A program made the position numbers and the translations under genes. Of a DNA stretch of 64,000 bases, positions 1 to 64,000 are shown piece by piece. Each line of letters begins with the position of its first letter. Positions within the stretch are counted from its first letter, which is position 1. Below the pieces are notes generated by a model. The model had not been told where the DNA came from. It searched no databases and worked only from the letters and a program-made list of their open reading frames with translations. The stretch is from Sneathiella sp. P13V-1 (GTDB taxonomy: Bacteria > Pseudomonadota > Alphaproteobacteria > Sneathiellales > Sneathiellaceae), in contig NZ_WYEU01000004.1 in the NCBI RefSeq assembly GCF_015143595.1, positions 62,001-126,000 of the forward strand, in the 5' to 3' direction.

Positions 1-1584
1 ATCGCGCATAAATACCATGCAGACGCATTTGCTGTGCTTGAAAGGATCAGGAAAGATGATCCACGTGCGGATGAGGATGGGGTCTATAGGTTGCTTCGCG
101 GGCTCGCGAATCTGGGGCTTCATCATATGGATGAAGCGCAGACTGATTTAATGCATCCTGTATTTAATGGTGTCGCCGAGGTTGCACCATGGCGCGCCAA
201 GGTCGCCGCTGAGCGCGATGATTGGAAAACTGCGCTGCGTGAGATGAAGCTGGGGCAGGAAGCACTTGGTGTCTACAATGAAGATCTCAAAAATGAGTTC
301 AACTTGATTGCTGCGGAAGCGGCCCTTGAAGATTTTGACGTGGAATCCGCGAATAAATCCTTGGAAAAAATAAGGACATCACTTGAGAAAGGAACAAATA
401 TCTCTATTGCCGCACGTCGGGAATATCTGGAAGGTTTGGGGGCGCTTAAGTCGGGTGATATCGAACGAGCGATTGGCAAATTTGATCAAGTGATAGAACT
501 TGATTACCGACCCCTCACGACCCATGCGAAATTCCGTCGTGTAAACGCGATGTTGTCTCAACAGGAAATCACACCGGACGAAGCAATTGAAGAGCTTCTG
601 GATATGTCCTATGCATGGCGCGGGGACCATCTGGAACTTGATATTCTAAAGCGTGTTGGTGATCTGCAGATTGCACAAGGTAATATTGACGAAGGGCTTA
701 AGACCTTCCGCAATATTGTCATGACATTCCCGAAAAACCCGCAAGCGCGTGATATTGCCCGTGAAATGAACGATTTGTTCAATCAGTTGTTCCTTGAAGG
801 TAAGGCAGAGGACCTGCCTCCCGTTAAGGCCTTGGCTCTCTACTACGAATATCGAGAGTTGACGCCGCTTGGTAAGCAAGGTGACAAAATGATCCGTGGT
901 CTTGCAGACCGGTTGATCAAAGTAGATTTGCTGGAACAGGCAGCACAGCTTCTGGATCACCAGATTAATTTCCGCCTGAAAGGTGATCTGAAAGCCCTGA
1001 CGGGTACTAAATTGGCAGTTGTTCATCTGTGGAACGGAAACCCTCAAGAGAGCCTGAACGTACTTTACAAAACAAGATGGAAAGCCCTTCCTGAGGAGGT
1101 GAAACGTGAGCGTTTGTTCATTCAGGCAAGAGCGCATTCAGATCTTGGGGACTATGAAGAAGCATTGGAATTGCTGATTGATGAGAAAGGCAGGCAAGCA
1201 GAAAAATTGAAAGCTGACATCTATTGGAAAGCCAAAATGTGGCCGAAAGCCATCGCGACATTGGATAAGCTGTTGCAAGATACAAATGTGAGGGCTGCTG
1301 AGAAGCTGAACCCTGAGCAAAGACAATATCTGATGCAGTTGGCGGTGGCCAGAAATCTGTCAAATGACCAATCCGGCCTTGAAGCGATGCGTCGTACCTA
1401 CCGCAAGAAATTTGTAGGCTCGCCCGATTTGGATGCCTTTGACCTGATTACCGAACAGCCAGATGGTTCCGAGATGGAGTTCCGGAAACGTGCAACTGCA
1501 ATCGCCAAGGTAAACCAGCTTGAATCTTTCATGACGGGTTACCGTGATCAGCTGGAAAATGGTGAGTTTTGGAGCACGAACTAG
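1..1584 (+). CDS. TPR-repeat protein, C-terminal part (5' end outside window)
   Basis: The reading frame is open from the first base, so the true start lies upstream; the GTG at 34 is only an internal codon. At least 527 residues are visible. The sequence is almost entirely amphipathic helical pairs of the tetratricopeptide type, for example around the segments LKSGDIERAIGKFDQVIELD and LGDYEEALELLIDEKGRQAE. No catalytic motif, signal peptide or membrane segment can be judged without the N-terminus. TPR arrays are protein-protein scaffolds, so a role in assembly or regulation is likely but the partner is unknown. The gene ends in TAG at 1582-1584, 79 bp before the aminotransferase gene. It may belong to a larger plus-strand unit to the left. 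Confidence 0.8.
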   Translation: MAHKYHADAFAVLERIRKDDPRADEDGVYRLLRGLANLGLHHMDEAQTDLMHPVFNGVAEVAPWRAKVAAERDDWKTALREMKLGQEALGVYNEDLKNEFNLIAAEAALEDFDVESANKSLEKIRTSLEKGTNISIAARREYLEGLGALKSGDIERAIGKFDQVIELDYRPLTTHAKFRRVNAMLSQQEITPDEAIEELLDMSYAWRGDHLELDILKRVGDLQIAQGNIDEGLKTFRNIVMTFPKNPQARDIAREMNDLFNQLFLEGKAEDLPPVKALALYYEYRELTPLGKQGDKMIRGLADRLIKVDLLEQAAQLLDHQINFRLKGDLKALTGTKLAVVHLWNGNPQESLNVLYKTRWKALPEEVKRERLFIQARAHSDLGDYEEALELLIDEKGRQAEKLKADIYWKAKMWPKAIATLDKLLQDTNVRAAEKLNPEQRQYLMQLAVARNLSNDQSGLEAMRRTYRKKFVGSPDLDAFDLITEQPDGSEMEFRKRATAIAKVNQLESFMTGYRDQLENGEFWSTN

Positions 1585-1663
1585 TTTTTAATTTATTCCC
1601 TTGCATCACTTGTTCAGGCTGATATGTGTTGGCCAAAGATGTTTTTTGTATAAGGAATAAGCC

Positions 1664-2791
1664 ATGGCTGGTTTGAACCAAGATGTTGATCCAGATGGAT
1701 TACTTGAGTATTCGGTTGTTTTCACAGATCGCTCTTTGAACCATATGTCGAAGTCGTTTCAAACGGTAATGAATGACATTTCAAGGCTTCTGAAATCTGT
1801 ATATAACGCCGATGCTGTGGCTATCGTTCCTGGTGGTGGAACTTACGGCATGGAAGCTGTGGCACGTCAATTTGCGACAGATAAGAGCGTTTTGGTTATT
1901 CGAAACGGCTGGTTCAGCTATCGTTGGTCCCAGATTTTCGAAGCTGGCCGTATTCCAGCAAAAGAGACTGTCCTGAAAGCCTCTCAGGTTTCAGAAGGTC
2001 ATGATGCACCTTATAGTCCTGTTTCTGCAAAACAGGCTGCAGAGGTTATTCGCACCGAAAAGCCTGCTGTTGTTTTCGCCCCTCACGTTGAAACGTCTTC
2101 CGGTATTATTTTGCCCGATGAATACCTTCAAACCATATCAGAAGCCGCTCATGAAGTGGGGGCGTTGTTCGTCCTTGATTGTATCGCCTCCGGTGCTGTT
2201 TGGGTTGATATGAAAAAGGTGGGGGTTGATGTCCTGATCAGTGCGCCACAGAAAGGGTGGAGCGCATCACCATGTGCCGCATTGGTAATGATGTCAGAGG
2301 CTGCGGAGCGGAAACTCGCCGAGACCACAAGCAGTAGTTTCGCCTGTGATCTCAAAAAATGGCGCGATATTATGAGCGCCTATGAAAATGGTGGGCATGC
2401 CTATCACGCGACGATGCCAACAGATGCGCTGGTCAATTTCCGCGACACTATGCTTGAAACTGAAAAATACGGGTTCGAAAAAGTTCGCGATGAACAATGG
2501 GCGCTTGGAAATGGTGTCAGAGACCTGATGGCGAAGCATCAGTTCCGTTCAGTGGCAGCAGAGGGCTTTGAAGCACCGGGGGTTGCTGTGTTTTACACTC
2601 AGGATGCAGATATTCAGAACGGATCCAAGTTTGCGAAAGAAGGTCTGCAAATCGCTGCTGGTGTTCCGTTGCAGTGTGATGAAGGACCCGAGTTTAAAAC
2701 GTTTAGACTGGGGTTATTCGGACTGGACAAGCTTCACAATGTGGAGCGATCAATCGAAAGTTTGGATAAAGCGCTTAAGTCCATACTTTAA
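1664..2791 (+). CDS. Class V PLP-dependent aminotransferase (alanine-glyoxylate / serine-pyruvate type)
   Basis: This is a 375-residue fold-type I PLP enzyme. The glycine-rich cofactor site is near residues 57-60 (PGGGT), an aspartate that would pair with the pyridine nitrogen sits in FVLDCIASG (D172), and the Schiff-base lysine is K197 in SAPQKGW. The family moves amino groups between alanine or serine and glyoxylate or pyruvate; the exact substrate cannot be read from sequence. The ATG follows AAGGAAT at good spacing. Length is normal for the family. It stands alone on the plus strand and converges on the DUF6065 gene, with which it shares a hairpin terminator. Confidence 0.85.
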   Translation: MAGLNQDVDPDGLLEYSVVFTDRSLNHMSKSFQTVMNDISRLLKSVYNADAVAIVPGGGTYGMEAVARQFATDKSVLVIRNGWFSYRWSQIFEAGRIPAKETVLKASQVSEGHDAPYSPVSAKQAAEVIRTEKPAVVFAPHVETSSGIILPDEYLQTISEAAHEVGALFVLDCIASGAVWVDMKKVGVDVLISAPQKGWSASPCAALVMMSEAAERKLAETTSSSFACDLKKWRDIMSAYENGGHAYHATMPTDALVNFRDTMLETEKYGFEKVRDEQWALGNGVRDLMAKHQFRSVAAEGFEAPGVAVFYTQDADIQNGSKFAKEGLQIAAGVPLQCDEGPEFKTFRLGLFGLDKLHNVERSIESLDKALKSIL

Positions 2792-2795
2792 GAAT

Positions 2796-2832
2796 GAAAG
2801 AGGCATCCCTTATGGGTGCCTCTTTCTATTTT
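2796..2832. terminator. Hairpin terminator between convergent genes
   Basis: Arms GAAAGAGGCA and TGCCTCTTTC flank a short loop, followed on the plus strand by a T-rich run (CTATTTTT). It serves the aminotransferase gene best. Because it overlaps the DUF6065 stop codon (2810-2812) it probably also limits minus-strand transcription. Confidence 0.75.
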
Positions 2833-3604
2833 TCCGGCTAGCTTTGGCATAGAGACCTCGCTCCCGTTTATGGGCGTCGCCAGGTGCAATCACTGTCTGA
2901 TGATAATTCAGCCAATCTTCATCATCAAAATTCTCAGCTCCATCAATAAATTCAAAATCTTTCAGGATTTTCTCATCATAAGTTGAACGGTGAAGTGGCT
3001 GTACTTGCATCAACGGCATCTCTCTTTTGATGGTGATCGGACTATCTGTTTTGGTGATGCGTAAGTTGGTGAAAAGGGGGCCAAACCAGTGATCTGTTTC
3101 AACAATTCCCTCATAATGTTCATAAAGCTGTGAGCCAGGTAAATTCGCTGGACGCCTGACAAGAATACTCCAATCTTTTGCTGTTTTTGCAATCAATCCG
3201 CTCCAAATTTTCAGAACACCGGGTTCCGGTGCAGAGGAGATAAAAGGAGGGGAGTAGCCTTTGATATCTTGAGGGGCGATATCATTGAAGGTTGGCGCAT
3301 AATCTGGATATTGAGAGGCCTCCAGTGGAAACCAGCTGTCCATATCCGCATATCGCCAATACATATCATTTCCATCCCAATAGACACTAAAATCCATGGG
3401 GGGGAAGATGTACCAGCCAAAGGCAGATGCCGTCGTCATGGGCTCGCAATATCGAAAGGCTCTGGTTGGAATTAATCCTCCGGCGGAGCGATCAGCCCGT
3501 TGGGGTGTCGGGGTGTCCGGGATCATACGATAAAAACGAATGATGGATGTCGGGGCAACTAAATGCCCCAACTTCTCATCTTTGGCTTTGTCAATGACAG
3601 ACAT
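2810..3604 (-). CDS. DUF6065-like protein, candidate partner or modifying enzyme of the repeat peptide
   Basis: This 264-residue soluble protein has no signal peptide or membrane helix. From memory its conserved N-terminal block (IRFYRMIPDTP at 22-32, then RADRSAGGLIPTRAFRYCEP and SAFGWYIFPPMDFS to about residue 73) is that of family DUF6065, whose function I do not know. Many aromatic residues and several histidines (H163, H172 in TDHWFG, H205, H235) could be metal or substrate ligands, but that is inference. It starts 16 nt after the stop of the repeat-peptide gene, and the GGAG in that gap gives a clear ribosome site, so the two genes are co-transcribed. The C-terminal tail is basic (KASRKNRKRHP). 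The pairing suggests that it binds or modifies the peptide; no other enzyme lies nearby. Confidence 0.6.
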   Translation of the reverse strand: MSVIDKAKDEKLGHLVAPTSIIRFYRMIPDTPTPQRADRSAGGLIPTRAFRYCEPMTTASAFGWYIFPPMDFSVYWDGNDMYWRYADMDSWFPLEASQYPDYAPTFNDIAPQDIKGYSPPFISSAPEPGVLKIWSGLIAKTAKDWSILVRRPANLPGSQLYEHYEGIVETDHWFGPLFTNLRITKTDSPITIKREMPLMQVQPLHRSTYDEKILKDFEFIDGAENFDDEDWLNYHQTVIAPGDAHKRERGLYAKASRKNRKRHP

Positions 3605-3620
3605 GCCGGTTTCTCCAGCC

Positions 3621-3923
3621 TCAAACTTTAAATGCTGGGCTCATATTGCCGAGGCGCACTGAGCCAGCGTCCTTTGATTTTTTGTCTTCAACCGCAACTT
3701 TAAAAGCAGGGCTCATGTTTCCTAGGCGAACAGTTGCTTCATCTTTTGTAGCGCTTTGTGGTTGTTCAACTGTGAAGGCAGGGCTCATATTTCCGAGACG
3801 CACTTTTGCGTCATCTTGAGTAGATGATTTTGCTTCCTCAACTTTAAATGCGGGGCTCATGTTACCGATACGCACGATGCCTTCGTCTTTTGTGGCGGCT
3901 TCTTTTTTGATCATCATAGTCAT
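3621..3923 (-). CDS. Four-unit repeat peptide, candidate multi-core RiPP precursor
   Basis: The product is 100 residues. I chose the ATG at 3923 because it has AAGGAGAG six bases upstream; a GTG at 3944 would add seven residues with no ribosome site. The protein consists of four units with a period of exactly 24 residues. Each unit ends in a 12-residue core, at 17-28, 41-52, 65-76 and 89-100: V-R-(L/I)-G-N-M-S-P-A-F-(K/T)-V. The last core ends exactly at the C-terminus. The spacers are hydrophilic and carry a weaker T-(K/Q)-D-(E/D) motif. Codons differ between units (for example AGCCCC, AGCCCT and AGCCCA for Ser-Pro), so selection acts on the peptide rather than the DNA. There is no cysteine and no signal peptide. 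It may be the precursor of several copies of one modified peptide; a repetitive binding protein is the alternative. Confidence 0.75.
   Translation of the reverse strand: MTMMIKKEAATKDEGIVRIGNMSPAFKVEEAKSSTQDDAKVRLGNMSPAFTVEQPQSATKDEATVRLGNMSPAFKVAVEDKKSKDAGSVRLGNMSPAFKV
3624..3875 (-). repeat. Four 36-bp core repeats at 72-bp period
   Basis: Core copies lie at 3840-3875, 3768-3803, 3696-3731 and 3624-3659 inside the small peptide gene. At protein level they differ only at the third position (Ile in copy 1) and the eleventh (Thr in copy 2). At DNA level they have drifted at many third positions, which argues against a very recent tandem duplication. Confidence 0.9.
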
Positions 3924-4460
3924 AATTCTCTCCTTATAAAGCACACTAAATAATAGTATAAAAATCTTTTTCGGTGTGACGGTGAAGTGATCCTAATTAA
4001 ACTATTTGATTTTTCAGTTCAGAAGGATTAGTCGGTCACTGGTGCTTGAAGAGGATGCTAAATCGCAATTATTTGCGGGTAAAGATGTGCTCAAGAAATT
4101 CAGTTTTTCTGTGAAAATCGGGTTTTATATAGATTTGTTTTCTTGGTTGTGGATTGATAAATGTTGATAAAAAACAACTAAATATAGAATATACTTAACA
4201 GGAAAAATTAAAGATAAAAAAGCAATATATAGTTGATTAGGTAGGGGAGTGGAACACTAGATGGGAAGGGTGTCATATTTATGAATTAGTAATTCACTTA
4301 ATTTAACATATTGAAATCTAATACCTTCTAGACATGTGCAGTTTTCAGTATTTAAAAGTGGGATTAATACAAAAAAATTAGTTTTCTGTTTGTTGTGCTA
4401 ACCTTGATACGATCATGTAACACAACGTGAGATGAAACAGATTGTTGGCCGTGCCATTAA
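3924..4460. other. Gene-free AT-rich upstream region of the repeat-peptide unit
   Basis: About 540 bp hold no credible coding frame and are clearly more AT-rich than the flanks. On the minus strand a TATACT at 3955-3960 would suit a -10 box giving a leader of about 25 nt, but no convincing -35 box is visible. A loose inverted repeat GTTGTG/CACAAC lies around 4390-4432. I see no tRNA, riboswitch or insertion-sequence end. Confidence 0.5.
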
Positions 4461-4495
4461 AAGGAAAAAAGCCCGCGAGATGGCCAGCAGGCTTT
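4461..4495 (-). terminator. Terminator of the HAD / hydrolase / threonine dehydratase operon
   Basis: On the minus strand a stem AAAGCCTGC / GCGGGCTTT is followed by a run of six T, about 30 bp after the dehydratase stop codon. Confidence 0.8.
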
Positions 4496-4523
4496 GAATA
4501 TCCAATTCGGGATTTTCTAGTAG

Positions 4524-5495
4524 TTATTCATTCCTGAGTATAGAAGCAAAAAGTTCAGGATCGATATTGCCGCCGGATCCAACCGCCACAGCAACTTTTC
4601 CTGAGATATCTACTTTCCCTGATAGAATGGAAGCAAGAGCAACTGCACCGCCTGGCTCAATCACTACCTTGAACAAGTTATATGCCGAATACACGGCTGA
4701 CCTTACTTCTTCTTCGCTTACGTAGATCCCTCCGGAGACATGCTTTTGCAGGATCGGGAAGGTGATCTCGCCAGGCATTGGGGTAACAATTGCATCACAG
4801 ATGCTACGGTGATCACCGCTATTTGCAACCCGTTCACCGAGTTCCAGTGATCGGGCAGTATCGTCAAAATATTCAGGTTCCGCGGAATAAATTTCGGTAT
4901 TCGGAGACCTTTGATGTAACGCAACGGAAGAGCCGGCAAGCAGCCCGCCGCCGCCGCAAGGCGTTATATAGACATCTGGTTCGAGACCCTGGTCCTGGAG
5001 TTGGTCAACGACCTCGATGCCGATCGTTCCCTGTCCTGCAATCACGGGTTCATAGTCATAGGGTTTGATCAGGGTGAGATTTTGCTCTTTTGCAATTTGA
5101 CTGCCGATTTCCTCTCTTGATTCAGTGTAGCGGTCATATGTCAAAACAGTTGCCCCGTATTTGCGGGTATTTTCCAGCTTAATGGAAGGTGTATCTTCCG
5201 GCATCAGGATCGTGGCCTTACATCCAAGCAGTTTCGCCGCATAGGCAACACCTTGCGCATGGTTACCGCTGGAATAGGCAAAGACACCAGTTTCCAGTTG
5301 CTGTCGTGACAGGCAGGATAGAGAATTGTAGGCGCCCCGGAATTTGAAAGACCCTGTTTTTTGAAGCATTTCACACTTCAAGAACAAACGCCCACCAAGT
5401 TTTTCATTGAGAAGCGGGGATTCAAGCAGAGGTGTTTTGACTGCGTGAGAGCTTATTCTCTTCGCCGCCTCAGAGATAGTATCGAAAGTTATCAT
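4524..5495 (-). CDS. Threonine/serine dehydratase-like PLP enzyme
   Basis: This 323-residue fold-type II PLP enzyme carries the cofactor lysine K51 in GSFKFRGAYN and the glycine-rich phosphate loop GGGGLLAG near residue 180. It covers the catalytic domain only, without the C-terminal ACT-like regulatory domain of biosynthetic IlvA, so it resembles catabolic threonine dehydratases and serine racemases. The expected reaction is deamination of threonine or serine to a 2-oxo acid, or racemisation. Its ATG directly follows the TAA of the upstream hydrolase gene with no gap, so translation is coupled. It is the last gene of a three-gene operon and is followed by a strong terminator. Confidence 0.85.
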   Translation of the reverse strand: MITFDTISEAAKRISSHAVKTPLLESPLLNEKLGGRLFLKCEMLQKTGSFKFRGAYNSLSCLSRQQLETGVFAYSSGNHAQGVAYAAKLLGCKATILMPEDTPSIKLENTRKYGATVLTYDRYTESREEIGSQIAKEQNLTLIKPYDYEPVIAGQGTIGIEVVDQLQDQGLEPDVYITPCGGGGLLAGSSVALHQRSPNTEIYSAEPEYFDDTARSLELGERVANSGDHRSICDAIVTPMPGEITFPILQKHVSGGIYVSEEEVRSAVYSAYNLFKVVIEPGGAVALASILSGKVDISGKVAVAVGSGGNIDPELFASILRNE

Positions 5496-6356
5496 TTATT
5501 CAGTTTCTACAAAAAATCGATTTAACAGATTAATTACTGGAGGTTCGTTGAGTTGGGGAACATGGCCTCTATTTGGGAGGCTAAGTGTGGCCATATTGGG
5601 GTGAATTTGCTGCATTTTTTTGAAAACGTCTTCGCTGAGAACGTCTGATAGCTCTCCTCGAATAGCAACTGTGGGAATATCTTTAAGGCCAGCGAAGAAA
5701 GGCCACAGATCTATTTTCTGGTCATTCGCGACTTGCTCAGCGAGAGCTTGGCCTAACCTAAGGTCGTAATTGGGTTTGAAGTTCCCCGCTTCCTGATCAT
5801 AAATGAAGCCCACTTTTGTGGTGGCGAGCCATTCTTCGTCATCAAGATCAGGGTAGGCACCTATATACTGCTCCTTCTGAGCCGCAGTTGCCTGTTCAAT
5901 TGTTTCAAACCGAACATCTTTGCCAACATAGCCTGCTATACGGCTTCCGCCTTCTTCCGCTATTTCAGGGCCAACATCATTGAGGACAGCGCCTGCAACA
6001 AAAGAAGGGGCAAGACCCGCCAGTCCCATGGTTAGTAATCCCCCCAAAGAAGTTCCGACGAAGACAGCCCTTTTGATGCCTGTATGAGACAAGAATGTCA
6101 GAATATCCTGCAGATAGATTTGCGGATTATAGTTTTTAAAATCCTCATCATAGTCGGATTTGCCGCGCCCTCTGTAATCCAGTGCGTAAAAATGCCTGTC
6201 CTTAGAGTAAGTTTCTGCAAGCTGATGGAAATCCCCTGAATTTCGGGTAAGGCCTGACAAGCAAACAACCGGTGCCTTTGTCCCTGCGCCCTGATAGTGG
6301 CGGTAGTAAAGGTTTAGACCATCATTACTTTTGTAGGTTTCTTCGGCGTAGCTCAT
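5496..6356 (-). CDS. Alpha/beta hydrolase
   Basis: This is a 286-residue cytoplasmic hydrolase. The nucleophile elbow is GTSLGG near residues 98-103, the oxyanion region lies near VVCLSGLTRNS, and the catalytic histidine is in NRGHVPQLNEP close to the C-terminus. The middle carries a helical cap. The substrate is unknown; an ester, lactone or haloalkane-derived compound is possible. The preceding gene encodes a 2-haloacid dehalogenase-like protein, 11 bp away, and the next gene starts at its stop codon, so all three are co-expressed. The operon may degrade a small organic acid or amino-acid derivative, but nothing in the sequence fixes it. Confidence 0.8.
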   Translation of the reverse strand: MSYAEETYKSNDGLNLYYRHYQGAGTKAPVVCLSGLTRNSGDFHQLAETYSKDRHFYALDYRGRGKSDYDEDFKNYNPQIYLQDILTFLSHTGIKRAVFVGTSLGGLLTMGLAGLAPSFVAGAVLNDVGPEIAEEGGSRIAGYVGKDVRFETIEQATAAQKEQYIGAYPDLDDEEWLATTKVGFIYDQEAGNFKPNYDLRLGQALAEQVANDQKIDLWPFFAGLKDIPTVAIRGELSDVLSEDVFKKMQQIHPNMATLSLPNRGHVPQLNEPPVINLLNRFFVETE

Positions 6357-6367
6357 GCGTGTCTGCT

Positions 6368-7057
6368 CTATTCTGTGCCTATGATCGGCAGCATTTCCTT
6401 CAGGTTTGAAATCTGATGGTCTGGAGGGCTTGGGATCTGTTCATCGGGTTGGCCAAACCGGTTGCACCAGATAACATTAAATCCGTAATCCTTGGCGGAA
6501 TAGGCATCCCACCCGTTGGAAGACTGGAAGGAAATAAGCGATCCCTTCACCCCTAACTTGTCTTCGGCCAATTTGTAAACAGATCCATGCGGTTTATAGA
6601 TCCGCAGATCCTCTACAGAGATGATGGCGTCCAAATAGTCACCGATACCAGCATTCTCAATCGCTGCCTCTAACATTTTCATATCGCCGTTCGAGAGAAT
6701 GGCGCATTTTTTTCCTGCCTCTTTAAGGGATTTCAGAACGGTAGGGACTTCTTCATACGCACTCAGGCGCATGTAAATATCCATAAGCCGATCTTTTAAG
6801 GGGGCATCATTTATATTCTGTGTTTGTAGTGCAAACTCCAACGCACTCTCGGTTACCTCCCAGAAAGGCCTGTAGTTTCCTTGAAGGCTGAGAAGCCACG
6901 TATATTGAAGCTGCTTGAGCCGCCATGTATCGGAAAGCGATTTCCAGTTATTACCCAGCCGTTCTTTCTCCTGGCGCGCAGCTGCGTCAACATCAAATAG
7001 GGTTCCATAGGCGTCAAAGACGCATGCTTCAGTTTTTGAGAAATCAGTTTTTGTCAT
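6368..7057 (-). CDS. HAD-family hydrolase, haloacid dehalogenase type II
   Basis: The nucleophile aspartate is in VFDAYGTLFD near residue 14. Motif II is ILSNGD, and the later SSNGWDAYSAKDYG is the segment typical of L-2-haloacid dehalogenases. The class hydrolyses 2-haloacids to 2-hydroxyacids. I use the ATG at 7057 (MTKTDFSK) rather than the TTG at 7066, giving 229 residues; the ribosome site (GGAT) is weak. It is the first gene of the operon with the alpha/beta hydrolase and the threonine dehydratase. Related HAD phosphatases cannot be fully excluded, but the SSNGWD segment supports the dehalogenase group. Confidence 0.8.
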   Translation of the reverse strand: MTKTDFSKTEACVFDAYGTLFDVDAAARQEKERLGNNWKSLSDTWRLKQLQYTWLLSLQGNYRPFWEVTESALEFALQTQNINDAPLKDRLMDIYMRLSAYEEVPTVLKSLKEAGKKCAILSNGDMKMLEAAIENAGIGDYLDAIISVEDLRIYKPHGSVYKLAEDKLGVKGSLISFQSSNGWDAYSAKDYGFNVIWCNRFGQPDEQIPSPPDHQISNLKEMLPIIGTE

Positions 7058-7149
7058 TTTATCCAACGATCTAAGAATGATCGCGCCCTTATAGGGAATA
7101 GTGGCGAAGGTGCCGCCAAATTCAACAAAAAAACTGCGTGCGGGAAGAA

Positions 7150-9372
7150 TTATTCTGTGAAATAGCCACGTTTGAGGTCATCGACGATCTGAACCACCAT
7201 AATATCATCTTGTTTGGAGAGTTGCCGGTAGATTTGCAGGTTCTCCATAACCCGCTGTACATAGTTGCGCGTTTCACTGAACGGGATCAGTTCGATCCAG
7301 TCAATCATGCTGATATCGCCCTGACGAGGATCTCCCCATTCTTCGATCCATCTGTTTGTCCTGGATCCTCCCGCATTATATGAAGCGATGGCAAGAACAT
7401 AAGATCCATTATATTTCTCGATCAGTTTGTTTAGATATGTTGATCCAAGCAAAGTGTTGTAGGAAGGATCGGTTGTTAAACGTCCTTTCGAATAAGGGAG
7501 CTTCAAACTTCTGGAGACGGATCTGGCAGTTGCCGGCATCAATTGCATGAGCCCACGCGCACCAACGCGAGAGACCGCATCCACGGCAAATGCGCTTTCC
7601 TGACGTGTGATCGCAAGAATCAAGGGTTGTTCTATACTTGGATTTGAAGGCATGAATTCGTGATCTGGCCAGTTAAACTCTGGCAATTCTGTGCCCAATT
7701 GAGACGCGCGTTTAGCCACGCGAACAGCATAGTCTGGACGCCCAATACGTGTCGCCAAATTTCCAAGATACACATATTCCTCTGGGGAAGCTGCGTCTTC
7801 CGTCATTTTTAAAAGGAACGGTAACGCTTTCTTGGCTTCACCAAATTCAGCCAAATGGCGGACAATCAATACACGCTCATCCTGCTTCAGGCGATCTGCT
7901 GTTTTTTTGGAATGGCTGACGGCCCTTGGAAGCGGAGTGAGTTTGGAATGATGAATTTCTTCCTGGGCCATCTGACCATAGAAGGTGGACGGATATTTCG
8001 CAGCTTCCTCATACCAGTAGTGGGCGGATTTGCTATCTCGCATCGCATCATGAGATCGGCCAATCCAGTAGGCCCCGCGGGCGCGACTGATAGGATAACT
8101 TACATTTTCATAAAGACGCGTGAAATGTTTTAAGGCGGCTTCACTGTCCTGAAGGAAGCGTAAAGAGATCCAGCCCGATAGCCACTCAGCAGAAGCGAAT
8201 TTTCCGCCTGCCTCTAATCCGTGTTCACTAGCAAGACGGTAGGCCTCGCTAATATGACCGAGCCTTAATAGTTTGCGCGCCTGAATTTCCCGTTCACGCC
8301 ACCAATGCTCAGGGTTTGGTAAGTCGAAATGGGAAACTTTAAGAAGAAGGTCCTGTGCGCCTTCATGATGTCCCTTCACACGGCGCCATTTGATACGATC
8401 AAAAAGAAGGCCTGGATCGTTCTGAAGCTCTTGTGGGATGCGCTTGATTGCACTGTCTACTCCAGCGGATCTGGTCATTAGACGTATTCTGGCAACAGCC
8501 AATTTCTCTGCATTGGATCCGACCCGTTTTAGCATTCGCTTGGCAGGCTCGGTATCTCGATCCCACAAAAGTCGATCAAGTCTGTCTTCATGATCTGTTT
8601 TTGTGAGGAGGGACTTATGTGCTTTGAGGATTTTCTTTTCTGTGCCGCGACTAAAGTTGCCTTGGATCCATGCCTCTTTAATCCATCGCTTACCTTTTTC
8701 TTTTTGGCCTTGTTCGATTAAGGCCTCTCCCAAGCGCAGCATCCCCATTCCTGTAAGCGGAGTACGATCAGAGAAAAAAGCCAGCGTTCTAGAGCTGGAT
8801 ATGGGATTAACTAGTGCTTCCTCTGCACGGCGATCCAGCGTGCTTCTGTAAGGCCAGTCCGGGTTGTCCACCATAAAGGTATGGATATCTTCAAAACTGG
8901 CCCCGCCTTTATATTGCCGCAACCAGCCCCATTCCAGATACTTTGCCGGAAGCCTGTATTCAGCCTTCGAAGCGACCTGAATTGCCTCTTTCCATTTTCT
9001 GCGGCCAGCAAGGTCAAACGCTTCCCGGTAAATACTCCAGTCGGCATCTGACATCAGGCCAGTGTGATGAGCACGTGGCTGTTTAGCAATTGAAGCCGGT
9101 TTAAATAAAGGAGAGGGAACAGAAGTGGCTTGCTGAACAGTTTCCTCTTCTACCGGCTTTGGATCACGAGTTGTTTTAAATGTGCGAGGGGTTGGCACCT
9201 CTCTCATTTCATTTCTTAGTTTTGGGACGATTTGCCCACCACTAGAAATCTGATCGTCATCCTGAATAGCAAATTTGGAAGCCTGAACATTGCCAGCAAA
9301 CAGCACAGCCACAGCGACAGCGCTTGCTGCCAGCAGTTTTCCTTTGGCTTTTTGTCTCGTTTCTTGGCTCAT
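7150..9372 (-). CDS. slt: Soluble lytic murein transglycosylase
   Basis: This 740-residue periplasmic enzyme has an N-terminal signal peptide (about residues 1-32, hydrophobic core LLAASAVAVAVLFAG). A long alpha-helical superhelix follows, then a C-terminal SLT/GH23 domain. The catalytic glutamate is in ITRQESAF, followed by GLMQLMPATA and IASYNAGG, the standard motifs of the fold. The family cleaves the MurNAc-GlcNAc bond of peptidoglycan and forms 1,6-anhydro ends. Length matches Slt70-type proteins. The ATG is preceded by CAGGAAACC. It lies head-to-tail behind pepN with a 44-bp gap. Confidence 0.92.
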   Translation of the reverse strand: MSQETRQKAKGKLLAASAVAVAVLFAGNVQASKFAIQDDDQISSGGQIVPKLRNEMREVPTPRTFKTTRDPKPVEEETVQQATSVPSPLFKPASIAKQPRAHHTGLMSDADWSIYREAFDLAGRRKWKEAIQVASKAEYRLPAKYLEWGWLRQYKGGASFEDIHTFMVDNPDWPYRSTLDRRAEEALVNPISSSRTLAFFSDRTPLTGMGMLRLGEALIEQGQKEKGKRWIKEAWIQGNFSRGTEKKILKAHKSLLTKTDHEDRLDRLLWDRDTEPAKRMLKRVGSNAEKLAVARIRLMTRSAGVDSAIKRIPQELQNDPGLLFDRIKWRRVKGHHEGAQDLLLKVSHFDLPNPEHWWREREIQARKLLRLGHISEAYRLASEHGLEAGGKFASAEWLSGWISLRFLQDSEAALKHFTRLYENVSYPISRARGAYWIGRSHDAMRDSKSAHYWYEEAAKYPSTFYGQMAQEEIHHSKLTPLPRAVSHSKKTADRLKQDERVLIVRHLAEFGEAKKALPFLLKMTEDAASPEEYVYLGNLATRIGRPDYAVRVAKRASQLGTELPEFNWPDHEFMPSNPSIEQPLILAITRQESAFAVDAVSRVGARGLMQLMPATARSVSRSLKLPYSKGRLTTDPSYNTLLGSTYLNKLIEKYNGSYVLAIASYNAGGSRTNRWIEEWGDPRQGDISMIDWIELIPFSETRNYVQRVMENLQIYRQLSKQDDIMVVQIVDDLKRGYFTE

Positions 9373-9416
9373 GGTTTCCTGAATAGTTTCCTATCTACCA
9401 GTCTGACAATCCAAAC

Positions 9417-11990
9417 CTAATTAGACAAACTTTTATTTGCCATTTCGTAAACATCGTTAGAAATATTTTCAGTTTCCAAAATGCGCCTCAGTTCAGCCTG
9501 CATGAGGCCCTGTCGGGTTTCATTATGCCGTCGCCATTGCCCAAGCGGGGCAACAAGTCGTGCCGCAATTTGTGGATTGGTACTATTGAGTTCGATAATT
9601 CTATCAGCAAGGAACTGGTATCCACCACCATTTTCATTGTGGAAGTGAATTGGATTGGCACCAGCAAAGGCAGCAATCAGGGAGCGCACCCTGTTTGGGT
9701 TGAGCATGGTAAAGTCCGGATGCGCAAGCAGTCCTTTCACGTCGTCCATAGTAGATGATCTGCTGGAAGTGGCTTGCAACATGAACCATTTGTCCAAAAC
9801 AAGTTGGTCTTCTTTCCAATTGTCATAGAAATTCTGCAGGGCCTCTGCGCGGTGGTCGGTTTCACTGTTGACCAGACGGGCCAGTGAGGCCATTCGATCA
9901 GTCATATTTTCTGAAGAGAAATACTGCTCTGATGCCAGTGGGAGATAGTCATCACTGGACGCCACCAAATAGCTGAGGCAGAGGTTTTTAAGTGCGCGTG
10001 CCCCCATGCTGTTATGTGATTTAAGATCCGCATAAATCGACTTCAATTGTGTTTCAAACCGCTTGCCGAGTGATTTGAGAGCCACTTTTCGAACCGTATG
10101 AATGGCATCAACATCCACAATCTTCATTTGCTGTCCGATATAGGATTCGCTTGGAAGGGTTAAGACTTCTGCTTTAAACGCAGGATCCATATTCTGATCA
10201 TCCAGAATTTCACCAAACGCTTCGGTGTAGTCATTGGAAAGTCCTGTAAGCGCTTGCCCTGACGCGTACAGTTCCACATCAGCTAACAGTCCTTGAAGGG
10301 CCAACTGTTGTCCTGCTTCCCAACGGTTAAACTCATCACTGTCATTTCTGAATAGAAGTCCCAGTTTTTCGTCAGCTGGATTTCTTGTGATCTTGATCGG
10401 TGCGGAAAACTTCCGGAATAGGGAAGGAATAGGCTTTGAGGGTATGTTCTCGAAAGTAAATGTTTGCTTCGCCTTTGTCAGGTGCAAAAGATCATCGTCC
10501 AACAGGCTGTTACCGTCTTCATCCAGCAGACCCATTGCAACTGGGATATGTAACGGATCAGCGCCTTCACCGGCTTTAACATTTTTCTGCGTGAAAGTTA
10601 GCTCGTAAGTCGAAGATGTTTCGTTATATGCGTCTTCTACAGCTATTTCCGGGGTGCCAGGTTGAATATACCAATTACGGAACTGTTTCAGATCCAGCCC
10701 GCTACCGGCTTCAATTGCTGAGACAAATTCTTCGGTAGTGACAGCCTGACCATCATGACGATCAAAGTAGATGTCCATGCCTTTTCGGAATCCTTCAGGA
10801 CCAGCAAGGGTGTGCATCATTCGGATGATCTCTGCCCCTTTTTCATAGACGGTGGCCGTGTAGAAATTATTGATCTCGACATAGCTTTGCGGCTGGATCG
10901 GATGGGCGAGGGGGCCAGCATCTTCAGGGAATTGCGCCGCGCGAAGACGTTGCACATCATCAATGCGTTTAACTGCAGCGGAGTTCATATCAGCAGAAAA
11001 CTGTTGATCCCGAAAGACGGTAAGGCCTTCTTTTAACGTCAGCTGGAACCAGTCACGGCAAGTGATGCGGTTGCCTGTCCAGTTATGAAAATATTCGTGT
11101 GCGATAACACTTTCGATCCCATCGAAGTCAGTGTCTGTTGCAGTTTGCGAAGATGCCAACACATATTTTGAGTTGAAGATGTTGAGGCCTTTATTTTCCA
11201 TTGCCCCCATGTTGAAGTCACCCACCGCGACAATCATGAAGACATCCAGATCGTATTCGCGACCATATTTCTCTTCATCCCATTTCATTGATTTTTTCAA
11301 TGAGGTCATGGCGTGATCGCATTTGTCTTCATTGCCTAGCTCAATAAAGATCTGCAAAGCAACTTTGCGCCCGCTTGCTGTGACAAATTCATCCTCAACA
11401 CAGGCAAGTTTACCCGCAACCAGTGCAAACAGATAGGCGGGTTTTGGGTGGGGATCCTCCCAGACTTTTTTAACGCGACCATCTTCGAGTTTGGTGTCGC
11501 TTACCAGGTTGCCATTAGAGAGCATGACCGGATATTCCATACCGTCCCCAATGATGGAGGTGGTAAAACGGGCCATCACATCTGGTCGATCCAGATAATA
11601 AGTAATTTTCCGGAACCCTTCAGCTTCACATTGGGTGCAGAAATTACCACTGGATTTGTAGAGGCCTTCCAAAGCCGTGTTTTCCTGTGGCTTGATCTCC
11701 GTCACAATGGTGGCCTTAAATTCATCCGAAGGAGCAATAAAGGTAAGGTCTTTGTCCGTTAGAGTGTAATTAGATTTGGAAAGCACTGCGCCATCCAGAA
11801 ATACTGATTTCAAAACCAGCGCTTCACCATTTAATCGAACCTGATCCGTTGCGTCAGTTTGTCTTTTAAAAGATAGTTCTGACGTGACAACGGTGACGTC
11901 TTCGGCCAACTCAAATGTCAGGTTGACTTCGGTGATTGTAAAAGGTGTTGGTGCGTAATCTTTAAGGTGAATTGTAGCAGGTTTTGTCAC
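9417..11990 (-). CDS. pepN: Aminopeptidase N (M1 family)
   Basis: This is an 857-residue zinc metallopeptidase. The substrate-anchoring motif is GAMENKGLN near residue 255. The zinc site is HEYFHNWTGN with the downstream glutamate in LKEGLTVFRDQ. C-terminal domains match PepN of enterobacteria in overall length (about 870 residues). The enzyme removes N-terminal residues from peptides in the cytoplasm and has no signal peptide. The start is GTG (11988-11990) with GGGG upstream. It is transcribed toward slt. Its divergent neighbour is dapA, with about 200 bp between them. Confidence 0.93.
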   Translation of the reverse strand: MTKPATIHLKDYAPTPFTITEVNLTFELAEDVTVVTSELSFKRQTDATDQVRLNGEALVLKSVFLDGAVLSKSNYTLTDKDLTFIAPSDEFKATIVTEIKPQENTALEGLYKSSGNFCTQCEAEGFRKITYYLDRPDVMARFTTSIIGDGMEYPVMLSNGNLVSDTKLEDGRVKKVWEDPHPKPAYLFALVAGKLACVEDEFVTASGRKVALQIFIELGNEDKCDHAMTSLKKSMKWDEEKYGREYDLDVFMIVAVGDFNMGAMENKGLNIFNSKYVLASSQTATDTDFDGIESVIAHEYFHNWTGNRITCRDWFQLTLKEGLTVFRDQQFSADMNSAAVKRIDDVQRLRAAQFPEDAGPLAHPIQPQSYVEINNFYTATVYEKGAEIIRMMHTLAGPEGFRKGMDIYFDRHDGQAVTTEEFVSAIEAGSGLDLKQFRNWYIQPGTPEIAVEDAYNETSSTYELTFTQKNVKAGEGADPLHIPVAMGLLDEDGNSLLDDDLLHLTKAKQTFTFENIPSKPIPSLFRKFSAPIKITRNPADEKLGLLFRNDSDEFNRWEAGQQLALQGLLADVELYASGQALTGLSNDYTEAFGEILDDQNMDPAFKAEVLTLPSESYIGQQMKIVDVDAIHTVRKVALKSLGKRFETQLKSIYADLKSHNSMGARALKNLCLSYLVASSDDYLPLASEQYFSSENMTDRMASLARLVNSETDHRAEALQNFYDNWKEDQLVLDKWFMLQATSSRSSTMDDVKGLLAHPDFTMLNPNRVRSLIAAFAGANPIHFHNENGGGYQFLADRIIELNSTNPQIAARLVAPLGQWRRHNETRQGLMQAELRRILETENISNDVYEMANKSLSN

Positions 11991-12196
11991 GTAAGATCCC
12001 CGTTAATGAGTGAGCCTTTAAGATAACCGCAGCATTTTTTGGATCAAGTCATACATCACTGAAAAGTGGTGATTGCAGTTACTTCTTGCATTGAAGCACT
12101 TTCTAAATATAACTCATTCTTTCGGTTGTGTTGAAAACTTGGAAAATGCCCAACCGACTTACCAAATTTATTAGCGAACTTTTTGAGGAAACTGTC

Positions 12197-13072
12197 ATGT
12201 TTAGAGGATCTATCACTGCACTTGTCACACCATTTACAGGTGAGAGTGTGGATGAAAAGAAATTCCAATCCTTTGTAGACTGGCAGATAAAGAGCGGCAC
12301 CAAGGGGTTGGTGCCCGTGGGGACAACTGGTGAGTCTCCGACCCTCAGTCACCCGGAACACGACCGTGTCGTTGAGCTGTGCATTGAAGCTGCAGAAGGC
12401 CGTGTGCCTGTTATGGCTGGTGCCGGTTCTAACAACACAGCGGAAGCTATTCGTCTTAGCCAGCAGGCGCAGAAAGCTGGCGCTGATGCGGTTCTTATCG
12501 CAATGCCATATTACAACAAACCTAGTCAGGAAGGCATGTATGCGCATTTCGAGAAATTGAACAACTCGGTTGATATCCCAATCTATATCTACAATATCCC
12601 AGGTCGTTCCATCGTGGATATGAGCCCTGAGACAATGGGTGAGCTTGCTAAACTGAAAAACATCGTGGGTGTAAAAGACGCAACAGGTGATGTTGGCCGG
12701 GTATCTTTACAGCGTCATTTCTGCGGAACTGACTTCATCCAGCTTTCTGGTGAAGATGCAACTGCTATTGGCTTTAACGCCCATGGTGGTCACGGATGTA
12801 TTTCTGTAACGTCTAACGTTGCACCGCAATTGGTATCTGATATGCAGGAAGCAAGTTTGGCTGGCGACCGTGATGCTGCTGTTGCTATTCAGGATAAACT
12901 GATCCCATTGCATACAGCGTTGTTCAAATTCCCAAGCCCGGCGCCTGTGAAATACGCGTTGTCTTTGATCGGAAAATGCGAGCCCACACTTCGTTTGCCG
13001 TTGGTTGAGTGCCCGGACCACATCAAGAGTGGTGTTGAAGAAGCTATGCGTTATGCAGGGCTGATCGACTAA
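12197..13072 (+). CDS. dapA: 4-hydroxy-tetrahydrodipicolinate synthase
   Basis: The product of 291 residues condenses pyruvate with aspartate semialdehyde in the lysine/diaminopimelate pathway. Visible features are the N-terminal [12 protein letters not shown], the GTTGESPTL loop, the catalytic tyrosine in [11 protein letters not shown], and the Schiff-base lysine in [10 protein letters not shown] chose ATG 12197 because it is preceded by GAGGAA and starts at the conserved MFRGS; an in-frame ATG at 12128 would add 23 residues unlike the family. It is followed 21 bp later by smpB, a pairing common in alphaproteobacteria. Confidence 0.95.
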
Positions 13073-13093
13073 ACCCTTTTAGGTAAATATAAA

Positions 13094-13546
13094 ATGTCTT
13101 CCAAGACAATTGCCGAAAATAGAAAAGCCCGTTTCAATTACTTCATTGATGAAGATTTTGAAGCGGGCATTATGCTGCTTGGGACGGAGGTCAAAAGCCT
13201 TCGCGCCGGAGGGGCGAATATTCAAGAGTCTTACGCGTCTTTTGAAAATGACGGTTTGTATCTGGTGAACGCGCATATTGCCGAATATGACTATGGTAAT
13301 CGGTTTAATCATGATCCGCGTCGGCCGCGAAAACTGTTGATGCATAAAAAAGAATTGGCGAGGCTGCATGCGCAATTGCAACGTGCAGGTAAAACACTGG
13401 TTCCATTGTCTTTGTATTTCAACGAACGCGGCAAGGTGAAGGTTAAGCTAGGGCTTGCTTCAGGTAAGAAGAAGCACGACAAACGTGAGACACAAAAAGA
13501 TCGGGATTGGGGCCGCGAAAAGCAAAGATTGCTTAAAAACGGGTAA
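13094..13546 (+). CDS. smpB: SsrA-binding protein
   Basis: This 150-residue protein binds tmRNA and delivers it to stalled ribosomes. Motifs include [21 protein letters not shown] and the Lys/Arg-rich C-terminal tail [15 protein letters not shown], which reaches the decoding centre. Length is usual for the family. The gene follows dapA closely on the same strand and its stop lies one base from the stop of the convergent DUF2235-PilZ gene. No ssrA gene is visible in this window. Confidence 0.95.
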
Positions 13547-13547
13547 T

Positions 13548-14900
13548 CTAATGAAGGGTCTGTGTTGACGCAGGTTCTTCAGCGTGCAGGTTTTGTGATT
13601 GCTGAAACTCAACACCTAAAGTGTTATCTTTGGTCCACACCACTTCCCCGGTAATATCCTTTTCATCCAACGCTGAACTTCTCAACGTGATAATCGTTCC
13701 CACAGGTACATCAAGTTGCAACCATACTCTTGCGCCGCCCTCACTTATGTCGAGCATGTTGCCATTATAGCGACGTTTATCAAGCAACACAGATGCAGGG
13801 GAGTTTACAACAAGTCGATTGTGTTTCCTGTTCAAAAACTGTTTTAGTTCCAGATCATAGCTTACGCCTAAACTTTCAGCTGGAAGAGAAGCCAAGGCTT
13901 TAGGGGCATAGTCTGCATCAGCTTGTTGTTTTTTGAAGACTGTATGATGGATCTTCTCAGAACCAGCAAGCTGTTTACGGGCAAAATGAGTTTCTGCATG
14001 ACCGGGTCTTCTGTGCCTTTGGGAAGGCTCTTTTTGTGGCGGTGCCATAGTTCCCATCGGATCAGGCGAGGTTATTTCTTCAACCTTCTCTGGGTCGAAC
14101 TCCAAGCCATGTGTTTGTGCTTTGCTGATCATCCATCTGAGGGCAATGTCGGATAATCTGCAATCTCTGCGACCACCTGTAATATTTTGATGACGCCCGG
14201 CAAACCATACCTGTTCAACTACACTGCTGCGATTACTTTGCACGCCAGTCCAAATATGAGGCGCTTTGTGCCTGCAATCTTCATCGAGAGACAATGCGTG
14301 ATAAGCACTTTTGATATTTTGGCTGATGGTATTATCAAGGCGATCCAACCATAGTCTGGAAAGGTGCTTCATCACGCGATTGGGCACCCCTTTGTGCCCA
14401 ACAATATCCCAACATCCCAGCATGTGGATGGGAACTTGTTGTGATGAAAAAGCGACCCGCACTGCTTGCCCAGAGGGACCATTTCGAGACTGCTCATCCA
14501 GTTGGGCGTAAACATAAGCTTTTGAAATACTTTCCACTGAGCCAGCGCTAACCAAACCGGAAATGCTGATGAGTTCAGCAAGTTTATGCATCACATATCC
14601 ACCGCGCCCGGCGCCAAACAGATATATCTCGTCACCTTGGATATAGTTTTGGATTAGAAACCGATAGGCTGACAGGACCTCTTTTCGGATACCTAAGCCC
14701 AAATGGCGGTTTAGAAGGGTGCGCAATCCAAATTTTGGACCATCTTCCTGAATAAAGGAGATCTGATCAACACCACCAAGTGTCTCTGGCAACAGGCACT
14801 GGCTCGCCAGTGACGCATTGCCGGGGACATTGCGCTGCTTGCTTCTGCTCTGCGGTGGTATCCAGCTACAGTCATTAAAAATGACAAGTTTTCTGCTCAA
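13548..14900 (-). CDS. DUF2235-like protein fused to a C-terminal PilZ domain, nucleophile lost
   Basis: I chose the TTG at 14900 because GGAG lies seven bases upstream and it yields MSRKLVIFND, the usual N-terminus of DUF2235 proteins. The longer TTG at 14936 has no support. The product is 450 residues. An N-terminal DUF2235 alpha/beta-hydrolase-like part covers about 1-260 and shows HMLGCWDIVGHKG, SAYHALSLDED and VEQVWFAGRHQNITGG. The nucleophile elbow, GFSRG in active members, reads GAGRGG here, and the DGTxN motif reads NDCSW, so catalysis is doubtful. A linker rich in Pro, His and Gln follows. The C-terminus is a PilZ domain with RKHNR and DISEGG, matching the RxxxR and D/NxSxxG c-di-GMP contacts. 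It may be a c-di-GMP-responsive binding protein. Confidence 0.75.
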   Translation of the reverse strand: MSRKLVIFNDCSWIPPQSRSKQRNVPGNASLASQCLLPETLGGVDQISFIQEDGPKFGLRTLLNRHLGLGIRKEVLSAYRFLIQNYIQGDEIYLFGAGRGGYVMHKLAELISISGLVSAGSVESISKAYVYAQLDEQSRNGPSGQAVRVAFSSQQVPIHMLGCWDIVGHKGVPNRVMKHLSRLWLDRLDNTISQNIKSAYHALSLDEDCRHKAPHIWTGVQSNRSSVVEQVWFAGRHQNITGGRRDCRLSDIALRWMISKAQTHGLEFDPEKVEEITSPDPMGTMAPPQKEPSQRHRRPGHAETHFARKQLAGSEKIHHTVFKKQQADADYAPKALASLPAESLGVSYDLELKQFLNRKHNRLVVNSPASVLLDKRRYNGNMLDISEGGARVWLQLDVPVGTIITLRSSALDEKDITGEVVWTKDNTLGVEFQQSQNLHAEEPASTQTLH

Positions 14901-15094
14901 TCTTGATCTCCAGATTTTCCACCCGTTACAATTCAAGACATCAACTAGATCTTAGAATGTATCAGGCGATACCAATATATTAACATGTTCTTATTTTACG
15001 CGCTCAGTGCTTAAAATTATATGAAAATGTTAACAATTAGGTAACTTCTGGCGGGAAAAAGGAAATTGACAGAAATCAATTAAAAATCAGATAT

Positions 15095-15673
15095 TTAAGC
15101 TGGTTCTCGCATGGGGTTGGCAAGGTCTACTTCGTTTTCATCCTGCTCTATACGACCCACAATATTATCCAGATTCTGTAGATCAATGAAGAAGTCGGCC
15201 TGTCGGCGCAACTCATCTGCTATCATTGGTGGGTTGGTTTTAACAGTGCTAACGACTGTGACGCGGGTTCCTTTTCTTTGTACCGCTTCAACCAATCTTC
15301 TGAAGTCTCCATCCCCGGAAAACAGGACGGCATGGTCTATGTGATCACTAAGTTCCATCATGTCGATGGCAAGCTCAATGTCCATATTCCCTTTAATTTT
15401 GCGCCTGCCAGTTGGGTCCGTAAATTCCTTAATCGGCTTTGTCACCATGGTGAAACCGTTGTAATCCAGCCAATCCACCAAAGGACGGATCGGAGAATAT
15501 TCCTGATCTTCCAAAAGGGCAGTGTAGTAGAACGCACGAACAAGTCGTCCTTGGCTTGAAAATTCTTCGAGTAATTTCTTGTAATCTATATCCACGCCTA
15601 AGGAGCGGGCAGAGGCATATAGATTAGACCCATCAATAAAAAGGGCAATTTTCTCTTCTGAATAAAATGTCAT
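15095..15673 (-). CDS. NYN-domain (LabA/DUF88-like) putative ribonuclease
   Basis: The product is 192 residues when started at ATG 15673 (MTFYSEEK); the longer frame adds 15 residues with no ribosome site. The N-terminus IALFIDGSNLY, the central GNMDIELAIDMM and the segment HAVLFSGDGDFRRLVEAVQ place the acidic residues of the PIN-like NYN fold. Family members are metal-dependent RNases or RNA-binding regulators. The C-terminal tail is acidic. It stands alone and is divergent from folK. The RNA target is unknown. Confidence 0.82.
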   Translation of the reverse strand: MTFYSEEKIALFIDGSNLYASARSLGVDIDYKKLLEEFSSQGRLVRAFYYTALLEDQEYSPIRPLVDWLDYNGFTMVTKPIKEFTDPTGRRKIKGNMDIELAIDMMELSDHIDHAVLFSGDGDFRRLVEAVQRKGTRVTVVSTVKTNPPMIADELRRQADFFIDLQNLDNIVGRIEQDENEVDLANPMREPA

Positions 15674-15838
15674 GATGTACCAATTATTGATTAAATTAAT
15701 TATTGTTTGAGGTCCCACAACTTGGCTTTTAACAGATTGAAAAAATCTAAACCAGAGCAGATTTCGTATTTGAGTATAAACAATATTGCATGAATGGAGT
15801 GTGCTCTGTAGTCTGCGTGCTTTTTTCGGAGACGGCTG

Positions 15839-16339
15839 ATGATCTTTATCGGGATGGGGGCGAATTTAACGCATCCGATCTATGGAGAGCCTGTAGAAAC
15901 ATTGCGCGCGGCCCTAGACGTGTTTGCCGCACATGGTCTAAAGGTTGTTCGCCGTTCTCAATGGTATAAAAGTGCACCCGTTCCTATGTCTGATCAGCCG
16001 TGGTTTGTAAATGCTGTTGTTGAAATAGAAACTGTATTGTCGGCGGAAGAAGTCCTTCAGCATTTGCACGCGATTGAAAAAGAGTTCGGGCGTGTCCGTG
16101 AAATCAAATGGGAAGCACGGGTTTTGGATCTGGATCTTCTGGATTTTCACGGGAAATCATCACCTAACAAAGTTCAGGAAGAGGGAGGAGTTTATCCTCA
16201 TCCCTACATGCATGAACGTTCCTTTGTCCTCGTACCTTTAAAAGAACTGGAACCCAACTGGCAGCACCCGATTCTTAAGCAAGGCGTTGATGACTTTTTG
16301 AAAGAGCTGAACACACAAGTTTTGCAGCCATTTTCGTAA
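15839..16339 (+). CDS. folK: 2-amino-4-hydroxy-6-hydroxymethyldihydropteridine pyrophosphokinase
   Basis: This 166-residue enzyme transfers pyrophosphate from ATP to the pterin in folate synthesis. It has the N-terminal IFIGMGANL, the substrate segment SAPVPMSDQPWFVNAVVEIET, and the metal-binding EARVLDLDLLDFHG with the paired aspartates, followed by PHPYMHERSFVLVPL. The ATG is preceded by GGAGA. It is followed by rpoZ, about 130 bp away on the same strand. Confidence 0.93.
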   Translation: MIFIGMGANLTHPIYGEPVETLRAALDVFAAHGLKVVRRSQWYKSAPVPMSDQPWFVNAVVEIETVLSAEEVLQHLHAIEKEFGRVREIKWEARVLDLDLLDFHGKSSPNKVQEEGGVYPHPYMHERSFVLVPLKELEPNWQHPILKQGVDDFLKELNTQVLQPFS

Positions 16340-16469
16340 AATAACATCATTCAGACTGGATTGATGCGAAATACTTCCTTTTTGAACTGCTTTGCGCGAC
16401 TTTTTCTTGATTCTGAAAAAGGTTCCGCATATGAAGAGGGGCTAATCCCATATTAACCGGAGTATTTTT

Positions 16470-16865
16470 ATGGCTCGCGTCACCGTTGAAGATTGCGTTG
16501 ATAAAGTTCCTAACCGTTTTGAGCTTGTTTTGCTTGCCGCCCGTCGTGCACGCGGAATCTCAGCGGGTTCCATGCTCACCGTCGATCGTGACAATGATAA
16601 AAACCCGGTTGTTGCTTTGCGTGAAATTGCAGACAACACCATTGATCTGACAGATCTGAAAGACAACCTTGTCGGTACTTTGCAGCGCCGCGTTGAGGTT
16701 GATGAACCTGAAGAAGACAACATGGCAGCATTGATGAGCTCTAGTTCTGAGTGGGCTGGCGTTGTTCAGGAAGAAGCTCCTGCTGAGACTTTCTCCGCGA
16801 CAGAAGTTGGCGCGACAGATGGCGTAGCACCTGCTGCAGATAAATCAGAAGATCCGTTCGCATAA
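16470..16865 (+). CDS. rpoZ: RNA polymerase omega subunit
   Basis: This 131-residue protein begins [20 protein letters not shown] and continues AARRARGIS, the conserved omega core that clamps the beta-prime C-terminus. Residues after about 75 form the acidic and Ala/Glu-rich tail seen in alphaproteobacterial omega. It lies directly upstream of the bifunctional ppGpp synthetase gene, the conserved rpoZ-spoT arrangement, but a strong terminator separates them, so rsh probably has its own promoter or relies on read-through. Confidence 0.95.
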
Positions 16866-16892
16866 ACACTGCAACAGATTTTAAAATATCAA

Positions 16893-16931
16893 GGCCACTG
16901 ATCTTAAATGAAATGTCAGTGGCCTTTTTTT
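16893..16931 (+). terminator. rpoZ terminator
   Basis: Arms GGCCACTGA and TCAGTGGCC with a 15-nt loop are followed by seven T. It lies between rpoZ and rsh. Confidence 0.85.
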
Positions 16932-16979
16932 GTGTATACTTGCTTCTTTTATCTTCAGATGTTCCTTCCAGGTCTGTAA

Positions 16980-19133
16980 ATGTTACGCCAATTTGAGCTT
17001 GTAGAACGAGTTTTAAGTTATGACCCTCAGGCGGATGAGGGGCTTTTGAACCGCGCATATGTGTATACTGTGAAGGCGCACGGTGCCCAGAAGCGTGCTT
17101 CGGGCGACCCGTATTTCTCTCACCCAGTTGAAGTCGCCGGCATTCTGACAGAGCTTAAGTTGGATATGGCGACAATTATTACGGGGCTTCTTCATGATAC
17201 AATTGAAGATACAGTCGCAACCCCGGAAGAGATTGAAGAAGAATTCGGGAGCGAGATAGCTGTTCTGGTGGACGGCGTCACTAAACTGTCCCAGTTGGAA
17301 CTTCAATCTGATCGCACTAAACAGGCGGAGAATTTCTCCAAGCTCCTGCTGGCCATGTCAAATGACATCCGCGTGCTTTTGGTGAAACTTGCAGATCGCC
17401 TCCACAATATGCGCACCCTTCATTTTATCAAGAAGCCGGAAAAGCGGTTGCGTATCGCGACCGAAACGATGGAGATTTATGCGCCTCTGGCAGAGAGAAT
17501 TGGTATCCAAAACTTCCGCGATGAATTGGAAGATCTCGCCTTTGTGGAGCTTAATGAGGAAGCGCGTAAATCAATCATGCGCCGCCTTGAATATCTTAGA
17601 GAAGAAGATGAGGATCTTGTAACCCGTATTGTAAAGGATCTGCAATCTGATCTGGCCGAGGCGGGGATAACTGCTGAAATTTCAGGCCGCGAAAAGCGCC
17701 CATATTCCATCTGGCGCAAGATGGAGCAGAAGAATGTCACTTTTGAACAACTTTCAGATATTATCGCTTTCCGCATTATCGTCAGTTCTGTTGAAGAATG
17801 CTACCATGCCCTTGGTATCATGCACGCCAAATACTCAATGGTTCCTGGGCGCTTCAAAGACTATATTTCGACACCAAAACGCAATAATTATCAGTCCATT
17901 CATACAACCATTTTCGGACCGGAGCGGCAACGGATTGAGGTGCAAATCCGCACGCGCCAAATGCATGAAACCAACGAATATGGCGTGGCGGCCCACTGGC
18001 AGTATAAACAGCAGATTGGAGCTCCTCTTAATGAAGGACAGCAGTATCGATGGCTCCGTGAGCTGCTGGAGATTTTGGAAGAAGCCTCCGATCCAGATGA
18101 GTTTTTGGAACATACAAAGCTCAATATGTACCAGGATCAGGTTTTCTGTTTCACACCCAAAGGGGATCTGATTTCGCTGCCTGCGGGAAGTAGCCCAGTT
18201 GACTTTGCCTACGCTGTTCATACACGGGTAGGGGATACCTGTGTAGGGGCCAAGGTGAACAAGCGAATGACACCTCTTCGCTCAGTCCTCAAGAACGGGG
18301 ATCAGGTGGAAATCCTGCGTTCCAAGAATCAGACACCTTCTCCGACATGGGAGAGTTTTGTTGTCAGCGGTAAAGCCCGTTCTGCCATTCGCCGTTTTAT
18401 TAGGCAGCAACAGCGTCATCAATATGTTGAACTTGGTCAGTCCATTGCGGAAAAAGCTTTCAGAAACTTCAGTAAGCCTTACGCTGAGAAAGCGCTCGCT
18501 CCGGCCATAAAATACTGGGATCTGGATACAGTTGAAGACCTGTATTGTTCATTGGGCGATGGAACCCATACCAGTCGGCAACTTCTTGAGATAATTTTTC
18601 CGGGCGAAAAGGAAAGCCAGGAAAATGAAAATGTTGTTCCGATTACCCGCGGAAAATCAGATCGGAAAAAAACACGTGGTGCGGCGGTTCCCATCAGGGG
18701 GCTTATTCCGGGAATGGCCATGCATTTTGCCGGTTGTTGTCACCCGTTGCCGGGCGATCGGATTGTTGGGATTGTGACAACCGGGAAAGGGGTTACAATC
18801 CATACAATCGACTGTGATACATTGGAGCAATTTGCCGAAGTGCCTGAGCGGTGGCTGGATGTAGCTTGGGAAACTGAGAGTGAAACCCAGCATGTTCAGG
18901 TGGGTCGGATCAATGTTGTGATGGCGAATGAACCTGGTGCACTTTCAAGCGTGACTTCATCTATCGCTGCAAATAATGGCAACATCACCAACCTAGTTAT
19001 CTCAAATCGAACTCAAGAGTTTTTTGAGATGCGTGTGGATATCGAAGTAAGAGATGTGAAACATCTTACCAATATAATAGCAGCCTTGAGGGCTGACCCA
19101 GTTATCAGTTCCGTTGAACGGGCTGGTGGATAA
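16980..19133 (+). CDS. rsh: Bifunctional (p)ppGpp synthetase/hydrolase (RelA/SpoT, Rsh)
   Basis: This 717-residue protein has the order HD hydrolase, synthetase, TGS, ACT. The hydrolase site shows SHPVEVAGIL and LLHDTIEDT near residues 45-80. The synthetase site shows YSIWRKM, RFKDYISTPKRNNYQSIH and EVQIRT. RFKD is the RxKD-type motif of bifunctional long RSH enzymes rather than the acidic motif of synthetase-only RelA. The TGS domain begins near FTPKGDLISLP, and a C-terminal ACT domain contains ANEPGALSSV. It controls the stringent response and is probably the only long RSH, as is usual in alphaproteobacteria. The pyrE start lies 16 bp downstream. Confidence 0.95.
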   Translation: MLRQFELVERVLSYDPQADEGLLNRAYVYTVKAHGAQKRASGDPYFSHPVEVAGILTELKLDMATIITGLLHDTIEDTVATPEEIEEEFGSEIAVLVDGVTKLSQLELQSDRTKQAENFSKLLLAMSNDIRVLLVKLADRLHNMRTLHFIKKPEKRLRIATETMEIYAPLAERIGIQNFRDELEDLAFVELNEEARKSIMRRLEYLREEDEDLVTRIVKDLQSDLAEAGITAEISGREKRPYSIWRKMEQKNVTFEQLSDIIAFRIIVSSVEECYHALGIMHAKYSMVPGRFKDYISTPKRNNYQSIHTTIFGPERQRIEVQIRTRQMHETNEYGVAAHWQYKQQIGAPLNEGQQYRWLRELLEILEEASDPDEFLEHTKLNMYQDQVFCFTPKGDLISLPAGSSPVDFAYAVHTRVGDTCVGAKVNKRMTPLRSVLKNGDQVEILRSKNQTPSPTWESFVVSGKARSAIRRFIRQQQRHQYVELGQSIAEKAFRNFSKPYAEKALAPAIKYWDLDTVEDLYCSLGDGTHTSRQLLEIIFPGEKESQENENVVPITRGKSDRKKTRGAAVPIRGLIPGMAMHFAGCCHPLPGDRIVGIVTTGKGVTIHTIDCDTLEQFAEVPERWLDVAWETESETQHVQVGRINVVMANEPGALSSVTSSIAANNGNITNLVISNRTQEFFEMRVDIEVRDVKHLTNIIAALRADPVISSVERAGG

Positions 19134-19149
19134 GTTAAGAGATAAGACA

Positions 19150-19737
19150 ATGACTCCAGATGAAGTACTGACACATTTCCGGGAAACTGATGCTCTTCTT
19201 GAAGGGCATTTTCTTCTTAGTTCAGGTTTACATTCCGACCGTTATCTTCAGTGCGCTAAGGTGTTAATGCATCCGGAACGCGCTGCATCGCTTTGTGCTG
19301 CACTGGCTGCCAAGGTGAAGGATGGACTTGGCGAGGACAGTGTTGATTACGTCGTGGCACCTGCCATGGGCGGGGTGATCGTCGGTTACGAAATGGCACG
19401 ACAACTCGGCGTTCCCGGCATGTTTACTGAACGTGTGAATGGTGTGTTCGAGTTTCGTCGGGGGTTTGAATTGCCAAAGGGTGCGCGGGTGATCATGTCC
19501 GAAGATATCGTCACTACCGGGAAGTCCAGCATTGAATGTATTAAGGTTATTAATGCCGCTGGCGGGAATGTCGTTGGGGCGACATGTCTGATCGACCGGT
19601 CTAACGGAACTGCAGACGTTGGTGTTCCGCTCTTCTCCTTGATGCAATTGGAAGTAAAAACTTACGATCCGGATAATTTACCTACGCATTTGCAGGGAAC
19701 TGAAGCCATCAAACCGGGTAGCCGCAATCTGAAATAG
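19150..19737 (+). CDS. pyrE: Orotate phosphoribosyltransferase
   Basis: This 195-residue enzyme makes OMP from orotate and PRPP in pyrimidine synthesis. Visible are the N-terminal LLSSGLHSDRYLQCAKV, the hood region ERVNGVFEFRRGF, and the PRPP-binding motif VIMSEDIVTTGKSS. ATG 19150 gives the normal N-terminus (MTPDEVLTHF); a longer frame would run into the end of rsh. It is part of the plus-strand series rsh-pyrE-DUF2062-pdxJ-acpS. Confidence 0.93.
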   Translation: MTPDEVLTHFRETDALLEGHFLLSSGLHSDRYLQCAKVLMHPERAASLCAALAAKVKDGLGEDSVDYVVAPAMGGVIVGYEMARQLGVPGMFTERVNGVFEFRRGFELPKGARVIMSEDIVTTGKSSIECIKVINAAGGNVVGATCLIDRSNGTADVGVPLFSLMQLEVKTYDPDNLPTHLQGTEAIKPGSRNLK

Positions 19738-19747
19738 GCAAAAGTTT

Positions 19748-20368
19748 ATGTTCCAGCGTAGAGAGAAACCATCCCGGTCAAAGCGGGTGAAAGATTTTTT
19801 CTGGCCTTCTATAGGCTTTAGGCGTTCGTCAAAATATGTCGGACTTCGTTTAGCGCGCTTGCCTGGAACGCCTTATTCTCTCGCAGCTGGTTTTGCGTGT
19901 GGGGCAGCTGTCTCCTTTACACCATTTGTTGGTTTGCATTTTGTAATCTCTGCGATTGTCGCCTGGATGATGCGGGCCAACATTATTGCGTCTGCCATTG
20001 GCACTGTTGTTGGGAACCCGTGGACATTCCCTTTTATCTGGGCCGCCACATACCACACCGGGGAGTGGATACTCGGCCGGGAAGGTGGGGAGCATGGGGA
20101 CGTTTCTGGGGATACCTTAAAAGGGTTCTTCCAAGGGTTTTATGAAGATGGTTGGGGAAGTGTTGCGCAACTTTTCAGTGACGTCATGCTGCCGATGCTA
20201 GTGGGCTCTCTTCCCTTCTTTGTTGTTGTGTGGTTTATTTTCTTTTATCCGCTTAAAGTTCTTATCCGTAATTTCCATCTGACACGCGCTGAAGCCAGAA
20301 TGAATGGCCGAAACGGTGATGGTGAGATTGAAGAAGACGAGATCAGAAAAACCAGTTCAGGGGAATGA
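19748..20368 (+). CDS. DUF2062 membrane protein
   Basis: The 206-residue product matches the DUF2062 family. A basic N-terminus is followed by the conserved stretch [27 protein letters not shown] and [12 protein letters not shown], then a last hydrophobic helix near residues 148-170. It has about three membrane segments and sits in the inner membrane. Function is unknown; the family often accompanies pdxJ and lipid or cell-envelope genes in alphaproteobacteria. The TGA is one base before the pdxJ ATG, so the two are translated together. Confidence 0.85.
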
Positions 20369-20369
20369 T

Positions 20370-21122
20370 ATGCAGCATCTGCGCTTGGGTGTAAATATTG
20401 ATCATGTCGCAACTATTCGCAATGCGCGCGGGGGGATCCACCCTGATCCATTACGCGCGGCCAAGATAGCCGAAGAGGCGGGTGCGGACGGTATTACGGC
20501 CCATTTGCGTGAAGATCGCCGGCATATTGCGGATTACGATATCAAGCTGCTTTCAGAAAATCTGACGATCCCATTGAATTTTGAGATGGCGGCAACAGAA
20601 GAAATGCTGGAGATCGCTTTGGCACATAAGCCGCACGCGGCCTGTCTTGTTCCTGAAAAGCGGGAAGAACGGACAACAGAAGGTGGCCTTGATGTTTTGG
20701 GCGGCCAAAATTCTTTGCAGAAATACGTCTCAGAGCTCAAAAATTCTGACATCCGGGTGTCCTTGTTTGTTGAGCCTGATCCACGTCAACTGGAAGCAGC
20801 CGCGCGACTTGGGGCGGATATCGTGGAACTGCATGTGGGACCTTATTGCGACGCAGAGACGCCCGAAGAGCGGGATCAACATTTCAAGAGAATTCTTGCA
20901 GCAGCAAAAGCCGCTGAGGAATTTAATCTTGAATGTCACGCGGGACATGGTTTGACATATGAAACAGTTGAACCTGTAGCTGCTATTCCAAGTATCGTTG
21001 AGTTGAATATTGGTCATTTTCTGATCGGCGAGGCCATTTTTGTTGGGCTTGATACTTCGATCAAGGAAATGCGCCGGCGAATGGATATTGGCCGGGCAAA
21101 AGCGGTGGAGCAGAGCGTGTGA
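20370..21122 (+). CDS. pdxJ: Pyridoxine 5'-phosphate synthase
   Basis: This 250-residue TIM-barrel enzyme closes the pyridoxine ring from 1-deoxyxylulose 5-phosphate and aminoacetone phosphate. It has [17 protein letters not shown] at the N-terminus, [28 protein letters not shown], and GHGLTYETV near the end. ATG 20370 follows AGGGGA and begins at the conserved [11 protein letters not shown]; an upstream in-frame ATG at 20304 overlaps DUF2062 and is not needed. Its stop overlaps the acpS GTG by four bases. Confidence 0.95.
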
Positions 21123-21523
21123 TTATCGGATTTGGAAACGATATCATTGATATTCGCCGGATCGAAAATACATTGAATCGGTTCGGTGATCGTTTCGTGA
21201 ACCGTATTTATACGGAATTGGAAATAACCAAAGCAGAACGTCGTTATAACCGCGTAGAAACTTACGCCAAGCGATATGCCGCAAAAGAGGCATGCTCTAA
21301 GGCGCTGGGAACAGGGTTTCGCAAAGGTGTATTTTGGAAGGATATGGGAGTTATCAACCTTCCAACCGGCCAGCCAACCATGAAATTGACAGGCGGGGCC
21401 CTGTTAAGGTTGCAGGAAATTACGCCTGTTGGTATGGAGGCATTCATACATTTAACAATTACGGATGAGCCTCCGCAGGCGCAAGCTGTAGTTTTGATTG
21501 AAGCCCGCCCGTTGGCAGGCTGA
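21119..21523 (+). CDS. acpS: Holo-[acyl-carrier-protein] synthase
   Basis: This 134-residue enzyme attaches phosphopantetheine to acyl carrier protein. It has the N-terminal [15 protein letters not shown] and the metal/CoA motif [18 protein letters not shown]. It starts with GTG inside the last codons of pdxJ (GTGA overlap), so translation is coupled. Length is usual. The lepB ATG follows 54 bp downstream. Confidence 0.93.
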
Positions 21524-21577
21524 AACATTGAATAGCATTTCCGCGAATGCGGACTGAGAATAGTTAGGCGATCAAGT

Positions 21578-22330
21578 ATGACGGATAAAACAGAAGAAAA
21601 AGAAGAAGGCGGACTATGGGAAACCGTCAAGACCATTATTTATGCGGTCTTGATTGCGGTTGTGATCCGAACCTTCTTTTTTGAACCTTTCAAGATTCCG
21701 TCTGAATCCATGCTCTCGACGTTGAAGATTGGGGATTACCTGTTCGTTTCAAAATACTCCTACGGATATAGCAGGCATTCTTTCCCGTTTAGTGCAGCCC
21801 CAATTGATGGACGTATAATGGAAGCCCTACCGGAGCGTGGGGATGTGGCTGTTTTTAAGAAACCGGTTGGCGAGCCAATTGATTATATTAAGCGCATTAT
21901 TGGATTGCCAGGTGATACCATTCAAATGAAGAATGGTGCACTTTATCTGAACGGTCAGGCCGTCAAGCGGGAACGCATTGAAGATTACGTCGATCGGGAT
22001 CCACGCGGAAATGTCCGAAGAATTGTGCAATACAGAGAAACACTTCCAAACGGAAAATCCTACCTGACTTTGGATATGCGCCGAGGGGGATCTGGTGATG
22101 ATACCGATTTGTACACGGTTCCAGAAGGACATGTATTTGGCATGGGGGACAACCGTGATAACTCTACAGATAGCCGCTATCTCACGCAAGTCGGCTATAT
22201 CCCTATTGAAAATCTGGTGGGTCGGGCTGAGTTCCTGTTCTTCTCAATCGATGGCGACACAGCGATTTGGGAAGTTTGGAAATTACCGTTCGCTGCACGT
22301 TGGGAACGTGTCTTTTCATCATTGAGATAA
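21578..22330 (+). CDS. lepB: Signal peptidase I
   Basis: This 250-residue membrane peptidase removes signal peptides of Sec and Tat substrates. A single N-terminal membrane anchor (about residues 17-33) is followed by the catalytic serine S44 in PSESM, the general-base lysine K105 in IDYIKRIIGLPGD, and the later box GDNRDNSTDSRY. It sits in the conserved alphaproteobacterial order acpS-lepB-rnc-era. The next gene begins two bases after its TAA. Confidence 0.95.
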   Translation: MTDKTEEKEEGGLWETVKTIIYAVLIAVVIRTFFFEPFKIPSESMLSTLKIGDYLFVSKYSYGYSRHSFPFSAAPIDGRIMEALPERGDVAVFKKPVGEPIDYIKRIIGLPGDTIQMKNGALYLNGQAVKRERIEDYVDRDPRGNVRRIVQYRETLPNGKSYLTLDMRRGGSGDDTDLYTVPEGHVFGMGDNRDNSTDSRYLTQVGYIPIENLVGRAEFLFFSIDGDTAIWEVWKLPFAARWERVFSSLR

Positions 22331-22332
22331 AC

Positions 22333-23031
22333 ATGTCAGAGATACAAAATCTAGCTGAGTTGATGAAACTCCTTGGACATCAGTTCAAGGATGCCTCTTT
22401 GCTGGAAGAAGCGATTACTCATACGTCTCTGACAAAAGGACGACGACGTCAATTGGCGGATGCCGATTATGAACGGATGGAGTTTCTTGGAGATCGCGTG
22501 TTGGGTCTGGTGATCGCAGAAGAACTGTTTTCCCGCTATCCTGATGCAGAAGCGGGTCAACTTTCCAGGCGCTTTAACTCTCAAGTTCAGCGGGATACGT
22601 TGGCTGAAATAGCGGAAGATCTTGGGCTCCATAAGTTTATCAGGGTCTCACCAGAGCTAAAACGGTTGGGCGGAGAGAAAAATCCGTCATTATTAGAAGA
22701 TTGTATGGAAGCTGTGATTGCTGCGCTCTATTTAGATGGAGGGATGGTCGCGGCCAAGCGTTGTATAAAGGATCATTGGTGGTCCCGATTTGAAGAAAAG
22801 AATGCCGCTAAGAAAGATCCCAAATCCGCTTTGCAGGAATGGGCTGCTAAGCAGGGCAAGAAAACCCCGGAATATAGACTGGTTCAGGAAGCCGGGCCCG
22901 ATCACAACAGAACTTTTACAATAGAAGTTCATGTAGAAGGTTGTGAGCCGACAGTGGCAAAAGGCCAGTCCAAACGCGCCGCGGAAAAGAAGGCGGCCGC
23001 GAAAATGCTGAAAGATAATTTAAATGAGTGA
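22333..23031 (+). CDS. rnc: Ribonuclease III
   Basis: This 232-residue double-strand RNase has the signature ERMEFLGDRVLG, the second acidic cluster LLEDCMEAVIAALYLDGG, and a C-terminal dsRNA-binding domain ending in KAAAKMLKDNL. It processes rRNA precursors and some mRNAs. ATG 22333 (MSEIQNLAEL) starts two bases after lepB; an upstream ATG at 22267 lies inside lepB and is rejected. The end overlaps era by eight bases. Confidence 0.95.
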   Translation: MSEIQNLAELMKLLGHQFKDASLLEEAITHTSLTKGRRRQLADADYERMEFLGDRVLGLVIAEELFSRYPDAEAGQLSRRFNSQVQRDTLAEIAEDLGLHKFIRVSPELKRLGGEKNPSLLEDCMEAVIAALYLDGGMVAAKRCIKDHWWSRFEEKNAAKKDPKSALQEWAAKQGKKTPEYRLVQEAGPDHNRTFTIEVHVEGCEPTVAKGQSKRAAEKKAAAKMLKDNLNE

Positions 23032-23944
23032 AGAAGTTCCAGAAATTGAAAAGACCCGCTGTGGGTATGTCACCTTGATAGGTGCCCCCAATGCCGGGAA
23101 ATCAACGCTGCTCAATCAGTTGGTCGGCGCGAAAATTGCTATTGTCTCACCTAAGGTGCAGACAACACGTGCGCGGGTAACTGCTATTGCCGTTGAAGGT
23201 CAGTCACAGATTATTTTTGTAGACACTCCTGGTATTTTTGCGCCGTCTCGGCGCCTTGAAAAAGCGATGGTCAATGCCGCATGGGATGGTGTTCAGGATG
23301 CAGACGTTCTGGCGCTGATTATTGATGCAAACCGCGGTATCAGCAAAGATGTTGAGCGTATTATTGACGGTCTTAAGAAAGCCGAAGCTAAGGCGCATTT
23401 GATCCTTAATAAGATCGACATGATTAAACGCGAAAAACTGTTGGGCCTTGTTCAAGAGCTTACAGATCGTGGCATTTTTGAAGATGTTTTCATGATTTCT
23501 GCCCTGAACGGTGACGGTGTCGACCATTTGCGGCAAACCCTTGCAGGTCAGGTGCCAGAAGGACCTTGGTTATTCCCTGAGGACCAGTTGGCTACGGCAC
23601 CTATGCGGAACCTTGCCGCAGAAGTCACGCGCGAGAAACTGTTCCTGCGCCTTAATCAGGAACTTCCATATTCACTGACGGTTGAAACAGAGAAATGGGA
23701 AGAGAGAAAAGACGGGTCGGTCAAAATTGATCAGGTTGTTTATGTCTCTCGCGCAAATCACAAACCTATTGTTCTTGGTAAAGGCGGTGCTACCATCAAG
23801 CAGATTGGTGCCATGGCCCGTGAGGAACTGGAAGAAATGATGGGATGCCGGGTGCATCTGTTCCTTTTTGTGAAAGTTCGGGAAAAGTGGTTAGATGATC
23901 CTGAACGCTATCAGGAGATGGGGTTGGAGTTTCCCAAAAACTAA
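23024..23944 (+). CDS. era: GTPase Era
   Basis: This 306-residue GTPase assists 16S rRNA maturation and 30S assembly. G1 is GAPNAGKST (20-28), G3 is DTPG, G4 is NKID, and the C-terminal KH domain contains VLGKGGATIKQIG. The gene overlaps rnc by eight bases, the normal arrangement. recO, often next in other bacteria, is not here; a GST-like gene follows instead. Confidence 0.96.
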   Translation: MSEEVPEIEKTRCGYVTLIGAPNAGKSTLLNQLVGAKIAIVSPKVQTTRARVTAIAVEGQSQIIFVDTPGIFAPSRRLEKAMVNAAWDGVQDADVLALIIDANRGISKDVERIIDGLKKAEAKAHLILNKIDMIKREKLLGLVQELTDRGIFEDVFMISALNGDGVDHLRQTLAGQVPEGPWLFPEDQLATAPMRNLAAEVTREKLFLRLNQELPYSLTVETEKWEERKDGSVKIDQVVYVSRANHKPIVLGKGGATIKQIGAMAREELEEMMGCRVHLFLFVKVREKWLDDPERYQEMGLEFPKN

Positions 23945-23988
23945 GGGTATAAAAACACTGTGGGCGCGGTAATATAAACGGAGACATG

Positions 23989-24678
23989 ATGATAGATTTA
24001 TATTTCTGGCCCACACCTAATGGGTGGAAAGTTTCCATTCTATTAGAAGAACTGGGGGTCCCTTATAATCTAATCCCGGTGAACATTGGTAAAGGGGACC
24101 AGTTTGAGCCTGAGTTTCTGAAAATCTCTCCCAACAACCGTATGCCGGCGATTGTGGATCATGATCCTGTAGATGGTGGTGAACCGATCAGTATTTTTGA
24201 ATCCGCGGCTATCATGACATACCTTGCCGATAAGTACGGCAGATTTATGCCGTCAGAGCTTCGCGCCAGAACGGAAGTCAACCAGTGGCTTTTCTGGCAA
24301 ATGGGAGGCCTTGGGCCAATGGCGGGGCAGGCTCATCATTTCCGCCTCTATGCACCGGAGAAAATTCAATACGGGATTGATCGATACACAAATGAGGTCG
24401 TCAGACTATATGGTGTGATGGAGCGCCGTCTTGCTGACCGTGATTATTTGGCAGGTGACTACTCCATCGCTGACATGGCTGCGTTTCCCTGGGTTTCAAG
24501 GCATGAACGTCAAGGTCAGGACCTAAATGATTATCCCATATTAAAGCGTTGGTATGATTCCATTGCAGCACGTGACGCTGTGAAGCGGGGGCTGGCTGTG
24601 GGGGCTGATCTGCCACAGGTAACAAGCCTGAAATCGGACGAAAGTAAAAAAATACTATTTGGACATAACAACAAGTAA
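23989..24678 (+). CDS. Glutathione S-transferase-like disulfide-bond oxidoreductase (YfcG/YghU type)
   Basis: This 229-residue cytoplasmic protein starts MIDLYFWPTPNGWKV, very close to the N-terminus I recall for E. coli YfcG. The second ATG (23989) lies five bases from GGAG, while the first (23986) is too close to it. The thioredoxin-like domain contains SPNNRMPAIVDHDP and the glutathione-binding FESAAIMTYLA. The helical C-terminal domain contains DYSIADMAAFPW. YfcG-type proteins use glutathione to reduce disulfides and have weak peroxidase activity. It is a single gene behind era, with a strong terminator. Confidence 0.85.
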   Translation: MIDLYFWPTPNGWKVSILLEELGVPYNLIPVNIGKGDQFEPEFLKISPNNRMPAIVDHDPVDGGEPISIFESAAIMTYLADKYGRFMPSELRARTEVNQWLFWQMGGLGPMAGQAHHFRLYAPEKIQYGIDRYTNEVVRLYGVMERRLADRDYLAGDYSIADMAAFPWVSRHERQGQDLNDYPILKRWYDSIAARDAVKRGLAVGADLPQVTSLKSDESKKILFGHNNK

Positions 24679-24703
24679 AGCCATTGAATAAAATGGATTT
24701 TTA

Positions 24704-24728
24704 GGGAGCTTTTCAGCTCCCTTTTTTA
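24704..24728 (+). terminator. Terminator after the GST-like gene
   Basis: A stem GGGAGCT / AGCTCCC with a short loop is followed by six T. Confidence 0.88.
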
Positions 24729-24869
24729 TTGAAAAATGTCAGCCCTCTAAAATTCCTGAATTGGAAACCTATTATTAATAATTACTCATACATCATAAAA
24801 TTATGAATGGGCGGAAAAGAGCTCAGGAGTTTGATTTTATCTGTTCGCTACTAAATGGAGGAGGATATC

Positions 24870-25139
24870 ATGGCTGAACTGGATAAAGAGTATCTATCTC
24901 GATTAGAAAATCGCGCAGAAAGAGGCTCACCTGAAGATCAATACCGCACCGGTATTGCATTCGCAATCGGTGATGGTGTCCCTATCGATCTTGTAACAGC
25001 TCATAAATGGCTTAATCTTGCTGCGATGAATGGAGTATCGGAAGCACGTGAAAGTCGCGCAGAAATTTCTCAGGATATGTCTCCAGCAGAAATTGCCGCA
25101 GCCCAGAAACTTGCACGGGAATGGTATCTAACTCACTAA
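24870..25139 (+). CDS. Small Sel1-like repeat protein
   Basis: The 89-residue product contains one clear Sel1-like unit (GSPEDQYRTGIAFAIGDGVP then AHKWLNLAAMNG) and an incomplete second. There is no signal peptide, so it is cytoplasmic. ATG 24870 is preceded by a very strong GGAGGA; the ATG at 24855 would include this ribosome site in the coding region and is rejected. Sel1 proteins usually act as adaptors. Its stop shares bases with the stop of the convergent histidine kinase gene, so there is no room for a terminator between them. Confidence 0.8.
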   Translation: MAELDKEYLSRLENRAERGSPEDQYRTGIAFAIGDGVPIDLVTAHKWLNLAAMNGVSEARESRAEISQDMSPAEIAAAQKLAREWYLTH

Positions 25140-26290
25140 GACGCCATCGTCTTGTTAATTAGATATGTACGATCTTCAGGGAAAATGATTTCGAACTGTG
25201 TTCCAGCGTCTGGTTCGCTTTCCACTGTGACTGTCGCGCCGTGAGCATCTGCAAACCTCTTGACCATTGTCAGGCCAAGTCCCGTCCCTTCGCACTGTAG
25301 GTTTTGGGCGATCTGACTTCTTTGGAACGGGGTGTACAGGTTGGGGAAGAATTCTTTTTCGATTCCAACGCCGTTATCACATACCCGCAGGACACAACAT
25401 CCTTCCTCAAGTTTACATTCTAATTTTACCCGGCTGTTGTTCGGTGAAAATTTCATAGCGTTTCCCAGCAGATTGATAACAATCTGCTTCAGGCGAATTT
25501 GGTCGCCATACACAACAAGATTAGCAGGTTCGACGTCCAGATCTATCTGGATATTCTTTTCCTTGGATCTTGTGTAGCTCAGCGCCTGACAGGATTGTAG
25601 AAGAGGCCAGATATCAACCTTCTGTTCGTCCAGGACAATATCGCCAGTCTCAATCTTCGCCAGATCGAGTACTTCATTGATTAAGGACAGAAGATGCTCA
25701 CCCGCATTTTGGATGTCTTCAGCATATTCCCCATATCTTTCGTCACTATGTGCACCATAAACCGCTGAAGAGAGGAGGGAAGAAAAACCGATAATCGCGT
25801 TAAGTGGCGTCCTAAGTTCGTGGCTCATATTCGCCATAAACTCTGATTTTGCCCGGTTTGCGTATTCTGCGCGCTCTTTAGCTTCCAAAAGCTGGGCTTC
25901 ATTGTTTTTGATATCGGTAATATCACTTTGAACGGATACAAAGCCCCCGTTGGATAAAGGACGATCAGTCGTTTTTATCCAACGACCATCCTTCATGTTT
26001 ACGGTGAAAGAGCCCTGTAGTTCTTCGCGATATTTTCTTTTGCGTTCGAGATATTCTTCACCGGAGCCATATTCGTCACCGACAACTACATTGCCATTGC
26101 GGATGTCAATTTCACCCAGTTCCCGATAGTGCGTGCCGGGTTTGGCTTCTTCTTCCGTATATCCATAAAGTTGAAGGAATTTGCTATTGCATGTAACCAG
26201 ATAGCCGTTTTTGTCATAAACAACAAAAGCCTCGGAAATGTTTTCCAACGCATCCAGCAGCAATTCAGAATTTTCAGGTGAATTGTGCAT
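25136..26290 (-). CDS. Soluble PAS-domain sensor histidine kinase
   Basis: This 384-residue kinase has no membrane segment. An N-terminal PAS domain (about 10-125, beginning ALENISEAFVVYDKNGYLV) leads through a short coiled coil to HisKA with the phosphorylated H157 in MSHELRTPLN. The HATPase domain has NLLGNAMKFSP (N box), DNGVGI (G1) and GTGLGLTMV (G2). No receiver domain is fused and no response-regulator gene lies beside it, so it is an orphan kinase. The signal is probably cytoplasmic, possibly a bound cofactor. Arrangement resembles PAS kinases of Rhodospirillales. Confidence 0.88.
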   Translation of the reverse strand: MHNSPENSELLLDALENISEAFVVYDKNGYLVTCNSKFLQLYGYTEEEAKPGTHYRELGEIDIRNGNVVVGDEYGSGEEYLERKRKYREELQGSFTVNMKDGRWIKTTDRPLSNGGFVSVQSDITDIKNNEAQLLEAKERAEYANRAKSEFMANMSHELRTPLNAIIGFSSLLSSAVYGAHSDERYGEYAEDIQNAGEHLLSLINEVLDLAKIETGDIVLDEQKVDIWPLLQSCQALSYTRSKEKNIQIDLDVEPANLVVYGDQIRLKQIVINLLGNAMKFSPNNSRVKLECKLEEGCCVLRVCDNGVGIEKEFFPNLYTPFQRSQIAQNLQCEGTGLGLTMVKRFADAHGATVTVESEPDAGTQFEIIFPEDRTYLINKTMAS

Positions 26291-26561
26291 TCTGTTGCTG
26301 ACCCCCCTCAGCAGAGAACTAAATGGCTTAAATAAAAATGATTTTACGTTTCAATTCATGACTAAATATAAGGATATTCTTAGTTATAAAATATTAACAG
26401 AGTCTTAATTCAAACCTCTTATTGTAGTTAATAAAAAATTAAAAACTATCTTTGGTAGAATGGTTTGGGGATAACTTTTCGGATCACCACTAAGTTTACG
26501 AGTAAAATCAAATGGCTTGTTCTGTGGATAACTTTTTGGCTCCATATTCAAAATAAACTCT

Positions 26562-26590
26562 TTGACATAGGGGGAAAATCTGCCATATTG
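26562..26590 (+). promoter_or_regulatory. Promoter of tRNA-Ser
   Basis: A perfect -35 box TTGACA (26562-26567) is followed, after about 16 bp, by a CATATT-like -10 box (26584-26589). This places the transcript start close to the mature tRNA 5' end at 26600. The rest of 26291-26561 holds no gene. Confidence 0.65.
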
Positions 26591-26599
26591 CGCGCCGAC

Positions 26600-26691
26600 G
26601 GTGAAGTGGCCGAGTGGCTGAAGGCGCTCCCCTGCTAAGGGAGTATGGGGTCAACGCTCCATCGTGGGTTCGAATCCCACCTTCACCGCCA
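26600..26691 (+). tRNA. tRNA-Ser (anticodon GCT)
   Basis: The 92-nt gene folds as a class II tRNA. The acceptor arms GGTGAAG and CTTCACC pair perfectly, the anticodon loop CTGCTAA gives GCT (reads AGC/AGU), there is a long variable arm, and the T loop is TTCGAAT. CCA is encoded at 26689-26691. Confidence 0.96.
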
Positions 26692-27055
26692 TTTCCTTTT
26701 CTGGCCAAAATTATCATTAAAAACATATAGTATAATGATTAATGGTTTTTGCTTCCCCATACGCTTACCCCACACGTTTGATAAATGTGCCTTATGTTAA
26801 TAAGAGTACATCACTGCTATTCCATATTGGTGAGGTGTGTGAATCAAAATCATCAAGATAATCAACGCCAAGTTAATGTGATATTGGTGGGGAAACATGA
26901 TGATTTTGACGTCAGATAAATACCTAAAGAAGGAGCTTTGAAGGGCAAGTCAATGCAAGTTTAGACGGGTGCATTGTAATTATTGGATGCCAAAACTCTC
27001 AAAAACCTTAAGTAGTTTCCTTGCTTATCATCCATCGCATGTATCAGTTTTAATA
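26692..27055. other. Gene-poor stretch after tRNA-Ser
   Basis: I see no gene, terminator or clear copy of the tRNA 3' end in this 364-bp stretch. Base composition is AT-rich. Tiny frames only (for example 21 codons from 26732) are present and are not supported. Confidence 0.4.
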
Positions 27056-27598
27056 TCAAATTGCATGCAAATCACAAGCACTAAGTAGAGGTGTGAGCTC
27101 GTCTAATCTAAGTTGTTTGTCACTGAAAAAATGATGAGTGAAATCACAACTTTCATAGTAGAGCACATTGAGTGATGGAATAGCCAAAACGAAGCGCTCC
27201 CAATCTCTTGTTCTATAATCTTTAGGGATTAATACGTGCTCACGTGCGGATTCAGATGTGAACTTTTTAAAGGAAACCTTGTCATGTTTTTGCCCTTTCA
27301 ATTTCACCAAATAACTTTCGTGTTTGGAAGTCAGCAAACATGCAAACTTGTGTAGCTTCATGTTATGATCGTGCTGAGTTAGGTCATCAACATTAGCCAG
27401 CATGGCAATGGCTTCATCTCCCCTTAGGCAGTGATCGAAGACCGACACTGACAATAAAGACTTAAGTCCTGCCTGTTCAATCGTAGAGCAATGACAACCC
27501 ATCCAATGGTCTACTGCATCAAACGTCCCTCGAAATTGTGACAATAGTTTCTTTTGCTGACTTTTGGGGACGCTAATGAAACGTCTATTGAGCATCAT
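27056..27598 (-). CDS. Hypothetical protein next to tRNA-Ser
   Basis: The 180-residue product matches no family I recognise. It is soluble, basic near the N-terminus and rich in His and Cys (for example WMGCHCS and FTHHFF), with no signal peptide or membrane helix. Two adjacent ATG codons (27598, 27595) could start it; the ribosome site is weak (GTGGGGAA). It sits alone in a gene-poor 1.1-kb gap just after a tRNA gene, a common place for integrated DNA, but no integrase or attachment repeat is visible. It may be a remnant of an element or an orphan gene. Confidence 0.5.
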   Translation of the reverse strand: MMLNRRFISVPKSQQKKLLSQFRGTFDAVDHWMGCHCSTIEQAGLKSLLSVSVFDHCLRGDEAIAMLANVDDLTQHDHNMKLHKFACLLTSKHESYLVKLKGQKHDKVSFKKFTSESAREHVLIPKDYRTRDWERFVLAIPSLNVLYYESCDFTHHFFSDKQLRLDELTPLLSACDLHAI

Positions 27599-27804
27599 CT
27601 ATTTCCCCACTAGGAAGATGTTTCGTACGAAACTGAACACATTAAATAAGGCAGAGATATATGCGGTCATGCGATTATTATAAATGAGTATATTCCACTA
27701 TAGTATATGGTTTCGTTTAGTCTAGGTGTATTCGCACTCAATAAGCGCGACCCCTGTGTTGCCAGCTGGTTACTCTTTGTTGCTTGAGAGACGCATGAAG
27801 GGAA

Positions 27805-27832
27805 GCTGAAGGGATAAAGCGCCTCCTTCAGC
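27805..27832 (-). terminator. Hairpin after the phosphodiesterase gene
   Basis: Arms GCTGAAGG and CCTTCAGC lie 12 bp beyond the stop codon on the minus strand. The T tract is poor (CTTCCCTTC), so this is either a weak terminator or an mRNA-end hairpin. The remaining 27599-27804 shows nothing recognisable. Confidence 0.45.
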
Positions 27833-27843
27833 AAATTGTCCTA

Positions 27844-28653
27844 TCAGGCGGTTTGGCGGTTTTCTTCACCTGCAGGGTAGGAACGGGTTTCGCCGCCGAC
27901 GGAGCGGGTATAAACAAGAATACTGTCTTCCACTGTGTCAATGATTGCGATGTCAGGGCATTCATCCACAAAACCAAGATTGGCGGGCGTGAAATTAAGG
28001 GCAACCTGATGGTTGAAACCGCGCTGGATATGGAAGGGAACGCCTTTACAACCACCTGAGATAGGGCGGTGAACATGACCAAAGATCATCAGATCAGGAA
28101 GGCGGTGGTCTAAAATCTCCCAAAGGGCTTCGCGATCGGCAAGGGGAATAGTGTCCATGGCAGGCAATCCCAGAAGAAATGCGGGGTGGTGATTGGCGAG
28201 GACGATCTTTTTGTCCTTCGGTGCCGCCGCGAGTTGATTGTCGAGCCAACGCAGTCGTGTTTGGCACAATCGGCCAATATGATCCCCAGGCACGTCGTTC
28301 AAGCTGTCCAGACAGATCACCCGCATATCACTGCTGTCCAAGGTATATTGAATAAAACCGCCTTCGATAACAGGCGTATCTGGAAAAACTTCCAAGAAGG
28401 GTTTGCGGCTATCGTGATTTCCCATCACCAGATGAACAGGGATTTCGCATTGGCTCAAGGTTTCTTTTAACGCCAGATAGGCGTCCTTTTCCCCGTAATG
28501 CGCAAGGTCACCCGTAGCGATCACAAAGTCGGAATTAGCATAATCCTTATTGATCATATCAATGCCGGTGGAAAGCCGTTCAGCCGGGCACATATCATAA
28601 AGACGCTGGCCTTTGGGGACAAAGTGGGTGTCGGTGATTTGGATAAAACTCAT
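27844..28653 (-). CDS. GpdQ-like calcineurin-type phosphodiesterase
   Basis: This 269-residue metallophosphoesterase carries the complete two-metal site: D8 and H10 in ITDTHF, D49 in ATGDL, N79 and H80 in GNHD, H155-H156 in NHHP, and H192 and H194... of the GHVH motif. Length and motif spacing resemble GpdQ/CpdA enzymes. Its position as the last gene of a ugp-type import operon suggests that it releases glycerol 3-phosphate or another phosphate ester from imported glycerophosphodiesters in the cytoplasm. cAMP phosphodiesterase activity is an alternative. There is no signal peptide. Confidence 0.82.
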   Translation of the reverse strand: MSFIQITDTHFVPKGQRLYDMCPAERLSTGIDMINKDYANSDFVIATGDLAHYGEKDAYLALKETLSQCEIPVHLVMGNHDSRKPFLEVFPDTPVIEGGFIQYTLDSSDMRVICLDSLNDVPGDHIGRLCQTRLRWLDNQLAAAPKDKKIVLANHHPAFLLGLPAMDTIPLADREALWEILDHRLPDLMIFGHVHRPISGGCKGVPFHIQRGFNHQVALNFTPANLGFVDECPDIAIIDTVEDSILVYTRSVGGETRSYPAGEENRQTA

Positions 28654-28693
28654 GGAAGAAAACCGCTTGATGTTAAAGGTAGGAAAGAAGGTA

Positions 28694-28715
28694 AAGGGGC
28701 GGCGTACCGCCCCTT
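28694..28715 (-). promoter_or_regulatory. Intercistronic hairpin between binding-protein and phosphodiesterase genes
   Basis: A perfect 9-bp GC-rich stem AAGGGGCGG / CCGCCCCTT with a four-base loop sits just after the binding-protein stop codon. Without a long T run it is more likely an mRNA-stabilising or attenuating hairpin than a full terminator. Confidence 0.6.
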
Positions 28716-28726
28716 AAGAGATGTGT

Positions 28727-29974
28727 TTAGGAGTTTGGCTTTGGAAGCAGTTCAGTTACTTCCTCAACAAGTTCTTCCTGCAGATCTTTCATGTTTTCTT
28801 TGTCACCAACAACGATGCCTTCGATGCCATCGTAAATGACCTGAGTGACGGCGAGACCGTTGTCACCTGGATATGCAACCCAATCACGAAGAAGTGGCAG
28901 CTGACGAACGGCTGTTTCTTTGTTTGGATTACGCTTGTAGAAGTCAGCGAGGATGATTTCGTTGGCTGCTTTATTTGGTGGCATGTAGCCAGTTGTTTCC
29001 GCAACAGCGGCAGCACCAACACCGGACGTGATGAATTTCAGGAATTTCCAGGAAGCTTCAAGGCGGGCAGGGTCTTTAGACGCAGAAACCAACATTGCCG
29101 CGTTACCACCAGCCGGCAGACCCATTGGTTTGCCATTGATGCCTGGGAATTCATTTGTTTTCAGTTCAAAGTCACCTTTGGAACGTTCTACGGCACCCAA
29201 TGCAGAAGTTGACCAGAACATCATGCCAATTTCACCGGCAGAGAAGGACGCAAGAGCTTCTTTCCAGGATAGATTTTTCATTTCACAACCGCGGAAGATT
29301 TTCTTCATGGTTTCAAGGGCAACGAGACCTTCTTTGTCATGGAAATTAACCTGACCATTTTTCAAGATAGGCTCATCCTGTGACCACATCAGGGCTTGCA
29401 TGAACCAGTTACCTGTGATGTTCCAACCCCAGAAAATCGGGTTCTTTACGCCATTGGCTTTCATCTTCTGGCACATATCGACAACTTCTTTCCAAGTTTT
29501 TGGAAGCTCAGTTGTGCCGGATTTTTTCACCAGATCCATGTTGTAATAACCGACAGGCAGGGATACGGAGAATGGCAAGCCGTATACATCTTTACCAAAA
29601 GTAGAGAGGGACAGCATGGCTTGGTGATAACCGTCTTTTGCAAAGTTCTGTTCTTTTGCGATGAACGGCTCAAGCGATTTTGCAATGCCTTTTTCAACAA
29701 GAATTGCCTGGCGGTTGAGGCCCTGCATTGTGATGTCTGGAAGGTTGCCAGAGACGGCTTCGCGAAGCACGGTGTTTGTACCGTCTTCATAGCTTTCATA
29801 TGTCGCGCGGAATTTTACATTGATGTCCGGATGCGCTTTTTTGAAGTCTTTCATGGTCTTTTCAAAAGTCACGTCGAAAAGATGGCTGTATGGGTAAGCA
29901 ACTTCAATATCCACAGCCAAGGCGGGTGTAGCAAACCCGACAGCGGCAACAGCAATGGCAATAAGTCGTTTCAT
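28727..29974 (-). CDS. ugpB: ABC transporter extracellular substrate-binding protein (UgpB-like)
   Basis: The product has 415 residues when started at ATG 29974, which has GGAG at good spacing and begins a classic signal peptide (MKRLIAIAVAAVGFATPALA). The longer frame adds 17 residues without support. It is a family 1 solute-binding protein of the periplasm, with EVAYPYSHLFDVTFEK at the mature N-terminus and GLPFSVSLPVGYYN in the hinge region. It would capture glycerol 3-phosphate, glycerophosphodiesters or a related substrate for the two permeases encoded upstream. The ligand is inferred from the operon, not proven. Confidence 0.8.
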   Translation of the reverse strand: MKRLIAIAVAAVGFATPALAVDIEVAYPYSHLFDVTFEKTMKDFKKAHPDINVKFRATYESYEDGTNTVLREAVSGNLPDITMQGLNRQAILVEKGIAKSLEPFIAKEQNFAKDGYHQAMLSLSTFGKDVYGLPFSVSLPVGYYNMDLVKKSGTTELPKTWKEVVDMCQKMKANGVKNPIFWGWNITGNWFMQALMWSQDEPILKNGQVNFHDKEGLVALETMKKIFRGCEMKNLSWKEALASFSAGEIGMMFWSTSALGAVERSKGDFELKTNEFPGINGKPMGLPAGGNAAMLVSASKDPARLEASWKFLKFITSGVGAAAVAETTGYMPPNKAANEIILADFYKRNPNKETAVRQLPLLRDWVAYPGDNGLAVTQVIYDGIEGIVVGDKENMKDLQEELVEEVTELLPKPNS

Positions 29975-30064
29975 TTGACAACTCCAAGTTTCAAGTTGGG
30001 GTATAGGTTGGGTATCATTTGCCACTGCCAGTCCCCCGTTTCAGGCAGCGGTATTCTGTTGTTT

Positions 30065-30961
30065 CTATTTCATGCCAGTCAGAGTGATGCCTTCGATAAA
30101 CCGGCGCTGAGCAAGCAAGAAGGCAACAACAAGCGGTGTCACGATGATCGTGGCGGTCGCCATCATGGGCCCCCAGTTCGACCCGTCAGCACCGCCCCTA
30201 AATTCCCGAAGGCCCAGCGGTGGTGTGTACAGGGATCTGTCCCCGGTGATCACAATCCTTGGCCAGAAATAGTCGTTCCAATGGGCCACGATTGAGAAGA
30301 TCGCAAAAGCCAGAAGGGCAGGGATCGCGGTTGGTAACATGACCCGCCAGATAATTGAGAACTCACTCATTCCGTCCATGCGCGCCGCATCAATCAGATC
30401 ATCTGGCACGGTCATAAAGAACTGCCGCATCAGGAAAATACCGAACACCGAGATGGTCCAGGGAATGATCAATGAGGCATATGTGTTAGTCAGACTAATC
30501 TCCGCGAGCATTATATAGATTGGCAAGCCGATGGCGTGCACAGGAACCAACAGGCAGAACAACACCATGTTAAAGATGGCATCCCGCCCCCAAAAACGAA
30601 GTTTTGACAGGGCATAGGCGCAAGGAAGGGCGATTACCACCTGAAGCAGGAAAATGGAGACCGTCACAATTACACCGTTCAGCAGATAGCGCATGAGGGG
30701 CGCTTTTTTCACGGCTTGTGTGTAGTTGAAGATAACCGGTGTTTCCTTGCAGGCTTCTTCTGGATTGCCAAGTTTGACGCAATATTGGTCAACCACCTGT
30801 TCTTGGGTCCCGAAGAAACCGCCTGTGTTGGTTTCAATTTCCTTTTGTGACTTCAGGGAGTAACTGACCATCACATAGAAGGGCAGGATGACGATCAGTG
30901 CACCCAATATAAGGGCCGCGTGTTTCCATGCCTCGCGGAAAGGTGTGCTGTTGCCGATCAT
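30065..30961 (-). CDS. ugpE: ABC transporter permease (UgpE-like)
   Basis: This 298-residue inner-membrane protein has about six helices. The conserved EAA-type cytoplasmic loop DAARMDGMSEFSIIWRVMLPTAIPAL contacts the ATPase. An unusually long periplasmic stretch after the first helix (about residues 36-80) contains two cysteines (QYCVK and EEACK). It overlaps the upstream permease gene by four bases. It pairs with UgpA to form the channel of the importer. Confidence 0.83.
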   Translation of the reverse strand: MIGNSTPFREAWKHAALILGALIVILPFYVMVSYSLKSQKEIETNTGGFFGTQEQVVDQYCVKLGNPEEACKETPVIFNYTQAVKKAPLMRYLLNGVIVTVSIFLLQVVIALPCAYALSKLRFWGRDAIFNMVLFCLLVPVHAIGLPIYIMLAEISLTNTYASLIIPWTISVFGIFLMRQFFMTVPDDLIDAARMDGMSEFSIIWRVMLPTAIPALLAFAIFSIVAHWNDYFWPRIVITGDRSLYTPPLGLREFRGGADGSNWGPMMATATIIVTPLVVAFLLAQRRFIEGITLTGMK

Positions 30962-31917
30962 GAGTAATGAACCTTTCTTTCCACAAGGTAACGTTGACCG
31001 AAGGTGAGGATCAGGACGAAAATCAAGAAAACAATAGTGATGGCGGAGCCCATACCCATAAGGTTCTGTTTGATGCCTTTTTCGTAGATGGCGAACATCA
31101 TGACGAAGGTGCTTTTCGACGGGCCGCCTTGTGTGATGGCTTCAACCGTATCGAAAACCTGAAATGATCGAATGGTGGTTATGGTCACCACAAATACCGT
31201 GGTGGGGCCAAGCATCGGCCAGGTAACCAGGCGAAAACGATCCCATCCGTTTGTCGCGCCATCCATTTCTGCTGCGTGATATAGCTCCCTCGGGACAGAA
31301 GTGAGACCGGCCAGATAGAGAACCATGTTGAAGCCAAAGGCCTGCCAGATGCCAATAAAGGCGACCGTGCCCATGGTGTATTTCTTATCCCCGAACCAGA
31401 GCGGAAATTCTGTGCGGCAGCTGGTGCTGTACCAGCTTTCGGCCCCATTAACGAGCGGCACCCATCCGAAACTGAACACGGCTTCCATCCAGCCGCCGCA
31501 GCCATCGATCAGCGTCTTGTTGATGATGCCAATGGTTGGGTGAAGGGAAAACTCCCATACAATAGCCATAGCGAGCAAAGCAGCCATGACGGGTAGGAAA
31601 TAGATGGTTTTGTAAATGTCGCCAAAGCGCTGAACAGAGTTAATCAGGAGAGCCGCTCCTAATCCCAATCCAATGGATAGGGGAACAACGATAAGCACGT
31701 AGGTGCCTGATGCGATTAGCATTTTCTGATAGGTGGATCGCTTTAACATCTTGGCATAGTTGTCAAAGCCAACCCAGTTGAAGCCAGAATTGCCAAGCGA
31801 ATAATCTGTGAAGGACAAGAAAGCGGCGACGGCGACAGGAGCGATTAATATCAGGACCATCAAGATGATGGCGGGTGCCGTAAACCAGTAGCCTGCGAAA
31901 CTGCGATGAGCGGCCAT
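30958..31917 (-). CDS. ugpA: ABC transporter permease (UgpA-like)
   Basis: This 319-residue permease has about six membrane helices. Its EAA-type loop is YHAAEMDGATNGWDRFRLVTWPML. A periplasmic insertion of about 55 residues in the middle contains IDGCGGW and STSCRTEF, two cysteines that could form a disulfide; I do not recall this in standard UgpA. It follows the ATPase gene with a three-base gap and overlaps ugpE by four bases, so the subunits are made together. Confidence 0.82.
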   Translation of the reverse strand: MAAHRSFAGYWFTAPAIILMVLILIAPVAVAAFLSFTDYSLGNSGFNWVGFDNYAKMLKRSTYQKMLIASGTYVLIVVPLSIGLGLGAALLINSVQRFGDIYKTIYFLPVMAALLAMAIVWEFSLHPTIGIINKTLIDGCGGWMEAVFSFGWVPLVNGAESWYSTSCRTEFPLWFGDKKYTMGTVAFIGIWQAFGFNMVLYLAGLTSVPRELYHAAEMDGATNGWDRFRLVTWPMLGPTTVFVVTITTIRSFQVFDTVEAITQGGPSKSTFVMMFAIYEKGIKQNLMGMGSAITIVFLIFVLILTFGQRYLVERKVHYS

Positions 31918-31920
31918 GAT

Positions 31921-33057
31921 TTAAGCCTCCAGAAGCGCAATGCGCCGGTTATCTTCGCCAAACAAAAGGGCTTTGCCAGCTGCGATTTTCAAGAAGATAT
32001 CTGCACCGATGGAGATGCTTGCCGCATCTTCGGGTGTGGCGCGGCTGACAATCCTTTGATCAGATCCGTTAATATGGCCATGGAGAAAAAAATCAGATCC
32101 CAGATTTTCTTTATGGGTGACCCGGAAAGGCAAATTAGCATTACTGCTTGTTGCTTCAATTGGATGGAAATGTTCCGGTCTTACGCCCACAAAAATTGAT
32201 TTGTTTGTTGAGTTGGTGCGAGCTTCTAGGGGGGCGTTATGTACCTGAACGCGGCCATCACCACCAACTTTACCTGGCAGCATATTGATTTTTGGGCTTC
32301 CCACAAATTCAGCAACACGTCGATCAACCGGGTTTTTATAGATCTCGTCAGGGGCACCAAGCTGTAAGATCTCACCATCCATCATAACAGCCATACGGTC
32401 TGACATGGTGAGGGCTTCAGCCTGATCATGGGTGACATAAATGAAGGTGGTGCTGAGAGAGCGATGAAGTTCTGCAAGTTCTGCACGCATATGAACGCGC
32501 AGCGCCGCATCCAGATTTGAAAGCGGTTCATCCATCAAGAAAGCGGCGGGCTTTCGAACCATGGCGCGGCCCAATGCCACCCTTTGGCGTTGGCCACCAG
32601 ACAATTGACCGGGTTTACGATCCAGAAGATGTTCAATTTTAAGGGTTTGGGAGACTTCTGATACGATCCGCGACTGACGTTTTAATTTCTCACCTCTGCC
32701 CGGAATAAACATCCCTGCAATGGGGAGGCGTTCCAAAAAGCTGAGATCCCGCAGTTTTAATGGCGTCTCCATATTCTGCTTTACACTCAGATGTGGATAG
32801 AGCGCGTAAGATTGAAACACCATGGCGAGGTCGCGATGGCTTGAACGGATGCCGTTCATACTTCTATCGCCAAGGATTACATCACCGCCTGATTGCCCTT
32901 CAAGCCCTGCAATGATCCGCAATAACGTGGACTTGCCGCACCCGGACGGGCCCACCAACGTGATAAATTCACCATCTGAGATATCTAGATTAATGCCTTT
33001 CAAGATCTCTAGATCGTCAAAGGACTTGGTGATGCTCTTTAAGGTAATGCCAGCCAT
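31921..33057 (-). CDS. ugpC: ABC transporter ATP-binding protein (UgpC-like)
   Basis: This 378-residue MalK/UgpC-type ATPase has Walker A GPSGCGKST, the signature LSGGQRQRVALGRAMV, Walker B AFLMDEPLSNLDA and the H-loop VTHDQ. A C-terminal OB-like regulatory domain (TOBE) covers about residues 240-378. I chose ATG 33057 (MAGITLKSI), which follows GAGGAG; the frame at 33102 adds 15 unsupported residues. It is the first gene of the importer operon and is divergent from a LysR-type regulator, 92 bp away. Confidence 0.88.
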   Translation of the reverse strand: MAGITLKSITKSFDDLEILKGINLDISDGEFITLVGPSGCGKSTLLRIIAGLEGQSGGDVILGDRSMNGIRSSHRDLAMVFQSYALYPHLSVKQNMETPLKLRDLSFLERLPIAGMFIPGRGEKLKRQSRIVSEVSQTLKIEHLLDRKPGQLSGGQRQRVALGRAMVRKPAAFLMDEPLSNLDAALRVHMRAELAELHRSLSTTFIYVTHDQAEALTMSDRMAVMMDGEILQLGAPDEIYKNPVDRRVAEFVGSPKINMLPGKVGGDGRVQVHNAPLEARTNSTNKSIFVGVRPEHFHPIEATSSNANLPFRVTHKENLGSDFFLHGHINGSDQRIVSRATPEDAASISIGADIFLKIAAGKALLFGEDNRRIALLEA

Positions 33058-33149
33058 CGTGTTCTCCTCGATGGCGGTGAACCTAAAAGTGATAATTTTC
33101 ACCTTTGTGACATCTCAAGGTAATACTTATAGGGCACATAACGGCTACT

Positions 33150-34022
33150 ATGGTTGAAACAAAATCGTCACTAACATCGTCACGAATGCGGGCACTTAAC
33201 GCTGTCTTGGAAGAAGGCAGTTATTCAGCCGCGGCGCGGCAGTTGGGATTAACTCAGCCTGCTGTAAGTCAGTCCATTCAGGATCTTGAAAAAGCCTATA
33301 ACGTTCAATTGTTTGAGAAACGTGGACGGTATCTCATTCCGACGAAATTCTGCCTCGAACTTGCGCCTGTTGTGGATCAGATCATTCGCCTTGAAGAAAC
33401 TGCCGAGATGATGTTCAAGCGGGGTGAGGCGGTTGAAAAAGGTGTTCTTAGAATCAGCTTTGGAAATTTGATGCCCGGGCTTCAGATGATCAGTCGATTT
33501 CAAAAAAAATACCCTAAAATCCAGGTTCAGGCAGAATATGCCATTGCGTCAGACGCCTTAGATGCGGTTATGGAGAGCCGATCAGATATAGGGATTCTTC
33601 CAAATGTCCCTTCTGATGGCCGCTTTAAATCAAAAGTTTGTTTATCCCAAACCCTTGTTGCCTTGGTTCCCTTAGGGCATCCCTTGGCTTCACAGGAACA
33701 AGTTAGCTTGAAAGATCTGATATATGAAAAGCTGATTTTTCAAAAGAAGGGATCTGCTACGCAACGAGTTGTAGATGAAGGGTTTCGTGATCTCGGCCTA
33801 AAACCTACAGCTTCCCTCGTTCTTGAAAAGGGAAGTGAAGTTTATGAAGCCGTTGCAAGCGGGCTTGGTGTTGGGTTTTTGTGGGAGAAAGGGACAAGCC
33901 GTAAAGACGGTGCTCGCCGAAAACCCATTGCAGAAATAACATCCACTTATCAGGAAATGGTATTTGCAAAAACGGATAACAAAAGCACATTGGTCGAGTT
34001 GTTTTTTTCCACCGTGGGGTAG
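33150..34022 (+). CDS. LysR-type transcriptional regulator of the ugp-like operon
   Basis: This 290-residue protein has an N-terminal winged helix-turn-helix (MRALNAVLEEGSYSAAARQLGLTQPAVSQSIQDLE, recognition helix near 38-50) and a C-terminal effector-binding domain. It is transcribed divergently from ugpC, the usual arrangement for a LysR regulator and its target, so it probably activates the importer in response to the substrate or its product. The 92-bp intergenic region must hold both promoters and the binding sites; I could not assign a single T-N11-A site with confidence. Confidence 0.85.
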   Translation: MVETKSSLTSSRMRALNAVLEEGSYSAAARQLGLTQPAVSQSIQDLEKAYNVQLFEKRGRYLIPTKFCLELAPVVDQIIRLEETAEMMFKRGEAVEKGVLRISFGNLMPGLQMISRFQKKYPKIQVQAEYAIASDALDAVMESRSDIGILPNVPSDGRFKSKVCLSQTLVALVPLGHPLASQEQVSLKDLIYEKLIFQKKGSATQRVVDEGFRDLGLKPTASLVLEKGSEVYEAVASGLGVGFLWEKGTSRKDGARRKPIAEITSTYQEMVFAKTDNKSTLVELFFSTVG

Positions 34023-34100
34023 GTTTTCAATAAGAGTCTCCTTTTATTTTGACAGCTACAAGTATGCGTCAATAATAACGATCAAAAGAGGGGAGCGAGT

Positions 34101-34553
34101 TTGCTAGGAAAAGTTATAGAAACCTTTTGGCTTTTGTTGCCAGCTATTGTCCCTTCCTGGCGCTTTTTTGACGAAATCGCGCCCTCTCCTCGTATTGAAT
34201 ATTGCAATATTGTTCGTGAGGAAGAAGAAGGGGTGTGGCAGGAGTTCAGGCCAAGACCTTCTCATGTTCCCTTCAGCAAAATGCTCTCGCGGATGCTTCA
34301 CAATCCTCATTGGAATGAAAGTCTGTTTCTGATGAGCTGTGCAGAGCGTTTAATGGCACACCCCACCGAGCATAGCGTAGATGAGATATCTGGACGTATC
34401 CGAGGTGATTTGGCCTCCAGCCCTGAAAACAACGAACAGCGTTTTAAGTTTCGCTTGGCTTTTTTGCATCGACATGAAGGGGAGATTCATCGTGAAGTGA
34501 CCTATATCTCTCCAGTTTTTAACGTTTATGACGGAGAGCAACGTGACGTTTGA
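34101..34553 (+). CDS. Uncharacterised soluble partner of the HTTM protein
   Basis: This 150-residue protein starts with TTG at 34101, supported by GGGGAG six bases upstream. After a hydrophobic N-terminus (FWLLLPAIVPSW) that may anchor or be buried, the rest is polar and has the conserved-looking stretches SPRIEYCNIVREEEEG and SKMLSRMLHNPHWNESLFLMSCAERLM. I do not recognise a domain. It overlaps the next gene, which encodes an HTTM-like membrane protein, so the two are translated together and probably work as a pair. In some families the membrane HTTM domain is fused to a soluble part; this could be the split-off soluble part, but that is inference. Confidence 0.6.
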   Translation: MLGKVIETFWLLLPAIVPSWRFFDEIAPSPRIEYCNIVREEEEGVWQEFRPRPSHVPFSKMLSRMLHNPHWNESLFLMSCAERLMAHPTEHSVDEISGRIRGDLASSPENNEQRFKFRLAFLHRHEGEIHREVTYISPVFNVYDGEQRDV

Positions 34554-35226
34554 GTTGGCCCTTCGTGTTTCTGAAGTGATGCTTGCCTTTGCCTTTTCTC
34601 TACAGTCTTTGGAGTATTGGCGGGTTGTCAAATCCGCACGATGGATATTTCTTTTTCGCATTTTGCTCTGTTCAGTGGTGATGAGCGGAGTTTATTCAGG
34701 AGTTGCCTTGATCGGACTTTGGGGCATAGCTGTATACTTGCTGCACCGTTTTCAGGGACCGTATAATGGCGGCAGCGACAGGATGGGTATCCTGATACTT
34801 ACCTGCCAGGTGCTTTCAAACTGGTTGCCTGATCCCTTTTGGCAAAAAGCTGCTTTTGGGTATCTCGGGGTTCAGATGATCCTTTCCTATTTCATTTCCG
34901 GGTGGGTTAAAATTGTGAACTCAGAGTGGCGAAGCGGGCAGGCACTCAGCAACGTTTTTGAATATTCAGCATATCCCGTTAGTGAAAACCTCAGGGGATG
35001 GGCAAAACGCCCTCACACTCTCCTACTGATGTCCTGGGCTGTCATCCTATTTGAGTTGATTTTCCCGCTGAGCTTTCTAAATCAATGGGCGTTGTACGCG
35101 GCGCTTTTTGTGGCGGCGGCTTTCCATTTCTCCAATGCTTGCTTCTTTGGATTAAACCGGTTTTTCTGGGTTTGGATTTCCGCCTATCCCTCCCTGATCT
35201 GGTTACAGCTGCGCGTTTTTGGATAA
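34543..35226 (+). CDS. HTTM-like (gamma-carboxylase-type) membrane protein
   Basis: The product has about 227 residues and at least five membrane helices. I prefer GTG 34543, which follows GGAGA and overlaps the upstream gene by 11 bases; ATG 34528 would add five residues. The order of helices and the segments YLGVQMILSYFISGWVKI and AAFHFSNACFFGLNRFFWVWISAYPS resemble the HTTM domain of vitamin K-dependent gamma-carboxylase-like proteins. The soluble region that follows HTTM in longer relatives is absent. The function in bacteria is unknown. A terminator follows at once. Confidence 0.65.
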   Translation: MTFELALRVSEVMLAFAFSLQSLEYWRVVKSARWIFLFRILLCSVVMSGVYSGVALIGLWGIAVYLLHRFQGPYNGGSDRMGILILTCQVLSNWLPDPFWQKAAFGYLGVQMILSYFISGWVKIVNSEWRSGQALSNVFEYSAYPVSENLRGWAKRPHTLLLMSWAVILFELIFPLSFLNQWALYAALFVAAAFHFSNACFFGLNRFFWVWISAYPSLIWLQLRVFG

Positions 35227-35228
35227 AG

Positions 35229-35256
35229 AAAACCCCGCGAAAAAGAGGGGCTTTTT
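35229..35256 (+). terminator. Terminator after the HTTM gene
   Basis: A short stem CCCC / GGGG with a ten-base A-rich loop is flanked by A and T runs (AAAA before, CTTTTT after). It is directly before the stop of the convergent dioxygenase gene and may work in both directions. Confidence 0.6.
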
Positions 35257-35257
35257 G

Positions 35258-36100
35258 TTAGTAGTAGGCTGGATCATCTGCAATCGTAAGACGATGGAGT
35301 TTCCGCTCATAGCCTTCGTATCCACCGCTTGCCCGGTGAAGCACTGATCGGTTGTCCCAAAGAACTAACGTGCCTTCCTCCCATTTGTGACGATAGACAA
35401 ATTGATCCTGGTTTTGCCATTGATGAAGCTCTCTTAACAGCTCAGCGCTCTCTTTCGCACCCATTCCTTCAATACCCACAAGGTAACTACCGCCAAACAG
35501 GCCAATTCTGCCTGTTTCAGGGTGATTTCTGACAACCTGATGGGTTTGTTTTTTATTGGCCTCTTCAGATAAAATGATGTTCATCGCGCCGTCAAATTTG
35601 TCTTCGGCGTAAGCGCCATCGGGTGCGTAAGCGGTGCCAGCTGAATAGATGCCGGATAGATTTTCGAATTTTGCCTTCATATCCGCTGGCATTTCGTCAT
35701 ATGCCAGATGTTGGTTAGAGAAATATGTATCGCCGCCTTCAGGTGGGATTGTAATTCCATAGAGGCAGGTGCCTGCAGGCGGAGTGGGCATGAATGTCCA
35801 GTCTGAATGCCAGTTGTCTGCAAAAATACGGCCTGTCTCGTCTGCAAGACGATGGATTGCCGCGATTTTGTTGTGCCCTTCAATTGGGCCGATATAAGGA
35901 TCTTCTCCGATCGGGCCAATGCTTTCAGCAAAAGCTACAAGCTGTTCATTTTCCAGCTTTTGTTTTGGAAAGACCAACACATGGTGATCCATCCAGGCCT
36001 TTCTGACCTTTTTGCGTGTGTTGTCATCCATCGGCTTGGACAAGTCGATATCTTCAATTATTGCGCCGCATGGGGCGTCGATTTTTGTGACTGATACCAT
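35258..36100 (-). CDS. TauD/TfdA-family 2-oxoglutarate dioxygenase
   Basis: The product has 280 residues when started at ATG 36100 (MVSVTKIDAP); the 48-residue extension is Cys-rich and unlike the family. The Fe(II) ligands are H98 and D100 in DNWHSDWTF and a distal histidine in DNRSVLHRASGGY, and the closing arginine for 2-oxoglutarate is in ERKLHRLTIADD. The family hydroxylates and often desulfonates or cleaves small acids such as taurine or aryloxyacetates; this substrate is unknown. It is divergent from a TetR gene, with a perfect palindrome in the gap. Confidence 0.87.
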   Translation of the reverse strand: MVSVTKIDAPCGAIIEDIDLSKPMDDNTRKKVRKAWMDHHVLVFPKQKLENEQLVAFAESIGPIGEDPYIGPIEGHNKIAAIHRLADETGRIFADNWHSDWTFMPTPPAGTCLYGITIPPEGGDTYFSNQHLAYDEMPADMKAKFENLSGIYSAGTAYAPDGAYAEDKFDGAMNIILSEEANKKQTHQVVRNHPETGRIGLFGGSYLVGIEGMGAKESAELLRELHQWQNQDQFVYRHKWEEGTLVLWDNRSVLHRASGGYEGYERKLHRLTIADDPAYY

Positions 36101-36144
36101 TGTTTTCTCGTTCTTGTTATTATGAAGTACTGGTAGCACGCAAA

Positions 36145-36164
36145 TAGTTGTTGAACAACAACTA
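36145..36164. promoter_or_regulatory. Palindromic operator between dioxygenase and TetR genes
   Basis: TAGTTGTTG-AA-CAACAACTA is a perfect inverted repeat with 9-bp arms in the 115-bp divergent gap. It is the obvious candidate binding site of the adjacent TetR protein. Confidence 0.7.
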
Positions 36165-36215
36165 AATTTATGTGGTATGTATGTGATTGAGTTCATTGAG
36201 AAATAGAGAACGCTC

Positions 36216-36857
36216 ATGCCAGTAAAAACAACACCAAGGCGCAATTCAGAACGCCGCGAGGAATCCAGTCAACGCATTATCGAAGCAGCAATAACTTTGT
36301 TTGCAGAAAAAGGATATCAGCGTACAACCCTCATCCAAATTGGGGAACGTGCGGGATGCACCGGAACTTTGGTGAGTAATCGCTTTGGAAATAAAGAACG
36401 CGTATTACGGGCAGTGCTGGCCACTATATTGAACCGTTTTCAGGGTCAAACTCTGAGCGAAAGAGGGGCGAATGAAGATCTCAGCGCGACCGAGCAACTC
36501 AGCAGATTTGTCGCTTTGTATCTGAAAGATGTTGTGGAACAGCAAACCAGGATTAGAGCACTCTATGTTCTTATGGGGGAATCTCTTGGTGGTCTGCCAC
36601 AAATTGCCGAAGAAATACAACGTGTAGACGAACTGTTTCGTGCTGAAGTAGAAGCCTATTTACAGATTGGTGTTGACGCGGGCGAGTTTGAAATTCCCAA
36701 GGGGCAACAACTGATTACTTCGACACTAATAGTTGGTTTGCTGCGCGGTGTTGCAACGCAAGTGCTAAATGCCCCCAATTTGTTGTCGTTGGATGAATTG
36801 GTTGAAAATACTCAAGTCGCCGTTAAGAGGATGATTGGGGCGGGTTCTTCAAAATAA
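36216..36857 (+). CDS. TetR-family regulator
   Basis: This 213-residue protein has an N-terminal helix-turn-helix (IIEAAITLFAEKGYQRTTLIQIGERAGCTGTLVSNRFGNKE, residues 20-61) in which the usual tyrosine/tyr-phe of the recognition helix is replaced by SNRFG. The C-terminal helical domain senses an unknown ligand. Its divergent position and the palindrome at 36145-36164 suggest that it represses the dioxygenase gene and itself. Confidence 0.85.
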   Translation: MPVKTTPRRNSERREESSQRIIEAAITLFAEKGYQRTTLIQIGERAGCTGTLVSNRFGNKERVLRAVLATILNRFQGQTLSERGANEDLSATEQLSRFVALYLKDVVEQQTRIRALYVLMGESLGGLPQIAEEIQRVDELFRAEVEAYLQIGVDAGEFEIPKGQQLITSTLIVGLLRGVATQVLNAPNLLSLDELVENTQVAVKRMIGAGSSK

Positions 36858-36938
36858 TTGAAAAATTTATATCAAAATCGGTTCAATCAGATGCGCTTAT
36901 TGGTTAGTATCAAAAGCTAGGTTTCTTTGGGGGGTATT

Positions 36939-39689
36939 TTGAAAAGAAAACTGCTTGCCACTGCTGCAATGACATTGGTTCTTTCCAGCGGACCTACGCC
37001 TTCGTTTGCTGACGTCTTGATCTACAATCCCGGCGTGACGGACATAGATGGTTTAGGACCATACACAAATAACGGCAATATTGATGCGATTGTTGTTGAT
37101 GGAGACCATGGAACTATTACAAACACGGGAACCATTAACGACGGCAATGCTGCGGGTGGTTCTACGGATACGGTAAATATTCTCACTGGAATTACGCTTG
37201 ATACTCTGGACAACAGCGGGACTATCAGTAACGTGGATGGTGGTTTGAACCCACTTCAAGTCTCCGGAACGATCACAAACTTAAACAATTCTGGAACGAT
37301 CCAATCTGTTGGTGGGGCTGGTTCAACCTTGTTGGTTTCGGGCCAAATTACAGTGTTTAATAACACCGGTGGTATAATTGAATCCACCGGTTCGTCTAGG
37401 GCGATATGGCTAACGTCTGATCAAACTTCCGGATGGACATTAAATGGCATCGTTCGTAACACAGATGGCGCTAATTCGTCAGCTTCTGATGCGATACGAA
37501 TAGCAACTTCACAGTCTCAACAATTCTCAAATTCTGGCACGATTAGCGGTACAAATGATGGTATTGAATTGACCGGTGACGCGAACTTTAGCATTGCAAA
37601 TACTGGGTCAATTGATGGTGTCAATCAGTACGGTATACATGTTGATGGAAATAGTGATTTAACCCTAATAAATAGCGGTACCTTATCTGGTAGCGTCGCC
37701 TCAGTGACTGTTGTTGACCCTGCAGGTGTTGGGAGAGTGGATATCACGAATAATACCGGCGGCTTGATCTCTGGTAAAATCAGAGTGGTATCTGATGCAG
37801 CTCATAATATTGACCTGGCTGGGGGTACTGTAAATGGCGATATAGAGTTAAGCGGTCTGACTGGAAACAGCTTTTCAATGGGCGATGGTGCAGTCTTAAA
37901 TGGTGATGCAGATTTAGGTTTTGGGGCCGCACATACCGTTACTCTATCTGGCGGCACTATAAATGGTGAACTTGATGTAGGAAGTACTGCAGGAACGGTT
38001 ATTACGGTTGCACCGGTTGCGGGGAAAAGCATTAGTCTGTTGAATGCGGGAACTGTTGCTTTTCGTGGTGAAGCTTCAACCTTCAATATGACAGGAGCGG
38101 GCACTTTCATTGTGAATGGTAACTTCGTTGATAGTCTTGGAGCGGATAATGATCTCCTGCTTGATATCAATAATGGACGAATTGAGTTCGCTGGGGATTC
38201 CACCATTGAAGGCGGGATAGATCTGGATGGCGCTTCTTTGGACCTGAACTCTGTTGAAGTTACCGTCAGTGCCTCAACTGATATTGCGGCCGATACCGTA
38301 TTGGAATTTGATCTGGATGGTTCTAATCCTGCTCAATTGAATAATGGCGCTGATGATGTCACGATCACTTTTCATGATAATGGTACCGTTCAGATTAACA
38401 GTGTCGCCAATGTAACGGTGGGTGATCAGTATACTTTGATAGATGCTACGGGTGCAGGTGGAGGAAGTAACCTGACAGTTGATCCTACAGCAATCAATCT
38501 TGTAGAAAGCTCAGGGCAATACGATTTTACCCTTGAAAAAGTTGGGGACACCCTTGTTCTAAATGTCATTGCCAGTACATTAGGGTTGTCTCCTAATGCG
38601 CTGAAAGTGCAGCAAGTTTCATCTGTCGCATTCGCAGGTGATGCGCCTTTACTTGCCGCCTTGAACGCGTTGCCTGACGCAGAATCCAGAAACGAGGCGT
38701 TTCAACGTTTGGATAATCACACCAAGACCGCCCTGGTGTTGAGCGCACTTAGATCGCAACAGTTCCAAAGGACGGTTGTAGGCCAACGGATCTTCAACAG
38801 ATCTACCTCAAATGTCGGTGTTGCTGCGGGTGATGACATGTCTGCGGCCCAAAAGAATATATGGCTTCAAGGGCTGTATTTCCATGGAGAGCAAGACGAC
38901 AAGGATGGTTTCGACGGGTACGAGGCGCGCTCTGTAGGATTTGCTGTTGGGGCAGACAAACAGTTTTCTCTGGAAGGATATGATCAGCTTTTGGTTGGGG
39001 TGTCCTTTGGGTATGATCACGTGAAGTCTGAAGTGAATAATCAGGATTCCGACACTGTATCCGACAACTATCATCTTGCTTTGTATTCCTCTCTCGAAGA
39101 TGGTGCGAATACATTCTTTGGACAAGTTGCACTTGGATACAGCCAGTTCGACTCATCCCGTGGTGTCGTAGTGGGGGGGATTGATCGCACTGCGAAAGGT
39201 GATTTTGATGGTTACCAGTTCGGGCTAAACATGGGAACCAGCCGCAAAATCGGTTTTGGCGGGATTGATTTTGAGCCTACAATTTCTGCGAATTATGACC
39301 TTCTCTACACAGAAGATTACGTCGAAACCGGTGCCGGTGCTGCCAACCTGGATGTGGATGCGGAAGTGTTCCAGCAATTAGCGTTGGGTACATCAATTGC
39401 TATAAGTAAGACCTTTCATGGAGAGGGTTTAGCTATTACACCGCGCCTCCTCGCAGGATATTCCTACGGCATATTGGTTGAAGAGATTGAAACCACCCAG
39501 AAATTTACAGGTGGTGGTAGTAGTTTCACGACAAATAACATCAAACCTGAGCGCCATAGTGGATATATTGGAGCAGACCTTACCCTCTTTAATCAGGATA
39601 GATTAGAGCTGAACATGGCGTACAAGTATAGCCTTCGCGAGGGTTTTGAGGGCCATAACGCAGACTTAAAACTGACCTATAGTTTCTAG
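36939..39689 (+). CDS. Type V autotransporter with beta-helical passenger
   Basis: The product has 916 residues from TTG 36939, which follows a GGGGGG run and starts a clean signal peptide (MKRKLLATAAMTLVLSSGPT, cleavage near SFA-D). The passenger, to about residue 640, is a parallel beta-helix type sequence with many NSGTI, NTGTI and NNTGGII turns. The last 270 residues form an outer-membrane beta-barrel ending in aromatic Phe (LKLTYSF), as required by the Bam complex. No protease or lipase motif is visible, so an adhesin or biofilm role is more likely than an enzyme. The stop codon shares bases with that of oxyR on the other strand. Confidence 0.85.
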   Translation: MKRKLLATAAMTLVLSSGPTPSFADVLIYNPGVTDIDGLGPYTNNGNIDAIVVDGDHGTITNTGTINDGNAAGGSTDTVNILTGITLDTLDNSGTISNVDGGLNPLQVSGTITNLNNSGTIQSVGGAGSTLLVSGQITVFNNTGGIIESTGSSRAIWLTSDQTSGWTLNGIVRNTDGANSSASDAIRIATSQSQQFSNSGTISGTNDGIELTGDANFSIANTGSIDGVNQYGIHVDGNSDLTLINSGTLSGSVASVTVVDPAGVGRVDITNNTGGLISGKIRVVSDAAHNIDLAGGTVNGDIELSGLTGNSFSMGDGAVLNGDADLGFGAAHTVTLSGGTINGELDVGSTAGTVITVAPVAGKSISLLNAGTVAFRGEASTFNMTGAGTFIVNGNFVDSLGADNDLLLDINNGRIEFAGDSTIEGGIDLDGASLDLNSVEVTVSASTDIAADTVLEFDLDGSNPAQLNNGADDVTITFHDNGTVQINSVANVTVGDQYTLIDATGAGGGSNLTVDPTAINLVESSGQYDFTLEKVGDTLVLNVIASTLGLSPNALKVQQVSSVAFAGDAPLLAALNALPDAESRNEAFQRLDNHTKTALVLSALRSQQFQRTVVGQRIFNRSTSNVGVAAGDDMSAAQKNIWLQGLYFHGEQDDKDGFDGYEARSVGFAVGADKQFSLEGYDQLLVGVSFGYDHVKSEVNNQDSDTVSDNYHLALYSSLEDGANTFFGQVALGYSQFDSSRGVVVGGIDRTAKGDFDGYQFGLNMGTSRKIGFGGIDFEPTISANYDLLYTEDYVETGAGAANLDVDAEVFQQLALGTSIAISKTFHGEGLAITPRLLAGYSYGILVEEIETTQKFTGGGSSFTTNNIKPERHSGYIGADLTLFNQDRLELNMAYKYSLREGFEGHNADLKLTYSF

Positions 39690-40594
39690 TTTGGCGCGCA
39701 GTAGTGCATTAATTGACCTTTGAATAGCTTGATGAGCAGTTCGATGTTGGGAACCCCGGCGTAATTGAGCCGGGTGATGAATGCCAATTTGCGATGTGGT
39801 CCAGGCTCGTTGAGGTGAACTGCGGTCAGCTCGTTACTGTGGGAGACAAGCTGATCCAATGCCATTTGCGGGACCATGGTTGTCCCCATCTGACTTGCGA
39901 CCATTTGGATCAGTGTATAGAGGCTGGCTCCTTCCAATGAATGATCTGTTTGCGTCGCCTGTAATTTACACGCCGCCAAAACATGGTCTTTCAGGCAATG
40001 GCCATCTTTTAAGAGAAGCAAATGTCCTTCATCCAGTTCAGCGCTGGAAATCTCTTTTCTATTGGCAATGTCACTTGATTTATTGGTGACGAGGTAAAAG
40101 TCTTCTTGCCAGAACTCCAAAGCCAATAGTCCATCCACAGCATAGGGTAGGGCGAGGATAGCTGTGTCTAGCTCACCTTTTCTGACCTTCTCAACCAAAA
40201 CCTCAGACTGTTCTTCTACAATGCGCAGTTTCAAGTCAGGATATTGCTTTCTGACTTCTGGCAATGTTTTGGGAAGTAGGTAAGGCCCGATGGTAGGAAT
40301 AACCCCAATGGATAGAGGGTAGCTCAGCGGAGCCTGCTGCCCTTGCGAGATCATATAGAGATCATCAATATCTAATTTTATGTCTCTGGCTTTGCTCAGA
40401 ATCTGCTCTCCGATCGGTGAGATGAGAACCTTTTTGTTGTCGCGTTCAAAAATCTGGACGCCAAGCTGATTTTCAAGTTCTGATACAGCCGTGCTGAGGG
40501 CTGATTGAGAAACGCCACATTGGGCCGCCGCCTTTTTGAAATGTCGGGTTTCTGCGACTGCGAGAGCGTAGGTGAGCTGCTTCAAAGAGATCAT
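39686..40594 (-). CDS. oxyR: Peroxide sensor and transcriptional activator OxyR
   Basis: This 302-residue LysR-type protein has the redox pair C200 and C209 in KDGHCLKDHVLAACK, matching C199/C208 of E. coli OxyR, and an N-terminal helix-turn-helix (SQSALSTAVSELENQLG). Oxidation to a disulfide by hydrogen peroxide switches on its targets. It is divergent from ahpC-ahpF, a classic OxyR target, which supports the assignment. The stop overlaps that of the autotransporter gene in the palindrome CTAG. Confidence 0.92.
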   Translation of the reverse strand: MISLKQLTYALAVAETRHFKKAAAQCGVSQSALSTAVSELENQLGVQIFERDNKKVLISPIGEQILSKARDIKLDIDDLYMISQGQQAPLSYPLSIGVIPTIGPYLLPKTLPEVRKQYPDLKLRIVEEQSEVLVEKVRKGELDTAILALPYAVDGLLALEFWQEDFYLVTNKSSDIANRKEISSAELDEGHLLLLKDGHCLKDHVLAACKLQATQTDHSLEGASLYTLIQMVASQMGTTMVPQMALDQLVSHSNELTAVHLNEPGPHRKLAFITRLNYAGVPNIELLIKLFKGQLMHYCAPN

Positions 40595-40726
40595 TTCTCA
40601 TGTTCCAAAAAATAGATCGATATCTTCAATATTATTCATTTTACTTTATCGCTGCAATGGTTACTTTCCCAATCAGCGTCGCTTGAGGGGCGCGGTCAAT
40701 TGACAGATTTTAAAGGAAATAAACCA
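40595..40726. promoter_or_regulatory. Divergent oxyR-ahpC control region
   Basis: The 132-bp gap must carry both promoters. ATAGATCGATATC near 40618-40630 is a partial match to the ATAG...CTAT half site of OxyR. The match is incomplete and I cannot place the full four-part operator. Confidence 0.4.
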
Positions 40727-41290
40727 ATGGTAATGATTAATAAGTCCATTCCTGAATTCACTACAGAAGCGTTCCACAACGGTGAGTTCAAAACAGTTTC
40801 TTCTGAAGATGTAAAAGGCAAATGGTCCATCTTCCTGTTCTACCCAGCAGACTTTACATTTGTTTGCCCAACAGAACTTGAAGACATGGCAAACCATTAC
40901 GAAGAACTGCAAGGTCTGGGCGTTGAAGTTTATGCTGTTTCTACAGACAGCCACTTCGTTCACAAAGCATGGCACGATGCAAGTGACGCCATTGGTAAAA
41001 TCAACTACCCAATGCTGGGTGACACAACTGGCGCCATCACACGTGGTTTCGACGTGATGATCGAAGAAGCTGGTCAGGCGCTGCGCGGTACATTCCTCGC
41101 AAACCCAGAAGGCATCATCAAAGTTGCTGAAATCCACGATCTGGGTATCGGCCGTTCTGCAAAAGACATGGTTCGTAAAGTTAAAGCTGCTCAGTACGTA
41201 GCTGCCAACGACGGCGAAGTTTGCCCGGCAGCTTGGGAAGAAGGTCAGGCAACACTGACACCAAGCCTGGACCTCGTCGGCAAAATCTAA
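40727..41290 (+). CDS. ahpC: Alkyl hydroperoxide reductase peroxidase subunit
   Basis: This 187-residue typical 2-Cys peroxiredoxin has peroxidatic C47 in [16 protein letters not shown] and resolving C166 in GEVCPAAW, exactly at the positions known for AhpC. ATG 40727 lies nine bases after AGGA; a longer frame from 40700 is not needed. It reduces peroxides in the cytoplasm and is recycled by AhpF, encoded downstream. Control by OxyR is expected. Confidence 0.96.
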
Positions 41291-41366
41291 GGCATTGCCT
41301 TAAACAGTTCGGTGGGTGGCGCATCGCCGCCCACCATCCCCAATATTGAAGAGTAGGGTACCTATT

Positions 41367-42926
41367 ATGCTTACAAATGACATTCTGACTGCACTAAAAG
41401 GCTACACAGCCAATATGGCAAATGACATTAAGCTGGTTGTTCAAACTGGTGATCATGCCAAGCGCCCTGAACTTCTGAAATTTCTAAACGATTTCGCCTC
41501 TGTTTCTGACAGATTGTCCGTTGAAGAGCGCGATACAAACGGTGTTCTACGTAGTCCTGTCAGCTTTATGCTGGAAGTGGATGGTGAGCCAAACGGGATT
41601 ATCTTCTCAGGCATCCCGGGTGGACATGAATTTAATTCAATGGTGTTGGCCGTTCTTCACTCTTCCGGTACAGAACTGAAGTTGGATGACAGCTTGCAGA
41701 ACATTATTCGGAATGTATCTGAAGAACTGAAGTTTGAGGTTTTTGTCTCACTTAGTTGTCACAACTGCCCGGATGTTGTTCAGGCGCTGAACCAGTTCGC
41801 GACCCTGAACGATAACATTTCAACCGAAACCATTGATGGTGGTGTTTACCCTGAGCTGATCGAAGAGCGGAGCATTCAAGGTGTGCCGTCTGTTTACCTA
41901 AACGGTGAACTGTTTGCCAACGGCAAGATTGATACAGCGCAGTTACTGGATAAATTGATTGAGCGTTATCCTTCCGTGACTGAAGTGAAGTCAGATGCCC
42001 CGGCGTTACCGCTTCAGGATGTGACCATTATTGGCGGTGGTCCAGCCGGTGTCTCCGCAGCGATTTACTCTGCGCGTAAAGGTTTGAAGGTCACCATGAT
42101 TGCTGACCGCGTGGGTGGACAGGTGAAAGATACCATGGGCATCGAAAACATGATTTCCGTACCGAAAACAACAGGCCCAGAGCTTGTCGGCGCGATGCAG
42201 GAACATATGAAAGATTATGATATCACCATGAAAGAGCACTTCCGTGTGGAAGAAATTGTTCAAGGTGACATCAAAACAGTGAAGCTATCCTCTGGCGAGG
42301 AAATTCAAACGAAAACGGTGATCATTGCAACAGGCGCCAAATGGCGTGAGCTTGGCATCCCGGGGGAGAAAGAAAATGTCGGTAATGGTGTCGCATATTG
42401 CCCGCATTGTGATGGCCCATTCTTTAAGGGCAAGGATGTTGCGGTTATCGGCGGTGGAAACTCCGGTGTCGAAGCAGCCCTTGACCTTGCAGGTATCGTC
42501 AAATCTGTAACACTGTTTGAATTCTTACCGGAGCTGAAAGCTGATAAGGTGTTGATCGATCAGGCTGAAAAGCGTGATAACATTACGATCCTGAAAAATG
42601 TCGCGACAGAGGAAATTCTGGCAGCGGACGGTAAAGTGAATGCGATCCAATATCAAGACCGTGAAAGCGAAGCGACACACACAAAAACGCTTGCAGGTGT
42701 CTTCGTCCAAATTGGACTGGTCCCCAATAGCGAGTTTTTAAAAGGTGTCGTGGATCTGACCCCGTGGGGCGAAGTTGAGATTAATGAGCGAAATGAAACG
42801 AGCGCTTCTGGTATTTACGCATGTGGTGATGTCACCACAGTGCCTTACAAGCAGATCGTTATTGCGATGAGTGAAGGCGCGAAAGCAGCTCTTACTGCCT
42901 TCGACTATATTCTGAAACAAGACTGA
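41367..42926 (+). CDS. ahpF: Alkyl hydroperoxide reductase flavoprotein subunit
   Basis: This 519-residue flavoprotein has an N-terminal double thioredoxin-like domain with the redox CxxC in LSCHNCPD (about 129-132). An FAD/NADH domain follows with [16 protein letters not shown], the active-site [10 protein letters not shown], the second GGGNSG, and [15 protein letters not shown]. It passes electrons from NADH to AhpC. ATG 41367 is preceded by AGGG and gives the usual N-terminus; the extension to 41316 overlaps the intergenic region. A strong terminator follows. Confidence 0.95.
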
Positions 42927-42943
42927 TTTTTCGAAGTTTTATT

Positions 42944-42972
42944 AAAAGGGCGGTCTAAACCGCCCTTTTTTT
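42944..42972 (+). terminator. ahpCF terminator
   Basis: Arms AAAAGGGCGGT and ACCGCCCTTTT with a four-base loop run into a stretch of seven T. Confidence 0.92.
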
Positions 42973-43041
42973 GTCCGGATCACATGCCAGTTTTGAAATT
43001 GAACCCACCTGTAGTACACTCGCCTTTAAAGGAGAGATGAG

Positions 43042-43485
43042 ATGCGTTGGGAAGAGTTGGGGCAGGCGGAATGTTCTGTTGCCCAGACATTATCAGTGAT
43101 TGGTGATCGTTGGACTTTATTGATCCTGCGAGATTGCTTTTTAGGCATTCGCCGCTTTGATGATTTTCTGAATTCTCTTGATGTCTCCAGAACCATTCTT
43201 ACCAATCGACTGGCCAAGTTGGTTGAGGCCGGTGTTCTTGAAAAGCAACCTTATCAGGAACGGCCAACTCGATATGATTATCGCCTTACCAAGAAAGGGC
43301 AGGACCTCTATCCGGTTATTTTGACATTGGTTCAATGGGGGGACCAGTATCGGTCTGATGGAAAAACGCCACCAGTGCAAAGGGTGCACAAAAACTGCGG
43401 TCATACCTTAAATGCGCGTATTGTGTGTGGTGACTGCGGTGAAGACATTACCCCGCAACAGGTCGGTGTGAAAAGGGCGGTGTAA
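43042..43485 (+). CDS. HxlR-family transcriptional regulator
   Basis: This 147-residue winged-helix protein starts with ATG 43042 after AGGAGA. Residues 12-100 carry the HxlR core: CSVAQTLSVIGDRWTLLILRD, RFDDFLNSLDVSRTILTNRL and the wing around RPTRYDYRLTKKG. The C-terminus adds a four-cysteine segment (KNCGHTL and VCGDCGED), probably a zinc ribbon. The signal and targets are unknown; it converges on the isomerase-like gene below. Confidence 0.87.
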   Translation: MRWEELGQAECSVAQTLSVIGDRWTLLILRDCFLGIRRFDDFLNSLDVSRTILTNRLAKLVEAGVLEKQPYQERPTRYDYRLTKKGQDLYPVILTLVQWGDQYRSDGKTPPVQRVHKNCGHTLNARIVCGDCGEDITPQQVGVKRAV

Positions 43486-43493
43486 AACCGCCC
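43471..43493 (-). terminator. Terminator of the isomerase-like / SDR unit, inside the HxlR gene end
   Basis: On the minus strand GGGCGGT and ACCGCCC form a stem followed by TTTT. It lies partly inside the last codons of the HxlR gene. Confidence 0.65.
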
Positions 43494-43499
43494 AATTAT

Positions 43500-44111
43500 T
43501 TATGCTGCTTTCTGGCGATTGATTTCTTGTTCGACCCCATCCATACGGTCTTTGCCGAAATACATTTCATCACCGACAAAGACGGTAGGGCAGCCAAAGA
43601 CACCGCGATCAACTGCCGCTGAGGTGTTGGCCATGAGCTTATCTTTTACATCCTGATCCTGAATGCGTTTGGCAATGTGATCCGCATCCAATCCAGCATC
43701 GACCAGTGCCTTGTGGAATGTTTCTGCATCATCCATTTTAATAGATTGTTCCCACATAGCTTTCAATGTGGCTTCCACATAAGCGGGAAGAAACCCCTCC
43801 ATTTCCGCAACGATGGCGCCGCGTTGTGTCATAACGGTATTTACAGGGAAATGACTGTTCATTCTAAACTCAGTCATCTTGTAATCGCGAACAAAACGCA
43901 TCATCTCGATGCGCAGATAGTCGTTCTTATTTTTGACTTCCTGATAGCGAACAAATGGCGCCACATTGTGTGTTAGCTTAAAAATCCCACCCAGCAGAAC
44001 AGGTATGTAATTAAATTTTGCACCTGTTCGCTCCTCAATTCCTGGGATCAGCTTGTGGCTGAAATAGGTGTTGGGGCTGGCAACATCATAATAAAAATCA
44101 ACTTTGCTCAT
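43500..44111 (-). CDS. DsbA-like / 2-hydroxychromene-2-carboxylate isomerase-family protein
   Basis: This 203-residue protein starts at ATG 44111 (MSKVDFYYDVASPNTYF) with GGAG upstream; the 17-residue extension is rejected. The thioredoxin-fold N-terminus has VDFYYDVASPNTY, in which the DsbA CxxC is replaced by SPN as in kappa-class GSTs and HCCA isomerases, and the late cis-proline box is FGCPTVFVGDEMYFGKDRM. Such proteins use glutathione to isomerise or conjugate aromatic or aliphatic compounds. It follows the SDR gene with a gap of 32 bp, so they are probably co-transcribed. Confidence 0.83.
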   Translation of the reverse strand: MSKVDFYYDVASPNTYFSHKLIPGIEERTGAKFNYIPVLLGGIFKLTHNVAPFVRYQEVKNKNDYLRIEMMRFVRDYKMTEFRMNSHFPVNTVMTQRGAIVAEMEGFLPAYVEATLKAMWEQSIKMDDAETFHKALVDAGLDADHIAKRIQDQDVKDKLMANTSAAVDRGVFGCPTVFVGDEMYFGKDRMDGVEQEINRQKAA

Positions 44112-44143
44112 TTCGGTTCTCCCTATTTTTGTTTTTCTTTGTT

Positions 44144-44872
44144 CTACCATTTCTCCATCCAAGGGCGCAGATCAATTTCAAATGTCCAAGCGTCCCGAGG
44201 TTGTTGATGTAGGTTCCAGTAATTCTCTGCGATATGATTGGGATTTAGAATGCCATCCTGGTCTTTCAGCGCATAGCGTGCAGGGAAATTCGTCCGGATA
44301 AAGTCCGTATCAATGGCACCATCTACAATCACATGTCCAACATGGATCCCCATTGGCCCAAGTTCTCTTGCCATGGATTGGGCCATCGCCCGAAGTGCAT
44401 GTTTTGATCCTGCAAAAGCAGCGAAATTTGCCCCGCCACGCACACTGGCGGTGGCTCCCGTAAAGATCATGGTACCCTGACCGCGCTCCTTCATGCGAAG
44501 GGCAACTTCGCGCCCTGTCAGGAAGGCGGAAAAGCATCCCATTTCCCAGATTTTATAGAATTTGCGGGTTGTTTCTTCCAGGATACTGCTGGGAACATTT
44601 GCCCCAATATTGAAAACAAACACTTCAATCGGGCCAATATTATCTTCTATGTTGGCAACCAATTTCTGAACTTGATCTTCTTTTCTGGCATCTGTTCCAA
44701 AAGCAATTGCTTCACCGCCCTCATTTTCAATTTCCTCAACGAGAGGGGCGAGTTTGTCAGCATTGCGACGTACACAAGCTGTTACATATCCTTCCCGGGC
44801 AAACCTTTTTGCAATGGCACCGCCTGTTGCGTCACCGGCACCGATAACAAGGGCAACTTTTTTATCTGGCAT
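44144..44872 (-). CDS. Short-chain dehydrogenase/reductase lacking the catalytic tyrosine
   Basis: This 242-residue Rossmann-fold protein has the cofactor motif VIGAGDATGGAIA (TGxxxGxG variant), the NIGAN in place of NNAG, and the catalytic serine region FTGATASVRG. Where SDR enzymes carry YxxxK it reads FAGSK (NFAAFAGSKHAL), so the proton-donor tyrosine is phenylalanine. I recall relatives of this type in other alphaproteobacteria, so it is probably a family trait rather than decay. Activity may differ from classic oxidoreduction. It lies between a TetR gene and the isomerase-like gene on the same strand. Confidence 0.82.
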   Translation of the reverse strand: MPDKKVALVIGAGDATGGAIAKRFAREGYVTACVRRNADKLAPLVEEIENEGGEAIAFGTDARKEDQVQKLVANIEDNIGPIEVFVFNIGANVPSSILEETTRKFYKIWEMGCFSAFLTGREVALRMKERGQGTMIFTGATASVRGGANFAAFAGSKHALRAMAQSMARELGPMGIHVGHVIVDGAIDTDFIRTNFPARYALKDQDGILNPNHIAENYWNLHQQPRDAWTFEIDLRPWMEKW

Positions 44873-44947
44873 GTTTTTGCTCCTTTTATATAAGTTTAAA
44901 AAATAAACTCACTATTCGCAAGTAAGGATTTAATTGAAGCTGTAATC

Positions 44948-45532
44948 TTAAAACCGTTTCAGGATTTCTTTCGATAGATGCAGTGCCAGCTTGATATCAG
45001 CCTCGGCCTGATCATCTGGTGAGTTTTGCGAAATGCCGGCAGCTTTCAAATGCTCCGGGTCTGAAACACGGGAAATCAGATCAACTGCTGCTTCCAGCAG
45101 AAAAGGACTTTCTTTGCCGAGGCCCGCTATGTCTCTAAAGGCACGTCTTACACACTGTCTTTGGCTTTTATGGGCGAGGGCATACCCTTCAGATGTCATG
45201 CATTCAGGTGTGGTTAGCAACGCCAGATGTTGATGCGTAAATGCGCGATACCGTAACAAATGATCTTCCAGAGCTTCATATGACTGATCTCTATTGGAGG
45301 CTTGGTTGAGCAATTCTCGGCTTTTGGCAAATAATGCTTCATAACCTTCCGCCATAAACGAGAAGGAGAGGGCGCCAATATCCGGGAAGTGGCGATAAAC
45401 GGTGCCACGTCCAAGGCCCGATAGATTGACGATCTCAGACATGGTTGGCAGGAGCGTGCGTTCCTCACGAGTGGCTTTGTGAAAAGCCTCCATGATTAGT
45501 TTTCTGTTTTGCCGCGCGTCACTTCTTGTCAT
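44948..45532 (-). CDS. TetR-family regulator with doubled operator
   Basis: This 194-residue protein has its DNA-binding domain at residues 10-55 (IMEAFHKATREERTLLPTMSEIVNLSGLGRGTVYRHFPD) and a helical ligand domain. Two GGACA-N2-TGTCC palindromes lie just upstream, between this gene and the divergent nitronate monooxygenase gene. It probably represses both itself (with SDR and isomerase-like genes behind it) and the monooxygenase. Confidence 0.87.
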   Translation of the reverse strand: MTRSDARQNRKLIMEAFHKATREERTLLPTMSEIVNLSGLGRGTVYRHFPDIGALSFSFMAEGYEALFAKSRELLNQASNRDQSYEALEDHLLRYRAFTHQHLALLTTPECMTSEGYALAHKSQRQCVRRAFRDIAGLGKESPFLLEAAVDLISRVSDPEHLKAAGISQNSPDDQAEADIKLALHLSKEILKRF

Positions 45533-45556
45533 TTTTATATTAGCTCACAATTTATG

Positions 45557-45597
45557 TGGACATTTGTCCGTTTTCGCATTATACGGACAAATGTCCA
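45557..45597. promoter_or_regulatory. Tandem palindromic TetR operators
   Basis: GGACATTTGTCC (45558-45569) and GGACAAATGTCC (45585-45596) are each palindromes of GGACA-N2-TGTCC, 27 bp apart centre to centre, and together form a larger perfect inverted repeat with 14-bp arms (TGGACATTTGTCCG). Confidence 0.82.
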
Positions 45598-45673
45598 TTT
45601 GTGAAGGGGCGAGTCAGATTTTTCTGAAATGACCAGTAAATGGCCCAAGAATTGAAAAACAGGAGATAATAAA

Positions 45674-46639
45674 GTGTCATTACCACCGCAGCTGCAAAAT
45701 AAACTGAGACTGCCTGCTATCGGCTCTCCGCTTTTCATCATTTCCAATCCGGATCTGGTGATTGCACAGTGTAAAGCCGGCATTGTTGGCTCCTTCCCAG
45801 CGCTAAATGCTCGCCCGATCGAAGTGTTGGAGCAATGGCTGCAACGTATTACTGAAGAACTGGATGATTATAACCAGAAGAACCCGGATAATCCTGCCGC
45901 ACCATTTGCAGTAAACCAGATTGTGCACAAATCCAATGACCGCCTCATGCATGATGTTGAATTGTGCGTTAAATATAAAGTGCCTGTCACGATCACATCA
46001 CTGGGTGCGCGCACCGAAGTAAATGATGCGATGCATTCTGTGGGCGGTATCGTGATCCACGACATCATCAACAACCAGTTTGCGAAGAAAGCAATTGAAA
46101 AAGGCGCCGACGGTGTGATTGCTGTGGCATCTGGTGCTGGCGGCCATGCTGGAACATTGTCTCCTTTTGCACTTATTCAGGAAATTCGTGAATGGTTTGA
46201 TGGTTTGCTTCTTCTGGGTGGCTCCATCGCGACTGGTGATGCGATTTTGGCGGCACAAGCCATGGGTGCAGACCTGGGCTATGTAGGATCAGCATTTATT
46301 GCGACGAAAGAGGCGAACGCTGATCCGGCTTACAAACAATGCCTTGTAGATAGCTGTGCAGATGACATCGTCTACACCAACCTGTTTACGGGCGTGCACG
46401 GTAACTACCTGAAACCATCCATTGTCAACGCAGGCATGGATCCAGACAACCTGCCAGAAAGTGATCCAAGTAAAATGAACTTTGGCTCTGGTGGTAATAC
46501 TGACAAGAAAGCATGGAAAGATATCTGGGGTTGCGGACAGGGTATTGGCGCAATCAAAGACGTCCCAACTGCAGGTCAGTTGGTTGAACGTATGATTGGG
46601 GAATATAACGCTGCTAAAGAGCGTCTCTCAATTTCTTGA
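45674..46639 (+). CDS. Nitronate monooxygenase (2-nitropropane dioxygenase family)
   Basis: This 321-residue FMN TIM-barrel enzyme has LPAIGSPLFIISNPDLVIAQ at the N-terminus, the conserved GAGGHAG with the catalytic histidine, LLGGSIATGDAILAAQAMGAD for FMN phosphate binding, and GSAFIATKEA. It starts with GTG after AGGAG. The family oxidises alkyl nitronates, which are toxic, to carbonyl compounds. It is divergent from the TetR gene across the double operator, so the unit may respond to a nitro or reactive compound. Confidence 0.87.
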   Translation: MSLPPQLQNKLRLPAIGSPLFIISNPDLVIAQCKAGIVGSFPALNARPIEVLEQWLQRITEELDDYNQKNPDNPAAPFAVNQIVHKSNDRLMHDVELCVKYKVPVTITSLGARTEVNDAMHSVGGIVIHDIINNQFAKKAIEKGADGVIAVASGAGGHAGTLSPFALIQEIREWFDGLLLLGGSIATGDAILAAQAMGADLGYVGSAFIATKEANADPAYKQCLVDSCADDIVYTNLFTGVHGNYLKPSIVNAGMDPDNLPESDPSKMNFGSGGNTDKKAWKDIWGCGQGIGAIKDVPTAGQLVERMIGEYNAAKERLSIS

Positions 46640-46653
46640 AGCATAGAAAATAT

Positions 46654-46682
46654 ATCCTGATCCCACTTTTTGGGGTCAGGAT
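46654..46682. terminator. Hairpin between monooxygenase and FlgC-like gene ends
   Basis: Arms ATCCTGATCCCA and TGGGGTCAGGAT with a short T-rich loop. The T-rich tail (ATATATTTT) is on the minus strand, so it best terminates the FlgC-like gene, whose stop codon it overlaps. Confidence 0.65.
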
Positions 46683-47071
46683 TTGATATCCAACAATGTG
46701 GCCTGCATTTCGTCCCATGTGATAATGGACTTGATGTTGGCCTCATAAGTTCGCTGGGCAATTTTGTTGTTAACGAGCTCGGTTGCCAAATCCACATTTG
46801 GCGCTTCCACATACCCTTCATCTGATGCATAGGGATGCGAAGGTTGATAACTCAGTGATGTCGCAGGATTGCGCTCCTGATAGCGGGTTTCGGGAAGACC
46901 TGCGGCACCAGAAATCTGCACAGCATCAATAGGGCGATAAGCAGCTTCGGCGCCGGTTGTCTCGCCAGGGCGCCCTACCGTATTCATATTCGCGATATTT
47001 CCTGCACCCACGCTCACTTTCCGTGACGCGGCATGCATTCCTGCCAAGGCTGAATTTATCACTGAAGTCAT
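46676..47071 (-). CDS. FlgC-like flagellar rod protein (extra copy)
   Basis: This 131-residue protein starts at ATG 47071 with AGGAG upstream (MTSVINSALAGMHAASRK). It has the rod-protein N-terminus with NIANMNTVGRPG and the C-terminus EGYVEAPNVDLATELVNNKIAQRTYEAN, the heptad-rich coil of FlgB/C/F/G proteins. The middle is short. A true flgC is at 53073, so this is a divergent paralogue. It is outside the main flagellar operons, but a CtrA-like box lies upstream. A role as an alternative rod or junction part is possible. Confidence 0.78.
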   Translation of the reverse strand: MTSVINSALAGMHAASRKVSVGAGNIANMNTVGRPGETTGAEAAYRPIDAVQISGAAGLPETRYQERNPATSLSYQPSHPYASDEGYVEAPNVDLATELVNNKIAQRTYEANIKSIITWDEMQATLLDIKS

Positions 47072-47151
47072 CGGCGCTCCTATTGCATAAAATTTTAAAT
47101 AAACTTTATACGAATATTGATTTCTCAATATGCACTTTATAGGAGTAAATC

Positions 47152-47167
47152 GTTAACAATTCGTAAA
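47152..47167 (-). promoter_or_regulatory. CtrA-like box upstream of the FlgC-like gene
   Basis: On the minus strand TTTA-N7-TTAAC matches the CtrA consensus TTAA-N7-TTAA(C) with one mismatch. It lies about 80 bp before the start codon. Confidence 0.45.
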
Positions 47168-47168
47168 T

Positions 47169-47777
47169 TCATGCTGTTAGGATCATCGCAACAGTGCCGA
47201 CGAGAAGCAACGCCATCGTGTAGTTGAAGATCTTCAAATTCTTAGGTGAGGACAGCAAGCGCCGTAGCTGAGTGCCTGCAATAACCCAAAGTAAGACGGA
47301 TGGGAAGCTGGCGAGCCCATGACCCATGAGTAGATAGATGACATCTTGCTGGCTTACGCCAGGGGTGGAAACGAAAGAGGCGGGTATGGTGGCCGCAAGC
47401 ACCCAAGCTTTCGGATTAATGTATTGGAACAGGGCCGCTTCAATAAAAGTGAGGGGTTTCGCAACCTTTACCTTGGAGAGTTGTCCCGCTTGTGTGATCC
47501 GGTAAGCAAGATAGAGCAAGTAGGCGCTTCCTGCGTACTTCATCGCCATTTGGATTTCGGGAACCTTTGTGAAGATCTCTCCAAGCCCCAAGGAGACAAT
47601 GGCCAACATAAATAAAAAGCCGAAATACACCCCGCAAAAATGCGGGAGTGTCCGCATGAAACCGTAATTAACACCGGAAGTTGCCAGCATAATATTGTTG
47701 GGCCCAGGCGTTATGGAATTCACGAAAGAATAGGATATCAATGGAAGAAAGGCGACATTCATGGGGCAGGCTTTCAT
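47169..47777 (-). CDS. LysE-family amino-acid exporter
   Basis: This 202-residue inner-membrane protein has about six helices and the family N-terminus FVNSITPGPNNIML, followed by GVNYGFMRTLPHFCGVYFGF and the middle FQYINPKAWVLA. LysE/RhtB proteins export amino acids or related small compounds. ATG 47777 and ATG 47762 are both possible; neither has a clear ribosome site. It is a single gene between the FlgC-like gene and the EndoU pair. Confidence 0.85.
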   Translation of the reverse strand: MKACPMNVAFLPLISYSFVNSITPGPNNIMLATSGVNYGFMRTLPHFCGVYFGFLFMLAIVSLGLGEIFTKVPEIQMAMKYAGSAYLLYLAYRITQAGQLSKVKVAKPLTFIEAALFQYINPKAWVLAATIPASFVSTPGVSQQDVIYLLMGHGLASFPSVLLWVIAGTQLRRLLSSPKNLKIFNYTMALLLVGTVAMILTA

Positions 47778-47848
47778 TGTTATTTATGTCAGTAATAATG
47801 ACCTATATTTTCATAAATGTCAATAGTGCTGACATATCTGAAAAAATC

Positions 47849-48100
47849 TTACCCAATTCGCTTAATGTATGACTCTAATCTTTCTTTGAATATGATGGCT
47901 GATACAGACTGCACATCTTCTTCATCGAATAAATTCTCTATGAGAATGTTCTCGTTTGTAGGGGAGAATGAATACAGATTTCCTGATAGTTCACGGGGGC
48001 TGTTATTTTCGAATAGGGCGGACTGGAACTCTTTGGCCAATTCAACAGAACCCTGAAGTTCCGTTTCAAATACCTCATCCAGATAGTCTTTACTCGTCAT
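47849..48100 (-). CDS. Small acidic protein, probable immunity protein of the EndoU toxin
   Basis: This 83-residue protein is strongly acidic (many Asp and Glu, few Lys/Arg) and soluble. I do not recognise its family. It overlaps the end of the EndoU gene by four bases (ATGA), so it is made at a fixed ratio to the nuclease. Position, size and charge are those of immunity proteins that neutralise secreted nucleases. It has no signal peptide, so it would act in the cytoplasm. Confidence 0.6.
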   Translation of the reverse strand: MTSKDYLDEVFETELQGSVELAKEFQSALFENNSPRELSGNLYSFSPTNENILIENLFDEEDVQSVSAIIFKERLESYIKRIG

Positions 48101-48585
48101 GGGGTAGTCTTTCTATAAATGGGATAGGCTGTAATGATACGCCCATCGCGCAAGAGATACCCTTCTATCCTGTATCCCTTTCCACTGGGACCGCCCCATT
48201 TCTGACCTTTCCTTAGGTCGGCGTTTCGATAAGCTTTTAAGATCACATCTAACACCTGCTGTTTAGAATAGGTGTTAGGGAACATGCTTGAGAATTTTTC
48301 TTTCCATGTGTTGTTTTTTAGATCGCGAATTTGGATCATTGCTGTGTAAATGCCAAAGCGGTTCGCTGTGGACAGGATTTTCTTAAGTCGTGCGTTTTGT
48401 GTCGGCTGGCCGCCTTTCAAATGGTGAAGACCCGTGGCTTTGCCTTTTTTGTTTATTTCACCCAGAAAAATGTGGGTTAGGTTTACGGATGGATCAGTTT
48501 CGGACCAGTCGGAAGAAGATCTGGCGATAACACTGCTAGCGTCTAGCAGCAGGACGACAAAAACAAAGGCGGTGAGCAGTCTCAT
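48097..48585 (-). CDS. EndoU-type nuclease with signal peptide, toxin-like
   Basis: The product has 162 residues from ATG 48585. The N-terminal 22 residues are a Sec signal (MRLLTAFVFVVLLLDASSVIA). The rest matches the bacterial EndoU domain: NLTHIFLGEINKKGKATGLHH with H38 and H54/H55, then MFPNTYSKQQVLDVILKAY, and the C-terminal GKGYRIEGYLLRDGRIITAYP (catalytic T/Y region). EndoU toxins cleave RNA in target cells of contact-dependent or secreted competition systems. Its ATG begins one base after the fliP stop (TAAAATG), so translation is linked to a flagellar gene, which is unusual. An acidic immunity candidate follows. Confidence 0.78.
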   Translation of the reverse strand: MRLLTAFVFVVLLLDASSVIARSSSDWSETDPSVNLTHIFLGEINKKGKATGLHHLKGGQPTQNARLKKILSTANRFGIYTAMIQIRDLKNNTWKEKFSSMFPNTYSKQQVLDVILKAYRNADLRKGQKWGGPSGKGYRIEGYLLRDGRIITAYPIYRKTTP

Positions 48586-48586
48586 T

Positions 48587-49378
48587 TTACGAGGGCGGAG
48601 CGCCAGCAGCGAAGCTTTCAACCAGACTTTTTGCTACCAAATTCCAGCCATCCACCAAGACAAAGAAGATCAGTTTAAAGGGGAGGGCGATCATAACGGG
48701 AGGCAGCATCATCATACCCATGGACATGAGGATAGAAGCAACCACCATATCGATGACCAAGAATGGTATGAATAACAAAAAACCGATTTCAAAGGCGCGT
48801 TTCAATTCGCTGATCATAAATGCGGGTATGAGGACCTTTAACGGAATTGCTTCGGGTGTCTCAACATTTTCAGTGGCGCTTAAGTCCATAAACAACTGAA
48901 CGTCTTTTTCACGCGCGTGTTTCAACATGAAAGTTTGAAACGGTGTGGCGATCCTGACGAAGGCTTCCTCTTCGTCAATTTCTTCATTCACCAGGGGCAG
49001 GACACCATTTTGATAAGCGCTTTCCAATGTCGGCGCCATGATGAAGCCTGTCAGGAAAAGTGCGAGAGAAATAATCACCACATTTGGTGGGGTGGTCTGA
49101 ATACCAAGTGCGCTTCTCAAAAGCGACAGGACAACGATAAGACGGGTAAATGACGTGGTCACGATGAGGATGGCCGGAGCCAAACTCAAGACAGTCATTA
49201 AAACAACGATTTGAACAATACGGCCAGTTAGCGGGCCAGCTTCGTCCCCAAGATCAAGGGTGAGAGACTGAGCGATTGCCTCTACGGCAAATAAGGGTGT
49301 CAAAGCAATAGCAAGCAAGGCACTGTACAAACTGGCGCGTTTGAGGCCCACCTTTTTGATCCTTGAGATAACACTCAT
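48587..49378 (-). CDS. fliP: Flagellar export gate protein FliP
   Basis: This 263-residue protein has a signal peptide (hydrophobic LLAIALTPLFAVEAIA) and four membrane helices. Conserved boxes are APAILIVTTSFTRLIVVLSLLRSALG, TPFQTFMLKHAREKD and IPAFMISELKRAFEIGFLLFIPFLVIDMVV. FliP forms the core pore of the flagellar type III export gate with FliQ and FliR, encoded in the opposite arm. It overlaps fliO by four bases. Confidence 0.95.
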   Translation of the reverse strand: MSVISRIKKVGLKRASLYSALLAIALTPLFAVEAIAQSLTLDLGDEAGPLTGRIVQIVVLMTVLSLAPAILIVTTSFTRLIVVLSLLRSALGIQTTPPNVVIISLALFLTGFIMAPTLESAYQNGVLPLVNEEIDEEEAFVRIATPFQTFMLKHAREKDVQLFMDLSATENVETPEAIPLKVLIPAFMISELKRAFEIGFLLFIPFLVIDMVVASILMSMGMMMLPPVMIALPFKLIFFVLVDGWNLVAKSLVESFAAGAPPS

Positions 49379-49770
49379 TGGGAAGCCTCGTCATTGTGGT
49401 GATGGACGGGAAGGCGCGGGAGGCGCGGCTCATGTGTATGTGCATCGCTGTCTTCAGATGTATCGCCTTTTTCATCTTCATGAACTTGTTCAAGGGATGC
49501 CGGTATTGCCTGAATGTCGGTTTCTATAACGGTTTCGCTGTTGGGTCCCAAAATAACCAGATGTTCCTTGTCGTCCCGGCGGATCAGGACAAGACGGCGT
49601 TTTGCATCCAACGCAATCATTTGCGATATGCCGAGCCTTTTTTTAGAGAGGCGCGGGCGTTCTGCTGAAGGGATAAAGCCCGCCCTTCGAACAATATATG
49701 CAAGTAGCCCGATAAGCCCCAGTACGAATAAGAGGCCAATTATGTATTTTGAATAATTTATCAGATCCAT
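49375..49770 (-). CDS. fliO: Flagellar biosynthesis protein FliO
   Basis: This 131-residue protein has one N-terminal membrane helix (IIGLLFVLGLIGLLAYIV), then a small cytoplasmic beta domain with KKRLGISQMIALDAKRRLVLIRRDDKEHLVILG, typical of FliO. The C-terminal tail is acidic and histidine-rich. FliO stabilises FliP during assembly. Overlap with fliP and the same strand confirm the pairing. Confidence 0.85.
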   Translation of the reverse strand: MDLINYSKYIIGLLFVLGLIGLLAYIVRRAGFIPSAERPRLSKKRLGISQMIALDAKRRLVLIRRDDKEHLVILGPNSETVIETDIQAIPASLEQVHEDEKGDTSEDSDAHTHEPRLPRLPVHHHNDEASQ

Positions 49771-49845
49771 GGACTATGCAGTACTCAGTCTTCTATCAGT
49801 TAAGTTCAGCTTAGCGTTGGTGGGCCTATTTGAAAACAATATTCC

Positions 49846-50133
49846 TCAAGGCTCTGGTTCCTGATCCAAAACCTTAATTTGTCTGTTTAAATCTTCATAC
49901 TTGCTGTGAATTTCTTTGGCAATTTGATCCAGCAGTTCCAGCAACTCCTCAAATTTGGCTACCAAGTCCGCTTTTTCTGCTATCTCGGTTTCGGCAACAT
50001 GTTGGTGAAGAACCATCAATTGCTCTGGCAACTTGGAGATGTCGATTATGACGCCTTCTTTTGCCTGCTTCAGGTCATTGAGCAGGCTTTGTTTCATGGC
50101 GGTTATACTGTTCGTAATACTATTATTCGTCAT
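49846..50133 (-). CDS. Small coiled-coil protein overlapping flhX
   Basis: This 95-residue protein is almost entirely helical, with heptads from about residue 30 to the end (LHQHVAETEIAEKADLVAKF). I recognise no family, but size, charge and position resemble small flagellar chaperones such as FlgN. Its ATG lies 11 bases inside the end of flhX, so the two are coupled. A second in-frame Met at residue 13 is a possible start. The function is an inference from context only. Confidence 0.55.
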   Translation of the reverse strand: MTNNSITNSITAMKQSLLNDLKQAKEGVIIDISKLPEQLMVLHQHVAETEIAEKADLVAKFEELLELLDQIAKEIHSKYEDLNRQIKVLDQEPEP

Positions 50134-50449
50134 CTACAGGATCTGTCTCTTTAAACTCAGGCGCTGGAGCAGGGTCATTCTGTGCCCGATATAAGTATGT
50201 CAGAATTTCCGAAACAGCAGCAAAGGCTTCAAGCGGAATTGGGCTGTCCACATCCACCTCCGCAAGGATTTGGGCGAGGTTGGCATCCTCGCGTACCTTT
50301 ACGCCATTTTGAAAGGCAATATCCAGGATCTGCTCAGCCACAGCGCCGCGGCCTGTTGCTGTCACAATAGGGGCTTTGCTGCTTCCCTTTTCATGTGAAA
50401 GGGCAACTGCTACCGCGCTGTCACTTTTCTTTTGATCCTGTTCCGCCAT
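50123..50449 (-). CDS. flhX: FlhB C-terminal-domain homologue (FlhX-like)
   Basis: This 108-residue protein corresponds to the part of FlhB that remains after cleavage: AVALSHEKGSSKAPIVTATGRGAVAEQILDIAFQNGVKVREDANLAQILAEVDVDSPIPLEAFAAVSEILTYLYR spans it, described here by its position 13-87. It lacks the membrane domain and the NPTH cleavage site. Such stand-alone copies can support substrate switching of the export apparatus. A full-length FlhB is encoded at 54906. It is the first recognisable gene of the minus-strand arm. Confidence 0.8.
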   Translation of the reverse strand: MAEQDQKKSDSAVAVALSHEKGSSKAPIVTATGRGAVAEQILDIAFQNGVKVREDANLAQILAEVDVDSPIPLEAFAAVSEILTYLYRAQNDPAPAPEFKETDPVDDE

Positions 50450-50545
50450 GTCACCACACTATCCCCCAATGGTGATTTCGACATCGATCTCACCGATGTC
50501 ATTAACCATTTGTAGTACAGCTTGACAGATGTCAAAAGCAGGAAT

Positions 50546-51523
50546 TTATGAAAAACCGGAAATCCTTTTTAAAGTACTGCTAAATTGTCGAACTTCTGCG
50601 TCTTCCAACATGCCAATTTTTTTCATTTCCCGGTGACATCTCGGTAGATTGTAATGAGGAATGGAGGGGTAGAGATGGTGCTCAATGTGATAGTTCACAT
50701 GATGTGGGAACAGTAGGAACCTCACCCAAAATGGTGCCAGATTTGTTCTGGAAGCCTGCAGGGGGCTGTCTGTAGATGGCACAGCTCCGTGTTCGCAGAT
50801 GGCTCTTAGCCTTAAGATCGGTTGCAGGAAAGTCAGGAAAGGTAATACCCATAAAATCGCATATTCCAGCAGGTAGCCGCTGAAGAAGGCGGCGATAGGG
50901 GCCACAATATGGAATATGACAATTGTCCAGCGATCTTGATCAGCGGCTTTCTTTAATGCCGGTGAGGTGTCGTCCAGCGGTTTGCCTTGTTCGTTGGTTT
51001 CTGAGTTTGTCGCGGGTCTTCCGAAAAAATACGAAATGTTTTTAAGGGCGGTTGCACCGAATAAATCTTTAAAGAGCTTTTTGAGAATATAAGCGCGCCC
51101 CCTAGGGTATCCAGCACACAGAGGAATATCCGGATCTTGCCAGCCGTAAAGATGGTTATGATGAAGACGGTGAACAATTCTGTAGCTGCAAACTGAAATT
51201 CCAACGGGCGTTGCAACCGCGCGCCCAACCAGATCATTTAGCCAACGTGTTTTATAAAGTCGGTAATGCGCTGCATCATGCGCCAACACAAAGCAAGCCT
51301 GTTGTTGTGTGGCGATAAGGATCATAACAGGAATAATGACCCATGGTGACCAGTAATATACAGCAAGACCAATGGCGATCGCGATCACACCTAGCGTTTG
51401 AAGAATAGACAAAGTGGATTTTATCGGATTTATCCGTGTAAGTTCCTTCACCAATGCCGCAGGCAGTTTGGCTGCTTTTCGCGTGTCTTCCCTAAATTCT
51501 TCACCAGTGGTCGCAATGCTCAT
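50546..51523 (-). CDS. Fatty acid desaturase family protein
   Basis: This 325-residue membrane protein has the three histidine boxes of the family: AHDAAH near residue 77, HRLHHNH near 117, and NYHIEHHLYPSIPHYNLP near 280. Four or more membrane helices lie between them. The family introduces double bonds, or hydroxylates lipids, using a di-iron site. The lipid substrate is not known. The gene lies between flagellar genes on the minus strand and appears as an insertion in the cluster. Confidence 0.85.
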   Translation of the reverse strand: MSIATTGEEFREDTRKAAKLPAALVKELTRINPIKSTLSILQTLGVIAIAIGLAVYYWSPWVIIPVMILIATQQQACFVLAHDAAHYRLYKTRWLNDLVGRAVATPVGISVCSYRIVHRLHHNHLYGWQDPDIPLCAGYPRGRAYILKKLFKDLFGATALKNISYFFGRPATNSETNEQGKPLDDTSPALKKAADQDRWTIVIFHIVAPIAAFFSGYLLEYAILWVLPFLTFLQPILRLRAICEHGAVPSTDSPLQASRTNLAPFWVRFLLFPHHVNYHIEHHLYPSIPHYNLPRCHREMKKIGMLEDAEVRQFSSTLKRISGFS

Positions 51524-51903
51524 AATGAGTATGGTCCTTGTTATATTTTTCTTTTTACATATTGTTTCATAACTTCATTCAGCCGCGAACTTATTTTTTA
51601 TTTTTGGCCGCGCAAACGAACAAAAAATGTTTGATGTAAAATTTTTCCAGTTAAGGCTTGCATGTCGTTTAGGGAATGATTATGTTCCGGTTCGCTGATG
51701 CCCATTCCATTCGCAGATAGTTATTTGCAGGGTATCAAAATGCAGCCGGGATCAAGCTCTCGGAATTAGCCAAATATATAATTATTCAAATGACAGGCCT
51801 CCTGCGGGAGCAGGTGTTGCTGCCGTTTAGTGCAGCCCAGCCGGTTTGAATAAATAGATCACATATTATTATGTGATCCTGATGTGAAAGGAAGATAGAC
51901 ATT
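51524..51903. other. Intergenic region between desaturase and DJ-1-like genes
   Basis: 380 bp without a coding frame. It contains divergent promoters by necessity, a small GC hairpin (CTCCTGCGGGAG near 51797-51810) and, close to the DJ-1-like start, the strong palindrome listed separately. Confidence 0.5.
51857..51878. promoter_or_regulatory. Palindrome before the DJ-1-like gene
   Basis: Perfect 9-bp arms GATCACATA and TATGTGATC flank a TTAT centre, 26 bp before the ATG. It could be a repressor operator or an mRNA hairpin that influences the ribosome site (AAAGGAAG). Confidence 0.6.
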
Positions 51904-52470
51904 ATGCAGCTGGAGAACACACTCACCGGAAAGAAAATTGCGATTCTTGTAGCCAACGGCTTTGAGCAGTCTCATATGACAGACTTGCACAAATCTTTGG
52001 TGGATACAGGTGCAGAGGTGAAAATTGTATCTCCTGAAAAAGGCGTTGTGAACAGCTGGCATAATGGTAACTGGGGACACTTCTTCCCTGCAAACAATCA
52101 TCTTCCAACAACAATGTCCCATCACTTTGATGCGATCATCATTCCAGGTGGTGAACGTCATGCCTCTCGACTTGCTTCCGACCCACAGACAACACGTTTG
52201 ATGCGCGGTTTTATGGAAGACAACAAACCGGTTGCTCTGTTCGAGGAAGCTGTGAAGATTGTTGCTGTCGAGGACTTCCTTGAGCACCGCGAAGTTGTGG
52301 CATCCGAAGCAGACGCCAAACTGGTTTCCGAAAAAGGTGCAGAAATTGTAGAAGACAATCTGCATGTAGATGACATGCTGGTAACAGGCCGTGAAGATCT
52401 TATGGCAGTTGTCGTTAAATTTGTCGAAGCTGTTCAAAGCTACGAAGAGGAAGCCTGGGAAGCTGCATGA
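51904..52470 (+). CDS. DJ-1/PfpI-family protein lacking the nucleophile cysteine
   Basis: This 188-residue protein has the family layout: KKIAILVANGFEQSHMTDLH with the conserved acidic E21, IIIPGGERHASRL at 78-90, and the elbow region VALFEEAV (111-117). Active members carry Cys-His at the elbow (AICHGP); here it reads FEEA, so protease, chaperone-cysteine or glyoxalase activity of the normal kind is unlikely. Total length fits. It is expressed alone, with a palindrome before and a terminator behind. Function unknown. Confidence 0.8.
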   Translation: MQLENTLTGKKIAILVANGFEQSHMTDLHKSLVDTGAEVKIVSPEKGVVNSWHNGNWGHFFPANNHLPTTMSHHFDAIIIPGGERHASRLASDPQTTRLMRGFMEDNKPVALFEEAVKIVAVEDFLEHREVVASEADAKLVSEKGAEIVEDNLHVDDMLVTGREDLMAVVVKFVEAVQSYEEEAWEAA

Positions 52471-52497
52471 AAGTGACCTGGACATTCGATCTCTTAG

Positions 52498-52526
52498 AAA
52501 GCCCCTTTTTTGAGGGGCTTTTTTAT
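52498..52526 (+). terminator. Terminator after the DJ-1-like gene
   Basis: Stem AAAGCCCCT / AGGGGCTTT with a short T-rich loop and a following T run. Confidence 0.88.
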
Positions 52527-52589
52527 TGCTGAATTGCAAGTGCTAGCTGGGAAGATAGTTAAAATGCGATGCAATTGCGTAAGAATTTG

Positions 52590-52604
52590 TTAACTTTTTG
52601 TTTA
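52590..52604 (+). promoter_or_regulatory. CtrA-like box upstream of flgB
   Basis: TTAA-N7-TTTA (52590-52604) matches the CtrA consensus TTAA-N7-TTAA with one mismatch. It lies 53 bp before the flgB ATG. The same operon ends with cckA, whose product normally feeds CtrA. Confidence 0.5.
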
Positions 52605-52656
52605 CTTTCCCGTAATACGGTAAGAGCAGGTAAATCTGTAATCAGGATTTAAGATC

Positions 52657-53061
52657 ATGGGCCTAAAGGAAATTCCGCTGTTTTCGGCATTGACCGATCG
52701 CATGAAATGGCTGAGCGCGCGCCAGAAGGTGCTTTCTCAGAATATCGCGAACTCGGATACCCCTGGCTATGAGGCTAAAGATCTTAAAGACCAGAGCTTC
52801 AAACAGATGGTTGCTAAATCAACTGGACCAACCATGAACATGAGCGCCACAAGCGATAAGCATATTGTCACACGCGAAAGCGGAGAATTTCGTCCAAAGG
52901 CAAATGTGGAATCATATGAAGTGACACCGCAAGGAAATGCGATTGTTCTGGAAGAGCAGGTCATGAAGCTCACTGAAACGCAGATTGAATATCAAATGAC
53001 CACATCGCTTTATAAAAAGCAGATTGGTATGCTTAAAACTGCATTAGGACGCGGTAGATAG
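52657..53061 (+). CDS. flgB: Flagellar proximal rod protein FlgB
   Basis: This 134-residue protein has the N-terminal rod signature RQKVLSQNIANSDTPGYEAKDL and the C-terminal coil EEQVMKLTETQIEYQMTTSLYKKQIGMLKTAL. It is the first gene of the plus-strand flagellar operon and builds the proximal rod with FlgC and FliE. A CtrA-like box lies upstream. The flgC ATG follows 12 bp later. Confidence 0.95.
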   Translation: MGLKEIPLFSALTDRMKWLSARQKVLSQNIANSDTPGYEAKDLKDQSFKQMVAKSTGPTMNMSATSDKHIVTRESGEFRPKANVESYEVTPQGNAIVLEEQVMKLTETQIEYQMTTSLYKKQIGMLKTALGRGR

Positions 53062-53072
53062 GAGTCCTTGGT

Positions 53073-53480
53073 ATGGACCTGCTGAAATCTATGAAGATCT
53101 CTGCCTCGGGTATGAAAGCCCAAGGTGAGCGTATGCGCATTATTTCCGAAAACCTTGCCAACAAGGACAGTGTTGGAAGTACAGCGGAACAGGATCCTTA
53201 TCGCCGTAAAGTGGTCACATTCTCAAACGTGCTGGATAAAGAAATAGATGCACGGAAAGTAGTGGTGGACAAGGTGACCGAGGACAAATCAGAATTTGGA
53301 TCGCGTTTTGATCCAAACCACCCGGCTGCAAACGAAGAGGGGTATGTAAAGATCCCGAACGTAAATGCGCTGGTGGAAGTTATGGACATGAAAGAAACTC
53401 AACGTTCTTATCAGGCGAACCTTGGGGCGATTGATGCTTCTAAAAAGATGATCATGCAGACCTTAGAGATTCTGCGTTAA
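53073..53480 (+). CDS. flgC: Flagellar proximal rod protein FlgC
   Basis: This 135-residue protein begins MDLLKSMKISASGMKAQGER and has ENLANKDSVG, NEEGYVKIPNVNALVEVMDM and RSYQANLGAIDASKKM, the full FlgC pattern. It follows flgB with AGGAG before its ATG. A shorter FlgC-like paralogue lies at 46676-47071. Confidence 0.95.
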   Translation: MDLLKSMKISASGMKAQGERMRIISENLANKDSVGSTAEQDPYRRKVVTFSNVLDKEIDARKVVVDKVTEDKSEFGSRFDPNHPAANEEGYVKIPNVNALVEVMDMKETQRSYQANLGAIDASKKMIMQTLEILR

Positions 53481-53503
53481 GTAAGGCTTGGAGCTCATAA
53501 AAC

Positions 53504-53836
53504 ATGGTTGAAAACAGCCCACTTACCGCTGTACAGGCATACACCAAAGCACTAGATCAGGCTGCTTCTGCGAAAGCGGGTGGCGGTGCAACTGTTGGTG
53601 TGGATGAAGTTAGAAATGGCCCAAGTTTTTCGGAGCTTTTGGAAAATGCAGGCCGAGAAGCGGTTCAGGAAGGCATGACTTCTGAGAAAGTGAGTCTGCA
53701 ATCTCTAACTGGCGAAAGCAGTCTTGTGGACATTGTGACGGCTGTCAGTAGTGCAGAAGTGACACTGGAAACTGTGGTTTCTGTCCGTGATCGCGTAATT
53801 CAGGCTTATCAAGACATCATTAAAATGCCAATCTAG
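53504..53836 (+). CDS. fliE: Flagellar hook-basal body protein FliE
   Basis: This 110-residue protein shows the FliE C-terminal region: a variable N-terminus, then FSELLENAGREAV, SLQSLTGESSLVDIVTAVSSAEVTLETV and VRDRVIQAYQDIIKMPI. It links the MS ring to the rod. GGAG precedes the ATG. Position between flgC and fliQ is standard for alphaproteobacteria. Confidence 0.92.
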   Translation: MVENSPLTAVQAYTKALDQAASAKAGGGATVGVDEVRNGPSFSELLENAGREAVQEGMTSEKVSLQSLTGESSLVDIVTAVSSAEVTLETVVSVRDRVIQAYQDIIKMPI

Positions 53837-53868
53837 TCCTTATGGTTAATTTGGACGAGAGGTAGATC

Positions 53869-54132
53869 ATGACCCCAACAGATGTGGTGGACGTAGCAAG
53901 AGAAGCCATTTGGGTGCTATTGGCGGTTGCCTCTCCTGTCATGCTTGTCGCTCTTGGGGTCGGGCTTGTTGTTGCTCTGGTTCAGGCTCTCACACAAGTA
54001 CAGGAAATGACATTGGCCTTTGTGCCTAAAATCCTGGCGATCTTTTTGTCCTTAATTATTTTTCTCCCGTTTATGATCACGTCCATGATTGAACTAATGG
54101 AACAGATCGCTCAGCGGATATCCGCCCTGTAG
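53869..54132 (+). CDS. fliQ: Flagellar export gate protein FliQ
   Basis: This 87-residue protein has two membrane helices, around IWVLLAVASPVMLVALGVGLVV and ILAIFLSLIIFLPFMI, with the polar ALTQVQEMTLAFVPK between them, the FliQ signature. It is part of the FliPQR pore. It is followed nine bases later by fliR. Confidence 0.94.
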   Translation: MTPTDVVDVAREAIWVLLAVASPVMLVALGVGLVVALVQALTQVQEMTLAFVPKILAIFLSLIIFLPFMITSMIELMEQIAQRISAL

Positions 54133-54141
54133 GCCCGGGCG

Positions 54142-54903
54142 ATGTTAGAAGAATATCTCACCACAAACATCTTTGCGTTTTTGCTGGTTTTTACCCGCAT
54201 CGGCAGCATTTTTATGGTGGCACCTGGGTTTGGCGAAGGTTTTGTTTCTCCACGCGTGCGATTGTCTTTGGCACTGGCGGTGAGTTTCTTGATTACCCAA
54301 TTTGTTGTGGATCAGCTACCCCCGGAACCAGCAAATGTGATTGAATTGCTTGTGCTTTTAAGCGGAGAAATTGTTGTTGGGTTGATAATAGGCGGGGCGC
54401 TGCGTTTGGCCGTAAGTGCCTTACACGTCGCCGGAACCATTATTGCGCAGCAGTCCGGGCTTGCAGCGGCCCAATTTTTTGATCCGGGACAAATGACACA
54501 AGGGGCTGTGACCAGTAGTTTCCTCACTTTAATGGGGATGACGATGATATTTGTGACAGATCTTCATCACTTGATGCTTCAGGGAACCTATGCCAGTTAC
54601 ACCTTGTTTAAGGTGGGGGCAATGCCACCCTTGGGGGATGTCGCGGAACTTATTGGTGGTTTTGTTGCAGGAAGTTTTAAACTCGGTTTCCAGATCTCTG
54701 CACCGTTTTTGATCTATGGTCTCACTTTTTACATTGGTGTAGGCTTGATCAACCGTTTGATGCCCCAAGTACAGATTTTCTTCGTCGCAATGCCCCTGCA
54801 AATCGTCTTGGCATTTGCTATCCTGGCTATCACGTCTGGGGCGAGCATTATGTGGTTTATTACCTATTATGAAGAGACCCTCATCAGGTTCTTGGGAGAA
54901 TAG
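54142..54903 (+). CDS. fliR: Flagellar export gate protein FliR
   Basis: This 253-residue protein has six hydrophobic segments and the FliR stretches FMVAPGFGEGFVSPRVRLSLALAVS and GLINRLMPQVQIFFVAMPLQIVLA. It forms the gate with FliP and FliQ. The flhB ATG follows two bases after its TAG, with GGGAGA inside the fliR end as ribosome site. Confidence 0.94.
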   Translation: MLEEYLTTNIFAFLLVFTRIGSIFMVAPGFGEGFVSPRVRLSLALAVSFLITQFVVDQLPPEPANVIELLVLLSGEIVVGLIIGGALRLAVSALHVAGTIIAQQSGLAAAQFFDPGQMTQGAVTSSFLTLMGMTMIFVTDLHHLMLQGTYASYTLFKVGAMPPLGDVAELIGGFVAGSFKLGFQISAPFLIYGLTFYIGVGLINRLMPQVQIFFVAMPLQIVLAFAILAITSGASIMWFITYYEETLIRFLGE

Positions 54904-54905
54904 GA

Positions 54906-55973
54906 ATGGCTGAAGATCAAGATGATGCTCAAAAGACCGAAGAGCCGACCCAGAAGAAGCTGGAGGATGCTCATAAGAAAGGTCAGGTGGCAAAGTCGCA
55001 AGAGGTCTCGCACTGGTTTATGACCATGGGGATTACATTGGTCGTGCTGATTTTTATTGCGGGGCTGGGACGAAATCTCTCTTTTGATTTATTCAAGTTT
55101 ATTGAGCAACCCCATAACATTATTGTCGGACCAGGTCACTTGCGGGACGTGTTTGAAGATCTAGGATATGAGGTGGTCTCCGTTTTGGCTCCGGTGTTAG
55201 GGGTGCTGATGCTGGCAGGACTTATCGGCACAATCATACAGCACAGGCCTGTTTTGTCAGCGGAGAGAATTAAACCCAAGCTCAATAAGATTTCTTTGCT
55301 CGGTGGTGTGAAGCGGCAGTTTTCTTTGAAAGCGCTGACTGAGTTTTTGAAGGGTATTCTGAAACTTGTCCTGGTCGGGTCGATCGCATTTTTGTTTGTC
55401 GCGCCGGAAATGGATGAACTGCAACTGGTCATGACCTATGACATGATTGCCATCCTTGAACTTCTTCAAAAGCAGGTGCTTAGTTTGCTTGCTGGTGTCG
55501 TTGCCGTCATGGCTGTGATTGCAGGCCTCGACTTTGCTTACCAGAAATACAATCACTATAAAGAACTACGGATGACGAAGCAGGAGATCAAAGACGAGAA
55601 TAAACAGTCTGAGGGTGATCCCATGATCAAATCCAGACTTCGCTCTTTGCGTATGCAGCGTTCCCGTCAGCGTATGATGCAAGCTGTTCCTGAGGCAGAT
55701 GTGGTTGTTACTAACCCGACCCACTTTGCGGTTGCTTTAAGGTATAAGCAGGACGAAGATCAGGCGCCGATTGTTTTGGCAATGGGGCAGGATAATATCG
55801 CGCTAAAAATTCGTGAAATCGCTAACGAAAATGAAATACCTATCGTGGAAAATCCTCCGCTTGCACGGGCTCTTTACGCCTCATGTGAACTGGATCAGGA
55901 AATTCCGTTTGAACATTACAGGGCGGTCGCCGAAATTATTGGGTACGTGATGCGACTGAGGAAAATAAATTAG
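54906..55973 (+). CDS. flhB: Flagellar export switch protein FlhB
   Basis: This 355-residue protein begins AEDQDDAQKTEEPTQKKLEDAHKKGQVAKS, the typical charged N-terminus. It has four membrane helices and the cleavage motif NPTH in VVVTNPTHFAVALRY near residue 270. Self-cleavage there switches export from rod-hook to filament substrates. The separate FlhX protein duplicates its C-terminal part. cckA follows 18 bp downstream. Confidence 0.95.
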   Translation: MAEDQDDAQKTEEPTQKKLEDAHKKGQVAKSQEVSHWFMTMGITLVVLIFIAGLGRNLSFDLFKFIEQPHNIIVGPGHLRDVFEDLGYEVVSVLAPVLGVLMLAGLIGTIIQHRPVLSAERIKPKLNKISLLGGVKRQFSLKALTEFLKGILKLVLVGSIAFLFVAPEMDELQLVMTYDMIAILELLQKQVLSLLAGVVAVMAVIAGLDFAYQKYNHYKELRMTKQEIKDENKQSEGDPMIKSRLRSLRMQRSRQRMMQAVPEADVVVTNPTHFAVALRYKQDEDQAPIVLAMGQDNIALKIREIANENEIPIVENPPLARALYASCELDQEIPFEHYRAVAEIIGYVMRLRKIN

Positions 55974-55991
55974 TAGGGGAAAAGCGGGCTG

Positions 55992-58484
55992 ATGACGTCC
56001 AAGGAAAATGTGGGAAGTGGTAAGGACCGGAGTTTTTACCTCGGGGTTGATGCCCGGCAACTGGCGGTCGTGTATTTCTTGGTCGCAACGCTGATTGTTA
56101 TCGCAGCGATTTTGGGGCGGGAGTTGAGCCCATTAAGTCTGATCATTTTAAGCGGAATGGTACTGGTGGCTACAGGCTTGGGGCTCTGGTATTTCATTTT
56201 CCATGGGCTAAGAAAGGCCTCTTCGGGAAAGATCGACCTGGTGGCTGAATTTGTCTCTGCAAGCCCCGAAGGCCGTTTGGTGACAACGCGAGAGGGCAAG
56301 TTTGTTTTCGCCAATGACGCCTATTTTGATGTCCTCAAAATTGATAAAAAGCAGGGCAACAAAACTCTTCTTGAGGTCATGGGTGATAATATCTCAGCGC
56401 GGGAGCAGTTAAAGTCGCTGCGAAACGCAGCTGCCAAAGGCGATGTTATCGATATGCGAGTCGAGATGAAGACCACTGATGGACGTTGGCTTGCCATTTT
56501 GGCCCACCAATTGAAAGAAGTATCAGAGTACATCATCTGGTATGTGGCAGAGACAACTTCACAACATAAAATCGAAGAGGTTGAGCGCAGCGAGCGTGAA
56601 AAACTGTCTGAGTATTTTAATAATGCACCTGTCGGTTTTTATTCATTGGATGAAAGGGGGCGCATTCAATTTGTGAACCGGATCTTTGCTGAATGGCTGG
56701 GGTATCACCAAAGAGAACTTTCTGAAGGCAATATTACTTTTGGCGACCTTGTGGTGGCAGGGGATGATCGTCAATTGAACTTGATGGATAACATCTCTGA
56801 CAAAATTGCACGTTTTGAAGGTGAGTTGCAACTGACACGAAGAGATGGAACCATCCTTCCGGTCCAGGTGACGCAGACCCTTGTTAAAGACGAAGAGGGT
56901 GGTGTTGTCGGATCACGAAGTGTGGTGCGAGAACTTTTGCAGGAGCAGCTTTGGAAAGAGCGAGTTGAAAGTGCAGAGCAGTATTTCCGCCGTTTCTTTG
57001 AGGCCGCCCCAATTGGTATTGTTCTTCTTGATGAAGATGGCAACGTAATTGAGGGGAACCCAGCCTTCCGCGTCCTCACTGAAACTGTAGTTGATAGTGC
57101 TATCGGCCATCACGTTACAGAACTGGTTGCAGAAAGTGACCGCGAAGAACTTCGCGAAAAGCTCTCCATGGCATCCGCAAGTGATCTCGCATTGAAACCA
57201 GTCGAGATGAAATTGAATGACGGAGAACGTGTCGCCAACTTCTATATCAGTGCTGTTGGCGGCGTGGAAGGTAACACTGGCGGGATGCTCGTTCACATCA
57301 TTGACACATCTGCCCAACGTCAGCTTGAGGTTCAGTTTGCACAAAGTCAGAAAATGCAAGCGGTTGGCCAGTTGGCCGGCGGTATCGCCCATGATTTTAA
57401 TAATCTACTAACTGCGATGATCGGTTTTTGTGATCTGTTGCTTCTGCGTCATCAGGTGGGGGATCAGTCCTACTCTGACATCAGTCAGATCAAACAGAAT
57501 GCAAACCGTGCAGCAGGTTTGGTTCGTCAATTGCTGGCCTTTTCCAGACAGCAAACTTTGCGTCCAAAAGTAACGGATTTAACTGAAGTCTTGGCAGAAC
57601 TTTCCAATCTGTTGCGCCGCCTTATCGGTGAGACCATTGACCTGGAGATCAAGCACGCCCGTGATTTATGGTTGGTGAAAGTTGACCACAGCCAGTTTGA
57701 ACAGGTTGTGATTAATCTAGCGGTGAATGCGCGAGATGCGATGTCAGGTGAAGGTCGCCTTACCTTCAAGACGGAGAACTATACCGTCCGGCAACGTGGT
57801 CAAGATGCCCACGAATTAGTGCCAGAGGGGGATTACATCAAGATCAGCGTGACAGATACCGGTACCGGTATCCCTGAGGATGTGATTGCGAAGATTTTTG
57901 ACCCATTCTTTACTACTAAGAAAGTTGGTGAAGGCACAGGCCTTGGTCTCAGTACCGTTTACGGTATCATCAAGCAGACCGGCGGATTTATTTTCGCCCT
58001 AAATAACGATGATAAAGGAACTACTTTTGAGATTTTTCTGCCACGCTTCTATGAAGAGGTGAAAGCAAGTGGTGAAGAGGAAGATGAAACGCGAGCATTC
58101 CACAGAGATCTCTCCGGCATGGGGACAATCCTTTTGGTGGAAGATGAAGATCCTGTCAGATTGTTTGCCTCTCGCGCCTTGCAGAATAAAGGATATGAGG
58201 TTCTTCAAGCGGATTGCGGTGAAACTGCACTTGAGCTTTTGGAGGATTACGAAGGCGAAATTGACCTTCTGATTTCCGACGTTGTGATGCCAAACATGGA
58301 TGGGCCGACCCTTGTCAAGAACATAAAGGGTCAACTTCCTGATTTGAAAGTTATTTTCATCTCCGGCTATGCGGAGGATGCCTTCAGGAAAGATCTCGAT
58401 TTTGACGTCAGTGAAATCGATTTTCTGCCAAAACCGTTTTCGTTGAAAGAGATCGCAGAGAAAGTAAAAGAGGTTCTGGGTTAG
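55992..58484 (+). CDS. cckA: Cell-cycle hybrid histidine kinase CckA
   Basis: This 830-residue inner-membrane kinase has two membrane helices near residues 24-42 and 47-70. Three PAS-like domains follow (about 80-195, 205-320, 330-440). HisKA has H467 in [16 protein letters not shown], the CckA-type motif, then HATPase ([28 protein letters not shown]) and a C-terminal receiver with D763 in [11 protein letters not shown]. CckA passes phosphate through ChpT to CtrA, controlling division, motility and development in alphaproteobacteria. Its place at the end of the flagellar operon, with CtrA-like boxes in the region, fits a motility role. A short hairpin overlaps the stop codon (58479-58500). 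Confidence 0.92.
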
Positions 58485-58531
58485 GAGTTTTCTCCTAATC
58501 CAACTCCATAAGTATTTTGTAAAGTAGAATA

Positions 58532-58559
58532 TTTACATAAAATATTAACTCTCTATACT
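58532..58559 (+). promoter_or_regulatory. Promoter of the cyclase-family gene
   Basis: TTTACA (58532-58537), 16-bp spacer and TATACT (58554-58559) form a good sigma-70-type promoter about 95 bp before the ATG. Confidence 0.55.
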
Positions 58560-58652
58560 GTTTGTGTCCAAATAACCTCTGGACCAGTTGTGCGTACAAA
58601 AAATATTTCAGGGCAAATAACGCCTTAAAAAAAGCACTAGGGGAGGAAACTC

Positions 58653-59606
58653 ATGAAGAAGTTAACGCTCGCGGCCATTCTCGGCGCGCTTGCCTCATTC
58701 ATTGCAACACCTGCGTTGGCGGATGGTCATTGCAAACACTCCAAATGGGGTAAGGATGACGAAATCGGGTCAGCCAACCTCGTTACACCTGATCAGGTTA
58801 TGATGGCGGCAAAGCTCGTTAAGAAAGGTCAGACACATCCACTTGGTATTGTCATCGATCCGACAACACCGGCATTTCCGCCACGTGGTATGATGCTGCA
58901 AGTGGTTCAGCCCAATCAGCAGGGTGGTCAGAAACTAAACGCTTTTGGTTATCCGGGAACCTATAACGATGATATCGCCCAACTCTGGTTTGGTATCGGC
59001 CCGCAAATTGATGGCCTTGGTCATCTGGGTGAAGACGGCCTCTATTATAATTGTAACGACGAAAAAGATTTCGCCAAACTGACAGGTCTCACAAAACTGG
59101 GTGTTCATAACATTCCACCTTTGGTCGGCCGTGGTGTATTGATAGATATGGCGAAGCATTTCAAAAAAGATGTATTGGATGGCGGTGAAGCATTTACGGC
59201 TGCCGACATTCAGGACGCCGCAAAAGCCCAAGGCGTTGAAATCCGTAAAGGCGATGTAGTTCTCTTCCATACGGGATGGACAGATAACAAATTGACACAG
59301 GATCCAAAAGCATGGGTTTCAATGGAGCCCGGCCTGTCCAATGATGCGGCTGTATATCTTGCGGGTCTTGATGTTATGGCTGTTGGTGCAGATACCTGGG
59401 GTATTGAAGCTGTTCCGCCAATGAAGGGAGACAAGCTGTTTTATGGTCATGTGACCCTCTTGAAAGAGCATGGCATTTATATTCTGGAAACGATGAATAC
59501 AGGCCGTCTCGCCAAAGAGAGTGTGAACGAGTTTATGTTTGTTCTTGGTCAGGCGCGTGTGCGTGGCACGGTCCAAATGATCATTAATCCGGTTGCCATG
59601 TGGTGA
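58653..59606 (+). CDS. Secreted cyclase-family (kynurenine formamidase-like) metal hydrolase
   Basis: This 317-residue protein has a signal peptide (KKLTLAAILGALASFIATPALA, cleavage near ADG), so it is periplasmic. The conserved metal region reads GPQIDGLGHLGEDG where the classic motif is HxGTHxDxPxH. The first histidines are replaced by Pro-Gln, as in a subgroup I remember with QxDGxxH, while the later D and H stay. GVLIDMA and VVLFHTGW are further family marks. The family hydrolyses amide or lactone bonds of small molecules. The ATG follows GGGGAGGAA. Confidence 0.82.
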   Translation: MKKLTLAAILGALASFIATPALADGHCKHSKWGKDDEIGSANLVTPDQVMMAAKLVKKGQTHPLGIVIDPTTPAFPPRGMMLQVVQPNQQGGQKLNAFGYPGTYNDDIAQLWFGIGPQIDGLGHLGEDGLYYNCNDEKDFAKLTGLTKLGVHNIPPLVGRGVLIDMAKHFKKDVLDGGEAFTAADIQDAAKAQGVEIRKGDVVLFHTGWTDNKLTQDPKAWVSMEPGLSNDAAVYLAGLDVMAVGADTWGIEAVPPMKGDKLFYGHVTLLKEHGIYILETMNTGRLAKESVNEFMFVLGQARVRGTVQMIINPVAMW

Positions 59607-59624
59607 TTTTGAACTGATCAAAAT

Positions 59625-59654
59625 GAAAGCCCCGCTTAAACGCGGGGCTTTTTA
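59625..59654. terminator. Bidirectional terminator
   Basis: Stem GAAAGCCCCGC / GCGGGGCTTT with a six-base loop and T run on the plus strand, A run on the other side. It lies between the cyclase gene and the end of the convergent GNAT gene. Confidence 0.9.
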
Positions 59655-60179
59655 TGTGAGGTTCTTTTTCATCGCTACCCGCCCATATTTCCAAAGCGGC
59701 GTTTCTGTCTCCGCTTCAGCACGCTTTTGAATGTCGGGGTAAGGGGTTAGGTCTTCTAAACTACCAAATCCAAACCGGCGGTAGTAAGGGGCGTTGAAGG
59801 GCACGTCTTTGAAAGTGAGAAGAAAGGTACGTGGATAATTTAGTTCAGTAGCCCTTGCGATCGTCTGTTTCAAAAGGGTACTGCCTATTCCTTGCTTCGA
59901 ATGATCCTTGTGAACGGAAAGTTCTTTGATATAGAGCCCATCAGGAGAATGTTCTGTGGCGCAATAGCCAACTATTTCTTTGGTCGTTGCTTCAGCAACC
60001 AAAACCCAACCGCCATTCTTCACAATCACTGGATATTCATCGGCAGGAGTTGAAGGCATTGCCGCAATGTCATCATAGCCAATTTCGGCAAAGACATCCC
60101 CCGCCGCATCTTCCACGGCGGGCAGATGTTTAAAGTCTTCATCTGTTGCTAATCTGATGATGTAATCACTTAAGGTCAA
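59652..60179 (-). CDS. GNAT-family N-acetyltransferase
   Basis: The product has about 175 residues. No ATG is placed well; I take TTG 60179 (MTLSDYIIRLATDED), which overlaps the thiolase stop in the usual TTGA manner; TTG 60209 would add ten residues. The acetyl-CoA site is VHKDHSKQGIGSTLL (Q/RxxGxG/A) near residue 105, and the C-terminal PYYRRFGF is typical. The substrate is unknown. It is the last gene of the acyl-CoA operon by overlap. Confidence 0.8.
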   Translation of the reverse strand: MTLSDYIIRLATDEDFKHLPAVEDAAGDVFAEIGYDDIAAMPSTPADEYPVIVKNGGWVLVAEATTKEIVGYCATEHSPDGLYIKELSVHKDHSKQGIGSTLLKQTIARATELNYPRTFLLTFKDVPFNAPYYRRFGFGSLEDLTPYPDIQKRAEAETETPLWKYGRVAMKKNLT

Positions 60180-61339
60180 AGAGGATGCTGTCCCAATATC
60201 ATTGTGCAATGGGATGATAATATACCACCTTCATTATGTACCAAGGCAATATCGTGTTTTTTAACCTGTCTCGCACCTTCATTGCCGCGAAGCTGTCTGA
60301 CGGCTTCAACAATGCCGTGCATACCGCCAGAGGCGCCAGCTTGAGCATATGAAAGTAAACCACCATGGGTGTTGATGGGAATTGACCCTTCAATCGCTGT
60401 TTCACCAGAGGCGTAGAGCGCGCCGCCTTCACCGCGTTTGGCGAGACCCAATTCTTCGGCTTCAATAATGGGTACGATGCTGAAACAGTCATAAAGTTCT
60501 GCAAAATCAATATCTGAAGGAGAAAGACCGCTCATTTCGTAAGCCGCTTTACCAGAAATTTCCGTTCCAAATTCTGTTAATGAGGGAGCCATTGTCATAT
60601 GCTCATGGGTGTGACTTTCGCCAATTCCATGAAGGTAAGCGGGTTTACCTTTAAGATCCTTTGCCCGATCTGCACTGGTTACCACTAATGCACCAGCAGC
60701 ATCTGAAATCAGGCAGCAATCTAATATATTAAGAGGGGTTGAAATGGGTTTTGAGGATAGGACATCATCTATAGTCAAATGCTTGCTCTGAGGACTTGAA
60801 GGATGTCTTATCGCATGGTCCCGCGCACGGACTGCGACAGCGGCCATCTGTTCCCTTGTGGTGCCATATTCATGCATATATCGATTGGCGATCATGGCAT
60901 AAAAGGAGGGGATGAGAGGGCCGTAAGGGTTTTCGAAATAGGGATGACCTACTTGTGTAAGGGCTTTGACGGCATCATCTCTGCTTTGGCCCGTTGCCCG
61001 GTTTTCACCCGCAGTGATCAAAACGGTTTTTGCTTGTCCTGATGCAATGGCCATCGCGGCGTGATGTAATGCCGCCCCGGGTGTTCCGCCGCCCACCGTC
61101 AAAGAGGCACAAAAAGTTGGCTTTATCCCTAAATACTCAGCGAGGACAGATCCCATCATGAAATACGGTTCTGTCATGGAATAGGCGGTCAGAAGGCCGT
61201 CGATATCCTTCATTTCAAGGCCTGCATCCTCAACAGCGCGTTTGGCCGCTTGTGCATTTAGACCGAGACCGCTGAGCTCCGGTACTTTGCCAATGTCAGA
61301 TTCGCCGACACCCGCAATAACAACGTTGTTTTTTATCAT
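60176..61339 (-). CDS. SCP2-type thiolase / acetyl-CoA acetyltransferase-like protein
   Basis: This 387-residue protein is a thiolase of the lipid-transfer (SCP2-x) group: N-terminal VVIAGVGESDIGK, the nucleophile region FCASLTVGGGTPG, and C-terminal DCFSIVPIIEAEELGL, INTHGGLLSYAQAGASGG and ALVHNEGG. It would cleave or condense 3-oxoacyl-CoA. It begins four bases inside the DUF35 gene end, an arrangement known for two-part thiolases in which the DUF35 protein is required for activity. Confidence 0.87.
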   Translation of the reverse strand: MIKNNVVIAGVGESDIGKVPELSGLGLNAQAAKRAVEDAGLEMKDIDGLLTAYSMTEPYFMMGSVLAEYLGIKPTFCASLTVGGGTPGAALHHAAMAIASGQAKTVLITAGENRATGQSRDDAVKALTQVGHPYFENPYGPLIPSFYAMIANRYMHEYGTTREQMAAVAVRARDHAIRHPSSPQSKHLTIDDVLSSKPISTPLNILDCCLISDAAGALVVTSADRAKDLKGKPAYLHGIGESHTHEHMTMAPSLTEFGTEISGKAAYEMSGLSPSDIDFAELYDCFSIVPIIEAEELGLAKRGEGGALYASGETAIEGSIPINTHGGLLSYAQAGASGGMHGIVEAVRQLRGNEGARQVKKHDIALVHNEGGILSSHCTMILGQHPL

Positions 61340-61758
61340 GTGTCGGCCTCCGTCTTGCTTAAACGGAATTGCGGGACTTTGGTGTCGTTTTGCCTGTTTT
61401 CAAAGCACACTTCTACAGGGGCGCCAATTTGGCATTGATCAAGATTGTTACCGATCAGGTTTGTCATGATACGGGGACCTTCATCCAGATCCACCAACAC
61501 AATCATGTAGGGGGTGTGGGCTCTAAATTCCGGAGTTGGACCTCGATGGACTTCGGTGAAACTATGAATGACACCCTTGCCGGACGGCTCTTTCCATTCG
61601 GCTTTGTCTGATCCGCATGATGGGCAGAGATGTGATGGGAAAAACCGCCACGAGTTACAATCAGTGCATTGTTGAATAACAAATCTGTTTTCTTTTGCCG
61701 CGTCCCAATAAGGGCCAGCATCCGGCCCCACATCAGGGGAGGGGAGTAAATGTTCCAT
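61336..61758 (-). CDS. DUF35 zinc-ribbon OB-fold protein, thiolase partner
   Basis: This 140-residue protein has an N-terminal rubredoxin-like zinc ribbon (CTDC and CPSC, C31, C34, C45, C48) and a C-terminal OB fold (GKGVIHSFTEVHRGPTPEF and PYMIVLVDLDEGPRIMTNLIG). DUF35 proteins bind acyl-CoA and form complexes with SCP2-type thiolases. It overlaps the thiolase gene by four bases and its ATG abuts the stop of the CoA-transferase gene. Confidence 0.88.
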   Translation of the reverse strand: MEHLLPSPDVGPDAGPYWDAAKENRFVIQQCTDCNSWRFFPSHLCPSCGSDKAEWKEPSGKGVIHSFTEVHRGPTPEFRAHTPYMIVLVDLDEGPRIMTNLIGNNLDQCQIGAPVEVCFENRQNDTKVPQFRLSKTEADT

Positions 61759-62967
61759 TTACGCCTCCTCTAGTTCAGCTTCCTTTGCGGCACCGGATTT
61801 AATGAGCCCATCAATCCGGGCATCAGTGAAACCAGCTTCTTTTAGGACTTCACGACTGTGCTCACCAAGGCGTGGCTGCAGCAAGCGAATGGTGGAAGGT
61901 GTTTTGGAGAATTTGATAGGCGGCTCCGCCATGCGGATTGTGCCTTCACTCGGATGCTCGAACGTCCGCCAGAAGCCTGTTGCCAGAAGCTGTTCGTTTT
62001 CTAGCAGATCATCGATCTTGTTAGAGGTCTGAACAGGGATATTGGCATCAGATAGTACATCCAACCACTCTGCCGTGGAGCGAGTGGCAACGATTTCCCC
62101 CAAAATACCATAAACCTCATCAGAGTGCTTGGTGCGGCTTGCCAGGCTCTCAAAACGTGGATCGGTCTTTAGCTCAGGTCTGCCCGCAACATCAAAGAAG
62201 TCCTGCCAGTTTTTATCTGTATAAGGCAGAACAGCGAGATAGCCATCCGTTGTGGCATAGGGACGACGTTGGGAATTCAGTAGCCGTTTATATCCAAGGG
62301 TGTCGATGGCCGGTTCAAACACAGCGCCATTTAGATGTTCCACCATCACATAATCCACGAGGCATTCAAACATAGGAACTTCGATGGCTTGGCCAGTACC
62401 ATGACGTTCACGATGGAATAGGGCGGCCAATACAGCATAGAGCACGTTGAAGGAGGAGGTTTTGTCGGCCACAATGGTTGGTACAAAACGTGGCTGATCA
62501 GATGTTACGGTCTGAAGGTCCGTGATACCAGCAGCGGCCTGAATAATATCGTCATATGCTGGGTTGTTTTCCAGCGGCCCACCTGAGCGGAAACCGTAAG
62601 TGGCACAGAAGACGATGTCTGGGTTGACCTTGCTGATGGTTTCATATTCAAGGCCAAGTTTCTTGGCAATGCGCGGGCGCATGTTATGGATGATGACGTC
62701 CACAGTTTTCACAAGATCGTAAAATGCTTCACGCCCATCTTCTTTGGTTAGATCCAGAACAACGCTTCGTTTGTTCCGGTTACATCCCATAAAGAAGGAG
62801 GCCATACCCTCAGTTTTGTATGGCCCGATTTTGCGGGTGGTATCCCCCGATGGCGTTTCTACTTTGATAACATCTGCACCTAAATCTCCCAGCATTTGAC
62901 TGGCCCACGGGCCAAGCACAACTGTGGACAGATCAATGATGCGAATACCTTCGAGGGTTCCCGGCAT
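61759..62967 (-). CDS. CaiB/BaiF class III CoA-transferase
   Basis: This 402-residue enzyme has VVLGPWASQMLGDLGADVIKVE at the N-terminus, NKRSVVLDLTKEDGR, and the nucleophile aspartate in ENNPAYDDIIQAAAG near residue 160, which forms a mixed anhydride with the acyl group. It moves CoA between carboxylic acids. It lies between the CitE-like and DUF35 genes on one strand, so it probably activates the acid degraded by this operon. Confidence 0.88.
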   Translation of the reverse strand: MPGTLEGIRIIDLSTVVLGPWASQMLGDLGADVIKVETPSGDTTRKIGPYKTEGMASFFMGCNRNKRSVVLDLTKEDGREAFYDLVKTVDVIIHNMRPRIAKKLGLEYETISKVNPDIVFCATYGFRSGGPLENNPAYDDIIQAAAGITDLQTVTSDQPRFVPTIVADKTSSFNVLYAVLAALFHRERHGTGQAIEVPMFECLVDYVMVEHLNGAVFEPAIDTLGYKRLLNSQRRPYATTDGYLAVLPYTDKNWQDFFDVAGRPELKTDPRFESLASRTKHSDEVYGILGEIVATRSTAEWLDVLSDANIPVQTSNKIDDLLENEQLLATGFWRTFEHPSEGTIRMAEPPIKFSKTPSTIRLLQPRLGEHSREVLKEAGFTDARIDGLIKSGAAKEAELEEA

Positions 62968-62989
62968 GGATTTTCTCCCATTATTTTTA

Positions 62990-63871
62990 TTATTTTATTT
63001 TGTCTGCAAGCTCCAATAGGTTTCGGGCCTGCTTGAGGTGAGGCATATCATACATCTTTCCGTCAATTCCGATAGTCCCAAGGCCCGGATTTTCTTCAAA
63101 GACCTGAACAATTTTCCGTGCGTGTGCGATTTCCTCATCACTGGGTGTAAAGGCCTCGTTGATGACATCCGGTTGTGCTGGGTGAATGGAAACTTTCCCA
63201 ACATAGCCAGAACGAAGGTCACGCAGACATTCGTCCCGAAGCCCTTCGCTGTCTTTGTAGTCTACATACACAACACCAATCGGCTGTACATCAATAGCGC
63301 GTGCTGTCGCAAGACACATGGTACGCGCATATAGGAACGGATCGTCATAATCGCCCGTCCGCGGGTGTCTGTTGTTGCTGGCACCAAGGGCAGCTGCTAA
63401 GTCTTCGCCGCCCCATGTCATGCCCACAAGCCGATCTGTAATGCCATCAAGGTAGGTGTTGAACGTCAGCAGGGATTGCGCGGTTTCAGTGGCAACGCTG
63501 ACAATTTTGGTTTTACCTGGCTCTATGCCTTCGCGAACCTCAAGCACGTCCAGGTAATCAGCCAGTTTGTTTACATCAGCCGCTGAATATACCTTCGGCA
63601 AAACGATGCCGTCTGGCCCCCCTTTTAATATGGCCGTGAGGTCAGGGAGGGACAGGGGATTATCCAGAGGATTAATCCGCACCCATAATTGTTGACGGGA
63701 TCTGTCAGTGTTTTCTTGCAGGAAGTTGCACACCATGTCGCGGGCAATTTCCTGACGGTCATCAGCCACAGAATCTTCAAGATCAAGGATCAGGGCGTCA
63801 GCACTGTTCTGAAGCCCTTTCTCCATTTTGCGCTCACTGTCGCCCGGAACAAATAGCCAGGATCTGATCAT
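62990..63871 (-). CDS. CitE-like / HpcH-family CoA ester lyase
   Basis: This 293-residue TIM-barrel enzyme begins MIRSWLFVPGDSERKMEKGL and has ALILDLEDSVADDRQ, WVRINPLDNP, GIVLPKV, and GMTWGGEDLAAALG, the magnesium-binding glutamate/aspartate region of CitE, malyl-CoA and citramalyl-CoA lyases. The C-terminal GKVSIHPAQPDVINEAF is also typical. It cleaves a beta-hydroxyacyl-CoA. It overlaps the upstream MaoC gene by four bases. Confidence 0.87.
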   Translation of the reverse strand: MIRSWLFVPGDSERKMEKGLQNSADALILDLEDSVADDRQEIARDMVCNFLQENTDRSRQQLWVRINPLDNPLSLPDLTAILKGGPDGIVLPKVYSAADVNKLADYLDVLEVREGIEPGKTKIVSVATETAQSLLTFNTYLDGITDRLVGMTWGGEDLAAALGASNNRHPRTGDYDDPFLYARTMCLATARAIDVQPIGVVYVDYKDSEGLRDECLRDLRSGYVGKVSIHPAQPDVINEAFTPSDEEIAHARKIVQVFEENPGLGTIGIDGKMYDMPHLKQARNLLELADKIK

Positions 63872-64000
63872 GCCGCTGCTTTCATTTTCATTAGACCTGT
63901 GCGCTCAACATAAGCAATTTCCTCGTCGCGCTGATTGTAACCGATATGGACAAATTCGACGATCCCTTCACCGGGACGAGACTTACTCTGTCTTTTACCT
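63868..64000 (-). CDS. MaoC-family dehydratase, C-terminal fragment (cut by window end)
   Basis: About 43 residues are visible, ending RDEEIAYVERTGLMKMKAAA. The segment SKSRPGEGIVEFVHIGYNQ is the C-terminal strand pair I recall from MaoC-type enoyl-CoA hydratases. The TGA overlaps the ATG of the CitE-like gene. A hydratase before a CitE-type lyase fits hydration of an enoyl-CoA followed by cleavage. The start lies beyond position 64000. Confidence 0.65.
   Translation of the reverse strand, partial: GKRQSKSRPGEGIVEFVHIGYNQRDEEIAYVERTGLMKMKAAA

Follow-up and report, generated by a model that had tools for sequence, protein, structure and literature searches.

A small gene for a peptide of repeated, near-identical cores lies directly upstream of a gene for a DUF6065 (PF19541) protein in Sneathiella sp. 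P13V-1, and the same pairing recurs in other genera. This gene pair is probably a new RiPP-like peptide system. The partnership with the peptide is a trait of one DUF6065 clade and not of the whole Pfam family, and it was seen for most, not all, members of that clade. If the DUF6065 protein modifies the repeats, the pair would bring a new class of RiPP enzyme that has many natural substrates ready to hand and, with a minimum of two genes, could be reconstituted easily. Otherwise, the partnership of protein and repeat is still an unexplained one that recurs in distant bacteria and is directly testable.

The gene pair in the window

The window is the whole stretch of 64,000 nucleotides that was analysed, and the features of the pair are collected in Table 1. 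The first-pass annotation had described a 100-residue protein with its last core at the C-terminus. This is borne out by the translation, where four tandem 12-residue cores, VR[LI]GNMSPAF[KT]V, begin at residues 17, 41, 65 and 89 and the last ends at the stop codon. It had also described the 24-residue units as four exact copies. Their start-to-start spacing is indeed exact, at 72 nt or 24 residues, but the letters of the cores differ, with VRIGNMSPAFKV and VRLGNMSPAFTV once each and VRLGNMSPAFKV twice.

Table 1. Features of the peptide and DUF6065 gene pair, in positions of the window
Feature	Position	Strand	Basis
Repeat (multi-core) peptide gene, 100 aa plus stop	3621..3923	-	Sequence and repeat analysis
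Core 1, VRIGNMSPAFKV	3840..3875	-	Coordinates derived from translation
Core 2, VRLGNMSPAFTV	3768..3803	-	Translation
Core 3, VRLGNMSPAFKV	3696..3731	-	Translation
Core 4, VRLGNMSPAFKV, abutting the stop codon	3624..3659	-	Translation
Putative ribosome site of the peptide gene, AAGGAGAGAATT	3924..3935	-	Sequence, by eye
DUF6065 (PF19541) protein, 264 aa, repeat-linked clade	2810..3604	-	Pfam match, tree
Putative ribosome site of the DUF6065 gene, AGGCTGGAGAAACCGGC	3605..3621	-	Sequence, by eye
Inverted repeat, 13-nt arms, 92%, at the 3' end of the DUF6065 gene	2796..2826	.	Repeat search

Over the six pairwise comparisons of the four units, the cores have a pS of 0.63 and a pN of 0.04, against 0.68 and 0.48 in the spacers. 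The residues of the core are kept and the codons vary, which confirms the selection on the core peptide that had been proposed from the diverged codons. The repeat is unlikely to be a product of chance, given its exact period, the contrast in pN and pS, and its recurrence upstream of DUF6065 genes within the genus and in other genera.

The DUF6065 gene had been placed 16 nt downstream, and this is the distance from the stop codon of the peptide gene to its ATG. A purine-rich stretch stands ahead of both ATGs, as judged by eye. The product of the DUF6065 gene is a divergent member of PF19541 (E 2.3e-13), with 50.7 bits, above the Pfam curated cut-off of 26.6. The next same-strand gene upstream encodes a PLP-dependent enzyme (4524-5495) and is about 600 nt from the peptide gene. 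Given this distance and the inverted repeat, the transcription unit would most simply contain the peptide and DUF6065 genes only. The inverted repeat may serve as a terminator for this unit and also for the class V aminotransferase gene that converges on it.

Seven neighbouring genes, at 34-11990, were assigned by Pfam to a TPR protein, a class V aminotransferase, the PLP-dependent enzyme, an alpha/beta hydrolase, a HAD hydrolase, a lytic transglycosylase and an M1 peptidase. None of the seven is a known RiPP maturase, so the earlier remark on the lack of a known modifying enzyme nearby is correct for them. The Sneathiella pair also has no recognisable leader, no protease and no exporter.

The peptide of the window and nine other precursors have no credible match to a known precursor family in Pfam or NCBIfam. 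PF10313 for the precursor of locus L068 (21.4, cut-off 20.5) and PF11736 for that of L065 (25.4, cut-off 22) were rejected as repeat artefacts, as no single stretch passes alone.

Recurrence in Sneathiella and beyond

A search of 60 genomes, our own included, found PF19541 in 13, and nine of these are among the 24 genomes of the same genus. The core was searched for at the DNA level as G-N-M-x-P-x-F, where the first x could be only S, T, R, C or W. It has 35 sites in 10 of the 60 genomes, 33 of them just upstream of the DUF6065 gene in nine Sneathiella carriers, with one stray site in G012 and one in G039. Peptide and DUF6065 gene are thus carried by 9 of the 24 Sneathiella genomes and always together (9/9 carriers), with two to seven copies of the core.

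The gene for the PLP-dependent enzyme was located in 21 of the 24 genomes, and the other three are 56-70% complete. It adjoins the pair in all nine carriers, and the neighbour on the far side varies between them. In all 12 readable non-carriers the homologue of the TPR gene (window 34-1584) directly follows the PLP-enzyme gene, and the site is therefore empty. Peptide and DUF6065 gene form a discrete cassette, whose site is occupied or empty in Sneathiella.

For other genera we scanned two collections with a DUF6065 alignment, A2. The genome_contigs collection had 349 pattern stretches, 164 of them relatives, and the best 80 of these 164 were kept; viral_contigs gave 17 from 42 stretches. With a pair on a Rhizobium plasmid (L018) the set has 98 loci, 84 of them with at least 300 nt upstream. 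Their taxonomy is unsure, because many are MAG contigs and 17 come from viral_contigs.

Core models built on one half of the loci were tested on the remaining half. A pass means a core of at least 8 bits in a same-strand ORF that ends at most 260 nt upstream of the DUF6065 match or at most 20 nt inside it. A core-bearing ORF was found just upstream in 66 of the 84 loci, 55 with two or more cores, by models whose seed cores were chosen by regular expression from the same upstream regions and whose cross-validation halves contain related loci. Each locus was scored by the best of several upstream ORFs, and ORFs outside the upstream region served as control; the score was reached by 4 of 17,708 such ORFs. 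The passes comprise 60 of 74 loci from genome_contigs plus the Rhizobium pair, and 6 of 10 from viral_contigs. Without the five Sneathiella loci (L050-L054), which appear to be genomes already in the genus search, 61 of 79 pass; the peptides of L050, L052 and L054 are identical to those of same-genus genomes. Among the loci with less than 300 nt upstream, 7 of 14 pass.

Failures number 18 of the 84. Seven of them (L059, L063, L078, L080, L144, L145 and L146) have divergent repeats by eye, two (L073 and L093) have one doubtful copy each, and L134 shows two partial units, which lie about 570 nt upstream. For the other eight no repeat is evident upstream by eye. The units of L144, L145 and L146, all from viral_contigs, are very short (VGGGFRLGGLFRLGG; VKLGASCRTPA) and among the most divergent of the clade.

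A second sample was taken with a further profile, A3 (E up to 1e-20). Members are present in 4 of 385 genomes of the class; in the family of genome G208, 9 of 75 genomes have them, with 10 genes. A multi-copy repeat peptide lies upstream of 10/10 of these genes by self-similarity, against 6/10 by the core model, which therefore misses divergent core types. Four loci of this family (L278, L279, L281 and L282) have the same peptide as loci of the scanned collections; those of the other six were not recognised there. One genome, G473, has two different pairs (L286 and L280), one of them with at least eight copies of a 29-residue unit with the core VKVGGMQPTF.

Core letters vary between loci. VHIANKSPAF is found in roseobacters, with 11 copies in Pseudaestuariivita rosea, and also in the Rhizobium plasmid pair. 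VRLGGFAPTL, VRLGGMSPSL and VRLGAVAPSL come from loci mostly labelled Acetobacteraceae, Rhodospirillales or Proteobacteria, VEMGGLSPLF and VEVGNGAIAPKV from MAGs labelled Betaproteobacteria, and VSTGGLQRAI from Roseomonas. IRLGSVFRLP and further variants are also found upstream of DUF6065 relatives.

The DUF6065 clade and its relatives

The A3 members were picked by similarity to the DUF6065 protein of the window, whether or not a peptide accompanied them. In a tree of 109 proteins, from which the Rhizobium protein is absent, the 65 A3 proteins make up one side of a branch with support 100/99. Thirty canonical DUF6065 proteins are separate (86/68), and so are the phage and related proteins. All 65 A3 members match PF19541 at E up to 10, with 2.4e-19 as the best value. 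The core model is passed by 49 of 64 A3 loci, and part of the remainder fail because too little DNA lies upstream.

Strong canonical matches (E below 1e-50) occur in 36 of 385 class genomes. By this core model, 0 of the 30 best-scoring canonical loci have a core upstream, and the idea that DUF6065 genes in general go with repeat peptides is therefore rejected. The co-occurrence that the first-pass annotation had put forward for checking consequently stands for the repeat-linked clade (66/84 scanned loci, 10/10 genes in the second family and 9/9 Sneathiella carriers) and falls for the 30 canonical loci. Loci L211 and L002 have high upstream self-similarity scores without the V-x-phi-G motif. 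Since canonical genes occur without the repeat peptide, the basic activity of the family need not be peptide modification.

One Cys, Cys53, is invariant across 33 diverse DUF6065 relatives, the canonical branch included, and an E-T-D segment is at least 90% conserved in A3. Both features fit an enzyme. No similarity of DUF6065 to a RiPP maturase or a solved structure was detectable in Pfam and PDB profile searches.

Relatives are also found in viruses. The DUF6065 protein of the window matches phrog_7084 (E 8.9e-9), and the bacterial members of this group are related to proteins of haloarchaeal tailed viruses and cyanophages. In HSTV-2 the homologue comes after a thymidylate synthetase gene. 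In the cyanophage S-CREM1 it is annotated "triphosphate nucleotidohydrolase" and has a tryptophan halogenase on one side and, on the other, past a single small gene, several consecutive 2OG-Fe(II) oxygenases. Tables of distant homologues from HHpred and Phyre2 are mentioned in the paper on S-CREM1 (PMC9964418). The broader S-CREM1 region (L243, 863-8537) also has genes for a collagen-like protein and a JmjC protein, so that the DUF6065-like gene stands as if in a tailoring gene set. This company of halogenase and oxygenase genes is a hint of an older role in the tailoring of peptides or proteins. The DUF6065-like gene of Syn10 (L244) has a halogenase two genes upstream, and the other genes there encode hypothetical proteins.

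A third bacterial DUF6065 group (L235, L237, L238 and L239) is near the haloarchaeal virus proteins in the tree, and no adjacent repeat peptide was seen there. Whether the repeat-linked clade came from phages was probed by tblastn of the DUF6065 protein of the roseobacter locus L068 against the phages collection, which gave no match.

A different function would follow if DUF6065 were a beta-clip protein of the dUTPase or dCTP deaminase (DCD) kind that acts on nucleotides, with the peptide as a regulator or arm-like ligand. The idea of such a fold, and the register expected in hhalign, came from what we take to be the dUTPase motif. The profile alignments are in this register, and none of 100 column shuffles attains the score that the widest profile has against dCTP deaminase; the thymidylate synthetase beside the HSTV-2 homologue and the annotation in S-CREM1 point the same way. 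However, all hhalign probabilities are below 3%, and the reversed template outscores the real one in 4 of 8 profile pairs. Shuffles that equal or exceed the real score number 0, 2, 15 and 43 of 100 for DCD and 10, 11, 49 and 66 of 100 for dUTPase, depending on the query profile, so that the low counts are limited to two wider-profile DCD pairs. PDB profile searches found no dUTPase. A dUTPase-like fold is thus unproven, and we regard a nucleotide-acting DUF6065 as very unlikely.

Repeat units, neighbouring genes and a possible role

The anatomy of the unit was computed over 73 loci that pass the core model. Conserved positions are D (92%), G (71%), [VI] (98%), R (82%) and [GA] (100%), and four positions past [GA] there is P (64%) or R (32%). 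By the core model a peptide has 1 to 19 copies. The modal period is 17 residues in 21 loci, with other values from 9 to 46. After the Gly of the last core, 6-13 residues remain to the C-terminus in 68 of 73 loci. By the model a single core is present in 11 of 66 loci; in L085 and L087, which are among these, more units are visible by eye. Because D-x-G-[KR]-V-R-L-G recurs in every unit and little sequence stands ahead of the first, we infer that the recognition element lies within each unit.

Neighbouring genes differ between core types. In 5/5 loci with the IANKSP core (L018, L058, L061, L064 and L068) an MFS frame overlaps the end of the DUF6065 gene; the start codons of the MFS genes are not certain in the four roseobacter loci. 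Identity is 41-62% among the four roseobacter MFS proteins and 26-29% between these and the one from Rhizobium.

Of 97 loci searched, 11 have a TldD gene close to the peptide gene (L056, L057, L065, L083, L084, where it is partial, L090, L097, L101, L117, L122 and L127), and many of the 97 are too short for one to be visible. Identity to three queries is 77-91%, and all four of the proteins tested are above the NCBIfam TldD cut-off. A review describes TldD/E as removing leaders from several RiPPs, as frequently encoded away from the cluster and as having additional roles (PMC10885120), and for these reasons its adjacency is only a hint. It could also reflect synteny with a housekeeping tldD.

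Neighbouring proteins were predicted with a crude ORF caller. For the repeat type, 80 of 124 listed proteins were scanned; the 44 left out were frames resembling the precursor or antisense to it, plus some others. Among the matches listed, which cover 25 of 67 families, the most common family is a BTAD regulator, in 7 of 80 proteins. Around canonical DUF6065 genes, where 25 of 80 families are listed, none of these is matched by more than 2 of 80 proteins. No larger conserved cluster of genes was accordingly found among these matches. The genes convergent with DUF6065 in L057, L060, L070, L084, L118, L123 and L128 have a similar start sequence, and that of L057 has a weak match to an AfsR-like model.

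On a plasmid of Sinorhizobium medicae (L019, 808-8778), genes for a methyltransferase, a Frankia_peptide-like ORF, an amidohydrolase, a distant DUF6065 protein and an S8 peptidase lie within 8 kb. This gene set looks like an unstudied RiPP-type cluster. The ORF matches PF14407 (Frankia_peptide) weakly, with E 3.4e-6 and 27.7 bits for a cut-off of 48, and is about 3 kb from the DUF6065 gene. This match, the MFS overlap and the nearby TldD offer circumstantial support for a RiPP reading.

The regular units could also belong to a multivalent scaffold, where each unit is a linear binding motif that docks one DUF6065 protein or another partner, and the copy number sets the valency with no modification or cleavage. 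A motif in every unit, periods that are regular and most often 17, arrays of up to 19 copies and the lack of a leader are all expected of a scaffold, and no protease or transporter family occurs in more than 4 of the 80 scanned neighbours among the matches listed. We consider it unlikely, as single-core forms give no valency, the last core is held near the C-terminus in most loci, and the MFS frame overlaps the DUF6065 gene in every IANKSP locus.

The near-identical cores with variable spacers would also suit an unmodified signal or bacteriocin-like peptide, cut from the array in many identical copies, and the MFS frame of the roseobacter and Rhizobium type could export it; DUF6065 would then be a chaperone, an immunity protein or a processing factor. 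No signal peptide was noticed by eye, a protease is near few loci only among the matches listed, with TldD near the 11 loci above, and the invariant Cys looks enzymatic. These points make an unmodified product a rather poor prospect.

Our preferred reading, for which we see about an even chance, is that DUF6065 acts on each unit of the array, in a RiPP-like maturation by an undescribed enzyme family encoded in a two-gene peptide cassette. The small gene would encode a precursor of one to about 20 near-identical units, each made of a conserved stretch, D-x-G-[KR]-[VI]-R-[LIVM]-[GA], plus a short tail of the core such as NMSPAF, GFAPTL or SVFRLP. The DUF6065 protein of the repeat clade would be its dedicated partner, one that recognises every unit and most probably modifies it. 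The modified peptide would later be trimmed and released. Export could run through the MFS protein in the IANKSP type and trimming through a TldD-like protein at the tldD loci, and in Sneathiella unlinked functions would serve. A wider claim, that the repeat-linked DUF6065 proteins are a new class of peptide-modifying enzymes and, with their leaderless self-repeating precursors, a new RiPP class across Alphaproteobacteria and bacteria labelled Betaproteobacteria, we hold to be possible, if somewhat short of probable.

In the open-licence PMC literature, with subscription papers and preprints outside this scope, no paper found names DUF6065, and for the core strings, PF19541 or the phrog name no paper looked related by its title. 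Among the titles listed for wider subjects, none dealt with such a pair.

Among known systems, canonical DUF6065 proteins belong to the same Pfam family and have the invariant Cys in common, but they sit on a separate branch of the tree and have no peptide at their loci. The phrog_7084 proteins are matched by the DUF6065 protein of the window, but they form a distant group of the tree with other neighbours, thymidylate synthetase in HSTV-2 and the halogenase and oxygenases in S-CREM1, and the small adjacent viral genes inspected are not repeat peptides. Frankia_peptide appears near one distant DUF6065 gene, and no sequence relation to the repeat peptides was seen. For the dUTPase and dCTP deaminase (beta-clip) proteins, the likeness consists of weak in-register profile matches that are not significant overall.

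Multi-core RiPP clusters, as a kind, are also among the closest systems. They differ from the present pair, which has no leader and a recognition-like motif in every unit. No known maturase is found among the seven window neighbours or, among the matches listed, in the neighbour families of other loci; Pfam gives only DUF6065 for the partner, and PDB searches give no credible relative of solved structure. In common with such clusters, a small gene encodes a precursor with repeated conserved cores and is followed by one conserved uncharacterised protein, with an MFS frame or TldD nearby in some loci. The pair would thus appear to work like a multi-core RiPP cluster, and is a candidate member of the RiPPs.
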